NCBI RefSeq assembly: GCF_000003815.2
Contig: NC_049981.1
Coordinates: forward strand, 19,828,789 to 19,892,788
Source of the DNA: Branchiostoma floridae
Lineage: Eukaryota; Chordata; Leptocardii; Amphioxiformes; Branchiostomatidae
Direction: 5' to 3'
DNA length: 64,000 nucleotides
The translations under genes and the position numbers were made by a program. Positions 1 through 64,000 of the stretch are shown one piece after another; position 1 is the stretch's first letter; each line of letters opens with the position of its first letter. Under the pieces are notes generated by a model. The model had not been told where the DNA came from and made no database searches. It was given only the letters and a program-made list of their open reading frames with translations.

Positions 1-900
1 TCCTGATCGCCCAATCACATAGCAAAATTCAACCTACTCATGAATACACCTCCCTTAGTAACGTAAAATCTCGACAGGACAAGAACTGTACTAATCTTTA
101 TTGTAGAAAGTCTCTGTTCCATCCGTATAAACTTGCCTTGATAGCCGGGAAAGCTTCGACATTGGCACAGGCTGTCACTTTTTTTTACCGACACCTGTAG
201 TAATTGGCACTCAGGTCTATCCGTATTCCGTATAAACCTCCCTCGTAACGAAAAGCCTCTACATTGTAGTCTGGTATGTAAAAACAACCTCAAAAGTACA
301 GTAATCCATTAAATGTGTTAAATTTACTGCCATATCACCGACTTAGGTGATCATATGTGCAACAACAATACACTATTAGTATGGTTGACCCGGAAGCAGT
401 TGATCCTTGTCCTATATCCCGGTATATCGGAAAACCCCATGCAGTGCGTAACTCGTCCCGAAAACAATAGCGAAACGCACCACTGAAACCCTGAAAATTG
501 GTCAACTTTCAGGCGTAATTACATGACTTCTAACTGCGGTCTAGCTTTCAAAAATAGTTCCTCGTGATTTATCAACCCCTTCCAAGAACGGGGAACCATT
601 TTTTAGGCTGATATAACGCATCGCGGCTTTACTATACCGTTTTCTTTGAGATCTACCGTAAGAAGTCAATACGGCTACGTACAGTGTGCCCGCTTATAGC
701 CACCACAGAGTAGTGACCATTGGATGTACCCCTTTCAGCATAGTTCTGGGCAGTCAGACTTGACCTCTTTTCAACTGCTGCTCATCTCTATTCCTTGGTT
801 TATGAAACATACATTGAAACTATAATTCTGTTGCAAATTGTGGAAATTGATGGTCATATATGTCCTTTACTTCACATTCAAAACCATACAAAGGTATCAA
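1..900. other. CpG-retaining segment, no gene recognised
   Basis: The first ~770 bases are richer in CpG and more balanced in composition than the AT-rich DNA that follows. Short reading frames exist on both strands, but none resembles a known protein or has convincing splice context. It could be the 5' end of a neighbouring gene lying to the left, or an old transposon. I cannot tell which. Confidence 0.3.
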
Positions 901-3900
901 AAAATTTACACCAGTAAGATAAATTTAAAATTTAGACTAACGAAGACCACATTCAGAAATCAATGAGCAGTTCATGCAAAAGCCTTTATTGGTTTTGCTC
1001 ATTAACATGGTGGGTAACGAATATGTGATACATTCACCTCGTTGAGATAAGCAGAGTGAAGAAACAGACATCTATTCACAGGATAGGTACATACTGTAGT
1101 GACCACAGTACAGAAAAGGATGATATTGAGCTATCACATATTAGACACATAAAAGGAAATCCTAAACCTTTAATGCATCAAGAACTTCAAATGTAACATT
1201 GTAAACTTTGTGTGTATTACCTTGTAACACTACGGCTTTTTACTATCACAGATGAAGTCTTTGAATACCTTAGTACTGTTGCAACTGTCATATCTACGAG
1301 TATGTAATCATGTCTACATACAGACAAGCTCTGCGCATTACAGCATTACTGTGAAACAACTGGTATATCATCAAGTATTGAACAACATTCCACAAAATGT
1401 TAAGGAATCTTCTAACCCCAGTATCAATTTTGTTCNNNNNNNNNNNNNNNNNNNNNNNNNNNNNNNNNNNNNNNNNNNNNNNNNNNNNNNNNNNNNNNNN
1501 NNNNNNNNNNNNNNNNNNNNNNNNNNNNNNNNNNNTGATTGAAACTTTGTATGCAAACATATCCCAACTCTTGGGTGATAACATTTCTACCAGTTTCAAC
1601 CATGGCCTGTATTTTGCCTTGATGAGATGAGCACTAAATGTTTTGCATTCTGTGCCTGGAACATCATGACGACAGTGCTTACTTTTGTTTCTCAGTGTAA
1701 GAGATGTCATGACCCATGATATTACATGTATCATATTAAAACTTAAGTAAAAGGTGATTGCCATTACAGTATCTGCCATAATTGGTAGTAATCTGATACA
1801 AGCAAGAGTTGAACATTCTAATAGTTTTAGCATTCTGCAATGTCACTTTAAAAACTGTATCACATTGCAAATTATTTACTGTGGTTGGAGCATATTTCAG
1901 TGTGATTTGAGTCCAGTATCTTGTATCAATGAAGAAGAATACTAGTTTTGTACACAATAACACCAAAGTCAATATGTTTATCCACAAAATGGTGATGGAC
2001 CTACACGTACTGACATGTCAAGCCTTACATATGCAGTAGCAAGCTGAAGCAGGTGATTACATTTCCTAAAGAACAATGTCTGTCCTTACTGATAGTGACC
2101 AGTGACATGACAGCAGTGTATAATTAACAACTATAGCAGTGTAAGACCACAGAGCCATAATGAATAACAATGACTAGTACACTTGACATTATACACTGCC
2201 AGCTCACACTGTAGCACCGTGCAATTCTTGAACTAGGCAAAATGCACAAACATGTAATGTACATGATTTAAGACGCAGGAAAGATACCATGCAGCGTTCT
2301 CATGTAAAAGGGACATGGCCTGGCCACCTTGTAGTCAAACTTCTTTCAGACCAAATTCTATTCAACTCGTAAACTTGCCAAAGACTTTGAAAATCCCTGG
2401 TGCCCAGTCACCTGGTACCGTCACCATGCAATCATTCATTGCATGGCTAGCCAAAATGAAGTGTGGAAGGCCAAGACAGCCATCTCAGTGCCATCATAAT
2501 TTTCTGCCAATCATGCCTCATATTATGCTTTTCTAACAATCTTCTTTTTTTTACCTCTGGAGTGTATAAATAGTAGTGAAGACATAATCTTCAACCTTAC
2601 AATGGTATAACACTGGCCACTTCCAATTGAAATAAAAAAAACTTGGTGATGTTGAGGAGCTTGGGAATTATTTTCAGAATTTTTTTTTAAATCCAGAGAT
2701 GCACATCAATTCAAAGAGCATGCCTTCACTTGCGTAATGGTACCTTTGTTTCTGCCATAGCCATGTTTATGTTGGATGTAAAAATTGCAACTTCAAATTT
2801 TGCACTGTCAGTCCTACTTTGAAGCGACTGGTGTTGAGTGGTAAGCAACTGTTCTGGAGTTGTATTACAGCATGACATGACAAAATCCAACTAGTCTTTA
2901 GGCTTTACAAAATACACCGTTTGAGGCAGGCTGTGTTCAGTGAATGCTTTCACAATGTTATGTTTGAATTGCATTGAGAAATAATATGCTACCTATTAGG
3001 ACCATTGTGACAAAAGCTGTTCTTTTCAAAACTGTGAAACAAAATTCAATAGAAATTACAAAAAGTACATTATTTTTTTACCAATATACTCAATAGTTAC
3101 TTTATATCTGTCTCAGATATACATGTTATCACATATGCAAAATGACAGCACAATACTCTACCATCTACTGAGACCTGTACCTGGTGATTTAAAGGAAATT
3201 TCAGGTGTACGTAAAACAAATATGAGTTAGCTAGTCTACATAGGAGCTGGCTATAATACAAGTGCCAGGAGGCTTTTGTTCATATCAGTAACACAAGTAT
3301 AATGCAAATTTTAGATATCATATAATATTGCTAACACTTTCTTACAATCAAGTCAACAATATTATTTAACATAATATATCAATACAGAAGTATGGACACA
3401 ACATTATCAAAACATAAATGTACATAATTTCTACTCATCTTTCAGCAGGGAGCTTTTGGAAAGTATGATCAAAAATAACTTTTGCAGAAAGTGAAATGCA
3501 GAAAACAAAATTTGTTCTCAACTTACAAAAGATGACCTTATACAATTTGTGGTATATCTGTACCACAACAAAACGTAAACCATCAGGAACTAATGCATGA
3601 TATGATACCGCTTGTAAATTTATTACAATACATAATCCCAATGGCAGGACAAGAGCAAAAACTGTTTTCACCTATGTCACAAAAGTCAAGTGCAGATCCC
3701 ATGGTAAGTTTATCTTGCCAAAATTCCACTTCATCAACATTCCTGGTTTTCAAGTCCACTGCATTAAATTTTTTTCCATACATTTAGGTCAAAATAAGAT
3801 CCCATTCATTCAGCATATGCCATCCATCTCAGATAGTAAGGTAGAAGAAAATGCAAAATTTTCAAAAAAGCAAGATATGCATATAAAACACAGACCTAAA

Positions 3901-4549
3901 AAAAGTTTTTAACATGGGCTCTGCCAGTGCATTTCCAATATTTTATCATGTGGCTATCTCACTGTAGATTGTAGAGGATTTATAACTGAGATGTTTACCA
4001 CCCATCGCAGGTACATGTATCTGGGTAATTAACCACCATTGAAAATAGTGTATATTTCTAACAATTGCCAAGATTTCCTTCCAAAAGAAAGGGAACCTTG
4101 TGTACCAGTAGAACAGTGTACATGTAGTTATGTTGCCTTGTAGTAAAACCTGCTGTGGCAAGGCAGCTTTGACTATGTGATAGTTGTAGATCTGCACAAT
4201 GAACCACTGAACTTTGCTGCACTGGCTTCTCAAGTCTCAACTACATTCTAAAACATCTGTCTCTACTTTCTCCCAATTAACCCTCCTAACTACATTTACG
4301 ACTAAGCTATTCTCATTCAATTCTGCACAGTATCTTACCTTTTTTTCTTTTCACAGAACCAATTAGTACATGTACACAAAAAATAAAATCCTACCCTCCA
4401 CCTTTCTTCGCTTGGCAGTTTGTTAGTCCAACTTTTTACCTGTCACTTTTTTTTTGCATGGAACGTTTTAACATCATGTTAGCCTCCAAGTTTCTTCTTT
4501 GTTTGTTTTTGCCTTTTCTATGTATATTTTAATCTATTACCAGTGCTGC
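901..4549. other. AT-rich non-coding stretch, probably the 3' side of CRK
   Basis: No supported coding region is seen. The DNA is AT-rich with frequent stops on both strands. The part nearest 4550 should include the CRK 3' UTR, since CRK is on the minus strand and ends at 4550. No clear poly(A) signal position can be assigned. Confidence 0.4.
1436..1535. other. Assembly gap (100 N)
   Basis: A run of exactly 100 N is a placeholder of unknown true length. Reading frames drawn across it are artefacts. Confidence 0.98.
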
Positions 4550-5485
4550 TTAGCTCCAAGATGAATCATTTTCCTCAGGATTACTAGGGTCGATAATCTT
4601 AACGTGATTGAAGGGGAAATGTCCCGTTTTCCCCTTGAGTTCTCCCTCCCATTGCCCGCTGGCATTGATCTTGGTTACTCGGATTATGTCGCCTACTTCC
4701 AGCGTCAATGCCGTTGTGTCGTAAGGACTGGGGATTTTCTGTTGTATGACGCGCGCGTACACTGGGCCATTCTGTGGGTTGGGCAGGGGGTGGGGTGTGG
4801 AGGCTGATGTGGCAGATGCTGTAGAAGACGATCCTGATTCACTTCTTATGCCAGCTGCCTGTGGGTCATGGTAGCCGGGCGGGGAGTGGGGCTGCTGGGG
4901 ATGAGATGGGGCAGCGCCTGTAGTGGTTGAACCAGGTGGGAGTACCTGGACGTACGGAACGGGAATCGAACCCTCTCTGCCGTCCTTGTTGCGTACAGTC
5001 CACCACTGGTCTTCATCCTTTCTAACGACAACCAGTATTTCGTTTTTCTTGAAGGGCAAGTCCTCTGGATCGTTTCCGTCAAAATCGTAGAGCGCTCGAA
5101 CGCGTTCCTCCATTACACTGGGAGTATGTGCGGGAGCTAGAGCCTGGGCCTGGGGTTCTGGCGGTCCTCCAGCCGGCCGCTGCGCTGGAACAATCAACGT
5201 GGTCGTGTCAAGGTAGTGTATCTTGTAGAACTCGATCAAAGCCGGCAGGTCATCGAAATCCTGGTCACCAATCCGGAAGCCCTTCTGCAGTCTGTTGATG
5301 ATATAGTGGCTGACTTTGCTGTTTTCACTGACAGAGAGCACGAAGTCCCCGGGACAGCTGGAACTGTCGCGTACCAGGAACGTCCCGTGCATCTTCCCCT
5401 GCAGTAAGTCCTGTGTGGGAACACGGGGAATAGGCCCAAAGTACCACTGTCCCATGTCACGGGGGTTGAAGTTGGATGCTGCCAT
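4550..5485 (-). CDS. CRK: CRK/CRKL-type adaptor protein (SH2-SH3-SH3)
   Basis: This is a complete 311-residue adaptor coding region on one exon. Seen: an SH2 domain at about residues 13-118 with the FLVRD phosphotyrosine-pocket motif (Arg39); a first SH3 at about 126-182 ([15 protein letters not shown] and the WW pair at 161-162); a Ser/Pro/Thr-rich linker at about 184-235; and a second SH3 at about 240-298 ([16 protein letters not shown]). The CRK family (vertebrate CRKII is about 304 residues) links phosphotyrosine scaffolds such as p130Cas and paxillin to C3G and DOCK180 in the cytoplasm. The start chosen is the ATG at 5483-5485, because the open frame upstream lies in an intron that ends with a splice acceptor at 5501-5502. 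The linker lacks the YAQP site known from vertebrate CRKII but has YHDP at Tyr205, another YxxP motif. CRK and CRKL cannot be separated here; this is probably the single invertebrate orthologue. Confidence 0.95.
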
Positions 5486-5500
5486 CGTAATTGGTTTCTG
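5486..5500 (-). other. CRK: CRK 5' UTR piece and splice acceptor
   Basis: On the minus strand a pyrimidine-rich tract ending in TTTTTCTACACAG precedes 15 nt of 5' UTR and the ATG. The coding exon is therefore preceded by an intron within the 5' UTR. The non-coding first exon is expected near the CpG-retaining region around 8640-9250, but I could not place its donor securely. Confidence 0.7.
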
Positions 5501-5646
5501 CTGTGTAGAAAAAGTAGGAGGACAAAAAATAAAAGTCATTATCAGCATAACAGATCCTTGAATAAAAGTAACACATTTGTTTAGAGGAAAGATTAGGCAA
5601 TGAGTGTGTGACCCTGTATAAAGAAAACAGAAATAAAACCTCCAAG

Positions 5647-5774
5647 CATAAGATAGGATCATGAAGCTGGTTGCGAAGCGGTCAGCTCGTCAAAGAGTTC
5701 ACCCTGTAGGTGGCAAATGAAACTCCTCGACAAGACATAACTCCACGTGGCCAGCTTTATGACACTATCTTATG
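5647..5774. mobile_element. Small MITE-like element with ~24-bp terminal inverted repeats
   Basis: The ends begin CATAAGATAG (left) and close CTATCTTATG (right). The inverted match continues through the CATGAAGCTGG / CCAGCTTTATG segments. The interior (~80 bp) has no coding capacity. It lies in the CRK 5' intron. Confidence 0.55.
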
Positions 5775-6206
5775 ACACTGTAGGTTCTGCTTACAAAGAA
5801 CCATGTTGATATTTACATCCAGTGATTCTCCCACCCATCGCAAATGTTCATAGCTGATTGCTTCAGTTTAACTTCTACCCCCCAAACACAGGAAGACCCG
5901 ACATCCCCTTACAAACAGGACCAATCATTGGTACAGGACAGCCCTTCCAGATAAGAACCAACAACATCCTTTCCTCTGGGACACAGCTGTTTTCATCTAC
6001 TCAACAACTGCACTGATAAACTCCTCCCAGAGGGCAGCCCTTTTAACTTATTTTGAATTTTTCAGTTTCACAGGTCACCACAAGACACCCCCCAACTCAC
6101 TGACAGTCACCTCAAGAAGCTTTTGTAGTTGCGATCAACTCCTGGTAAAACTTTCAAACAGGGATACAGACCACTGACAGGTATTCAAGATTGAGGTATG
6201 AAAAGG

Positions 6207-6318
6207 ATAGCCTGGGTACCATCCGTATTCTACTGGGGCTCCTTACACTCGGTACCCTTTTTTTAAGGGGTAGCGAGTGTAAGGAGCCCCGGTAGAATAC
6301 GGATGGTACCCAGGCTAT
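6207..6318. mobile_element. 112-bp foldback MITE with 45-bp arms
   Basis: Arms at 6207-6251 and 6274-6318 are reverse complements with one mismatch (44/45). The loop is only 22 bp and itself partly pairs. A 7-bp direct repeat, GAAAAGG, flanks it at 6200-6206 and 6319-6325, as expected for a target-site duplication. It is intronic to CRK. Confidence 0.8.
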
Positions 6319-6325
6319 GAAAAGG

Positions 6326-8639
6326 GTTCTCATGAGTAAAAGTAAAATGTCTTCTCAAGCTACACCTGACATCATTTATGCCTGTCAATTGTTGGAAACT
6401 GATTCAGTTCTTTATGTTCTCAAAAGAGTCCAAAAAAACCTCAATGTTCACGCAAAAATGCAGTAATGCAGCTTCAAGAATGTCTGCATCTCAAGGCATG
6501 TATATACCTCTAAAATTTGCTTTAATAGACCATTATAAAGACATGCCTTCTGGGAAATTTACAAAGTGCATCTGGACTATCAACTTAAGTGCAGTCACTG
6601 GCAAAGTACATTGTTAGATTATGTTAATTCTGATACATGGCACCACTAGGAGTAGTTAAGAACAAAGAAAGTGAATCAGGTAGGTATGACATCACGACAG
6701 ATGAACTTGCAGTGCAAGAACAAAAGTGAATCAGGAGAATATTCCCATTGCCAAACCACCCATTCTACAAACTTGACCTCTCTAGCTGTTACAGCAGCTG
6801 TTACTCCAAAACATTGGATTGTAAGAAAGAATGCAGTATCAATGCCATTTTATACCATACATTGAAAATATACCTAGAAATCAAATTTCAAATAAAAAAA
6901 ATCCATATTCTGTTTTCTAATTCCAGTAGCTTAAACTATAGCTTGATGTCTTCTAAAAAAAAAACAGATAACAGCAATATCTTTTATACTTTATGAAGGA
7001 TAGACATCAAGGTGGACAATATTTCAAATACAATCTCTTCATCTAGATAAAATTCCTTCCAAACATTTTTGACGGACATCCATCACTCTTCTTCAGTGTC
7101 AATCAAACCGGAAAAGAGTAATGGATGTCATTCCAAAGGCCTTCTATTATTTTTCCACTGTTTTATTATCTTCATCTAAGTGATTACAGACAAAGGGGAA
7201 AAAAAGACATCGTATACTACTATTCTAAATGAAAACATTCCAGAAGGCCATTTCTTCTCCATACAGATACTGCAAATGTTTCCAGTTTTCAGCTGTCGGG
7301 AAAGTCTGTGACCCATGAGGACCTACCACACAACTGGCAGTGTAATTTGCAACAATAAAGACCTACAACTTGACCTTGCATCTAACCTCTTCAGGAAGCC
7401 CTCTGGTCAATGGCAAATGGCAATTTCACTACCTCATCAAGGGACATGAATCCTCAATTTTTATGTGAAATTTGATTAGTGCTTCCTAATGATATATGAC
7501 TAAGACCAATGAGGCATGTAAGTGAATTATGGTTCCTAATTGTTTGATATTGTCTGCTTCTTTTCTCTAGAGCTCAGACATGAAAGAATCTGTTTTCAAT
7601 TTACATGGACAGGGCTTGAGAGGCAGGGTTGCAAAGAGGGCTAACTCGTAACTGAAAAATCAACCATGTCACCAAGCCTACCTGTGATTTTTAAGTAAGT
7701 AGTTGCTGACAATGCGTTTGACACAATAATGGTTTGCTAATAAGGCATTTGAGACAATAATGGGTTGCTCATAATGCAACATGTGTCTATGATCTGGTTG
7801 CCTCAAAAGTGAACCAAAATCTATTTACACAAGGGTGCTGGGTCAGCAGTGTTACATCCAACTATGCATTGAGTCAATCAGAATTTTAAAAATTTTCATT
7901 TTTTTTTAATAAAGAACATTTTTTGTACCCATCAGCAGTCTTCAAAGATCATAAAGACTGTTTGATCTTTCCAAACTAAGATGTAACTTAAATGTGTCAT
8001 TAGTTTGCATGTGAGTCACTGACTCAGATTCACAGAAACTGACACCTGTCTTGTTGAGGAACAGAAACTGAAGAAACAAAAACTGAAAACTTTAGAAGAT
8101 GACTATTACTACCTGGTTATGCTGTGTAGTAACTTGACACATGGCAGGAAAACATTCACACTGATAGTTCTATGGACTAGAACTAGAACTGACAAGGAAA
8201 GTGCATACTTAGTATGGGGGAAATGTCTTGATATCAGAAGGCAGAAGTAGTAATATATGGCTCGAAATCAAAACTAGTTAGATACTCCCCCAGCTCATGA
8301 TGTCCATGGAATTGTTGACTCATTCACTTTTCTTTTCCTACTTAGTTAATTATTATCCATAAGAACAGAGTCAATGTAACCACAGCAGAAATATCTCCTA
8401 CATACAATGTAACACCCAGGAAGTGAGACATTGTTAGTAAGTATCCGGCCTAGAAAATAAAAGAGAAGCTAAAGGGAAAGCATCCTTCAATGCTTCACAT
8501 TTCTGCACATAATTCAATAAGAAACTTAAGTCAACAAATTACATCTAATGTTGTCATAAAAGTAGATCTTTTGTCTTTTAAGTGACTTGATCTATAAATT
8601 TTACAACGTTATCCACACATTTGCAAATGCCTTAGTTGG
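6326..8639. other. CRK 5' intron, nothing else recognised
   Basis: AT-rich DNA without a convincing coding region on either strand. A few homopolymer runs are present (for example near 6955 and 7900). It is interpreted as intron between the CRK coding exon and its upstream non-coding exon. Confidence 0.45.
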
Positions 8640-9298
8640 ACAGTGCCCAGGTTGAATAGTTTCTGTTATCATGTCTTAAATAGTCGTGGTGATGTTGTTG
8701 GCTACTTGGAGGATGCACAGAGGTCAGTATGGAGGCTGGGTTGATGGTATGAGCAGAAAACGTGACAAAACTGCGGACAAACTGTGGACAGAGAAAATAT
8801 GGCGAAACGTGCCAACCTCTCCCCCTCCCTCCCTCAAACACGCACAGGAAGCCATTACCACGGAACTGTCGACACCAAATACAGAAAATTAAGCACACAG
8901 TACACTAACACTAGAGAACGCACTAGGTTTGTAGGACAGGGGGCGTACAACGTTCCAAGAATTCTATGAAATCGATATTTTTGCCTCCTTTGGCGTCGTT
9001 TTGCCCAACCCTCCGGCTAAAAAATCTTGTGGTCCCCACCTCTCAACGGCTAGTCCTACGCGCTAACCCTTGTCGCTACGGACATCGCAGAACACGGCGT
9101 CTATACGGCTCCCACGCGGCCTCAGGCGTCTGTAGAGTCGGTGTGAGTGGAAGAAGGTGGAAAAGGTGTCTCAGAAGACGTGAAATTTGCCATGATTTTC
9201 AGCAGGAAGTTCCGACAAGTCCAACATGTCCTCCCGCTAATTATGGCCAATCTTCCCGGCATGCAGCGGGCTGCACAGGCGCGCTCGGCCCACCAAAC
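8640..9298. promoter_or_regulatory. Probable bidirectional promoter of CRK (-) and XRCC2 (+)
   Basis: This interval retains many CpGs, unlike the DNA on its left. It lies between the CRK transcription unit on the minus strand and the XRCC2 start codon at 9299. A CCAAT motif sits at 9247-9251, about 50 bp upstream of the XRCC2 ATG. No TATA box is evident. Head-to-head housekeeping genes commonly share such promoters. The exact start sites cannot be read from the sequence. Confidence 0.5.
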
Positions 9299-9328
9299 AT
9301 GGCCGCCTCCAGGGAGAGTGGAGCACAG
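9299..9328 (+). CDS. XRCC2: XRCC2 coding exon 1
   Basis: ATG plus nine codons (MAASRESGAQ), followed by the donor GTTTGT. It ends in phase 0, matching the phase of the acceptor at 16838-16839. Supported by similarity of RESGAQ to the human N-terminus just before LLARL. Confidence 0.8.
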
Positions 9329-12300
9329 GTTTGTCAAAATCCGACTTTTTTTGCTATTTTCTGGAGCAAATTTTGACAAATATGCGAATATTTTATGAAA
9401 AAGATAAGACGAACTAACGTTTGGAATGAGCGCATTGGACTGACACCCTATTCGCCCTGTTCTTTTTTAGTTCTAATCTTGACTGTGTGTTTGTTTTCAT
9501 TTTTCCTCACCCCCACACCAATCCATCTAGCCTTTCTAGGTCAAATTCCTCCTAGGTAACACTATTTAACACGGTTTTACAGACTTTCTACGAAATATCT
9601 GTCCACAAGTACGCTCCCTCGCCCACACATATTTAACCTTACTCTGAATTGCAAGGCCATTGGGATCATCATCATCATCATGGGTTACCCCCATATAACC
9701 CCGCAAGGGGCAAAGTAGGGGGGGAGCTGAGGTCCCGGGTTAGGGCGGGCAGCCCTCCTGCCTGGCGCGGAAGCTCTCAACTGTGGGAGCACTTACTACC
9801 GCACCAGGCAGGGAATTCCACTCCGGAATTGTTCTAGGAAAATATGAGTACTTGTATGTGTCTGTTCTTGCAAAGATTGGTTTGTACTTATGTTGATGGC
9901 TGCCTCGGGTTCGCCCTTGGGTCGGAATCAGTAGGTTCTGTGTGTCTATGTTAATCTTGTTGTTAACTAACTTATAAAAGAAGGTGAGGCGGGCGTTCCT
10001 CCTCCTTTCGGAGAGAGGACGCCACTGCAGGTCATTGAGCATTTGTGTCACGCTGCTAGTCTGCCGGTAGTCATTGAGGGTCACTCGGGCTGCCCTGCGC
10101 TGGACGGCCTCCACCGCCTGTATCCCTTTGTTGGTGTACGGGTCCCAGACGGTGGCACTATATTCCAAGTGGGGCCGTACCAGCGCTTTGTAACAAGTGG
10201 CCTTGACCCTGGATGGACAATGGGTCAAGTTGCGCCGAATGACCCCTAGGACCTTACCAGCTTTGCTAGTGGCGTGGTTGATATGGGTGTCCCACCGCAA
10301 ATCGTCGGACAGTTGTACTCCAAGATAGGGGTGGGACTTAACACCGGTGAGGGCTTCTCCACAGAGGGAGTACTGTGTTAAGATGGGGTGCTTCTACGGG
10401 GTGATATGGAGGATGTGGCATTTAGAGGGGTTGAACGACATAAGCCAACGATTTTGCCATTCTGTTAACGCATCGAGGTCAGACTGCAGATCTTGAGCGT
10501 CAGAAGGCTTGCTGATAGTTCGATAAATCAAGCAATCGTCAGCAAATAGCCGAACATGTGAGTCTACGGAATCGGGTAGGTCATTAATGTAGAGCAGGAA
10601 GAGCAGAGGGCCTAAAACAGTACCCTGCGGAACTCCAGAGGTGACCTTAACAGCTTTAGATGTTCCACCGTCAAAGACGACCGTCTGGGTTCTCTCCGTA
10701 AGGAAGGCCCTAAGCCAAGACTGAAGTAGGCCAGAAATGCCATAGTGCTCGAGCTTGCTCAGCAGACGTTCGTGAGGCACTGTATCGAATGCCTTGCTAA
10801 AGTCAAGCACCGCGGCATCGACCTGTTTGTTCTGGTCCATGTTTTTGGCCAGGTCTTGGAGGGTTAGCACCAGCTGGCTCTCGCAGGACAGACCCTTCCT
10901 GAAGCCGTGTTGCGCTGGGGACAGAATGCCATGAGTGTCTAGATGTTTCATCATGTGGCTGTGCACGATATGTTCGAGCACTTTACCACAGACCGATGTC
11001 AGAGACACCGGCCTATAGTTTGCAGGCAAGGTTCTGTCCCCCTTTTTGAAGATTGGAGCGATGTTAGCTGTTCTCCAATCTTCAGGAACATCTCCCGTGG
11101 ATATTGACTGGGAGAATATGACCTGTAATATTGGCGCAATTTGTTCGGCTACAGTCTTCAGGAGGCGAGGTGGTATTCCGTCTGGTCCTGTGGCCTTGCT
11201 GGGGTTAAGACAGGAGAGCTGTTTGGCTACCCCCTCCACTATGATGTTAAGGGAGGGGATAGTTGGAGCTTTGGGTTCACCAAGGGTAGGAACGGTGGTC
11301 TTATCCTCCCTGGTAAACACTGACTCAAACTGGGCCCCCAGTGCATTGGCTTTTTCTTTGGGGTCAGATGTTAGCACCCCCTGATGTCTTAGGGCCGACG
11401 CACCAGTAGAGTCTTGTCTGATGGATTTGACATAGCTCCAAAAGGCCTTGGGATTTTCCTCGATGTTAGACTCCAGATAGTTGGAGACGTAATCCCTGTG
11501 GGCCTTCCTAACTCTCTGCTTAACTCCCTTCCTACACCTCTTGAACTTTGCCCAGGCTTCACTGGAGTTGGACCTCCTAGCCTTGGAAAAAAGTTCAGAC
11601 CGCTTACGCATAGCTTTGCGAATCTGGGATGTTATCCAGGGTTTGCTGGATTGTGGCCTCACTTTTTTCCTGGGGACATGCTTATTGGCAGCACCACTAA
11701 CGGCTGCCTTAAACAGCTCCCAGTTTTCTGAGGCAGTATTGTGCTGAGCCTGGTCTGCGAACTCTCGGCTGTATGTTACCATATCCTGTTGGAGTGCATC
11801 GATGTTAGCTTTCCTCCACAAGTATATGAGCCGATCTTTTGTGTTTGATGTTTGGGGCTTTACTTGAACATCAATCAGCGGGATGTCATGATCGCTGAGA
11901 CCTGGCAAGATTTTGACTCTCTCCACTAAGGTGGAATTTGTGGTGAGAAACAAATCCAGGGTGTTCGAAGTTTGCCCCACTGTATGTGTTGGTTCGCAGA
12001 CCATTTGTTCCAGACCACAGTCGTTGGCAAGGCTGATGTAATTGCTAGTGAGAGTGGATGGATTCGAAGCGGTGGTATTAGCTTCAGGGTTCCAGGTCGC
12101 ATCCGGCAGGTTGAAGTCACCTGCTAGCCAGATGTGGGCATTGTTGTTATCAGCCCGCATTTGCAGCACTGATCTTTCTAGCGCTACAAAATCATCATGA
12201 CCAGCTGAGGGGGGGCGATAGTAGGCCCCTATGTAGATGGACTTACTGTTAGCCAGGTGGACCCGGACCCAAGTCAACTCGCAGGGACAGTCCGGGTCTG

Positions 12301-15300
12301 GGTGGTGGGTTGCTATGATGTTGTTCTTTACAGCAACAAGCACACCCCCTCCCCGGCCAGCTCTGTCTCTCCTGAACACATTGTACGTGTCCGGAAAGAT
12401 TTCGCTGCTGCCCACTGACGAGTCCAGCCACGTCTCAGTGCCAACAACAATGTCTGGTTGCACAGCTTCGCAAAATGCGTGCAGTTCAGGTACCTTATTG
12501 CGGATAGATTGAAAGTTGATCACACAGGTCCTGACTGGTTTGGTATGTGTGCGGTCGCGAGGCGGTGGAGTAATACCATATCCGATAGGCGAAGACGTAG
12601 CGATAGGTGAGCCGATAGATCTTGCTGGACTAGAACAGGTGCTGGTGTTAAAAGAAGAGAAACAATTAGAAGTTTCGAATACTGTAGTGTTGAAGAGGCT
12701 GGAGCTGAAGTTAGGTAGGCCGCAGGAGCAGCAAATCCAGGACACGTTAGGGTTGTTGATGGTATTATAGACCGGTGTTGACATACCCATGCAGTCAGTA
12801 TGGTACCAGACATCACATGAGTCGCAACAGATGGCATGCCGGCCGTCCACCTTTTCCCACCTGACGGCTCGATGGCATACGCCGCAGGGGTACTTCGGTG
12901 CCCTACATGTAGGTCCCGGATTTAACTCCACATCTCCAGCCAGAAGGATTATCAGAGTGAGACTGAAAAGTGTGAATTTAGGTCTGCAGTGGGGTGCTAG
13001 TTTACCATTAGAGTTAATAAAGATAGAGACTAATGTTAACTTCAGGGAGTGATTGGCACATGTGTTGTCCAGCAGGGGAGTTAACGGGAATGGACTGTTA
13101 AAGGATGGGTTAAGGGTGTGAGGTTTGCCTTCATGCCTGGGAGTGAAGGGGGAGGGATTATGGTGAGGTTTTACAATTAACGCTAAGCAGTGGGCTGTTA
13201 GTAGAATGGTACCCAAAATAACTGAGAATGTAACGAAACATGTCATAATGCTTGACCTGCAGGGGTACTCTCCTACTCAGCAGGAGGAACGCCACGCTGG
13301 TGAGGGGCGAATTACATATTGAATATACAAATATACAATATACAAAGCAGAAGTACTATGAAATGAAAAATGGAACGATCTGGTTTTTCATCTAACATTG
13401 AATGAATGAATGAACATTATTCATTGAATGATGAATGAATGAAAAAAACCTTTGTTGTGGATTTTTATTCAACTTAGCTGGGGCAACGACGCAAGAAGAA
13501 AATCGTAATATTTTGGCGTTATTTTCTTTGCGACGTTGGGGCGGAGCCCATAGGGCTAAACGGTATTTGCGTATCCGTTCCGTGGAGATACCTTTTCCTC
13601 CGGTTTTCTGCACGTCCCTGGCTTCCCTGGAGCTACTAGTCTTGCCTACTGCGCCGTGGTGTTTGCCGTCTTCAAAACCCCCTGAGTTAGTCTCTACCAG
13701 ACTCCGGATCGCTGGAAAAATCGTAGAAATGGAACAAATCAGAGGAGTAAGCCGGCCAGAGGAATATAACCGGCCAGGGAACAGCACGCGATCGTCGGAG
13801 TCTGTGGAATCCCGGTGTCTTGTTTGATGTCCACTAATCGCTATCCAATAGGTGCGAAGTGGCTAAATAACCCTTTTATTGCTTTCCTACTCGCCCGTGA
13901 CGGTCCAAGCGGGGCGAGCCTGTCACATGTGACCTTCCTCTAAAATTAATACTCGGCAGTTTACAGGCTTAAATTCCGAAAAAAAAGTACATGAATAGAA
14001 ATAACAGACACGCCGGAGCGCGGTTCATGTTGTTCTGAATAATTAGTCAAAACTTTATTGACACGACGAGTACCGTACGCTTGACGGCCGCCGACTCTGG
14101 CCGGTCTGCGGCCAGCTAAAGGCCGAGGCTGCCAACACAACAACAACAGCCCACTCGATACTGCTGTCACGAAATGGAGATCTAGAAAAACATGTGAGTG
14201 GCGAGCGACAAGAGAAAACATAGCGATAACCACCACAGACTATGGTTCAGAAGTCAGGACCAAACTCGGCATTGAGGTTTAGCAGCGAAGAACTCGGGAG
14301 GACGTCAGCGAATCGGCCACGTGATTGATGAAGAAGGCGTCCCAGAAAGAAGTCACCCGCTTCGAAACGAAAGAGATCGCAAACTCCCCACACAAAAACA
14401 TCGGCAGGCCCCAGAAACTTGGTGACCTCGATGCGGTGTTACCGGACTTTGTAAGAACCACACAGCGGCGCCATTTTCTTTGTTTTGTTTGTGCGCTCGG
14501 CTGGCGGGAGAAATCTGGCGGTTTGATTCCGAATTATTAATTATATTTTTTTTTTACATAAGTAAAAAGCTCACTTACATATTACACTTTTGACGCTATG
14601 AATTAGAATAATTCTAGCTAGAAATTTGTAGGTTTAAAACGCATTTTTTCGTAGTTGCTCTTTTTTTAACAATTTGTGTGACCAAGGAGGTTAAAGAAAG
14701 CCTTGGTGTGACGCCATTTCTGCTGCTGTTGTCTGCACGCTAAGATGTCGCTGGCATTTTCTGGAGATTTATGTAACCTCTTAGCAAAACGTGAATATCG
14801 TAAGCATTCTGTAAATTGTATGGAGAAACTTTGAAAGTGTAGTGTGAAATAGTATTGATAAATACAATTGTGTAAATACGCAGCGAAGTTCAGCTCGTAA
14901 CGAATTTGTTTGCGTATGATAACACGCCATGCTTTCATACCCATGCTTTGATACCCTTGCGTTTGTAAAAAAATTACGACAAATTTTCCGTATAAATAAA
15001 TGTTTATTTCTTGAAGAACGACACACTTTTTATTCCTGTGTGAATTACTAGTGTTATGTGCGCATGTTTCGGTTACGAAATGGAGCATGATTGTGAACGT
15101 ACTAGTATAAACATGACTTGACACCAGTAAACAGTGCCGCATCAAGAGGGAGGGGGGTGGATTCGCGTAATCAAAAAGTAGCCACGATGAAAATTTAGTT
15201 GTCGTTAAAACCGCTAAATGTAAGTTATTGTTATAAAATCAAGGATTGGGAACAGTTTGACGTTTGTACCGAAAAAGGCTTATAGAAATAGTCCGCGTTT

Positions 15301-17930
15301 GCCGGACGCTGGTAGACGCGCCCCACGGCGCGTCAATTGATTTATGGCTTAAATGATCTGAACTCTGAAGCTACTGTCTTTGTGCAGAAAATGAGCGGAT
15401 TAGTTTTATGGCCTTTCAACTAACCGAAAGTCGACAGACTCCTGGGATCGCGAGCTGTTCCCTGGCCGGTTATATTCCTCTCTATTTGTTCCATTTCTAC
15501 GATTTTCCAGCGATCCGGAGTCTGGTAGAGACTACCCCTGAGTACTCCACAACGTGACCTGTTACAGACATTCCCGCTCCCCGAAATCTTCCGAAGCGTT
15601 GTTGGTCATGTTGGGTGGCGGTTCGGCCATAAAACGGGAAGCTCGGAATCGCCACCGAACATGACCGACAACGCTTCGAAAGATTTCAGGGAGCGCTGCC
15701 GAACAGCCAAAATGGCGCCCCGATTTGTAAAAACAATGAGGAGTGTTTGCAACAGGTCACGTTGTGGAGTACTCAGGGGGTTTTGAAGACGGCGAACACC
15801 ACGGCGCAGTAGGCAAGACTCCAGGGAAGCCAGGGACGTGCAGAAAACCGGAGGAAAAGGTATCTCCACGGAACGGATACGCAAATACCGTTTAGCCCTA
15901 TAGGCTCCGCCCCAACGTCGCAAAGAAAATAACGCCAAAATATTACGATTTTCTTCTTGCGTCGTTGCCCCAGCTATATTCAACTGAGCTAAGTACAGGT
16001 CTCGAGAAAGACACGTTACAAACATACAGGTATTTTGGTCTTGCAAAATGCCAGCAACATCTGTTTATTAATTAGAAGAGGGGCCTAAAGGATCTACTAT
16101 CAACTATAAATAGGTTTGACTTCTTGACAATGGTGAAGATGTTATAATTTATGGGTTTAACTCCTACCTGGCTGAAACCACTCCAGTCTACTCTGGGTTA
16201 CACTATAGAATGAATTGGAGTTTCAAGACCTTTGCCGATTGATTTCAACCTTTAAAACTGGTGTATTAATTTTGTTTGTTATTAATTATGCGAATAAGAT
16301 CCTCATTTGCATTAATCATACTAGCTGTTTATCAATATCATTTCCTCCACCCAGATAGATCTAACTATCAATATTCGTCTCTTTCAGAGTAACAAATGTC
16401 ACATGTTGCAATAGTCCTACATGTATAGTGGAGCAAAGCGGTTTTACACAATATCCTCATTAATTATGTAATCCAAATTCTGATTAGCATAATTGATATT
16501 CAACCATATGAAGCACCACCTAAGCTATGTAAATACCAAAAATCATGACGATCCATCATTACATGCCCTTTTTTGAGGAAGGAGGTTGAAAAGAGGAACA
16601 CTAAAATGGCCCCTGCAGTTTAAAAACAAACTGCTAGGGGCCCAAACCTACCAGTATATCACTTACTCTCAACCTCAAGAGCTGCCTACCACTTAGAAAT
16701 CATAGCCACACCATGTCTAGAACTCAAGATATCAAAACCAGAAGTTCCACTGAAGTACCGTAACAAGTTGCTAGGCAGCTAGGGGGCCAAAAATCTAATC
16801 ATTTTCTCATAATTTTCATACCCCTTGTTCCTGTTGCAGCTACTGGCAAGGCTGGGTAGCAGACCATCCCTGGTCCAGCTGGAGACAGCCCTCTTCAGGG
16901 CTGACATGGGCCCAAAGTCAGGAGATGCCATTGAATTGTACGGACCTGAGGGGACAGTAAAAACCGAGATGCTACTCCACCTGACAGCCAGGTGAGGGTT
17001 GCAATTGGACAAGCCCATATGAAAACATATCATGTAAATCTTTGGGCTAGTGACAATTTGGTTTTGATAGTGGAAATGAGCAGGCTTTTCATTTGACGCC
17101 ATCTGGACCATGCTTGATTAAAGTGTGCATCTGTACAGCACACAAAGGTGCTACTGCTTGATCCTATTATCTGCCATCATGACTTCAATGAATAACCTGT
17201 GTAGGACCAACGAATTTTTACTCAACCCTGCAGGTGTATCCTGCCAGCATCCCTGGGTGGGCTGGAGGCTGGCGTGGTGTTCATTGACAATGACTACCAT
17301 TTCGATATCCTCCGGCTTGTGACAATACTTGAAGGCAGGTTAGACACTACAGACGAAGACAGAATGAAGCAATGCCTGGGCAGACTGTACATTGTGAGGT
17401 GCAACAGCAGCGAACAGTTAGTGATCACTCTGCACTCTCTGGAACACATCATTGCATCATCCTCAGAGGTAGCTCTGCTAATAGTGGACAGCATCTCAGC
17501 TTTCTATTGGTTAGACAGGAGCACAGATGACAGCATGTCAGGGCAGGAACTAAACCAGAGACGATGTGTGGACATTCTGTCTAGATATCTCAGTGACTAC
17601 GGGATTGTCCTCATTGCTACCAAGCAAGCTTTATTTGGGCACAAAAGTAGGAAGAACCAAAATGAAGATACCACATTGTCTCCAAAACTTGAGAAAACAA
17701 AAGTGGAAAATGTAGAACACTATGAGTACATGTGCCATGCTTGGCAGAACCTGATTAAGTATCGTTATGTATTTTCAAGAGCTACAAAGAAGGACATATC
17801 TATAGAAGAAAATGGTAAAGACATCTCTTCTTTTAGTGCTACTATGATAAAGCCAGTAGAACACAAATGTGAATTTACTGTTGCCGATAGAGGGATCTCC
17901 TTTATGGGTTCATTGTATAACCAATGCTGA
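9299..17930 (+). CDS. XRCC2: XRCC2, RAD51-paralogue DNA repair protein (gene span, 3 coding exons)
   Basis: Coding exons are 9299-9328, 16840-16991 and 17234-17930. Together they make 879 nt, 292 residues plus stop (human XRCC2 is 280). XRCC2 belongs to the BCDX2 RAD51-paralogue complex acting in nuclear homologous recombination. Seen: an ESGAQ|LLARL junction that matches human ESGTE|LLARL with the intron in the same phase (0); a Walker A region GPEGTVKTE at 45-53; DNDYHFDILRLVTILE at about 79-94; and a Walker B-like VALLIVDSISAFYWLDR ending near 156. Val50 (codon 16957-16959, GTA) replaces the usual Walker A glycine. The C-terminal part after about residue 200 is poorly conserved, as in other species. 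The 30-nt first exon is supported by its position, its phase, a good start context and a GT donor at 9329. The second intron splits a codon after two bases. Confidence 0.92.
9740..13246 (-). pseudogene. LINE polyprotein: 2A peptide, PHD finger, AP-endonuclease, reverse transcriptase; one nonsense codon
   Basis: The frame runs 950 codons from ATG 13244-13246 to a TAG at 10394-10396, then continues in the same frame to TAA at 9740-9742. Only one stop breaks a ~1,168-codon frame. Seen in order: hydrophobic N-terminus (residues 3-25); second hydrophobic stretch (91-103) leading into GDVELNPGP (104-112), a 2A-like motif; a C4HC3 PHD-type finger (C121, C124, C141, C144, H149, C152, C172, C175); an AP-like endonuclease (VINFQSIRNK, GTETWL, GDFNLPDATW, LSDHDIPL, about 240-460); and a reverse transcriptase (ATGPDGIPPRLLK, LDFSKAFDTV, GVPQGTVLGPLLF, catalytic FADD at 901-904). 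The segment after the stop is the usual C-terminal helical region of such enzymes. The stop makes this copy probably inactive unless it is read through. Confidence 0.92.
12911..12937 (-). other. 2A-like translational recoding motif in the LINE frame
   Basis: The codons read GDVELNPGP (residues 104-112), the full D(V/I)ExNPGP consensus. In 2A peptides the ribosome fails to form the final Gly-Pro bond and continues, giving two proteins. Here it would separate a ~111-residue hydrophobic leader from the PHD-EN-RT protein. 2A motifs are documented in APE-type non-LTR retrotransposons, including those of sea urchin and amphioxus. Confidence 0.9.
13309..13474. other. AT-rich spacer with TGAA/AATG short tandem repeats
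   Basis: Between the LINE 5' end and the first inverted-repeat arm lies AT-rich sequence with (AATG)n/(TGAA)n-like repeats at about 13398-13442. No gene seen. Confidence 0.6.
13475..13812 (+). repeat. Left arm of a ~340-bp inverted repeat (composite MITE)
   Basis: This segment reappears in reverse complement at 15424-15976 with a few percent divergence, apart from an insertion in the second copy. Its right part (from 13688) begins TAGTCTCTACCAGACTCC, the terminus of a hAT-like MITE family also present near 24616 and 56214. An open frame over the segment occurs in both copies, but only because the copies are nearly identical; I see no protein-level support. Confidence 0.75.
13813..15423. other. 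Segment between inverted-repeat arms, no gene recognised
   Basis: XRCC2 intron 1. The first ~700 bp (to about 14530) is CpG-rich; the remainder is AT-rich. Reading frames of 60-160 codons occur but show no recognisable family. The sequence at 14681-14700 (ACCAAGGAGG then TTAAAGAAAG) recurs in a hairpin at 51610. Confidence 0.4.
15424..15976 (-). repeat. Right arm of the inverted repeat, carrying a nested foldback element
   Basis: Reverse complement of 13475-13812, interrupted at 15535-15780 by an inverted-repeat element absent from the left arm. The two arms are separated by about 1.6 kb and could form a large stem. Confidence 0.75.
15535..15780. mobile_element. 246-bp foldback element nested in the right arm
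   Basis: Terminal inverted repeats of about 29 bp start CCCCTGAGTACTCCACAACG and end with the complement. Inside, a second inverted pair (about 15586-15620 against 15650-15692) covers most of the interior, so the whole unit can fold into a long hairpin. The left arm retains only a CTGAGT-like remnant at the same place. Confidence 0.7.
16500..16790 (+). repeat. Interspersed repeat of unknown class
   Basis: It contains phrases (a TACCAAAAATCATGACGATCC segment and a GCTAGGGGGCC-type segment) that recur, diverged, at about 44915-45130 and, in reverse, at about 40124-40200. It looks like an old multi-copy element just upstream of XRCC2 exon 2. Confidence 0.45.
16840..16991 (+). CDS. XRCC2: XRCC2 coding exon 2 (Walker A region)
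   Basis: Acceptor TTGTTCCTGTTGCAG precedes 16840 and donor GTGAGG follows 16991. Encodes residues 11-60, including GPEGTVKTEM. Human XRCC2 has an intron at the start position in the same phase. Confidence 0.9.
17234..17930 (+). CDS. XRCC2: XRCC2 coding exon 3 (Walker B and C-terminus)
   Basis: Acceptor CAACCCTGCAG precedes 17234. The first base completes an Arg codon split by the intron. Residues 62-292 follow, ending with TGA at 17928-17930. The open frame is long and uninterrupted, and DNDYHFDILRLVTILE is diagnostic. Confidence 0.93.
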
Positions 17931-18334
17931 AAGCACATTTGCATTTTGAAGGACAGTGTATTTTTGTAAACCTCACAATTTTGTTGCCTTAACAGTCATT
18001 GAAATGATGATGACTGAGTGTAGAAACTATTTGAAATAGCTACAATGCTGCTACATTGATCAACATTCTGATCATTATTAAAAAACAGTTTTCCAGTCAC
18101 AGAATGTTTCTGTTGGTAATTTTCTAGCCTGATTAATATTAAATCATGCTTACAGCGGCCCTGCCGACATCCAGGAAGGGACCAGTTACAGCCCTTGACA
18201 GCGGAGTTTGCGTTAACAAACATTGTAGCTGAAGGAACAATACTTCTTAGTGTTTGATTTCCTGGAGAGGATAATGACTCTGTATGTGTACATCCCCCCA
18301 TTTTAAATTGTATCCTGAGTAGTAGAACTGTAGT
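17931..18334 (+). other. XRCC2: XRCC2 3' UTR and flank
   Basis: AT-rich sequence after the stop codon with no further coding signal. No canonical AATAAA was located with confidence. Confidence 0.4.
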
Positions 18335-18690
18335 CAGGGCTTGAAATACCACCTGCATATGCAGGTTATTGCAGGTAAAAATGGAGCTGTGCAGGTATTT
18401 CTGGTGTCTACCTGCACCTAACCTGCGCTGGTCCATATAACCTTACTAGGTTTTGTACATAAATATCCTATGATGTAGGTGCATGTGGATTGTTCTTAGC
18501 TGCATCGGTTGATACCACCTATAAAGTATAAAAGAAAAAATAGCAATGGTTCCGGAACAATTTTAGTATGATCCATAATTCCTAAATTCAGAAAAAATAG
18601 AGTGGTGCAGGTAAAATTTGTCTGGTGCAAGTAATTTTCAATATAACCTGCACCAGTGCAGGTATGCAGAAAAAAGTATTTCGAGCCCTG
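18335..18690. mobile_element. hAT-like MITE, 356 bp
   Basis: Ends CAGGGCTTGAAATAC (left) and GTATTTCGAGCCCTG (right) are inverted repeats with one mismatch. The interior is rich in TGCAGGT motifs in both orientations. CAGGG termini are typical of hAT elements. An 8-bp target duplication could not be confirmed (GTAGT is shared at both sides). Confidence 0.7.
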
Positions 18691-19370
18691 GTAGTAGACT
18701 AGTTAAGCCTACTTAACTATGCTAGATATACCCCAAAGTTAAAATCTCAATTGTTTTACATGAGTCTGTCATAGTTCAGGGCTCTGCCACCTTTCGTTTG
18801 AAACTCCCGCTATGCTAATGGATACTCAACAGTGTGATTGAATCTTGTGACATCAGGATTTGGCATGTCCCTATTAGTTCTGATATACATGTATATGAAT
18901 AGGACTTTTCAACCAAGTTTACCTTCGACACGTACCCAGCATTGCCTGTGACTTAGAAATGCCTAACACATTGATTCCCCTTAGTTTGTCAGAAATTCCT
19001 TGAAATCTAAACTTGAAAAAGCCAGCTCAAAAAGCCCTACCCCAGTATTCATATATATAAGGACTAATGGGGACGTGGCACTTCTTGACATCACAAAATT
19101 CAATCAGTGAGTAGAGAAGCCACCAGCATGGCACTAGCTAGAAAAGATTTTCACAGCTGTCCTGCCTCTATTGGTCTATTGATTATGCAATCCTGTTTGT
19201 ATGGAAATATAATCTTTAAAATATCCTGTCATGTGTAGAGAAAACATAAACGCAAGACATGTGTGTCAAACCAGATAATTGTTGAACTATCTATCACATG
19301 CAGTATATGTGTGCCACCCCAGAACTGTATCAAACAGTATGTTAGGACAATAAAACAGCAAAAGACTTTC

Positions 19371-19700
19371 CTTCCTCCCTGTCCTTAGTGCTGAAAGTTG
19401 AATACTTCTATGTATACCCTGTTCTTAGTATTCCTTAGTTAGAGGACAACCTTATCCTTAGTGCTTTTCCCCTGTTGTTAGTGCTGAAGCACCTTCCTTC
19501 GTGCTGAAGAACTTTCTTATGCCTAGTGCAGAGGGCCGTCTCTGTCTTTAGTGCTGAATTGACCCTCCTTATAGCCTGTTCTTATCACTATAGCTTTCCT
19601 ATCCCCTGCATTTAGTGAATGGAGTATTACAGTATGCCCTGTTTTTATTGCTGAAGAACCTTCCCTGTCTAGTGCTTGAGGCCTGTTCTCATTGTATTGT
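19371..19700 (+). repeat. Degenerate minisatellite related to the 27.4-29.3 kb array
   Basis: Irregular repetition of CTTAGTGCTGAA...CCTT phrases spaced roughly 30-50 bp apart. The same phrase forms the regular 33-bp array at 27366-29286. It looks like a decayed array or a related seed. Confidence 0.6.
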
Positions 19701-19843
19701 GCAAAATGCTGGCACACACAGCCTTAATTCTCACTGCTCAAGGACCTCACCCCACTGTATTCCACAATTCCCTTGTTCTAGTGGAAGCTTGCCTGATCTC
19801 TGTTTACTTCATGTGTGTTTGTTTATGAGGTGCTTTTATGATA

Positions 19844-20007
19844 CAGTAGAAGCAGCCTAATTGCACGGTCTATTTGCCAGTGAATTTCGTGCAATTATCC
19901 GACTGGTGCAATAATCTAGCTGGACCACACCGGTTTGAGATTTTGGGGTTCCGTGCAGTTAACAGAAGTGTGCGTTAATCCGTTGAGCAATTAACTGGCT
20001 TCTACTG
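19844..20007. mobile_element. Tc1/mariner-type MITE, 164 bp
   Basis: Inverted ends start CAGTAGAAGC and close TGGCTTCTACTG, each flanked by TA (19842-19843, 20008-20009). The interior carries several GTGCAATTA/TGCAGTTAA-type words and no coding capacity. Confidence 0.7.
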
Positions 20008-21016
20008 TATACAATATTGTGTGGGCATGCAGGATAGATGAGTCTGGCTGCCTCAAATCTCTGTCATATTTATATGCTTACAAGTCAGAGTTAGCTATGT
20101 CCCAACATGCTTTGTGCCCTTAATTGCATTTAGGGTGTAAATTTGCCAATTTCCTGGTCTTGACTAGAGCCAGATCTGTTGCAGCAGGGGTAAGTTGTGT
20201 TTCCAGCTTTGCTCAAAAGAATTTGTTTTGTAAACAAAACTCTACTTTTGTTATGTAGATAGGTTTGCTTGCTGTGTCTGTGTCTGAAAAAGAATTGTCT
20301 GGATATTTTCTAGATTTACGTCGATCTCTTAAGCATCAAAGGCAGTACTATAAGCATTTCCACCTCCCAACTTTATATTCTCCTGAGGTAGCTTCATACC
20401 ACCATATCTGTATTGGCTACATGGTCTGGCAGTAGGTACATGGTGAGTAATATCTGGCTACTGTAGTAGCTGGAGATGTATTTTGTTTTGGAGACCACGT
20501 CTGATTTGAAATGTCTATACTATACAGATGAGGAATGGACTATTCCCATCAAATACCCCGCCCCTTTCAAGTTCCAACACCCTAGTGAAAAACAGTGCTA
20601 GAGGTAATCCCCAAGCCGCCAGTGGCCAGTTGGCTACTGTTTTAGCCCTTTTGATCCTGTCTTATGTGTGTGTGTCATCGGTAAATCTGCTTGGAGATTA
20701 CAATAGTAGGACAGAAATGGGTGCGGCTGCTATATAGTTATAATACCAACTCATTTCGGTCTAGCTTTTTTTGCCCTGAAATCCTTTCAGAACTGTCCAA
20801 AGAAAATGCCTTCTTCGTTGAAGGATACATCCACCAAGTACAGCTGTTAGAGGAGCAGTCATGAAAGGGGAAGCTGGAGATACAACATGCCGCTATGATT
20901 TCTTACATGTGCATCCTACCCACCAAAAAAGTGATGTGATACAGTGCCTACCCCTCCTGAACTTGATGGGTGCAGCCTTCAACAAAGAAGGCATAGCCTT
21001 TTTCTTTGGCAATTTC
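20008..21016. other. Intergenic, no gene recognised
   Basis: Between the XRCC2 3' flank and the SINE cluster. Short frames (for example 20528-20737) have no recognisable domain. Confidence 0.4.
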
Positions 21017-21062
21017 TGTCCTACTGTTTTTGACGAAGGTGTTCGTCAAAAACAGTAGGACA
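21017..21062. repeat. Perfect 21-bp inverted repeat with 4-nt loop
   Basis: Arms 21017-21037 and 21042-21062 are exact reverse complements around GGTG. It sits immediately before a tRNA-like SINE head; a transcription terminator-like or transposon-end role are both possible. Confidence 0.75.
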
Positions 21063-21187
21063 AGTTAGCGTGGCCGAGCGGTCTACGCGCTGTGTGGAAA
21101 TAGCGATTTGCTTTTGCAGCCGTGAATCGTGGGTTCGAACCCCACTTGTAACAATTTTTTTCTTTGTTAGACAAATCTCATGTAATG
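21063..21187 (+). mobile_element. tRNA-derived SINE, copy 1
   Basis: The head has pol III promoter boxes: TGGCCGAGCGGTCTA (A box) and GGGTTCGAACCCC (B box). The cloverleaf is degraded (acceptor stem mismatches, no clean anticodon stem), so this is not an active tRNA gene. The tail TTTTTTTCTTTGTTAGACAA is shared with copy 2. The head resembles a Leu/Ser-type class II tRNA. Confidence 0.65.
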
Positions 21188-21306
21188 TTTTTTGCCGGTG
21201 CATAGCACCGGCTATGAGACGGGAGAAGCGGTTGTATGGATGCATGGATGCATGGATCGGTCACTTTCACGAAATAGCCCTTCTATACGTGCTATCGCGT
21301 AATCGA

Positions 21307-21420
21307 GTCAGCGTGGCCGAGCGGTCTACAGCATGGTACCTATCTTCCGTAGATCGTAGGTTCAAACCCCACTTGCTAAATTTTTTTTTCTTTGTTAGAC
21401 AAATCTCATGTAGTGTTTTT
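21307..21420 (+). mobile_element. tRNA-derived SINE, copy 2
   Basis: Same head (AGCGTGGCCGAGCGGTCTA), B box GGTTCAAACCCC, and the same tail (CTTTGTTAGACAAATCTCAT) as the copy 120 bp upstream, with a different middle. The two copies lie in direct orientation. Confidence 0.65.
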
Positions 21421-21670
21421 TAATAGAAGAAAGACCAATTCAGTAATTCGATGTTTAAAAACTCTTTTTTTCATGTGATTTTGTTTAACATCCAGGCTTT
21501 TTCCAAAATACGCACCGGCCAGCTTTTTTCAGAAGCTTTCTTGTTTAATAGAAGACAGACCAATTCAGTAATTCGATGTTTAAAAACTCTTTTTTCATAT
21601 GATTTTGTTTAACATCCAGGCTTTTTACAAAATACGCACTGGCCAGCTTTTTTCAGAAGCTTTCTTGTTT
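21421..21670 (+). repeat. Two-copy tandem duplication, ~125-bp unit
   Basis: Unit 21421-21545 is repeated at 21546-21670 with few differences (for example CACCGGCC versus CACTGGCC). No coding function is apparent; it follows the second SINE copy directly. Confidence 0.85.
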
Positions 21671-22194
21671 CAAAAATTGAGCCAAAATCAAATGGATATG
21701 TAGATGTTATCCATAGAAATGCAGTTGTGTTATGTTATTGATAGTGTCAACACTAGATCCATATTTATTTCTTTTATATACACTCTCTTGCTGTCCAAAG
21801 ATCTTCTATAAAGAAAAGGTCCATACAGAATGCATGTCAAAGATATTAAAGAGGATTGAGAAAAAGAACAGTAATTTGTTTGCGTGCTGGTATTTGTTTC
21901 ATTTGTATATGATCCGATAGCCAAAAATTAAAGTGCATGGAGTGAAGGATCATATCATCTTGTATAATTCTATATGATGTTACCACTGGCATCTGTCAAA
22001 TAACACACAAAATTTAGTACACAGATATTTGCAGGATAGAACCACCTATGATATTTCTGTCAACTTTCTCCCTCTCTAAGAAGAAACAGGGTCTCACAAG
22101 TAACGTTATACCCACAGTGTATTCTTCCTTGGCAAGCAGTATTTATGAGAGAGTTACTTGTGGTGGCATACACTACAACACCAGAGTCTGGAAA
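21671..22194. other. Upstream region of secreted gene A
   Basis: AT-rich, probable promoter and 5' UTR of the gene starting at 22195. An in-frame upstream ATG at 22048 would add 49 hydrophilic residues before the signal peptide, so the downstream ATG is preferred. Confidence 0.4.
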
Positions 22195-22280
22195 ATGATC
22201 AAGCTGTTTTTCCTGCTGGTGATGATCTGGGTCCCCCAAGGGTTTCCCAACAGGACGTCTGCTGCAGTGGACCATGCTAG
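22195..22280 (+). CDS. Paralogue A exon 1 (signal peptide)
   Basis: ATG followed by 27 more codons with a leucine/isoleucine/valine core, ending in phase 2 before the donor GTGAGG. Confidence 0.75.
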
Positions 22281-25200
22281 GTGAGGGCAGAATTTAATAT
22301 ATAAGGCTTGCATAGACAATTTCCTGGTCCCTATTTAGATATTCATCAGGTTCTTTCATATGACTTGAATTGCACTTTGAAATTCATAAATCTGATCTGC
22401 TGAAAATAATGAAATCTCTACATTTTTCCTAAGCTCCCAATGAATTACCTCCTAGTTTTTCTGCCTGTAATGTTGAGTCATATTACCAGTACAAATTTTT
22501 GCTGTGTGTAATGTTCTGTCAACATGTGTTTAAGAATAAATACAGACTAGTACATCACCGACTGGAGGTTTAAGAATGATTAAATAGTAGCAAGTCGTCA
22601 CACTCTTATTCAGATTTGACAACCACAAACTTTAGTAAAAGAATTGTTACCCAAACCAGTACCATACAGAATGGGGTTGTAGGATGGCAGGTTACTGTAG
22701 CACACGGTTAAAGTTTATCCTGCTGTTTGTGTACCCCACAGTCTGACTGTTGTGAGGGAGAGTAGCAGCCAGCACCACAATGTGTCAGTGTCGTGGCACT
22801 TTCCCCAGCTCGGGATGAGAACCGCAGACAATGTTACCGTGTTCAAAAATCTGATNNNNNNNNNNNNNNNNNNNNNNNNNNNNNNNNNNNNNNNNNNNNN
22901 NNNNNNNNNNNNNNNNNNNNNNNNNNNNNNNNNNNNNNNNNNNNNNNNNNNNNNNTATGTCATATTTCACTACCCCCTAGTTCTGTAGCTTCCACAGCAG
23001 GTCCCTAGAGCCTTGAATCTTGGTACTTTTTTACATTTCCTGTATTAGCTACCACATTCAAGACCTGGTTGCCCAACCTACTATGCATTAACGCACCAGC
23101 CTACCATGCTACAAGAGAAAACTTGGCTGGGGAAGCTCACAGGCTTGCTGTCAGACTTAACTTCATATACAGAGTTCTTGAATTTGAAATGGCCGAAAAT
23201 TGATGTGTGTTGATGTCATCCATATAATCGCATCAACACAACCTACTAGTATTTATGATTCAATGAACAAAGACGTCTGTACATACTATAGAGCCTTCTG
23301 ATGTTATTGAAAAATGAATCTTAGAAATCATACTTTAGTTCTTGATTCCTGACGCCATGTAATGAAGTTAATTTCCACTCATGATGTCATAGAAAAGAGT
23401 GTTTATTTTGTACAAACTTACTGTTTACTCATTTTATGGCACTGTTATGGCTGAATGTAATCAGGAAATGTTGAATTTTGGTGACATAAATATTTTAACA
23501 CTTGACGCCAATCTTAATTACGTGGCTCTTGTGGTAAAACATGGTGTTGAACTTCATATCTCCATCAAGTCAGTTGAAGCAGAGCTCATGTTCCTGAACA
23601 CCACAATACCAGCGGACATAGCAAGTACCAGTACGTACCAACACAAAGGGACAGTCTCGGAAATTCTGCCGTCTCCAAAACTGGAGGAACAAGGTAAAAG
23701 ATCCAAATTACTAGTAATGTTATATAAAAAAAGGAAACCAATACAGCCTAAAAGAGTGTGCCTGGGGAAATCCAATTGACTACAAGCAGTTGTGAGCAAG
23801 AGCCAGACAGCATCGAATTATTAATATATAATTGTATTTGCATTAACATTTTGAAATACTGTAACTCTTTAGACAATTGCAGTGGTTTTCTGTCACTATC
23901 AAAGAAGGAAGAAGAAGGTTGTCATGGCGTAATAAGTTTGCGTTGAAATAATCCTGTAGTATAGTCAGTCCTTTTGGAGGTGTCAAAACTTTGTGCTAGA
24001 AAGATCATAGCAAAAAATTAAAAGTTACAGTAAATGTCTATGAATGTCTGACTTGTTCAGGGATTATTGATAGCACTAGTATCACTATTTTGATTGGTTT
24101 CAAATATGTTGGAAAATTTTGTGACATAACTTGTTCTTATATCATAGATATAAGTTTTTATCATTACATATTGTACAGTGTTTCTCATGATTTAAGACTG
24201 ATTCAAAGAAGAGCAAGAGCAGTTTAGGAGTGTCTACATTAATTTTGAATTGTGATGTCTCTTACCATCAGAACAGCCAAGTGAAGCCACGCCTCCTCTG
24301 ATGCCATGTCCTATACTTGAGCTGTGCTCTGAACTCCCAAATATGGTCATCAAGCCTCCTTACATCATCCAAACTCTTGGCTATGGAAAACAGCTACATC
24401 CACCAATGAAGATTTGTAATGTGGCACAACAGGGTGTGAATGGTAAGGGACATTTTGTAACAGGTAATTTGGTGCTCTGCATGTAACATGCGCAAAGTGG
24501 TCATTTGTCGTAACGTTCAGACCCTTGAACTGCCTAGTGCAACATAGGACAGCAAGTTTTCTTGCTGTTTCTGTAGCAGGGTGGACAGGTACAGGTACAA
24601 GGAGTGGTTGCTGGCTAGCCTCTACCAGGCTCCCCAGCAGGTCGCTGGAAAAACTAGTAGAAATTGGTCAAATAGGCAGAAAACACACCAGAGGATTACA
24701 GGTTGCAAACTGTACTCCTCAGCCAACAAACTCCTTTGGTGTGTTTTCTGTCTATTTGACCAATTTCTACTATTTTTCCAGTGACCTGGTGAACCTGGTA
24801 GAGGCTAGTTGCTGCCCCTTCACCTTTAACATGATCTACTTAAGTAGGCACCTTCTCAAATGCTGAGCCCCCTTTTCACATCCCTTTCAAAAGATGGCAA
24901 TATTAGAACCAGGAGTTAAACTGTGATGCAGCTACCAATTGATGGTTCTCATATTTTAAAAACTCATGTTAGAATCAAATATCAAAATCGAAACTGTGGG
25001 GGAAGTGTGCATACAGTTTCAGGGAATTAACAGAGATGCAAATTTCCCTTCCAACTCTGTATTTTCATTATGTCCTTCCGCTAGAATTTGTCCAGCTAAA
25101 TGTCTGAGTACCAGCAAATCTAATTAATGTGGTCATGTTTCTTCCTGCGATTCTTTAATTGGCCCAGCTCATTTTAGCATGTTGCCTTTATACAGCAGAA

Positions 25201-25834
25201 TACAACTCTCTGTTCATCAAGTTTCTCAGCCTCAACCTTTCTGCAGGTGACGTCTTATTGCTCAATGCTGGAAAAGGTCATCGCTTAACCTCGAAATCAA
25301 ACAAACTCGGTGAGCGACTTGTATTTTGTATACACAAACACACACACATATACACACTCCAGAACATAACCTTCTCAGCAAAAGTGTGTATCTACTAGCT
25401 TGTCAGTGAATTATGGCAGGACTGTATCAAACATCTCACCAGGCCTGTCTCAAGATTAAAGACATTTTGTCATTGCAAATTTGAAAATAGAATTTTGCCT
25501 ACTAAGTAACTGGAAATAGCATAGATATTGCACTTTGAGTTTCAACATTCCAGGTTTTTTTAAGAATCAACATAAATCACTATCGCTTTTTAACCACACT
25601 CACTCACTACCAGTACGCCTATCTGACAAACTGATGGTGGATGAATTTTTCTCCACAGAAACAATTGAGTTGGCCGGATTGTCCTTCAGTATCATCTTCT
25701 ACCCTGCAAAAAAGAGGGACCGACGATTGACAGGATTTCAGATGCTGGTGTATGCAGACAACACTTCGCAGACCCATGTGGAATATTGTATCAGCAGGGC
25801 CCTGTCAACAACAACAATCTCCCCAAAACAATAA
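22195..25834 (+). CDS. Secreted CUB-like protein, tandem paralogue A (gene span, 6 coding exons)
   Basis: I do not recognise a named family. Exons: 22195-22280, 22742 to about 22857 (its end falls at the N gap), about 23465-23693, 24272-24442, 25199-25309, 25554-25834, for roughly 330 residues. The N-terminus (MIKLFFLLVMIWVPQGFP) is a typical signal peptide. No transmembrane segment follows. The second half resembles a CUB beta-sandwich: paired Cys (CPILELCS), YIIQTLGYGKQLHPPMKIC, LFIKFLSLNLSAGDVLLLN, then FSIIFYP...GFQMLVYA. CUB domains mediate extracellular binding; a function here is not known. Paralogue B at 30131-34511 aligns exon by exon, with matching intron phases (2,1,1,1,1) where the gap allows checking and an identical 111-nt fifth exon. 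The start of exon 3 is uncertain (23465, or 23400 to match the phase of paralogue B). Confidence 0.8.
22742..22855 (+). CDS. Paralogue A exon 2 (runs into the assembly gap)
   Basis: Acceptor CCCCACAG. Encodes SLTVVRESSSQHHNVSVSWH and following residues; the SWHF motif is shared with paralogue B. By comparison with B (116 nt), only about 2 nt are lost in the gap. Confidence 0.75.
22856..22955. other. Assembly gap (100 N)
   Basis: Placeholder run of N that hides the donor of paralogue A exon 2. Confidence 0.98.
23465..23693 (+). CDS. Paralogue A exon 3
   Basis: Contains LNFGDINILTLDANLNYVAL, which aligns with LTFTHLYLRCNLDAGSSVVA of paralogue B. The donor GTAAAAG after 23693 is phase 1. The 5' boundary is ambiguous: the AG at 23463-23464 gives phase 0, while the AG at 23398-23399 gives the phase seen in B. 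Confidence 0.55.
24272..24442 (+). CDS. Paralogue A exon 4 (first half of CUB-like region)
   Basis: Acceptor CTTACCATCAG, donor GTAAGG, phase 1 to phase 1. Carries the paired cysteines and IIQTLGYGKQLHPP. Confidence 0.85.
24616..24807. mobile_element. hAT-like MITE, 192 bp, in intron 4 of paralogue A
   Basis: Ends TAGCCTCTACCAGG / ACCTGGTAGAGGCTA. The inverted similarity runs about 75 bp inward on each side, so the element is nearly all arm. Flanked by GTTGCTG on both sides (24607-24613, 24808-24814), consistent with an ~8-bp target duplication with one change. Confidence 0.75.
25199..25309 (+). CDS. Paralogue A exon 5 (CUB-like strands)
   Basis: 111 nt, phase 1 to phase 1, encoding YNSLFIKFLSLNLSAGDVLL and following residues. 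Same length and phase as exon 5 of paralogue B. Confidence 0.87.
25554..25834 (+). CDS. Paralogue A exon 6 (C-terminus)
   Basis: Acceptor TTCAACATTCCAG. Contains FSIIFYPAKK and GFQMLVYADN, and ends at TAA 25832-25834. It is 96 nt longer than exon 6 of paralogue B, mostly through extra sequence at its start. Confidence 0.8.
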
Positions 25835-25978
25835 GGCCTTGATTTCTTTTCACACTGACTTGATTATAAGGGTGCCATGCCCCCCAAATTGTGTGACCAT
25901 ACTGTAAACTGTAAAAAAAAAAGCTGCATAAGAAGCAAATTTTTTTCTTTAAGTTGCCCATAACTATTGAATGTGAAG

Positions 25979-26395
25979 TCGCGTGGCGCAGTGGCGGCAT
26001 TTGTGCCTCGTGACCGAGAGGTTGCTGGTTAGAATCCGACTGCATGTCACCAATCTTGTGCCCTTGGGAAAGTCACTTTACACAGCAGCTTTCCTCACTA
26101 TACTCAGGTGAAAATGAGTAGCCGGTGCAATGGCCTAGTGGGTAGAGTGTTCGCCTTGCATTCAGAAGGTCGTGAGTTCGATCCCGGCCGAGTCATACCA
26201 AAGACTTTAATAATGGTACATGCTTTCTCTGCTTAGCACTCAGCATTCGGGAAAGGGTATGGAAGTTGAACACACACCACTACCAGTGGACTAGCCCCCT
26301 GCTGTAGTGATTGCATTGTGTGTGGCCCAGGGCTAATGAAACAGAGATGGGCACCGCCCTATGCGCCATCTTGGCACGGGAAGGGTTTAACTAAC
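25979..26395 (+). mobile_element. Composite tRNA-derived SINE (two tRNA-like heads)
   Basis: A first head (A box TGGCGCAGTGG, B box-like GGTTAGAATCC) is followed by CCTTGGGAAAGTCACTTTAC, a motif common in CORE-type SINE bodies. At 26120 a second head starts (GGCCTAGTGGGTAGAGTG; B box GAGTTCGATCCCGG), with a body ending near 26395. The second unit recurs at 33452-33706. Neither head is a functional tRNA. Confidence 0.7.
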
Positions 26396-27365
26396 TATAA
26401 ATATTGAAAAATAGATGCTTTTGTTGTAGAAGGCCTATCTTTTTTTAAAGATATGTAAGTTAGCTGAAAAATGCCTTTGTAGCCCTGAGTGAAGTCTTCC
26501 AAAATAAGATTTAAAAAATGTGAAGTAACAAAAATATACAATTTATTAGTATACCATACTCTGTGTGTTCAATCATCTGCTCAACCTTCCTGACCAATTA
26601 CATTTCATTCTAAAGGAAGCTTTTTTGTTGCCTTTCTTTTCACATCAGTTTTATTGTGCCAAGAGGATGTCATCCATATAATCAAATCAGTATGGCCTGA
26701 TGATAACCAATGCTTTCCACACCAATAGAGCACACTCATCTGATGTCATCAGTATGTCCGCTGCTGCATTTGTATCTATTTGCTTGTCAGTGAATTATGG
26801 CAGGACCTTATCAAACATATCACCAGGGCTGTCTTCAGCTTACAGTTTTTTCCATCCTTTTGGGACCCAAGGCTATTGGTTTTGATGCTTAATCTGTTAA
26901 TTTATCCTTATAAAAACACATTTTCATCAATTTCATGTCATGAAGATCATATTTTTTGGATGTGCTGGTTACTATCTAATTCATGATTCATGATAAAACA
27001 GAAAAGTTTATGTTTTGGATAGTGACACAGACATGTTAAGTTAGTTGTCTGATGTTTTTGTGTATAGTGCTGAATTTATAGATCTATACACTTAACTTAA
27101 GTAACATTAATGGAATAAGTGAAAAGGATGAACAGGTCTATGCTGAGGTGAAGATGACAGGGTTTTATTTGGGAACTCTCACATCAAATAACTGCACTGG
27201 TGCAAGTGTAGGATTATAAAGATTTAGTCTGACTGTCCCTGGAGGACACTTCTTCATGTTCACCATGAAAGAAATAAAGCATTCAGAGATTTATGTAATG
27301 TGCGTCAGCTGTAATGAATTTCATGAAAGGTGGTTATAACTGTAATTTATCACTTCTCCTGACTA
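26396..27365. other. Intergenic, with a diverged copy of paralogue A intron sequence
   Basis: No gene seen. The stretch at about 26785-26835 (GTCAGTGAATTATGGCAGGA and following) closely matches 25400-25450 in intron 5 of paralogue A. A GATGTCATCCATATAATC phrase at 26667-26684 matches one near 23212 in intron 2. This suggests partial duplication or a shared repeat. Confidence 0.5.
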
Positions 27366-29286
27366 AATACTGAAGACCTTGGTGTCCTTGGTGCTAGATA
27401 ACCTTCACTGTACCTTTCCATAGTGCTAAAGAGCCTTCCCTTTGACTTGACTTATGTGCTGAAGGGCCTTCCCTTTACCATTATTTAGTGCTGAAGAACC
27501 TTCCCCTGCCCAGCCCTTGGTGCCAAAGAACCTTCCCTATACCATTCCTTAGTGCTGAAGAACCTTTATTCATTACAACCTGTTCTTCATACTGAAGAGC
27601 CTTTCCTGTCCCATCTTTAGTCCGGAAGGACCTTCCATGTACCCTGTCCTCAATGCTGAAGGGCCTTCTTTGTACACTGCCCTTAGTGCTGAACACCTCT
27701 GTACCTTGTTCTTGTTGCTGAAGGGCCTTCTATCCCTGTCTTAAGTACTGAAGAACCTTCCATGTACCCTGTCCTTAGTGCTGAAGGACCTTCTCTGTAC
27801 CCTGTCCTTAGTACTGAAGACCTTCCATGTACTCTGTCCTTAGTACTGAAAAAAAACCTTCTCTACATGCTGTCCATAGTGCTAAAGGACCTTCTTTGTA
27901 CCCTGTCCTTAGTGCTGAAGGACCTTCTCTGTACCCTGTCCTTAGTGCTGAAGGGCACTGTTGCCGAAGGACCTTCTCTGTACCCTGTCATTAGTGCTGA
28001 AGACCTTCTCTGTACTTTGTCCTTAGTGCCAAAGGACCTTCTCTGTACTCTGTCCTTAGTGCTGAAGGACCTTCTCTGTACCATGTCCTTAGTGCTGAAG
28101 GGCCTTCTCTGTACCCTGTCCTTAGTGCCGAAGGACCTTCTCTGTACCCTGTCCTTAGTGCTGAATACCTTCTCTGTACCTTGTCTATGCCTTGTCTCTA
28201 TACCTTCTCTGTAAGTGCTGAAGGAGCTTCTCTGCACCCTGTCCTTAGTGCCGAAAGGACCTTCTCTGTACCCTGTCCTTAGTGCTGAATACCTTCTCTG
28301 TACCCTGTCCTTAGTGCCAAAGGACCTTCTCTGTACCCTGTCCTTAGTGCTGAATACCTTCTCTGTACCTTGTCTGTACCTTGTCTCTATACCTTCTCTG
28401 TAAGTGATGAAGGAGCTTCTCTGTACCCTGTCCTTAGTGCTGAAGGGCCTTCTCTGTACCCTGTCCTTAGTGCTGAAGGGCCTTCTCTGTACCCTGTCCT
28501 TAGTGCCGAAGGACCTTCTCTGTACCCTGTCATTAGTGCTGAAGACCTTCTCTGTACTTTGTCCTAGTGCCAAAGGACCTTCTCTGTACTCTGTCCTTAG
28601 TGCTGAAGGACCTTCTCTGCACCCTGTCCTTAGTGCTGAAGGGCCTTCTCTGTACCCTGTCCTTAGTGCCGAAGGACCTTCTCTGTACTCTGTCCTTAGT
28701 GCTGAATACCTTCTCTGTACCTTGTCTCTATACCTTCTCTGTAAGTGATGAAGGAGCTTCTCTGTACCCTGTCCTTAGTGCTGAAGGGCCTTCTCTGTAC
28801 CCTGTCCTTAGAGCTGAAGGACCTTCTCTGTACCCTGTCCTTAGTGCTGAAGGACCTTCTCTGTACCCTGTCCTTAGTGCTGAAGGACCTTCTCTGTACC
28901 CTGTCCTTAGTGCTGAAGAACCTTCTCTGCACCCTGTCCTTAGTACTGAGGGGCCTTCTCTGTGTCCTGTCCTTAGTGCCAAAGGACCTTATCTGAACCC
29001 TGTCCTTAGTGTTGAATGACCCTCTCTGTACACTGTCCTTAGTGCTGAATGACCTTCTCTGTATACTGTTTGTAGTGCTGAATGACCTTCTCTGTACCCT
29101 GTCCTTAGTGCTGAATGACCTTCTCTGTACCCTGTCCTTAGTGCTGAAGGACCTTCTCTGTACCCTGTCCTTAGTGCTGAAGGACCTTCTCTGTACCCTG
29201 TCCTTAGTGCTGAAGGACCTTCTCTGTACCCTGTCCTTAGTGCTGAAGGACCTTCTCTGTACCCTGTCCTTAGTGCTGAAGGACTG
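27366..29286 (+). repeat. 33-bp minisatellite array, ~1.9 kb
   Basis: The consensus unit is CTGTACCCTGTCCTTAGTGC followed by TGAAGGACCTTCT (33 bp). Copies are irregular before about 27740 and nearly uniform after. Variant units (GAATACCTTCTCTGTACC, then CTCTATACCTTCTCTGTAAG) recur at about 28163, 28352 and 28706, so the array has a higher-order structure. Because 33 is a multiple of three, several frames on both strands stay open and give spurious repetitive ORFs (11-residue period). It lies between the two secreted paralogues. Confidence 0.93.
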
Positions 29287-29945
29287 TCTATCCAGACTTA
29301 AGTCAAAGGTGAAGGTTGCCTACCTTTCTGTGGAAAATCCTTCTCATCTTTCTGTACACCTCCTCTCATGGGCTGATTCTACTCTTTGAAAGGACTGCGA
29401 CTAAATGTGCAAACACAGACTGAATTGGTCTGGCTGATTCATAGACTTGCAAATGGACTTTAAGCTCTTTGAGTGGGGTGGGTTCTTTAAACTGCTCAGA
29501 TTTAACTAAATTTTAAGGTTACCCCCATCTAGATTAATCTGGGCAATTGAAGAAAAAGTGTGGGAGGTACCTGTTATTGAGACATACAGAACAAAAGAAT
29601 GGAAACCGATAAGACTGAGACCTGTGATCATAGAAAAGGAGGCTTGAAATATAGTTTTTAAAAGTTTGTCCATAGTTGATACTAAGAACAGCAAATATTG
29701 CACAAAATCACATGCATGTAGACCACTGAGTACATGTACATGCATTTTGTGATTTTGGCAAAACACCAAATGTAAAAAGGTTTTGTTATGGTAACAGATT
29801 TGCTTTTCTTATGTGCTCAAGCATCAAAAGGATTAGTCAGGATTTCTCTGCAACTGAAGTCAGCATAAGCAGTATTTTTTTGGTGGCCAATCTGAATAGA
29901 GACTCGCTGCCTTTTGATAATCTCCAAACAGATTTACCTGTGGCT
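29287..29945. other. Intergenic, no gene recognised
   Basis: Unique AT-rich DNA between the minisatellite and a small hairpin. No coding support on either strand. Confidence 0.4.
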
Positions 29946-30035
29946 TAAGACAGTATCAAAAGCTCTCCAAGCGCAGTGTCCAAATCCCAACAGTGGGGGT
30001 TGGACACTGCTTGGCGAGCCTTTGATACTGTCTTA
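29946..30035. mobile_element. 90-bp foldback MITE upstream of paralogue B
   Basis: Ends TAAGACAGTATCAAA / TTTGATACTGTCTTA pair exactly. The arms continue (CAGTGTCCAA / TTGGACACTG) around an ~18-bp loop. It lies about 95 bp before the start codon of paralogue B, so it may be in the promoter or 5' UTR. Confidence 0.75.
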
Positions 30036-30130
30036 TGGTACATTGTAGATCTCCTTGGATATTAGCTTTTTGGCATAAAAAGCAGCTCACAGTCTCTGAC
30101 GGAACATTTGGCTAGAAGTACGTATGAGAT

Positions 30131-30228
30131 ATGAAGTTGACACTGGCTAAAATCCTATATCTGCTTTTAACCACTTGTGTGCTCCAAGACATTCCATACA
30201 AGACACTAGCTGCAATGGACAATGTTGT
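30131..30228 (+). CDS. Paralogue B exon 1 (signal peptide)
   Basis: ATG and 31 further codons, ending in phase 2 at the donor GTGAGT. Hydrophobic core at residues 3-17. Confidence 0.8.
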
Positions 30229-33200
30229 GTGAGTACCTTGATGTTGGTTTTACTAGCTATATGTCTCTATCGTTATAGCAAATCCAATGAAAACATGTTA
30301 TGAAAAAAAAGTTTGTCAGGGTAGTATTCTAAAAATTGTCTCAAGAAAGTTAAAAAACCATGGACTACATAAATGACTGCACCAATAGCCTTCTGCCACC
30401 CTTTTGGATCCAGAGATAATGTCTAACATTAGTAACTTAGAATTTTGAAATTATAGTAAAAGCATTTGAATATGGCATGTCTACCAAATCTTAATATTTT
30501 CACATTAATAGCTGTATACGTTATGACAAAGGAAGAGATAACTTTGATGGGAACATACCCTGAATAACAATTTCCTGAATAAAAATTTAACCATTTCAAT
30601 GGCCCTCTTTCAGTAAACATTGTGTGATGTTATGCTTCATTTATTGTACTTCATTATAGCTTAACTGCTGCAAGCCAGTGCACCAACAAGCACCAAGGAG
30701 TTTTTTCATCATGGCATTTTAGTGTGGGTGAAATGGGGAACATAAACTACATTATCAGCAATCGTTCTATTGTAAGTAAGTTTTGCCATAACTCTAAACT
30801 TGGATGATATTCCTTTATTAGTATCTGTATGGTAAAGATATCTAAATATGGAGATACTACTAGTACAGTATAATGAAAGATGTGTAAATTGCAGTGGATG
30901 AAAAGAAGAGTAAAAGGTTACAATATGTAGAGAGATTGACATTTACCCATTTGTATTTGAGATGCAATCTGGACGCAGGGTCATCAGTGGTGGCTCTCCT
31001 ACAGTCAACACAAGAGGTGAAACAACAACAGGTACAGAATAACAATGTTACTTATTCACAACCACATAATTCAAAGTGCCAGCGGTTCTGTGACCGCCTG
31101 TCATTTTTTTTTCCGCAACCTGATGAAATGATTCACAAAGGTTCTGCAAGGGTACAGTTAACAAACCAAATAGCTACATGAGTACATGGCTACTATGGAG
31201 AATTTGAAAAGTCATGTCTGACTTGGAACCTAAGCATAAAGGTATGTAAATATATGGGACGGGTTTTCTGAATGTTAAAAATCTGTGCACGTGTTAAAAA
31301 ATTAAGTTCTTGAAATATTTCAGAAAATGTGCAGGGAGAAAATCTTAGGCAGAAAATTTGACCCCATTATATGATTTACCTGAATTTTTGGTTTGAAAAG
31401 CTCCTGATTTTAAGGTCCCTTGGAAATAGGTTAATTTGCATATCCAGAATATTTCAAAATCACTTAAATTTGACACAAATACATGGAAAAATTACTAATA
31501 TGAGGCTTTGTGTTGTTAAGTATAACAGCTTGAGGCTTTTCTCCTGTCTATAAGCTTCATTTCATCATTTCTTAAGCAGATTGTTTCACATGCAAATTTC
31601 AACCTTTGCTGAACGTTAAAACTAAATATTCAAAAATCACTTTAGAAACTCCTTGAATATTTACAGAAAGGGATGTTGTACTCTTGAATGCAACAATATG
31701 ATACTTCATTTCATTTTGTGCTATCTTTTTTAAGCTTTTAACTAAGTTAAAAACTGCAAAAAAAGCTTTGAATCCCCAGGGAATCAGCTTATTTGCATAT
31801 TTTAACACACAGATTTTAACGCGCAAATTTTTAACATGCACAAAACTCCAACCCTGTTGTACAGTCTGACCCTGTTAGAAAAGGTTGGTATTCATTTCTC
31901 AATTTAGATATTTCTATTGTGCAAGTAACAGTTAATTTTTGTGGCATTGATATCTTTAGAAAGTTTTTTTCAATGAGTTTGCTCAGTGCACAGGTTGACC
32001 ACTGAACTAAGTTGGTGGAATATGGCAATGAAGACTAGGTGTGGGTTGTACTCGGGAGGGAAACAGTTGTCAGGGTTTCATAATGCTGCAGTCCGTGGTG
32101 AGTTGTTGCTTTAAATTGTGAAACCTTCTTACCTTCAGAACAAAGCGTACGTCTGACCCTGCAGCCTTTTCTGAAACCCTGCCCTGTGGTGGAGATCTGT
32201 TCCAACACTAACCCCTCCAGAGTAGAAAATCCAGTCTACATCATACAAACATGTGGCTATGGACGACACACTTTCCCACCGAAAACAGGATGTAATCTTA
32301 GTCTTTCAGCAGGTATGTTGGTTGGTTGGTTGGTTGATTGATTGGCAACAATGTGATTAGGGTACTCTGCAAGCAGAGGTTGAGTCGTGTAGATATAGTA
32401 GCACATTGTAGTTGGAAAAATTACACCGGCGCTCCTCTTACCTCTGCCTCAAATCGGAACGGCACAAGCCTTTTAATCTAATCACTTTGACACATTCAGG
32501 GCGTTTTGTAACTAGGTGTTAAGTATTCGACAGGAGTTAGGAGCACCGGTGTAATTTTTCCGACTACTACTATATCTACGTGACTCAACCTCTGCTTGGA
32601 GAGTAATTAGGGACCCCCCTTCATTGTTTAAAGCCCCCAATTTGAATGCCATGTGTAGGCAATGTACTTCAGCATTCAGATGTTGTTTTGGAGATGACAT
32701 AAGCTTACTGGTTTAATGTTTGGAGGGAGCCCTGAGCATGTTAAAGGGACTCATCACACTTATAATAAAAGTAGGGGTCTGCTGAAATGTGTGCAGATCT
32801 GTGCAGCCCAAAACGTTTCTTATGCGTGACCTGTAAACCGTCTTAAGGCTGTTTTTACACTTTATGCAAGCTATGTAACACTAGACTGTGAGGTTTGATC
32901 CACTCACATTGGGATGGTTTTCAATATCTGTCTGTGGTAGGTTCGTTGACGTATTCCAGGTATGACTTTTGTCAAACACAACTTTATGTCCCATTCCAGA
33001 TGACAATATTACAATTTTTTTCACAATTGGCTATGGATTATATTCAAGACTTTTCTCTTTCTGACAAAAAGGTCAAAGAAACATAACTTAGTCTTGTAGT
33101 TGAAGCCTGAAGAGATACTCTTTCACCCCATACACAGTTACTATGCTTTAAAAGATTTATTGTTGACATGTTGGCAGGAAAGTATGATCCCCTGTTCATC

Positions 33201-34511
33201 AAGTTCCTCAACCTGAATATTTCTGAAGGTGACACCTTGAAAATCTACAGCCAAGTGCAGCATTCCCTCAACGCATCTACCATACCAGGTGGGTAACTTT
33301 TTTGTTTAAGAGTCTACCGTACCAGGTGGGTAACTTGTTTGTTTAAGAGTCTACCGTACCAGGTGGGTAACTTGTTTGTTTAAGAGTCTACCGTACCAGG
33401 TGGGTAACTTGTTTGTTTAAGAGTCTACCGTACCTTGTACATCAGTTTATTGACCGGTGCAATGGCCAAACGGGAAGAGTGTTTGACTTGCAGGCCGAGT
33501 AAAAGCAAAGACTTTAAATCTAAAACCTCTTTCTCTGCTTAGCACTCAGCATTTGGGGGAGAGTATGGTAGTTGGACGCACAGACAACTACCAGTGCATT
33601 AGCCCCATATGTAGTGATTGTGCAAAAGCTATGTGGCCCAGGGCTACAGAAACAGAGATGGGTGCCCCCCAATGCACCATTTGGTGGAAAAAGGACTTAA
33701 ACATAAACATCAGTTTCCACCAGTCTCCTTATGTGGCTGTCAAGATAGTTCAAACTGACCAAACTCACCTCTGACAAGCTCGCAGTGCTACAAAGTTTCA
33801 CATGGCCAGTGCTCTGGCACAGTCTTAAATTTCTTTGTTGAACTTCTAGTTTCAATATGGAGAACACATGTTAAATGGTGGTTTAATGAGTTAAATACAA
33901 GCACTTTGCGGGTGGAATACACTGACCAGGGAGGTTGGACCGCTGGACAGCTGTCACTGGCATATCATTCACCTTACTTGGCCACTTTCTACCATTTCTT
34001 TAATTAGCTACCAAGAAATTCTAGTCTGTATCTTTGTCTTAACTGGCACTTATTTGGCAATCTACTATCACTTCAGATGAAAGGAAAAGTTTTCCTTTTA
34101 TCTAAGTAGATGACAGATTGTCAAATAATCAGAAAATGTATATGGTAGTACTGTAGAACAATATGGAAAAATATGTATTTCCTCATGGGTTGGTTAAGTA
34201 GGTGTTTGCCAGTTGTGCAAAGTGAATCAAAGTGATATGTCTTCTAAGCAACTTATATACCTGGACAAGAACTTTGAAGTCCACTGCAACAAAAAGAGAT
34301 AAGCTTCTAAGTTCTTTATCCCCCAGGACCCATCAGGGTGCAGAATTACTACAGTGTCTATTACAAGTCAGCAAAGGCCATGGATCGTCCCACTTGGGGC
34401 TGGCGAGCCCTGGTGTATGCAGAGGTGGCCACAGAGGCTGAAATGAAACGATGCATGAACAGCACACCAACAGTACCCTGTGTTCCCCAGCGTCCCTCTT
34501 CATGGGCATGA
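30131..34511 (+). CDS. Secreted CUB-like protein, tandem paralogue B (gene span, 6 coding exons)
   Basis: Exons: 30131-30228, 30660-30775, 30895 to about 31140, 32139-32312, 33178-33288, 34327-34511; 930 nt, 309 residues. I cannot name the family. It starts with a signal peptide (MKLTLAKILYLLLTTCVLQD). The second half is CUB-like: CPVVEICS, YIIQTCGYGRHTFPP, LFIKFLNLNISEGDTLKIY, and WRALVYAE, then a Cys-containing tail (RCMNSTPTVPCVPQ). No membrane anchor or lipid-anchor signal is obvious. Paralogue A, about 8 kb upstream on the same strand, shares exon order, phases and these motifs, so the pair arose by tandem duplication. The exon 3 donor (AAAG|GTTCTG) is weak and chosen because it restores phase 1. 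Two SxW/HF and LTF/LNF motifs in exons 2-3 hint at a first, more diverged CUB-like half. Confidence 0.82.
30660..30775 (+). CDS. Paralogue B exon 2
   Basis: Acceptor TTCATTATAG. Encodes LTAASQCTNKHQGVFSSWHF and following residues. The donor A|GTAAGT is a perfect consensus and gives phase 1. Confidence 0.82.
30895..31140 (+). CDS. Paralogue B exon 3
   Basis: Acceptor GTAAATTGCAG. Contains LTFTHLYLRCNLDAGSSVVA. The 3' end is tentative: the stronger-looking GT sites at 31017 and 31032 are phase 0 and would break the frame of exon 4. Confidence 0.6.
32139..32312 (+). CDS. Paralogue B exon 4 (first half of CUB-like region)
   Basis: Acceptor TTACCTTCAG, donor GTATGT, phase 1 to phase 1. Carries CPVVEICSNTNPS and YIIQTCGYGRHTFPPKTGCN. 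Confidence 0.87.
32365..32603. mobile_element. TA-flanked MITE, 239 bp, in intron 4 of paralogue B
   Basis: Ends CTCTGCAAGCAGAGGTTGAG / CTCAACCTCTGCTTGGAGAG are inverted. The similarity extends about 80 bp inward, including AAAAATTACACCGG and its complement. TA is present at both sides (32363-32364, 32604-32605), as for Tc1/mariner-type elements. Confidence 0.78.
33178..33288 (+). CDS. Paralogue B exon 5 (CUB-like strands)
   Basis: 111 nt. Acceptor GTTGGCAG, donor G|GTGGGT, phase 1 to phase 1. Encodes KYDPLFIKFLNLNISEGDTL and following residues. Confidence 0.87.
33285..33432 (+). repeat. 37-bp tandem repeat, four copies, spanning the exon 5 splice donor
   Basis: Units start at 33285, 33322, 33359 and 33396, each beginning CCAGGTGGGTAACTT. 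The first unit begins inside exon 5 and includes the donor, so the donor hexamer GTGGGT occurs four times at 37-bp spacing. Units 2-4 are almost identical; unit 1 differs slightly. Confidence 0.92.
33452..33706 (+). mobile_element. tRNA-derived SINE, diverged copy
   Basis: Matches the second unit of the SINE at 26120-26395, including TTCTCTGCTTAGCACTCAGC and TGTGGCCCAGGGCTA. The tRNA-like head is truncated and its B box is lost. It lies in intron 5 of paralogue B. Confidence 0.72.
34327..34511 (+). CDS. Paralogue B exon 6 (C-terminus)
   Basis: Acceptor CTTTATCCCCCAG. Contains GWRALVYAEVATEAEMKRC and ends with TGA 34509-34511. Confidence 0.85.
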
Positions 34512-35520
34512 AGCATAGTGTCAGAGAATCAATTTTTCCCTTAGTGAGTGTAGCACTCCAGCTGACATGCACACTACCGGAAAGGGTTGCAGTCCTTAAG
34601 ATGGGATATTAAGCCGTGGTCCACTGTTCATTGTTCAAGAAGTGCTACTGGGAATTTCCCCTGTAACAATGAACTTGTAAATACTGTACATAGCCTCTAT
34701 ATTTTCTGTCATACCCAGTGGAAGATTAGCTCTTCAGTCAGCCACACTGGTTGCAGATCACTTTGTTCCCTCAACAAAATTTTGTAATGTTGGTAAATGA
34801 CTGAGTATATTGAGACAATGCTTTGTAAATATGACAGTACGTTTAGGACCCCATTTGTAACACTGCAACAGCAACACCTAGCTGCAACATTAAGTAGAAC
34901 CCGTCCTAAAGCCCTGAGGAAGGTGACAGTCACAGACAGTCTGCACTCAGCAGCGTGGATACCACCTTGGTTGTGAATATTAAATATCTTGATACTCTGT
35001 GCCTCAAAAATGCTGACATACCTAGTTGGCCAGTATCCAAGATCAAAAGGCTTGATCACATCAATCACAAGGTGACTGTAGAGTCTGTAGAGTCAGAGTA
35101 TAGACAGCATAGTCATAGCCTGCAAGCAACATTTCTGTAATCAAGGTTATCACGGAGGTTGCACACAAATACATGTGTGACTTCCAGTAATTGGAAACGT
35201 CCCTTGCACCCCGACAAGGTCGTATAGTTTTCTTTGGCTCCTGGATAGAACCAGATGTTGTATTTGTTTCTAAACATTACCTAGTGCAAATGTAACATTG
35301 AAAATACTCCATAAAAAGTCAATTAGCTAGGAAACAGATTCCAGTGTCTTTTTCACTTTTATTAAGATGTCAATTCTATGTACTGGTTAGAATTCTGTAT
35401 TCTTTCTGCACCAATTAATTTGTCTCCCCATTAATAAAGCTATTTGCATAAACATAATACTTTGTATGATACATATAACATTGGACCCACTTAAATGTGC
35501 TTAAATGTGGCATCAGGTGC
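34512..35520. other. Paralogue B 3' flank, no further gene recognised
   Basis: Probable 3' UTR followed by intergenic DNA. Short frames at 34709-35140 have no family resemblance. Confidence 0.4.
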
Positions 35521-35668
35521 NNNNNNNNNNNNNNNNNNNNNNNNNNNNNNNNNNNNNNNNNNNNNNNNNNNNNNNNNNNNNNNNNNNNNNNNNNNNNNNN
35601 NNNNNNNNNNNNNNNNNNNNNNNNNNNNNNNNNNNNNNNNNNNNNNNNNNNNNNNNNNNNNNNNNNNN
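35521..35668. other. Assembly gap (148 N)
   Basis: Run of N. Unlike the other gaps it is not 100, so the size may be estimated rather than arbitrary. Confidence 0.98.
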
Positions 35669-35959
35669 AAGAACAATATGTTACTTTTCCTATGGAAGAA
35701 TTAGAAATTATGTACAGTAGATTCATAGACTGTCTGTTCTGCAATTCAATACTTTGAACTTGTAAGATATGAGAGGCGATGAGAAGAATATACCATGTTG
35801 ATCAGAATTGTCTCAATTCTTAACATTCCTTTACACACATATTCCCCCGTCCCTTTCACACAACATGTCATCTTGTTATGATAAACATGAAAATGATAAC
35901 ACAGTTACTGTATGATGCAGCCATGTTGTAAGCTATTCTGCTGTCTATCAGTAGCCTAG

Positions 35960-36050
35960 ACTCCAGTCTTGTTAGCTTTGGTCCGTCCCCGAAGCTTTGG
36001 TAGCAGAGTAGCAACCTTTGGAAGCGGATCAAAGCTTACAAGGCTGGACT
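35960..36050. mobile_element. Foldback MITE remnant, ~90 bp
   Basis: CTCCAGTCTTGTTAGCTTTG near the left end is the imperfect reverse complement of CAAAGCTTACAAGGCTGGA at the right. The loop is about 35 bp. No target duplication was identified. Confidence 0.5.
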
Positions 36051-38290
36051 ATCAGACCTGTACTGTGCTTACGACACCAATGACATCAAATTTAAAAACT
36101 GTCTGAAATCCTGATGGATCTAATATTATTAAATAAAATATAGACATGAGCACAAATACCGTTATCAGCATTAGCGCAAAATATACACCCTTCAAAAACC
36201 ATTAAAAAAACATACGTCCAGCTCTTGATTCTTCCCACCAAGACTTAGATTTGACTTTACTGTTCATGATGTCATTATAAACATCGTGACAGCATGTTTT
36301 ACTTTGCACTACAGCTAACAAAGAATGTTCTTTTGAGAAGCAAACAAAGCAAATATTACAATTTTTCATGTTATCATGATAATTAAGCATTTTTTTTCTG
36401 ATACAATCATATTTTTGCAAGCTGTGGTACCAGGTTCAAAATTGGCTGCTCTGTAAATTGTGAAGACACGACAGGTATAGTCAATGTTTAATCTAATTAC
36501 CTGGTGGCAAGAATCAAGACTGCAAGTATGGTTTTTGATGGTACGATTTTGAATATCATCAAAAGGGTTTGTATTGGGTGTAAATGTTTAATGTGCATTG
36601 AATAGTAAGATTATTGTTACAGATAATGATAAATTGTGTATTTTGATGTCATCAACAAGTATAACCAATACAAAAAGGCTAAATCAGCAGTGAGAAGTTT
36701 GAAGACCATATCAAAACCACTAAGCCATTAAAATAATTCAATGTAAAGTACGATAGTTACACAATTTTTCCCACAGCTATTTCTGAAGTGTAAAAGATAC
36801 ACACATTATAATATATCGATAAGAGGATTTTATATAAGTTTTCTTGCATCATCATCATCATACATCTGTACACTCTTTACAAGTGTCCCACAAGATCAGT
36901 AGATTGCTGTCGGATGACGAAAACATTCAGAATTCATCTGTAATAATACTGTCTTTCAGTAGCATCAATTTGTGTAGAATTTTTCAGCTTATGATATGCA
37001 GCAATGACAGAACAAACCAAAACCTTTCAGTGTTGCTTCTTGTAATTGTCTTGCTTTCCGCATTCATGTTCACTGCACTACGTTAGAAAGACAAAAACCT
37101 GGACAATCAATCACACATGGCACATATCATGCAGCTAGGCATGTGGTTAGCTTATCAACTGATCATCCCACCCATATATACCAGCAGCAGTCTTGCACAG
37201 CAATAGTGGAAACAGCATGGAGAGTTTTAACTTAACATCACCACAAACTAAGGTGCCTGACCAGTGATACTGTTGAGTAACAAAATACTCAAGATCTATA
37301 ACATCAAGTCAGTGTTTGATACTGTGTTAAATTTTGAGATCATGAAAATCCTTTTGTAACATCCATATCAGCAATATCTCATATTGCTACTGCTTGTCTC
37401 AAAAGTAGGGGAAGATTTTGTTTGTCTGTTAAAACAACGACTACCGGTATTTGGTCTCTTACTCATAGAAATGTGAGAAAAATTACTTTTGAAAGCTCTT
37501 TTTGTTATTTCATTCTTTTTCAGGCAAGGGCACAATTAATGGTCATGATGGCATTTCCCCATGCAATAAGAAGCAACTTAACTTGCTGTCACTACCATTG
37601 AAATCTCTTGGATGATCATTAGCTTTGGTAAGAATTTCTGCAGCACTTCATATCTGACTCTATTCCTTGTTAAAAGAGACTGCAGTAGAATGCGTGACTA
37701 CATAATCCCAACAAGGCAATCAAGTAAACCACATACAAATTGACACAAGAAGTCAATGGCTAGTTGTCATTTCAAGTAACCTAAATATTGCAGTACTCTC
37801 CGCTCAAGATTCCAGTACATTTCTTGTCAAATCCATTTGAACTTCCCTCTTACCATTAGCTCATCAATGCACCAGAAAGTAACTCCTAACTATGTTCCTT
37901 AGAGTTTGAAATATTCTAGGGATTTGGAAATCTAATCATATGTATGAACTTATTTAACTGTACAGTACATGTTAACTTAGCATGATTTCCACCTCATCTA
38001 CAAATGTATAACATGGTATCTTTGCTTGTCAAATCTATGACCATATTTCACGTGGAACTTAACAAGAATTCCAAATTTCCAGTATCTTTCAAAATCTAAA
38101 ATGACTAGAATTATCTTGTACACTTATACTGTTAGTACAAATACAATAATGGCAACTTATGGCATTGCATTGCTAGTATTTTAACGCTAAGAAATAAGAA
38201 AATATTATCAAGACAGACAGGCAACCATTTTGCACTCAAATTTCTAAATGTGAAACTGAGGAGACATTTGTCTTCACCTTACTTATGCTA
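36051..38290. other. Intergenic, no gene recognised
   Basis: AT-rich DNA between convergent genes (paralogue B on plus, SGMS1 on minus). No frame with recognisable content. Confidence 0.4.
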
Positions 38291-38519
38291 CGGTCCCATT
38301 TGCACTGGTGTCTGCAGGCTGGGCTCTGAAGCTTGTCCCGGTGGACACCTCTCGTTTTTACACGAAATTCATGGTGTGTCTTTTTGACGCCTGGTCCCAG
38401 GCAGACTTTAAGTGTGAGTTTAAAAAATCTAGGGGTCCGACTGTGTAGGGGTCATGTCCAAATGTACCAAAAAACAGCCCATAAACCAAACGGAGGGGCA
38501 CTTTTTCCAAATGGGACCG
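38291..38519. mobile_element. MITE-like element, 229 bp, in the probable SGMS1 3' UTR
   Basis: Ends CGGTCCCATTTG and CAAATGGGACCG are exact inverted repeats. The interior is more GC-rich than the surroundings. It lies 80 bp past the SGMS1 stop codon in the direction of transcription. Confidence 0.6.
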
Positions 38520-38599
38520 CAGCATTGATCCCTCACCATTCTGTGCCATCAAAGTTCCTCACAGACTGACATGTACAGTACAGATAGATAACTGACATG

Positions 38600-38946
38600 T
38601 CACACTCGTTTGCACACTCCCATGTAATGAAACCTTGTGTCATGGAAACGCTTGGGCCACGGCAGGGGCCAGGCGTACTCCCGTGGCAGGACCCCCTCAA
38701 TGTTGCCCTCCGCCATCCTGAACATGGAGAACCACCACGTCCGGGACAGGTGGTGCAACGGGCTGGGCTTCTTCAGCACCTCGTGGTTTGCCAACGTGTG
38801 GTAGATCCAGAACAGTCGCGTGGTGATGAAGTATGCCACGACCACGTCTATCGTGTAGTGGTCGTGCGCCAGGAGGATACAGAAGATGCCGATGCAGGAG
38901 ACAAGCCATGTGCACCAGTGCAGAATGAACCAGCCACGCGGGGAAT
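38600..38946 (-). CDS. SGMS1: SGMS1 coding exon 4 (second catalytic motif, C-terminus)
   Basis: Acceptor CCACCACTGCAG; the first two bases complete a Tyr codon. Contains AHDHYTIDVVVAYFITTRLF and ends with TGA (38600-38602). Confidence 0.93.
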
Positions 38947-41900
38947 CTGCAGTGGTGGGAGGGGGGAAAACAAGATCGATTAGAATAGTTGTTAAGGCTT
39001 AAAGGTTAGAACACTGTGGAAGGGTAACAATAAACACCATAAGAACATAAGACTTGTCTCCAAGTTACACTGTTTTAATATGAATTGGTCTCCTAGTAAC
39101 AAAGGTCTTCAGCTTTAACACCAGTTTTGCAGGCACACTAACAAACTTCGCACACCTATATGTAGGCCATCTAACTTTGATAACTGTTTAATACTGTCCC
39201 TTTCAAAGTCGATGACTACAGGATTCATTCTATAGATGTTCAGGGAAAGACTGAATCTTTTAACACCTCCATTCTGGGACGATAGGACCAAATGGCAGTA
39301 AGCTGGTGTTGGCAATGCTATTTCTGTTTTGTTTTTCCCTAGGACAATGTAGAGTGGAACTCATTGCCACCAATTACTGCAACAGCATCTTCATTATATT
39401 GCTTTAAGTAATGCTTATAGTTAAAGCTAGATATTTAAAGGTTAGGTGTGACAAATCATTTAGTGCAATACAACCAGCTGCTGCTGTGACATATGCCTGC
39501 AAAGTTGGTATGTTCAGCCAAATAGTGTTCTGGCTGTACAAATACAGAATGATACAGACTCTGGGCCAACACTGGATACTCACACTCCTTTATAAAGAGG
39601 TAGGTGATGGTGAGGATGACTGTGTGGCCACTGAACAGGTAATCCCCACACAGGTGATGGGAGCCCGTAATGGACAGGCCCAGGCCGAACATCATTGTCA
39701 TTGCTCGATCAAACATTGCTGATAAATTACCATGGATCTGGGGAGAAAGAACATACAGTCGTGGGTGATAGATATACAATATATAATGGCATTTATCATC
39801 TTCAATATATAATCAAAATGAAATCCTATGAGACAGATATCATAAATATACAAAACTTAACATTAATAATAATAATAAATGCTGTAAGGCAAATCTATAA
39901 CATAGCAAATGTGGCAAGTGGAAAAACACTTGTACTAAGTTGTAGTGTGTTTGTACAGTACAGTTTTACATGTTGACTAAACTGGCTTTTCAGAGTTTTC
40001 TCTACATTACTTTTAAGGCTATATCTCAGGGGCTGGGGACCTTTTTTACAGTATTACAATCGATTAGAAAGTAATTAGAAAATAACACAAACACATCTAG
40101 ATAATTGACTTAGTTCTACCTTGATAACTCAAAAAGCAGTCGATGGATATGTATGATATTTCGTATGTTGGTAGGTGTTAGCAAAAGGACAAGTTCCACT
40201 ATGGACCACTTTTCGTGTTGAGATTGCTAGGATATTTTCAAAATTCAAGTGATGACTTGTCCTTACCTTAGGAGAACATCGGAAATGCATGCCTGGTACA
40301 GGCAGGGTGGTGACATACATGGTGATACACCTCAGTAGGTAGAGAGTCCCAACAATCAGGCAATACCTCCTGAGCACTATCCATCTGCAGGGAACAGGGA
40401 AAGGCAAGGGTACGTCAGCAAGATCAGGGCTAGTAAAAGAGTAGGTAATGCAAGCGACACCAGAATGACGAAGCAAGCAGTGTGTTTAATGAATTTCTAG
40501 GTGTTTGATAGTCACTCCTCACCAGATCCAATCAGAAGAAGAGTTCACAGAACATTGACCAATCAGAAGAATACATAGCAAGAAGGAATTATCAAACCCA
40601 GCAAGGAGGGATGTTAATACAGTGCAGTAGAGAAGATTTGAAAAGAGTTGACATGCCAAGATTGCAATGTAAGGAAAATTTTCTGTAGCGATTTCGGTTT
40701 CAAAATCAGAAATTTGGCAAATAAATTTACAAGTATAGAGAATAGTATCAAACTCAAAGGATCTATGTGTCATACAGAAATTTGTATGTCTCATACAAGT
40801 TAGTTTGGATAGGCTGTATGATAATAATGTTAATGACCTGCCTATTCCCTAGTGTGTGTATATGGTGTTATAAGGCCTGGTCATTTGCTATAACCACAGA
40901 ATAAATCCACAGAGTGAGCGAATGACCAGGCCTTATGACACCATATGCACACCAGCGCACTGGTCATTAAGGCCATACTGTACTCCAGAATACATATTCC
41001 TCAAAATTAAATCAGGAAGTGCAGATTTTTTTCTGTCCCAACAAGCAAATTTCCGTCCCAGAATGAAGGGACATGTCTTGATAAAAAAGATAATGAAGAC
41101 AACCCTGCAATCAACCAACACAATGTAAAATGTATCCTTCAATTAGTTTTTTTAGATCTCAGCCCAGAGTAATCTTTCTCCTGACATGTTACTTAGTCCA
41201 GTTTAAATCTCAAGAGTTACATAACCTGACTGTGACATACTGGTAGCAGTGACAGATTTCGGTAGCCAACTAAGAGTAAGACTATTGTGCAACTAGTTAA
41301 TTATCAACTAAAGCAAATACTGCTACAGATATTTGTTAAAACAATGGAGATAAAAAGATTTTGGGCATTTTGAGCACTGCTTCTTAAGAAATAACAATAC
41401 AGATTGAAAAACTTTTGACACCCCTACCCCCATATCTTTAGTGAACTAAAATAAGTAGAGATGCAAAAACAATGTGATTTCTTACTTTACTAGCAACTTA
41501 GCAAGTGTTTCAAAACTGTCAGAACTAAAGACCAAAGTGCAAAAAAGGGTCAAAAGTGCAAAGAACACAGCTGAGCAAAGTTATAATTGTAATAGTAAGG
41601 AGAAGGCCCTTCATTTTGTTGATACCTTAGTTACAACTGAACAACCAAGCCATGGTGCTACCTGTTGCCACTTGAATTAAGGGTTGCTACTAGTATGCAA
41701 AAACATCTATAATTGCTTTCTGTCATGTGTGGAAGGTGGCTAGCATATAATTAATGGTACTTCACCAGTCATGCAACTACAACTCATACAACTTACAAGC
41801 CAACTATCCTCAACAACTGTCAGTCCTAATCTTTCACAGGGCATACATACTATCTCAAAGCAAACAATGGGTTGGAAATCTGTGGTGTTTTCTGACTGCC

Positions 41901-44568
41901 CTGTCTTTCTGACAAACAACCCACCTTCATAGAGTAACATTATGATCTTATCTTTATGGTCTAAAATGTGATCTTTCTGCCCGGAGAAAGTACATACCTC
42001 GAGTTCTATATCTAATCCCGAAACATAAGCTGTTTGCCACTTAGGCTACAGAAGTGACAGAGAGTGGAGTGAGCTAATAAGGCTGGCAGTCTGGCTGGCT
42101 AGAGATCCTGTGAAGAATTTAGATGCACACAATAACAACCAATGGTTGGAATGAAGCTAGTAGATATTTCACTCCATAGAGCCCTGTCTAGTTTTGCTTT
42201 TTCCAAGTTCTTGTCTTTCTAGTTTAGGTGTTTAGATAAAGTTCTGCAGGTACATGTGTGTATGTATTTCTCCAGGCTACAGAATCTCACCTTCGATTAA
42301 ATAATTATCTTCTCAGGTTCACCCCAAGATTCGTGCTTTAAGCTATAAACATATATGAGGTTCATGTATATGTCACAGTAGAGATCACGATCCAGTAGAA
42401 TCGTCGATTCTCCTAGGAGAGATCGCGATCGGAGCTGGTCCTAGGACCAACTCTGATCGGGATCTCTCCTAGGCGAATAGGCGATTCTACTAGTATAGAT
42501 TGCGTTCGGGGTCTCCCCTAGGGCCAACTCCGATCCAAACTCAAATGATGCTAAGATATAGGAAACAGCAATATTTTTTTTGATAAACAATTATTTTATT
42601 TAGTATTAATGCAAACCTACTAACTCATTACCAACTACACACAAGCCTACTTGTAAAATGTACGCAATAGGTGTGAAATTGTGAGTAATATCTTGAAACT
42701 CTGATTGGTATTTTGACACCTGTTGATCACTTCACAATGGTTATTGTTCTTTTAAAGCTGTGGAATGATTCAGTACAAGTCTTACTAGTGTCAGTAGTGA
42801 AATGTACTCAATAGGTGTAAAATTGTGATATCTTGAAACTCTACTTAATCTTTTGACACCTGTTTGACGACTTTACAGTTGTTATTGTTCTTCAAAAGCT
42901 GTGAAATTTGCATACTGACACATTTTTTTATCACCTGTTGGTGTCTTTTACATACTACTTTTACATACTTTTACATACTGTAAATGTTTTTAAGTTCGCG
43001 GGGATTTAATTTCGCGATAGCGGGAAAAAGGACTTTTCGCGGTGGATTTAAGTTCGCGGTAACACCATAGACTGCAATCTAATATCATTATAGAAAAATG
43101 TTCGCGGTGGTTTTAAATTCGCGGTGAAGTGGTCACCGCGAAAACCGCGAACATTAATCCACCGCGAACATTTCTGCATTTACAGTACTTTTTGCCACTA
43201 CTTTATCAGAAATTACTTTATCAGATGTCAAATTTACCATGAAAGTGATGCTATATACTATAGTATACCTTGAGTTAAGTTGCAGAAGTGACCCTAGTGT
43301 GGTAGTCTTGAGTGAAGTTAACATTGTAGAAGTGACACAAGTAGAGTGTAGTTGGTAATCAGTTAGTAGGTTTGCATTAATACTAAATAAAATCATTGTT
43401 TATCCAAAAAAGTATTGCTGTTTCCTATATCTTAGCATCATTTGAGTTTGGATCGGAGTTGGTCCTAGGAGAGATCCCGATCGCAAACAGATCCCGATCG
43501 CAGTCTGTTTCCCATATCTTAGCATTATTTGAGTTTGGATCAGAGTTGGCCCTAGGGGAGACCCCGATGGCAATCTATACTAGTAGAATCGTCTATTCTC
43601 CTAGGAGAGATCCCGATCGGAGTTGGCCCTAGGACCAACTCCGATCGCGATCTCTCCTAGGAGAATCGACGATTCTACTGGATCGTGATCTCTACTGTGA
43701 CATATATATAGGGTGCAGGTATCACAGAACTATTGTTCCATTTGCCGGATTTGAATTTGAATGTTTTGCACTTATGACATATATGCAAATTTATAGGTCA
43801 TGACTCATGAGTAACCAACCTGAGTGGCAGTTGTGACATCATGTGTAAACAACCTAATCAAAGTTACATTCACAAGCAAATGGTGTGAAAACATGAAATA
43901 CCTAGTACTTACTTGTGTTTGTGAAGGATCCAGACTATTAGCAAAAGTGCAGAGTTTATCATTCCTGCAATTTCACATACAGAGAACGCCCAGACAACTC
44001 TGTCAAAGTAATCAAAGAACACATCTGGAAGCGGAGGTTCCACAGACTTGTCCGGAACACGTTCATGAATGATGTTTATAAAAATTGGGTTCAGCATCAT
44101 CATACCACAAAGGTAGACAAATGCCACGAAGGTCTTCCACTTCTCAGATGGAAAATGTGGCTTTTCCTGCGCGTCAGACATGTTGATCTTGACCAGGGTT
44201 TCCAGAGTTTTTGAGATGTCCCGCGGGCTGTCCGATCGCGTGGGGCTGGAATCTCCACTGCTAGAGCGCCCGTCTGGGATGTTCGGGCGGAACGTGAAGG
44301 TGTCATGGCGAAGCTGTGTTATAGCATCAACCAGGCGCTTCAAGTCGCCCAGCACATGCATAGAAATCGGAGGCTCTCTCAAGTCCTCTTCCGTTAGAGA
44401 CAGCAAGGCTACCCCGTTAAGCCGATGTCTGTCGCACAACAATTCCGTGTACTCTTGGAAGCCCTTGTCCACCATCCATCGGCGAACATCGTCCGTGCTC
44501 CACTCTGTGACGTCTGCCGACAACATGATGGGCGAGTCCCCGGCCTCCACATCTAAGGAGGTTTGCAT
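38600..44568 (-). CDS. SGMS1: Sphingomyelin synthase with SAM domain (gene span, 4 coding exons)
   Basis: Exons in transcript order: 43913-44568, 40267-40384, 39584-39737, 38600-38946; 1,275 nt, 424 residues (human SGMS1 is about 413-419). The enzyme moves phosphocholine from phosphatidylcholine to ceramide, giving sphingomyelin and diacylglycerol, in Golgi or plasma membranes. Seen: an N-terminal SAM domain (about 20-90), a Ser/Arg-rich linker, and six hydrophobic segments. The catalytic residues are all present: His296 in CGDYLFSGHT, and His339 and Asp343 in AHDHYTIDVVVAY. They keep the 43- and 4-residue spacing of human SMS1 (H285, H328, D332). CITMYVTTLPVPGMHF and GLSITGSHHLCGDYL favour SGMS1/2 over the related SAMD8, which also has a SAM domain. 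All splice sites are consensus and the phases join. Confidence 0.94.
39584..39737 (-). CDS. SGMS1: SGMS1 coding exon 3 (first catalytic His)
   Basis: 154 nt, acceptor TTTCTCCCCAG, donor GTGAGT, phase 0 to phase 1. Encodes GLGLSITGSHHLCGDYLFSG and HTVILTITYLFIKE. Confidence 0.93.
40124..40200 (-). repeat. Fragment of the interspersed repeat seen at 16.5 and 45.1 kb
   Basis: In reverse orientation it reads CATACGAAATATCATACATA then CCATCGACTGCTTTTTGAGTT, matching the CATACCAAATATCATCGTAA / CCATCAAGACGTTCTTGAGTT segment near 45080. It lies in the SGMS1 intron between exons 2 and 3. Confidence 0.5.
40267..40384 (-). CDS. SGMS1: SGMS1 coding exon 2
   Basis: 118 nt, acceptor CCCTGTTCCCTGCAG, donor GTAAGG. 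Completes a split Lys codon, then encodes WIVLRRYCLIVGTLYLLRCI and TMYVTTLPVPGMHFRCSPK. Confidence 0.93.
40830..40971. mobile_element. Foldback MITE, ~140 bp, in SGMS1 intron 1
   Basis: TATATGGTGTTATAAGGCCT (left) and AGGCCTTATGACACCATATG (right) are near-exact reverse complements. TTAATGACC / GGTCATTAA at the outer ends extends the inverted repeat. The loop is about 45 bp. Confidence 0.7.
40972..42370. other. SGMS1 intron, no other feature
   Basis: AT-rich intronic DNA without coding support on either strand. Confidence 0.4.
42371..43702. mobile_element. Large non-autonomous DNA element with ~280-bp complex terminal inverted repeats
   Basis: Ends TGTCACAGTAGAGATCACGA / TCGTGATCTCTACTGTGACA are exact complements, flanked by TATA on both sides. 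The arms (about 42371-42660 and 43340-43702) contain short palindromes around GATCTCTCCTAGGAG and GGTCCTAGGACCAACTCCGA. The right arm holds an internal duplication (TCCCATATCTTAGCATTATT after CCTATATCTTAGCATCATTT). No transposase frame is present. It sits in SGMS1 intron 1. Confidence 0.8.
42978..43185. mobile_element. Nested MITE with TTCGCGGTGG repeats
   Basis: Ends CTGTAAATG / CATTTACAG are flanked by TA on both sides. The interior has repeated TTCGCGGT-type words in both orientations, forming hairpins such as GTTCGCGGTGG / CCACCGCGAAC. It is inserted within the larger element at 42371-43702, so it is the younger insertion. Confidence 0.78.
43913..44568 (-). CDS. SGMS1: SGMS1 coding exon 1 (SAM domain, first membrane segments)
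   Basis: ATG at 44566-44568. Encodes 218 residues plus two bases of Lys219, ending at a perfect donor GTAAGT. The SAM domain begins near VTEWSTDDVRRWMVDKGF. Membrane segments start at about 145 (FVAFVYLCGMMMLNPIFI). Confidence 0.93.
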
Positions 44569-44636
44569 CCTGATGATTGGGACTGGTGGAAACCTTTAAC
44601 CTCCCGTGTTTACAGTGGCCACGTCATGGGATCCAG
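44569..44636 (-). other. SGMS1: SGMS1 5' UTR segment with splice acceptor and a 5-codon uORF
   Basis: On the minus strand TTGTATCTCCACAG precedes 44636, a plausible acceptor. Within this UTR piece an upstream ATG (44625-44627) opens a five-residue frame ending in TAA at 44610-44612, 42 nt before the main start. It could modestly reduce translation. Confidence 0.55.
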
Positions 44637-47583
44637 CTGTGGAGATACAACAGTACAAGGGTCAGTCAAAAACTGCAAGCCTGGGCATGATTCAAGAACA
44701 GATACATATTACATAAACAAGGTAAATATGACCTTTAGCACAATAGACATCATTCAAACAATACTTTGATTTGGTAGGAGATGAAATCACAAACAGCAAC
44801 CTAACAGACCAGTTATATTTCTTAATACTTAATATCATGGAAATCCATTGTTTCTTTGTTCCATTATCCTCTCTGGAAGATTTTGACAAAAACGCCTCTG
44901 CAATTCTAGAGCAAGCTGCTAGGGGGTCCAAACATACACCCCTTTTCTCTAACATCACCGGCTATCTGTCACCAACAATTCAAGACCATAGCATGCTAAG
45001 GTCAAAAGATACAAAAAAAATCTACTGCAGTACCAGGAGGCCCAAAATTGACCTTGACCTTTGCGTTTCCAACACCTACCCACATACCAAATATCATCGT
45101 AATCCATCAAGACGTTCTTGAGTTATGTCAACTACAAAAATTCAGAAACGCAGACACAAACAAACACACTCATGCACACAAACACACACACACAAACAGA
45201 CACACACAAAACAATATCCCCATTTTTCATGGAGATAACAATAAGCACCTTTCCCACGGGGACCTGCAAACCCAGGAACCATAGGTTTTACATTAACAAG
45301 CCTACCCATAAGAGCACCATGCCATGTCGTGTACAATCAATTAGATCTATGTGACTACACTTCATTTGAAAAACAACACTTACTACTAACCCAAGTCTAA
45401 CCATTTCACAGGAAGGAAGCCAAAATTTCTAGTATTACGATGTTCGCACAGAATACAAAAGAAACATACCCTGGAGCAAGCAGCATGAAAAAAGTAGTCT
45501 GAACAAGGCCCTTTGTTCAGTTAATACATACTACGTCCTCGGGGAAGCTATATTTTTGCCAGCATTTGTTTACCAGTTGGTTAATTAGTGTGTTAACAAT
45601 GTTATTGAAAAATAATTGGATCTTGAGTCGAAGCCAATGAAGCAGGATTCATGTGGTCAGTATAAAGCCGCAGCTAAACCATGAACCACCTCTGGGAAGT
45701 AGTTTTAAGTTTCAATGTGGCTCTGGCAACTGGGGTTCCAGTATGAAAGCAAATGTGGCTTGAAGTCAGCTTAGTTTGCATATTGACCAGGTCGAGTCAT
45801 GTGGTCATCTTAAGGTATTTTCAGCAAATTTAGGTACTTGCAGTAGGTTTGCTGGAATATTTCGCAGATCCTATGGTAGACATTCCTGGAATCGGCAAGT
45901 TTTGTGTCCAGGCAGTTGAGGAAACACGGTACAGTTCTAGCTATTTTTTTGACGACGCCTCAGGGGAGTCGTCAAATTGACGACGCCTCAGGGGAGTCGT
46001 CAAGTGGTATATCTGCAAAAATTCTAGGAATTGCACAGGCATTTTTCCACAGGAATGCAGTATGCTGGGTATGCAACCAGCCCCCCCCCCCCAATCTGTT
46101 CCAGATGTATCTCTGGTATGCAATGGTGGAATGTAGGTCACACTGGCTCCCTGGAGGAATTTTTCCCTTGAAACTTAAGTGGTAGACAGGGAAACTCTGC
46201 ACAATGGATCACGTTGTCTTGGTTGTTATGTTATGTCATGAAGGATACATTTTCTTTTCTAGAGCTTGTTCAAGCCATACGCCACAGGCAGACAGGAAAT
46301 ACTTCATATAGAGGTCATGATCTTGAATGATGGCATCCAAATGGTTATCATATTCAGAGCCAAATATAATTGTTCAAGGCCTATTATACTATCCAAGGAC
46401 TGGAATATTACGAAGTAGGACAGCCATGTGGGTAAGGTGCAAGAAAGTCATTCAAGGATGGAAGTGCTGGAAACAGTTGGTTCTTCCTTATTTTTTATTC
46501 TCCACTACACACTGTAGTGCTCAGCTGTAGGTTTAGGTTACTGGCAGCCCGTTGTGCTGTACCAGGGAGGGTACATTTCTGCTAGCTGTAGGTTTATGTT
46601 ACAGGTGGGTTAGTATATTGTGCCAGGGATAGTGCGACAGGGAAGGTCCAGTCTATTTCTGATTTGAGCAGTATTGTTGTTCCCCTCAATCGTCGTCATG
46701 GCAATAATATTTTTATTGCCAGTCTTGTCTGGGGTGTGTGTAATGTTACACATCCAGGTAGCAGCGCGCCAAGAAGGCTATGCAAAATCATGGAACCCAT
46801 TCCGTACAAAGATAAAACACTTGAAGAACAAATACTAAAAGGTACGCGACCACAACTCTAAGAGTGGCAATGACAGAAAAATCAATTTTACGACGAGCTC
46901 CACTGGGTCTGGCGATTTAGTGCCAAAGCTGGGGAGGGGGGCGCTGAATGTAACTTGAACCTGTTTGCTGTTGCACATGATTTTTACTACTCGCGCGCGA
47001 TCACATAGGTGAGAATTATCTGTTGTATGTGAATTGCCTGATTTCGATTTGCAAGGCTGCTTATGATTCTGTATGGCACTTTTTTAACACGGGCCGATAA
47101 CTTTCTCTTCACAGACAGGGACTGAATTGCACATATACAATATTTATAAAGCTACCTGCACTTCAATCAAGGACACTTCTGAAAGTACGACTATTTTGAG
47201 CATACTTCAGTGCTAGACACAATACAACTGTCGTTCTGCCTTCCACTCCTAAGAGGCAACTGTACAAACAAGCAGACAGAGAATACATTCCGAACTAGGC
47301 CTCACACATTTTATGCAATTGACATCTTTTGTAGAGCTAGGCCACAAGGATTTGATTTGCATGACAGCTTTTTGAGATCCTACTGTCAGTAATCCTGCAC
47401 AATTAAAACATATAATCCCTCCTTTTCGAAAGATTTTATGAAAGGCCCAATTACTCCATTTGAGGTTACTCATGACATGTTACTGTGGCATTGTTGCTAA
47501 TTTTGAAAATAGTTAGTCGAGTTGCTCCTAAATGAACGCAGGACTCCTTGCATGATGTGAGATCGAGGGGCAGAGCAGCTCAC
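44637..47583. other. SGMS1 upstream intron with repeats
   Basis: Contains an old interspersed repeat at about 44915-45130 followed by a CA-rich microsatellite (45160-45210), a two-copy hairpin repeat (45949-46003) and a C14-type run near 46079. No coding support. Confidence 0.5.
45949..46003 (+). repeat. Two tandem copies of a 27-bp palindromic unit
   Basis: TTGACGACGCCTCAGGGGAG then TCGTCAA occurs at 45949-45975 and, one base later, at 45977-46003. Each unit is itself a hairpin (TTGACGAC...GTCGTCAA); the two copies are identical. Confidence 0.85.
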
Positions 47584-47648
47584 CACCTCCACCACGATGA
47601 GGGCAGCGAGGAGGAAAGCAGGGTTGATGATAGTCCGTGTCGTCATTC
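47584..47648 (-). other. Possible internal non-coding exon of SGMS1
   Basis: A 65-bp segment with CpGs and coding-like composition, bounded on the minus strand by an AG acceptor (ATGATAATATCAG) and a GTGAGC donor. It falls between the candidate first exon at 54411 and the coding exon at 44636. A hydrophobic open frame runs across it but matches no family I know. Evidence is splice-site context only. Confidence 0.25.
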
Positions 47649-50600
47649 CTGATATTATCATGATTAACAACATGCAAATGAGATACCGAAAGAACATCAT
47701 CTAATCTATAATAAGCAGAAATGCTGACAGTCATGGGGGCTGTGTACAGTAGCGTCACCTGTTCTGCTGCCATTTTGAAAATCACCTGATGTGATATGAC
47801 TGCAATCCAAGCACCACGGGTGTCCCACCCTACGATCTGTCATTGTGTGCGTGCAGATGTTGGAGGTGTCCGGAAAAACTGTGTCTAGATTGGGCTTAAC
47901 AGCACAAGCTTGACTTATCTAATGCCACCAGCACTGGATATGCTGAAATACATTAGGAAATCCATTTGAGGAAGAAAAGAATATAAGAATAACATGGCAG
48001 CTGTCAAGATCAGCTACAGGTACTTACTTTTAACCCATTGCCTTTGATGCCTACTTCACCCAGGAATCATCAGATATCAGGTGTAGTCAGAAAACTTACA
48101 CGTATACAAAAGCGGACATGTTTACCAAAGCAGGGAGAATGATGTCACTACTGCCACTGCCACTGGTGCTGACACAACACTTCTGATGCATTCTGTAATA
48201 TGTCAACCTCATTTGAATGAAACCTTTGGACTGTACGCATTCTGGGGGAGTGCTGCAGTGCATAAAAATACTGCTACCAAACTCCTTCAAGGAAAAGTAG
48301 CTTTTCTAAAAGGTTGACAGAGTTCCATACTCTGCCTGTTGCTGGGCTGCTCAGGTTAACTCATTTGTCAAGTTAATTTTGTAAAATGGTGCCTGAGTGG
48401 AACCTGGAGATGTTAAAACTTAGAGGTCATGCCTGCTTTCATGTCTTAATTCCAATAAAATGGCGGAATGAAATCCTGGCAGAAAGGTAAAGGCGTAGCA
48501 ACAATTTGACAAAGGTGTTGCAAAACCCGTTAGTGGCTGTGTGAGGGGAAAAAGAGGATGGAAATCATGTATAAAGCCTGAGCAAAAAATATAAAACATA
48601 CGCAACGTGATTGGACAAAGTCCAAGCAAACACAGCATTTCTACATAACTGGCCCCACAGCATGGACTCCCCCACAAAACTCCAACTGAGTCCAAGGCTA
48701 TGTTGGGTCAAGGATAGATCGTTGGGGTTGGTTCTATCTTAAGTCATTACAATGGGAGTCATTAAAAGTCATATAAATAACTTGTCACAATTTTCTCACA
48801 ATTATTATGGATGTCTTAAGTACAAGAACATCCTAAAGATCCTATCTACCTTCAATCAATATCTTAACTGTAAGTATAGCAAGATAGTTCAGTGCTACAT
48901 GCATTGTTATTATGTAATACGGCTGTTGTAAACAAAATCGTATAACTCTTGATGTACATTTTAACCTTTAGCACACTCAAGTGTTGACAATGCACAAATG
49001 TACAATGTACAAATACGTGATTGACTTCATGATACGAAGGTTCAGCTGTCCGTGAATATAGGGAGCCCAAAGTGGACAATATGGCAAGTAGAACAAGAAA
49101 ACTAAAATACTAGTACAGTAGTACATACATCATGTAAGCGGTAACATAAGCAGGACAGATACACATGTCCTCCGCCCTATATAACAGTTAAAAACAGGTA
49201 CATACATGTACACTACATGACAAGCAGTTGACAAGGTTGCAGCTATTCAAATGCACAACCTTGTCAAACCCTTTCTCCCCTTACTTAAGTTTGCAAAGAA
49301 AGGAGACCGACATCTGTTTACCTTTCTGTCAACAATGTCAATACATACAAAAGACAGAAGTTATTTGTTTTACAGCTGTAAAAAAAACACTGTATCCACC
49401 ACAGGACCATTAGTACCTACTCACATCATAACTGTCTAGCAACTTATGTTATGAATCATAGTTATTATGTTCTGACTTTTGCATATCAGGAAAGAGGAGG
49501 ATTTGCTTTGAACCTATTATCACTTAAATTTGAACCAAGGTCTGGGAGTAATGCTAGGGCGTGGCTCTGGCTGCTCCAAGCTAACAAATTATTTTCTTTT
49601 TATCCTCACTCTTACGATGACTAGTCAGTACAATAAACTAGATTTACAAAAAATCAAATTGCAAGCCAATATGAGCTTATGAAGTGAATCATGAACACCA
49701 TAAAGCCTAATAAATTATTGATATTCCAATTACAGAAGAGGCCTGTGGATCTGAAGAAAATAATTCATCACAATTCTGTTAATTCATGTACATCCTACTT
49801 CATACCTCTTCTACCAATATCTCTGGATTTCCATTTCTCTCAAAGTAAATCTGATATTCTTCCTCCCTGCAAAGTTTAAACTCTTCCACTTTCCAGTATT
49901 GTTCTCCACTTAAAGCAAAAGTTGTGAGGAAAATTGGGACCTTCTTTTCTGTCTGCCAGTGCTGGGGATGGGGTAGATAAGAATGTCACTATTTTCCCCA
50001 CCAACCTCTGCTTGAAGAGGTATTTGTTCCTGTAGTTCCAGTTTTTCTTCACAGGCTTTCATGACATTTTGTGACATATATGCATTGTTTAAACCCTAAA
50101 TGTACCATAAAATCATCAGTTATGGAGGACACAGGTGACCTTTGCTCTGTCATGACAGGCATTCCTGGCCACTGTGATGCCACCTCTGGCATGATGAACT
50201 GATCTGTACCACGCAAAAAAAGATTTCATCCTTGATGTCATGAAAAAATATGTCATGTAAAGACTGTAACTTACCCCTATTTACAAGTGGCAAAAAATGT
50301 GCTCCCAAAGACATGGCTGGATGCTACAGGTAGTTTAAAAGACAACCTAAGTAACTCATGCGTTGCATGTGCAATGATCACGGTATTTTGAAAAAGCAAG
50401 TGCCTCAAGTCAAAGGCAAAGTGAAATTAAAACCACATCAATCAAACAAAATAATGTATGGATCTTTCAGTCTGGTGACTCTTTATTGGTTTAGGCCTGT
50501 ACAGCGAACTGTACTGTTGCCTGTTAGCCTGATCTTGATGTTTCCTAGCAACACCAACAAAGGAATGCTTTATGCAACTGACCTGTAACTAGCTTAAAGA

Positions 50601-51610
50601 GTGAAAACTGAAAGTACTTTTCTGTCATTGGAAATTTTAGCAGTGATTTCCTCCTGTTTACTTACATACTGTTTTCACACTGTCTGCTTCCCTACCAACT
50701 TCAAACCACTTTGTTTCCAATACAGTACAGTAGACTCTATGTTACTACAGACGAGTGCTACATTGTATCAACTTCTCTATTTATAACAACCAGGAACTTT
50801 CATATGCAATTATTTAGGAGGGAACAAAGTAGACAGGAAGACAGCACACTGAGCACAGTCATATTTCAAATATCTGGGTTATTTCGATTCTTCCTATTGT
50901 CTTATATCATCATTATTGACCACACCCTTTCATCATGAAGAAAAAATCCTAACCTTACAGGATATTTTCTGCTGCCTACAGCAAGGTGAGTAAGATAATG
51001 ATTAGAAAGTCTCCATTTCACAAAGTCTGACAGCCATACAAAGTAGTCTATCCTGTCCATATAAGGGAACTTCCTCCTGGACCATGTGACATGTACAAAA
51101 TGTATTAATTTTCAATACCATGAACAGTGTATCCATGGTGTTTTCTTCATCACTTCCTGTGTAAAGTGAAAGATACAATACACCATACACCTTTGATCAT
51201 GGTCTTCTGGCACTAAGTTGACAATATTAATTACTGCTGCACAACATGGAGAAGGTACAAATGTGCGTTTCCTGCTTTGAAGATAAGATGACGCTGACCT
51301 AAATTTTGTACATCATTTCAGTTTGCCATGTGAATGTTACTTGTCTAACAGGTTAGCCTGTATGCAAGCCTCTGTAGTTGCCTATAGCTCTTGTCCGTGG
51401 TTACTACGAAGGAATGACACCCAGGCAAATAGCAGGTTCCTCTGACACAATTTTTGCTGATAGCTGTTTTCTACATTTGTGTTTGCTACCATGTTATAAA
51501 GGGTCCAATTTTCTTCCTTACAATTTTCATGATAGCAAATAACACGGGTGTTACAACACAAAAGTGATGAGAAAACAGTATGTAGCCTGGATGACTGAAA
51601 AGCCTGAGAC

Positions 51611-51649
51611 CAAGGAGGTTAAAGAAAGAGTCTTTCTTTAACCTCCTTG
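51611..51649. repeat. Near-perfect palindrome (19-bp arms)
   Basis: CAAGGAGGTTAAAGAAAGA at 51611-51629 is exactly complemented by 51631-51649. The same CCAAGGAGGTTAAAGAAAG word occurs once at 14682-14700, suggesting a MITE terminus. Confidence 0.8.
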
Positions 51650-51668
51650 CTGAGACAAAAGCCAGGTA

Positions 51669-51728
51669 TGGTGACCTGAATCTTTCCATCCCCACCACAT
51701 GACAGAGAGGGAAAGATTCAGGTCACCA
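51669..51728. repeat. 19-bp arm hairpin, 22-nt loop
   Basis: TGGTGACCTGAATCTTTCC at 51669-51687 pairs exactly with 51710-51728. It lies 20 bp from the palindrome at 51611, so the two probably belong to one element. Confidence 0.8.
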
Positions 51729-52299
51729 CACCTTAAGAAACTATTTAAACATGCCTCATCCATAATTTACATGAAATTTACTCTCTAGGGTGACATTCCT
51801 ATTAAGTATCATGCTTTGCATTGCAAAGATCTTCCCTCAAATCAGTAACCAGGATGACAATTATACGTGAAATTGATTTTGAATGCAGATGAAGAGTTAC
51901 TTATGAATGATTGACACATATAGCAGCTTATCTATAGAGAATATAATTTGGGGATAACAGCTACATGGTTTCAAATGCTTAAAAAATTAACACAGATGCC
52001 TGGACTTCAGTACCCTGTCAAGACCATATTCATAAACTTGAGACATATTTTAAGACCAAATAGCCTTACTTGTGCCAACTTCAGGGAAGAGTTTTTACTC
52101 ATCTTTATACACAGCAATATGTAAGTGTACTAACACAAAATACCACCCTGCCTGTGGTTGCTGATGACTAGGTTGTTGATGTGAGGACTGACACTGTATT
52201 CAGTACACGACACGTTCAATGTACTACAAGTACTACGGAAATTTTTCCAGCTCTTACTAACTTGTACAATGACTCATGTACATTATGACCAAGCCAGTT

Positions 52300-52399
52300 N
52301 NNNNNNNNNNNNNNNNNNNNNNNNNNNNNNNNNNNNNNNNNNNNNNNNNNNNNNNNNNNNNNNNNNNNNNNNNNNNNNNNNNNNNNNNNNNNNNNNNNN
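52300..52399. other. Assembly gap (100 N)
   Basis: Placeholder N run in otherwise featureless DNA. Confidence 0.98.
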
Positions 52400-54410
52400 T
52401 AAAGAATTTTTCTGTACTCAGCTGTGTTGGTCTACTCCTATTTTGTTTGTCATGGTCCTGGGTTACTGTTTCTCTGGCATAATGTGTCAATTTTCACATC
52501 AACCTTATCTAAATCTCAGGGTTCTCCAAGTCTGAGCTAGGATTTTACTTTGGCAACTAGATTGCAAAACAACCAATGGGGGGATGGTGTGGAAGTTAGA
52601 TGGACCTTGCCCTGTTTGAAAATCTAAGGCAAAAAGTTGGCATTCTAAATTAGAATCTAATCTAAGGGTACCCTGGGGGACATGATTCTGTTGTTATAAG
52701 TTCTAAGATGTACTAAAGGATTTTTATAAGTTTGGATGACCATATCAACATATTTTATCTTAAACATTAAACAAATAAATACTACCACAATACCACAATG
52801 CTAGTTAAAAAAGAAGCATAATATTAAGCATTTGTGGTCGCAAACAACTAAGATAGAACACTGAATCTAGTTCATGTGTTTGACTTTTAGGCTGGATGAT
52901 TATGTTACCCAAACTGAGGGGATAGAGCTAACCAGCCTTCAGTGTAACTGCATGACAACAAGTATACCCACATTGTTCTCTAACTTAGAGTCTAAGCTTT
53001 GGGACAGATTACACAATGTGTTGTTGCCCCTGGATGTAACAAACCTTAGATATGTAGCATGACCTTTCAGACAGCACACTTGTCAGACTAAACAACAAAT
53101 CGAAAGATCCACTGAAGAATGGCCTATATTTTCTGTGCTCACAAAACTACTCATTTTTTTCAAAGCTAACATAACATTCTACATGATAAGTTTTGCATAT
53201 AGCAGCTGCTGTAGCTTTAATTTTGCTGGGATCCAAATTTGTGGTAGGGAGAAAATTGAGTGTTCACTGTGTCATTCACAGAATCACAGTTGAATCAAGG
53301 TTTAGGTGGGTTGCAAACAAAGCTTACCTAAATTTTAAAATACTAGTATGAAATAAATGTATTCCTACTAATCACTACCAAAACAATATGTTGTCAACTA
53401 CCAACATTCCCCATCAGGCCTATGCATAATTTGTTTACATTTACTGATAGGAGGCCTCATGAATATAGGACGGAAGGCAGAAATCCAGCTATGGCAAGCT
53501 TTCTTGCATAAAGCAGCAGCATATGTTGTTTTGTTGTTTACTACTAGCATCTTTCAGTTTGTACCAGTAATCAAGTCCATAACTGATATACTTTTTCACA
53601 GTTGATTTCTTCTGTCATAAGCAACAAGCAAAATATGGTTCAAGCTCAAGTTTCGACCGGAAATAGACTCAAAACAAATGTAATGTTACGTCAGAATAGT
53701 AACAGCATATGATATGGTTCTTGGGTCCTTGCAAAAAAAAAAATTATGCACTCTATTCCTGTAACTATTTTCTCAAAAGAGCCAATCAACGAGAAAATGC
53801 ATTCATTTTTTTTGGATGATAGTATTCAGTAACGAAGTGTAAGTAATGGTTGACCAGATGAATGTCACATAATACCGCGGCGTGTATATTCTATTTCATC
53901 GTTCAAGGTTTTGGCCATATTTGAAATAATTAGCATAGCATGAAACTGCAAAATACCAAAGAGGCTAAAAGTTGGACGTTTCTACAACTGTAATGGATTT
54001 AGAAAACCATTTCTTTGGAGTTTATTTGCGGCATGCAAATCATGTAAAGGGCCTTTGTGACAAGGACGTCAAATTATAACAACAACAGCCATGCTTTGGT
54101 GACTTCCGTACTGCTGGGAACATAGCATTTCTTCCTATAAGCGTATATTAGAACGTAATATATGAAAGATTCACTCTGTATTATGATCGCTGGCTACTAA
54201 AACAGGAGACACAGGGCAAAATTCTCCCATTTGACGTTTCAAGTTTGACCCTTCATCAAATCGGCGAAGAGGCAAACGATCACAGGCAAACGATCACACA
54301 CGCGACAGAAACCTCCCTTATTTACGGTCAAAATCACCGGCTTTGGATGGAATCCCTTTACACAATGATCTCCTAACTTCCACATAATACCAAAAAGACT
54401 TTCATCTTAC
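52400..54410. other. Probable SGMS1 first intron, no gene recognised
   Basis: AT-rich DNA with no coding support, becoming more CpG-containing toward 54400. Confidence 0.35.
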
Positions 54411-54575
54411 CTTTTGTGTCTAAATAGAGGCAGATATAAGACAAATAGCGTCAAAATGTGGCCTTCCCCCGCAGCCGTTCGTCCTGTTGCAGCCGCTGCA
54501 GCTCTTCACATCCGTGTGCATCCGTCTCAAGTGGGGCGGATGACGTCACTGCCGGGTGGGCACGTGACCGGAATG
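54411..54575 (-). promoter_or_regulatory. SGMS1: Candidate SGMS1 promoter and non-coding first exon
   Basis: A CpG-retaining stretch contains a palindromic CRE (TGACGTCA, 54541-54548) and an E-box (CACGTG, 54561-54566). On the minus strand it is followed by transcribable sequence ending AAAAG|GTAAGA at 54411, a strong donor. The next acceptor in the same direction that leads to a start codon is at 44636. Linking it to SGMS1 is inference; it could serve another transcript. Confidence 0.4.
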
Positions 54576-55784
54576 AGGCATGCAAAATTTGTGTCAGCGT
54601 GGGATTTCCGCGGAAAAAAATCCGATTTATCATCGAATTCAGAGGCCATAAAACTAAGGAGCTTCCTCCTGGTAAAACGAAAACATATTCGCGTAGTACC
54701 CCTTTTATCGACATATATCGACTCATCGACGATTTGTTCTTAGTATCGGGATTGAACTAACTGCTCTAATTATAGATCAACCGTGAAAGAGGTTAAAAAC
54801 CTCTGTCAGAAACTAAGGAAACTTACAGAAAATCCGCTGGAATTTAATAGATATCTCTCATGGGTCACACCCCTATACCCAGCGATCGCCCCGACAGTTG
54901 CTGCTGAATTGCACCTAACTTGCAATTCGCAATATTGTCACCTAAGGTCATAATCATAGAATGTCTCAATGTTTTGTATGAAAAAAAAAAATGAAAAAAA
55001 ATCATCATCTCTACTGTTCAATGATCTTCAATAGCAGCGCCACATCCGGAATTCATGCAAAAGAAAAATGACCATGCACATGTCCTTAACTTTTGAAATC
55101 ATAGGAGTAGCCACCCACCAACGTTTAAACTACTTATTATAAATATTGATAGATTTTGAACTTTACTGGTAATTTACTCTGGTAAGATCCAGGCAACACT
55201 GAAGCACTAGTGGAAAAGGATGAAAAGGTCGATGAAAGGAACTAACTACATGGAAAATCTCTATGAAAATGTCCTTTCAAAGAGCGTTAGTGTTTTCATA
55301 GTAGGTTTCATGAATGCCTGCAGGAAATACCTTTAAATTGAACGTTTATGCTCTTACAGAGCTAAGGCAGTCAGCAGTTCAGTTTCAGTAATATAAGAAT
55401 TCAATGTGATATCTTTCAACATCTATATGTTAGTTATTGACTTAATGCGTATCCACACATCTTGTTCACAGCGCTGTATAATCTTACCAAAGCCTCATGC
55501 ATTCGCTCCCATGATTGAAGTACCTTTGGTACTAACTGCAGTACCTAGAAATTTCGCTGGGAGCATCGCTCTTCAGTGCATACCCATCACAGTGAAAGCA
55601 GATATGTAGGCTTTATCGTTTTTGTGGCATGCCGCCTTGAAGCTAAGAACTAGTCAGCTGGGCTAAGAACCAGTCAACATTCTTTTGAACATACACATAA
55701 TGTTTTCAAAAAGATTTTGTAATAACGTTACCACAAGTGAATCCCTTTCAAATGTATTTTCCGTTTACTATATTGCAACAAAAA
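54576..55784. other. Intergenic, no gene recognised
   Basis: No coding region is supported. It lies between the candidate SGMS1 promoter and the transposon at 55791. Confidence 0.4.
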
Positions 55785-56068
55785 TTAAATGAGGGTCTGC
55801 ATGGGGGGTCTTGGTAACGCTTAACGGTGAATTCAGGAGGCCCGGTAACGCTTAACGGTAAATTCAGGAGGCCCGGTAACGCTTAACGGTAAATTCAGAA
55901 GGAGTTACTATTAAACAACGCATAACACTTAAGTAACATCGACGTGCATTCCTATTCATACAGCGCTAGAGTAGTTATATCAATGGGTGAAATATCCGAC
56001 TAATAACATTGTGAGAAGCAAAAGGTGCCCAGAACCCGGAGGAATGACAGGGACAATGTCCATGACAT

Positions 56069-56168
56069 NNNNNNNNNNNNNNNNNNNNNNNNNNNNNNNN
56101 NNNNNNNNNNNNNNNNNNNNNNNNNNNNNNNNNNNNNNNNNNNNNNNNNNNNNNNNNNNNNNNNNNNN
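56069..56168. other. Assembly gap (100 N)
   Basis: Placeholder N run inside the 2.4-kb transposon. Confidence 0.98.
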
Positions 56169-56213
56169 GGACTCCAGGCTACATGAGTTATAGCTTTGGC
56201 CTCCACCCCCAGA

Positions 56214-56372
56214 TAGCCTCTACCAGGCTCCGTGGATCGGTAGAATCATTATCCTCACCTCGTGGTGAGGAAACGTACTCTTCTGGCCGGCAAACTCGCC
56301 TAGCGTACTATAGATTCTATTTGTCCAATTTCGACAATTAGACCACCGATCCACGAAGCCTGGTAGAGTCTA
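56214..56372. mobile_element. hAT-like MITE, 159 bp, with perfect 8-bp TSD
   Basis: Ends TAGCCTCTACCAGGCTCCGT and the near complement closing GCCTGGTAGAGTCTA. CCCCCAGA is repeated exactly at 56206-56213 and 56373-56380. Same termini family as 24616-24807 and 13688-13812. Confidence 0.85.
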
Positions 56373-58214
56373 CCCCCAGAGCCCCCGACATATTTTACCA
56401 TTTCGATTCGAGCTCAGAAGGCACGAGACGTTGCAATATAAGTCCGGGGAAATTTTAAAATCTGGACCGTCTGAAACGCCATTTACTGCCTTTCGAAGGA
56501 CAGATTTTGCTGTAAGACGAAGCTAAATCAGATATAACATTTTCTTAGAGAGAAAATGTTTTTGTTTTTTTGTGCCGGAAAACCCACGCCCCTAACATAT
56601 TTTCGCAATGTCGTCATAAGTGCCAAAGGCGCAAGTCGTCGCAAGGGAGAAACCTCATTTTCTGCATTCTAGGAGTACTTTTTGCCCGAAACTAAGCTTG
56701 ACACTGAAATCTGTATGAGTGATAAAATTTATGAGGGCAACGCTTCCGCAACATTTTTTACCCTGTCCAGAGCCGAAGGCCGGGAGGCTCGGAGAAATTT
56801 TGAAATATGGACCCTTTGAAACGTCATTTCCTGTATTCTCAGGGGTTCTATCTGGCATTAGACTTCGTGTGTATAACGGGTTACGAAGAATTTCTTGGAG
56901 GGGTCCAAAGTCCGGTAGGGGTCCAAAGTCCGGTAGGATTTTAAAATCATTTTTGCGGAGATATGCATAAGTGTCTGCACATAATAAGTGCAACTTGTTA
57001 TGGACTAAACCTTGTTGTAAATAACTGAAAAGTCAGAGTATGTGTCCAAGTTGGTAAGCCCCAACAAGTTTGACGCCTTCCGTGCATGCTGACGAGCGAA
57101 CATATCGAGAACATGGCCCGGGAAACTATTAAATAATTCATCGTCAAATACGAAATGTGAAAAGATACCACCACAGATGAGAAGGCTATCTATAAAACTT
57201 CCTAAATAAGCACAGCTATGCCGTGTCTTTGCTTTTATAGTTGGATAATCGGAGCTGAATTATGCCGCATGTTCACGGCCCTGTCAACCCCGCCATCTTT
57301 GTCAATCACCTATGAAGGAAGCCGAGCGATGCTCAACACGATGGAGTTAGTCAACCCGTCAGTAGAGCACCAATCATTCAAGAAAATCGATCCCTACCGA
57401 CTAAAGAAATCCTGTAGTCATTTCTGCTGTTAAAAACGAGGTTGAAGCAGGAAATACAGAAGCCGAAAGTGAAAAAGTGTAATCGCAGGCAGACGTAAAC
57501 AAAGTGCCGCCATTTTTCTTTTTGGCGACAGGTTGGTTTCACCGTGAGAGGTAATCCTTGTAAGTAAACGTATTTAAATATGCATCGTAATTCAAAATAT
57601 TGCATATATTTGTGACAAAAAATAGTATTGCAGAAGCTTAGTGTTATTTTGCATGCATAGGATGCTTAAAGATATGCAGAGATGGATTGGTTGTTAACTT
57701 ATCGGAGTTTGGACCCCCTTTTTTGTGTTAGAACGTTCCACTGAAACGCAAGTCCAAACCTGCCAAAACTTTCGCGCGCTGTCAAAGTAAAGTTCGGAAT
57801 GCTGCCGTTAAAGGAAACATATATCTGCACAGCTTAAATCACAGTTATATGGTTGTTAACAAGATCTTGACTTGTTTTTGATGGGTTCTCAGTAAAACGT
57901 ACGATGACAAAAGCCATGCGCATTCACTTAGAACAGTTACCGGACATTGGATCCCCCCCGTTAACGCTTAACGGTGAATTCGGGATAACAAATAACGATT
58001 AACGTTAAATTAAAACGACCAATAACGCTTCACGAAGAATATACCGATAACGATTAACGTTGAATTATAGCGGGTCGGAGGTTAGCAAGCGAAAGTCGTG
58101 GGCCAGCGGTTACTACGGAGGATGATACTCAGGCTACTCCCGTTAACGATTAACGGTGAATTAAAATGGCTCGTAACGCTTTAACGGAAAAAAGGCATGC
58201 AGACCCTCTTAAAT

Positions 58215-58833
58215 ATCAGCAGACCAAGATATCACCACACAAACGATGATAAAGGCTCGTTTTCATCGAAATGTAACAAATGCTGTTGCCTGGCTTTACC
58301 ACTTGATATGGAGCCAGTTACAGTTAACGTTACAGGCAACATCGATAGTACAAAACATGCGCCACAACATTCGTATTTGTTGATAATGGTGGTTCGGTAC
58401 GATCGTATATATCATCAGTCAGACGGGTCTATTTGGCCGATTTCAACATTTTTTTCCAGAATTGAGAATTAAACATATACCTGCAGGTCGATTTGAGCTT
58501 TCATGAATAAATAAAGGTTCAAACAAACAAATCAGGTGTGCCAAGGACGAAATCACGAAACGCCGGGAAGACGTCAGATTATGACGTCATGGTAACGCCT
58601 TCCAGACGTATCTTATGATTGGTTAGCTATGATCATGTGGCTGACACACCTCCTTTCTTGCGTCACAGGCGTTCCATTTTGGAAGGAAGGGCTTTCAGAA
58701 CCCGTCAGGAAAGGGCGAACTTCTCACTTTTCTGCATAGTTTTCATCTGTTCGTTTCCTTTTAAAGACTCCACCTTTGTTTCGGAATAACTTGTCACTTG
58801 ATCGGTAATCATAGTTGTTCCTGACTCGAGAAA
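58215..58833 (+). promoter_or_regulatory. GLUD1: GLUD1 promoter and 5' UTR
   Basis: Upstream of the GLUD1 start codon lie a palindromic CRE (ATGACGTCAT, 58581-58590), a second ACGTCA at 58571-58576, an inverted CCAAT box (ATTGG, 58618-58622) and a TGCGTCAC site at about 58659. CpGs are retained. No TATA box was seen. Start sites are not determined. Confidence 0.55.
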
Positions 58834-59230
58834 ATGCTTCGTCTTTTCGTTGGAAACGTATTAAGTCAAGGTGGGAGGGCGGTCCAAAATGGCCTTGGGG
58901 GGAGGGCAATGCCGGCTGTGGCCTCGCAAGCACAGAGAATGTGCTCTAGCGCATCCGATGAGGAGGTAGACGACCCGAATTTCTTTCACATGGTGGAAGG
59001 ATTCGTCGAGAGGTCTGTGGAGATCGTGAAAGATAAGTTAGTGGATGATATGAAGGGAAAAGGCTCGGTGGAGGAGAAGAGAAAACGTGTGGAGGGCATC
59101 CTAAAGATCATCAAGCCCTGCAACCACGTTCTGGCCGTGTCCTTCCCCATCAAGAGAGACAACGGAGAGTTCGTCATGATTGAGGGCTACAGGGCTCAAC
59201 ACAGCCAACATAGGACGCCATGCAAAGGAG
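58834..59230 (+). CDS. GLUD1: Glutamate dehydrogenase, mitochondrial: first coding exon (partial gene)
   Basis: Glutamate dehydrogenase deaminates glutamate to 2-oxoglutarate with NAD(P) in the mitochondrial matrix. This exon gives 132 codons plus one base. Residues 1 to about 40 ([20 protein letters not shown] and on) are Arg-rich with no acidic residue, a typical targeting peptide. The mature N-terminus follows: [46 protein letters not shown], then [17 protein letters not shown] at the start of the substrate-binding domain. The donor GTACAC after 59230 splits a Gly codon (phase 1). No later exon was found up to 64000, so the first intron exceeds 4.7 kb. The start ATG is the first in frame and gives the targeting peptide. 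Confidence 0.95.
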
Positions 59231-59643
59231 GTACACTGTTTACCAATCTTGCTACCAATACCATATATTATGATACTCTTACATAAAAAAAATAGTCTGA
59301 CACACTCACACACAGGGAGAATGAATTGATATCTTGCATTCTTGGGGTGATTTGTTTGACAATGCCTGCAAAAATGACAAACTTGTGAAAAGTTGTAGTT
59401 GAAGCTTGTGTTGTGTATATCACACAGACTGAGATTCTCATGAGTAAATATATTTACGGAACCAATGATATGCAGTATTATGCACACATGATTGCATTGA
59501 CTCTTGAACCAGTGGAAGGTCAGAGAGTGGTACTTTTTATAGAATGATTGACTGATGACAGCCATAACCATGTCACTGGTGTCACCAAATTGCCTTTCAT
59601 GAAAATAAATATGGAATCCCCAATCGCCCCTCTACCTCCATGC
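59231..59643 (+). other. GLUD1: GLUD1 intron 1, no other feature
   Basis: AT-rich intron start; a minus-strand frame here has no recognisable content. Confidence 0.45.
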
Positions 59644-59649
59644 AAAGAA

Positions 59650-60101
59650 GAGGGCCTTCATGCCCTTTTCCGTTAAAGCGTTACGAGCCACTTTAATTCA
59701 CCAACCCGCTCTAATTCAACATAAGCGTTATCGGTATATTCTTCATGAAGCATTATTGGTCCTTTTAATTCAACGTTAATCGTTATTTGTTATCCCGAAT
59801 TCACCATTAGATTTACCAAGAAATTTTTCGTAAGCAGTTATACCCACGAAGTCAAATGCCAGATACAGCCCCTGAAAATGCTGGAAGTGGAAATGGCGTT
59901 TCAAAGGGTCTAGATTTCAAAATTTGGCCTTCAGTGCTGGACATGGTAAACATATGTTGTGGAAGCGTTGCCCCGAAAAAACCTTTTCACTCATACAGAT
60001 TTCAGTGTCAAACTTAGCTTAGTTTCAAGCAAAATTACTGTTAAGCGTCAACGGGCCTCCTGAATTCACCGTTAAACCAAGACCCCCCCATGCAGACCCT
60101 C
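59650..60101. mobile_element. DNA transposon, 452 bp, same family as 55791-58208 (copy 2, reverse orientation)
   Basis: Ends GAGGGCCTTCATGCC (left, diverged) and CATGCAGACCCTC (right). AAAGAA repeats at 59644-59649 and 60102-60107 as a 6-bp target duplication. The left end is the complement of the right end of copy 1 (CCGTTAAAGCGTTACGAGCC) and the right end the complement of copy 1's left end. The middle (AAATGGCGTTTCAAAGGGTC and on) matches copy 1 internally. It is an internally deleted derivative in GLUD1 intron 1. Confidence 0.8.
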
Positions 60102-60172
60102 AAAGAAGCTTTTTAAAATTTTTTGCTCCCTAAGTATGACTGTGTACTAAAAATGTCTGGAAGTTTTGATGA

Positions 60173-60839
60173 TGAATTCACGGAATCAGGACGATTCGGA
60201 CCTTTACCGACTCGGCTCTGTCAACTCAGCCCTAAACTTTGGTCAACTCGGCCCTAAGCCCAACACTCTGGTCTACTAAAATTTTAGGATCACGGCAGGC
60301 TTGTGCTAGAGTTCATAGACATTTCGTTTACGCTTGTCGCGGACATATATATTGCCGCAAATAAAGACGGCACATCAGACTAGTCCATGTTCTCACCAGT
60401 TCGGTAATGTTCTTTTCTTAACCTTCATGTATTCTTTATAGACATCGGATGTTAATATGTTGTTGCTAAAATGAATAACGTTACCACAATTAATGGAATT
60501 TGCTAAATAATTTCACTATACTATTATAGTATATATAGTAAGTGAACAGGGACGTTTTAAAAGTAATTAGTCACTGATGATTCTTGGAACACCCCTCGCC
60601 CCCTATAAATGTGGTTACACCCAATAAAAATGTTCGACAAGACGGGGCAAACATTTTATCTTTGTCTTTTTTGTCAGCAAAGTTATATACTGATTATATA
60701 ATTCAAGTTCAGGTTTATGCAAGGTGTTGACTAGAGTTTTTATGTAGGGCCGAGTTGACCAGGGTGTAGGCCTGAGTCGACCAGAAATTGATAGGGCTGA
60801 GTTGGTAAAGGGCCGAAGCATCCAACATCCTGAATTCAC
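60173..60839. mobile_element. MITE-like element, ~670 bp, in GLUD1 intron 1
   Basis: Left part has ACCTTTACCGACTCGGCTCT and TGGTCAACTCGGCCCTAA; the right part has their diverged complements (TAGGGCCGAGTTGACCAGG, AGGGCTGAGTTGGTAAAGGG). Ends near GAATTCA are common to both. A target duplication was not found. The shared GGTGAATTCAGGA word links it loosely to the family at 55791. Confidence 0.55.
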
Positions 60840-62747
60840 CACTGAATGTCTTGCCACTAGTTTTGTCCATACAAGTATGTCATGTCAATATTAGGCACTG
60901 CCTCAGCTACAAGGTCAACATGCGACATTGACATCATATCAAGTTGAACTGTTGTTCCCCATCTCAGAATGGAGGGGTCCATTCTATTTCTATTTGAAGC
61001 CAGCTGATCTTGAATGACCTGGCCAAGGTCAAATGTGTTAGCGAAACACTCAATATTATCATAAGCATGTTTTTCTTTTCAGGAAATAGGTCTTTATATA
61101 TATGTAACTTGTTATGTTTATTGCAAATGCTGTTTGCAAGGAACCAATGCGAACTGATACTAGTGATGGTAGAATTTATATGTTAATTCTAACAATCTGT
61201 TAGTGTCATTTGACATTGGCTTTGTGTCCTATGCAAGTTGCATGTCTTCTGAGCAAGGAGGTCTAAAAATCAATGATTTGAAAGGGGCAGCTGTGCCACT
61301 AACTTACTAGTAGCATAGTCTGCTTTGCAAAACTTTAATATGTTAGAATTGGATCTGAGGGCCTGCAAATAGATACTGAGTGCGTATTGTGGTAATTTGG
61401 CTGGGAGTAGACTCCTTTGAACCACACGAACCGCTTTCATCATAGGGGGATTTTACTCACAAGCTGTAACTAAGGCTAAGGAAAATATCACCATCTTTCA
61501 TTAACATCAGCTTTGAGATTTAAGACGCAGTGTTACTGAAGTAAAATTTTAGCTTTGAAGTGTAACTTGGATGTGCAGTTTATTTTATACCAAATTTTGC
61601 TACTAGAGTCCATTCCAATACACTATGAGGGTTTTTAGGCGATATTTATAATTAGTCTGAATTATTTTGAATAAAAGAATATCTGAGCCGCAATAATTAA
61701 ATTATTTTAAAAAAAATAGACTAAGAAAATACTCATTTATTTGAATTTCTTTGAATATTTTAGAAACATTTTGAAAGTAACTGTACAAAAATATCTTTAT
61801 TTAGAATAATTGTGAAACCTCTCTGTGATTATTTCACATTTACAAATATTTACAAAAAATGGTAAACCTGGCCAAATGGTAAAGTTAGTTTATTGCCCCC
61901 ATAAAAGTAAGCCCTATTGTTGCAGCTGTATATTTTTAGATTTCACTGCTGGGCACTGGTGGATCCTTTGTGGTGGGCCATTGTTGCATGGCACCCAACC
62001 ATACTTTGCAAGGATGTGTGAATTGCTATCTTCCCAGCCCACCGAACCATTTACAAAAAATGGTAGAAAATGGTAGAAAATGGTAAATAATGGTAGAATG
62101 CTGTTATCATTATTTAGAAACCATTAGAAGTATCCAATTCCGCACCATGAATATTTCAAAAGTTTTACAGGACCAGGGAAATATTTGTAAAGTTGAAACA
62201 GTGTTAGAAATATTTCTGAAGTATCAAATGTCCTAGACATATAATTACAAAACTTTAAAATCAATTCTAAACAATGGCAACAAACATCCGCATGGTGTCT
62301 TGGAATGGACTATTCAATGGAATATTCAATATTCTAAAAAGGATGGCTGTCAAGTCCAGAGCACATAACAGCTGAGCCTTTTTTGCCTTGCACCAATTTG
62401 GGCTGATACTTGTACCAGATCAATACTTTTTAATGAATATCTTATTGATTTTTGCATTATCACAATGCAAGCATCTGTAAATAAAAGGGTTGTCACAATC
62501 ATGCAACATTAGACATCAAGATTATCCTCTGTAGCAAGATTCGTCAAGATGCAAGCTTCTGTGGCAAGATTTTTCAAGATGCAAACTTCTGTAGCAAGAT
62601 AGACATGTTATTATTTGTAAAGTAGAAGCCATCAGAATGCAGTAGCAATAAGAAAACATGACATAGTAAAGCAACAATCAGAAAAAACAATATTTGAATA
62701 CCACTTTGAATGCAGCATACAATATAGGCTGTCACACCATGATGCAT
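60840..62747. other. GLUD1 intron 1, low-complexity and AT-rich
   Basis: No gene seen. A repeated AAAATGGTAGAAAATGGTA run occurs near 62055-62098 and three diverged copies of a GCAAGCTTCTGTGGCAAGAT-type phrase at 62520-62600. Confidence 0.45.
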
Positions 62748-62751
62748 TTAT

Positions 62752-63414
62752 GGTTCCGGGTCGGAGTTCAAATCTGACCGGAGTTGGCGGAAGGGTGGTG
62801 TAATAGGCCGGAAGTGCGCTGTTGTCTCCCTAATTTTTGCTCCCTATTGCTTGGTGATCGTTATAGCTGAGCATAGATTTGTCGTGTTTCCTGAAAAGCC
62901 CGTGGGTTGTATTATTTTTGTGCGAGGAGTAGTTGGCCCTCCAGCGAACTCATTTTTGTATTAGTCCGCTGTAACGGTGATGCGTTTTTTTTGCCTGATG
63001 ACCCAAATAGCATCGTTTTTCATGCCATTTCGAAGAAATTACGTCATCGGAGATTGCAAAAAAGTTATCACATGGAATTGTTTTTATTTTCATTTTGCAT
63101 AAACATGAAGAATTTAGCTTCTCTACCACGTAGGCCGTTATCCTGGGAAAATTCGTTTTTTCCAAGCAGCTTCGATCAAAAAAGTGTTAAAAAATTATAG
63201 TTTTCGGGTCCAAAATAAAAATTTTACTACATATTCTACCCAAAATAAAGAGGCAACAGACGATAACAATAGGTTTGTCGGAAAGAGGCAGTAAACGGCT
63301 TTCGACCATATTGATTAAGTTTCGCGTCCTACGTTTACTAGCGGAACTGTAGCCCATCGGCCTGAGGCTGTCCGCCAACCTCCGAAATCGTAAAAGAAAC
63401 TCCGGTCCGAGACC
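62752..63414. mobile_element. Possible ~660-bp DNA element in GLUD1 intron 1
   Basis: Imperfect inverted ends (GGTTCCGGGTCGGAGTT and AACTCCGGTCCGAGACC) are flanked by TTAT on both sides (62748-62751, 63415-63418). The interior is CpG-richer than the intron and has an ETS-type CCGGAAGTG motif at about 62809. It could instead be an internal promoter. Confidence 0.4.
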
Positions 63415-63418
63415 TTAT

Positions 63419-64000
63419 GAAAAATATATTTTTAAAATTAATTCTTCTAAAGTAAAAAGATCATGTATTCCAAGGCTACACATAGCCATGCTAGTCTGAA
63501 TAATTGGTTCATGAGATATTCTCTGGAAAGATGTAACTTTATAAAAGTGTGAGCTTTGTATGAAACATTGATGATGAGAATGTTCAATGTCATGTAGGAC
63601 ATGTAGGTGTGGCTCTATTTTGCTGTAACCTATGATACTTTTAATGGAGCTTGCAATATTACACAGTTATTCAAAGTACTGATAGATCAATACCTGACCT
63701 GATGACGTATTGATCCAGTAGCAGGCTAATGTCAGCAGGATGCCTGAAATACACCTTTTTATAGTGTATTGTACTGGTAGTAAATATAATGTTCAGGCCT
63801 GCACAAGATCTCCATGTCGTTTCAGTATGAATTGTGTCTTTCATATAAACAGGTATGATCAGAAGCCATGACATGACAGGTGGTATATGGTTTATGGTTC
63901 CCATCAATTAATCAGGCTATGGCCATTTTATGTCAAATACTTGAAATAGATTGTTTCTAGTGCTGAGAAGCCATCACTTCATTTGGACCAAGCTGAAACA
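63419..64000. other. Intronic end of window, no gene recognised
   Basis: AT-rich DNA continuing GLUD1 intron 1. No exon with glutamate dehydrogenase similarity is present. Confidence 0.45.

Follow-up and report, generated by a model that had tools for sequence, protein, structure and literature searches.

A signal-like leader ahead of a predicted StopGo/2A site in a single-ORF PHD LINE of amphioxus and in some distant LINEs

Introduction

2A (StopGo) sequences have already been published in LINEs, in agreement with the original prediction on this DNA, which had called the motif class a known one. Odon et al. 2013 (doi 10.1093/molbev/mst102) reportedly described 2A sequences in APE-type non-LTR retrotransposons of the clades Rex1, Crack, L2, L2A, CR1 and Ingi; several of these are said to be active in vitro, and they are said to tend to accompany single-ORF elements. 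These elements share with the copy studied here a 2A core within an APE-RT LINE frame. The trypanosome elements L1Tc and ingi reportedly likewise carry an in-frame 2A in a LINE (Heras et al. 2006); they belong to another clade. The accessible part of a LINE survey (PMC4120745) describes elements whose apparently single ORF encodes an N-terminal PHD finger along with APE and RT (L2 subgroup 4, CR1 subgroup 6, Jockey superfamily), and our LINE resembles these subgroups in having PHD, APE and RT in one ORF. The sole description there of the region before the PHD finger is that it is highly repetitive in some elements, and the terms "2A peptide" and "self-cleaving" occur zero times in the text of PMC4120745.

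Two further systems are close in mechanism. The 26-residue N-terminal 2A of sea-urchin NLR proteins is, in the part of PMC4981915 available, itself the signal sequence; since 2A and signal are one, the signal would still be in the exit tunnel when the 2A acts. StopGo motifs 2 and 6, the leucine-rich ones described from RNA virus ORFs, finish with (A/S/C)G and are paired with D12; activity in lysate was seen for a representative of motif 6 (PMC12846837, available part). Thus 2A in LINEs, single-ORF PHD LINEs (PMC4120745) and 2A-linked dual targeting (PMC4981915) are all known, as far as the available portions of these sources go. Here we describe a LINE from a 64-kb stretch of Branchiostoma floridae DNA (the window) in which a 2A core stands behind a separate signal-like leader, and we compare it with distant LINEs carrying the same core.

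Results

The window contains a near-intact, well-kept copy of a single-ORF APE-type LINE with a PHD finger, all features of which lie on the minus strand. Pfam domains PF00628 (PHD), PF03372/PF14529 (endonuclease) and PF00078 (reverse transcriptase, RT) were found in a single frame of 950 codons. The PHD finger occupies residues 121-175 (12722..12886; Pfam PF00628 and the ligand pattern) and starts nine residues past Pro112, followed by the APE-type endonuclease at residues 244-453 (11888..12517; PF03372, PF14529 and motifs) and the RT at residues 734-946 (10409..11047; PF00078, FADD at 901). What we take to be the endonuclease and RT motifs stand at the expected places (N244, ETWL271, GDFN376, SDH451, FSKAFD816 and FADD901). 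On its domain order, the element would be filed among the single-ORF PHD LINEs of the CR1/L2 lineages. A probable 5′ UTR was placed at 13247..13310 from the sequence, and a short ATG tandem repeat lies near the 3′ end (9667..9681). Comparison of the flanks gave no exact target-site duplication of at least 8 nt, no second copy of the LINE was found within the 64-kb window by blastn or tblastn, and Rfam gave no match at gathering scores.

The frame is interrupted by an in-frame TAG at codon 951 (10394..10396), beyond which 217 codons plus a stop (9742-9740) remain open (9740..10393); the ORF at 9740-10300 had no Pfam match. Because this TAG breaks the frame behind RVT_1, the window copy as sequenced would give a truncated enzyme. 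We considered the TAG as a programmed readthrough site and rejected this reading, as the codon lies just behind RVT_1 and not between domains. Three of the distant LINEs described below (L021, L037 and L047), which have an uninterrupted frame from the 2A across the RT region, also counter it. The TAG is more likely a nonsense mutation.

Several other features were observed in and around the element. In sequence, the PHD finger at 12722-12886 has its closest solved counterparts in Pygopus (E 2.7e-06). Pygopus PHD fingers are readers of histone H3 methylation, and the likeness perhaps points to a LINE targeted to chromatin. Long, nearly perfect inverted repeats (arms of 165 nt at 98%, and others of 50, 32 and 23 nt) lie at 13468-13739 and 15484-15983, close to the probable 5′ end of the LINE, and resemble a foldback or MITE-type element. 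Elsewhere in the window, at 27385-29284, minisatellite units near 33 bp are arrayed over about 1.9 kb and keep long frames open, and the frame at 17274-17930 has a Rad51 match in Pfam.

The 2A core GDVELNPGP (residues 104-112) was identified by translation of the minus strand at 12911..12937, exactly where the original prediction had placed it, and lies in frame within the PHD-endonuclease-RT ORF. Its codons are GGA GAT GTG GAG TTA AAT CCG GGA CCT. Residues 105-112, DVELNPGP, match the StopGo/2A core D(V/I)ExNPGP, and the predicted skip falls between Gly111 and Pro112. The back-translated core pattern had one match in 64 kb and none in 100 dinucleotide shuffles, and the amino-acid composition of the LINE ORF gives an expectation of about 3e-6 for D[VI]ExNPGP. 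By sequence, the residues ahead of the core, IILLAG, fit the leucine-rich StopGo class that ends in (A/S/C)G. Like the viral motifs 2 and 6, the window core is of the D12 type and follows leucine-rich residues ending in (A/S/C)G, although that motif set was defined on RNA virus ORFs and our sequence is a LINE; at p15 the window has Leu, which is common overall, whereas motifs 2, 4 and 6 prefer Ser (PMC12846837, available part). The fit of IILLAG to a published StopGo class makes skipping likely, and we regard ribosome skipping at Gly111/Pro112 as highly probable.

The leader ahead of the skip runs from Met1 to the skip glycine (residues 1-111; 12914..13246). Its frame has 0 stops, compared with 13 and 8 in the other two minus-strand frames, and an equally open frame appeared in 0.6% of 5000 base shuffles. 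Met1 (at 13246) is the sole in-frame Met ahead of residue 153, which is inside the PHD finger; because no other Met precedes residue 153, an intact PHD-EN-RT enzyme could be made only via the leader, unless non-AUG or internal initiation occurs. Across the whole ORF, hydropathy is highest in two peaks, at residues 7-25 and about 91-108. We delimited from these an N-terminal, signal-like hydrophobic segment (residues 7-25; 13172..13228), a Pro/Ser/Thr-rich linker with one sequon, N65-H-S (residues 26-90; 12977..13171), and a second hydrophobic, leucine-rich stretch ahead of the core (residues 91-103; 12938..12976). By insertion energies, segment 7-25 would pass as a membrane span, and the second stretch together with the polar 2A residues would fall short of membrane-span values. 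No Lys or Arg occurs before residue 26, which is weak for a classical signal peptide. Predicted without an alignment, the structure of residues 1-179 contains low-confidence helices at 2-25, 55-79 and 88-104; its mean pLDDT of 49.6 is too poor for use in a structure search. Three parts of the original prediction were supported here: a leader of about 111 residues with two hydrophobic segments, a likeness of its start to a signal peptide (by hydropathy, residues 7-25), and the order of hydrophobic stretch, 2A and PHD finger.

To place the leader in a wider context, we compared it with other LINEs that carry the core. A scan of public microbial genome contigs with the core as search key returned 43 loci with 44 in-frame GD[VIM]ExNPGP, and six of the 43 (L020, L021, L022, L037, L039 and L047) encode distant LINEs by tblastn. 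The queries were seven LINE proteins (that of the window and those of the six candidates), run over all fetched loci. The window protein was matched by all but L022, which was matched by L021 and L037; below the tblastn cut-off with the window protein, L022 gave 38% identity over 34 residues in blastp (E 0.001). In the long EN-RT matches, identity to the window is no more than 24-34%, so that the leader-2A plan would be either old or convergent; one 80-residue stretch of L020 reaches 45%. Pfam recognised RT and/or endonuclease in the 2A frames of L021, L022, L037 and L047. It gave no match in the 2A frames of L020 and L039, both of which have an EN-RT frame downstream, and no PHD at E 0.01 in L039 and L047, whose alignments to the window PHD take in the 2A stretch. 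All six records are labelled bacteria or archaea. Four of the contigs (L021, L037, L039 and L047) are 3.8-4.5 kb long and mostly LINE, that of L020 has 6.1 kb, and L022 lies within a 35-kb contig; the six loci are probably eukaryotic contamination of microbial records. The strict 2A-PHD pattern had 0 matches in public microbial genome contigs. In IMG/VR, the window protein had 5 pattern matches and no relative by tblastn, the 2A-plus-PHD pattern was found at 8 loci with its NPGP part of a D(V/I)ExNPGP core in 0 of 8, and the core itself was found at 2 loci, both without a leucine-rich stretch upstream.

Two of these LINEs have a stop codon between their ORFs. L039 (JAAXHI010000280.1, reverse strand, nt 2-4366) has a 2A/zinc-finger ORF and an EN-RT ORF in the same frame with one stop between them, TGA CTA, which we take to be a leaky stop context; the first in-frame Met beyond it is codon 274, inside the enzyme. 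This arrangement may combine StopGo and stop-codon readthrough in one LINE. L020 (JAAEPJ010000017.1, reverse strand, nt 373-5088) consists of leader, 2A and ORF1, one TAG, and a same-frame EN-RT whose first Met is codon 53; its ORF1 shows a coiled coil by eye and has no Pfam match.

The leucine-rich context accompanies the core in all of these LINEs. We scored this context as present when two or more of the last six residues were Leu and GD was preceded by A, S or C, and found it in 7 of 7 LINEs (the window included) versus 0 of 34 other occurrences of GD[VI]ExNPGP. The upstream context was not part of the search key. The LINE loci were first spotted by eye from their upstream leucines, and the LINE class used in the count is the tblastn result; the candidates were themselves among the queries, yet each also matched another LINE. 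The 34 others comprise 32 from public microbial genome contigs and 2 from IMG/VR. The Fisher value of 4e-8 is inflated, because these others are mostly prokaryote DNA and hold look-alike sets (L011/L041, L013/L030 and L031/L032). The count excludes GDMExNPGP in L035 and L044, the pair of cores in L014, and both vector records, L040 and L051.

We then compared the leaders themselves. Leaders were judged where the start was definable as the first Met behind an upstream stop; only four of the seven qualified (85-111 residues counted from that Met), because L022 has no Met in the leader frame, L047 has none in a 5′-open frame and L039 is 5′-open. Later Mets would yield shorter leaders in L020, L021 and L037. 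Peak hydropathy in the first 28 residues was 2.45 for the window, 2.73 for L037, 3.32 for L020 and 1.45 for L021, so that three of the four leaders have a signal-like N-terminus (at least 2.45, the cut-off being the window's own value), and L021, with a peak only near residue 38, does not. Control ATG ORFs were taken from the six LINE loci plus the window and may include real genes; among them, this value was reached by 3 of 179 (at least 50 aa), 1 of 124 (at least 60 aa) and 0 of 47 (at least 85 aa). The corresponding binomial value is 2e-5, or 8e-4 without the window, for a small set and a test devised after seeing it. Shuffling within leaders gave p values of 0.012 (window), 0.0014 (L037), 0.0002 (L020), 0.51 (L021) and 0.058 (the 5′-open L039). 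L037 is closest to the window in plan, with a hydrophobic start, a Pro/Ser/Thr-rich linker containing a sequon, and a second hydrophobic stretch at the 2A, but its endonuclease follows the 2A directly, without a PHD. The Pro/Ser/Thr fraction of the linker is 0.34 in the window and 0.36 in L037, versus 0.16-0.22 in the other leaders. Alignment of the leaders among LINEs gave nothing convincing outside the 2A. These comparisons show that a plan of hydrophobic leader plus 2A recurs in some distant LINEs.

Other core loci are of different kinds. L014 (VGXS01000063.1, 2-7387, minus strand) encodes an LTR-type polyprotein with RT, RNase H and integrase, CCHC falling below its cut-off; it contains a 2A core upstream of the RT part and a second between RNase H and integrase, and no direct repeat of at least 30 nt was found within the 8 kb examined. 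The available parts of the best 10 of 17 literature matches offered no clear precedent for LTR elements with 2A. The short contigs L040 (Pseudoalteromonas caenipelagi) and L051 (Proteiniclasticum aestuarii) carry the same 2A, presumably P2A, followed by what we take to be an antibody-light-chain-like sequence, and are probably laboratory vector contamination in public genomes.

Discussion

We propose that StopGo divides the product of the frame in two, a small leader directed to membranes (residues 1-111) and a PHD-EN-RT enzyme beginning at Pro112, and we give this reading, as judged from sequence, a probability of roughly 0.55. Membrane targeting of the leader, taken by itself, appears somewhat better than an even bet. 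Translation would begin at Met1, from sequence the sole AUG able to yield the intact enzyme. The N-terminal hydrophobic segment would then emerge and be bound by SRP ahead of 2A synthesis. The ribosome-translocon complex holds 65-70 residues (PMC2978324, available part); the leader, with 111 residues here and 85-111 in the four judged, is longer than this, so that engagement of the signal would precede the action of the 2A. Core and context suggest that, once Gly111 is in the P site, the leucine-rich stretch and DVELNPG would stall the ribosome, after which the leader would be let go and synthesis would resume at Pro112. The leader might persist as a small membrane peptide of one or two spans, and the enzyme would emerge at the cytosolic face of the membrane on which its ribosome is docked, next to its own mRNA, with RNP assembly at the membrane as a possible gain. 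A minor unskipped fraction would remain tethered: where skipping fails, the second hydrophobic stretch may keep the fusion in the membrane, and the product may be membrane-anchored rather than simply secreted, with the enzyme on either side depending on whether the first segment is cleaved or serves as an anchor. Against the mechanism speak L021, which has no signal-like N-terminus, and the window leader's want of Lys/Arg ahead of its hydrophobic core. Some constructs with N-terminal signals separate well in vitro and poorly in cells according to the available part of PMC2978324, so a cell-free assay alone could mislead.

The 2A could also be active with a leader that has no targeting role, a short remnant or spacer that the skip trims off the enzyme and that is hydrophobic only for the sake of the 2A context. 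L021 fits this explanation, as does the failure of the leaders to align outside the 2A, and the second hydrophobic segment needs no membrane role, because a leucine-rich stretch belongs to one StopGo class (PMC12846837, available part). Such a leader would, however, leave unexplained the separate N-terminal hydrophobic segment seen in 3 of 4 leaders versus 3 of 179 control ORFs, which in the window lies some 80 residues away from the core, and we consider this account doubtful. Still less probable is that the motif in this copy has lost its function or resembles a 2A by chance, and that the LINE makes one fused protein. The in-frame TAG at codon 951 could be read this way, and chance GD[VI]ExNPGP does occur in prokaryote DNA (the 34 occurrences counted). 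This is very improbable given that shuffles lead us to expect 0 core matches in the window, that six other LINEs have the same context versus 0 of 34 chance occurrences, and that the remaining frame and the domain motifs are intact.

The original prediction went further in proposing that the 2A decides between the secretory path and the cytosol. Its premises hold, since the leader is signal-like and the core canonical, but some 80 residues separate the end of the signal-like segment from the core, so that in the window the signal could engage regardless of skipping. The switch it described is the published model for sea-urchin NLR (PMC4981915, available part), which resembles our locus in combining a 2A core with a hydrophobic upstream tract and in tying recoding to targeting. 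There the 2A tract is the N-terminal signal, whereas in the window the core starts at residue 105 and the signal-like segment, at 7-25, is separate. Dual targeting of this kind, with incomplete skipping routing some of the enzyme to the secretory path while the remainder stays cytosolic, is documented for the sea-urchin sequences (PMC4981915) and is named as a probable role of partial separation in nature (PMC12846837), in the available part of each source. We nevertheless find it unlikely here, because the second hydrophobic stretch may stop transfer and a LINE enzyme would have no evident use in the secretory path, in addition to the separation of signal and core.

Our preferred reading, a membrane-directed leader and a released enzyme, can be extended beyond this copy. 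Tentatively, a class of LINEs may be translated from the ER, with a signal-anchor leader docking the ribosome and StopGo freeing the enzyme at the membrane surface. It is equally tentative that docking and release form a two-part module, distinct from the sea-urchin NLR switch and common to LINEs about 24-34% identical in EN-RT. A separate signal-like leader in 2A-LINEs had no description in the available parts of the literature matches listed; with moderate confidence, we regard such a leader, common to some distant LINEs, as the new aspect.

Single-ORF LINEs have no usual RNA-binding ORF1 protein, and the question addressed by our reading is by what route they assemble their RNP. The esterase ORF1 of other LINEs has a suggested role in membrane targeting and RNP assembly (PMC4120745, available part). 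If our reading is true, a StopGo-released membrane leader would be a stand-in for ORF1, and RNP assembly would be sited at the membrane. The element would also be a natural test of StopGo on a translocon-docked ribosome, where some artificial constructs fail (PMC2978324, available part). The recurrence of the leader-2A plan hints that LINEs built in this way may begin life at a cell membrane.
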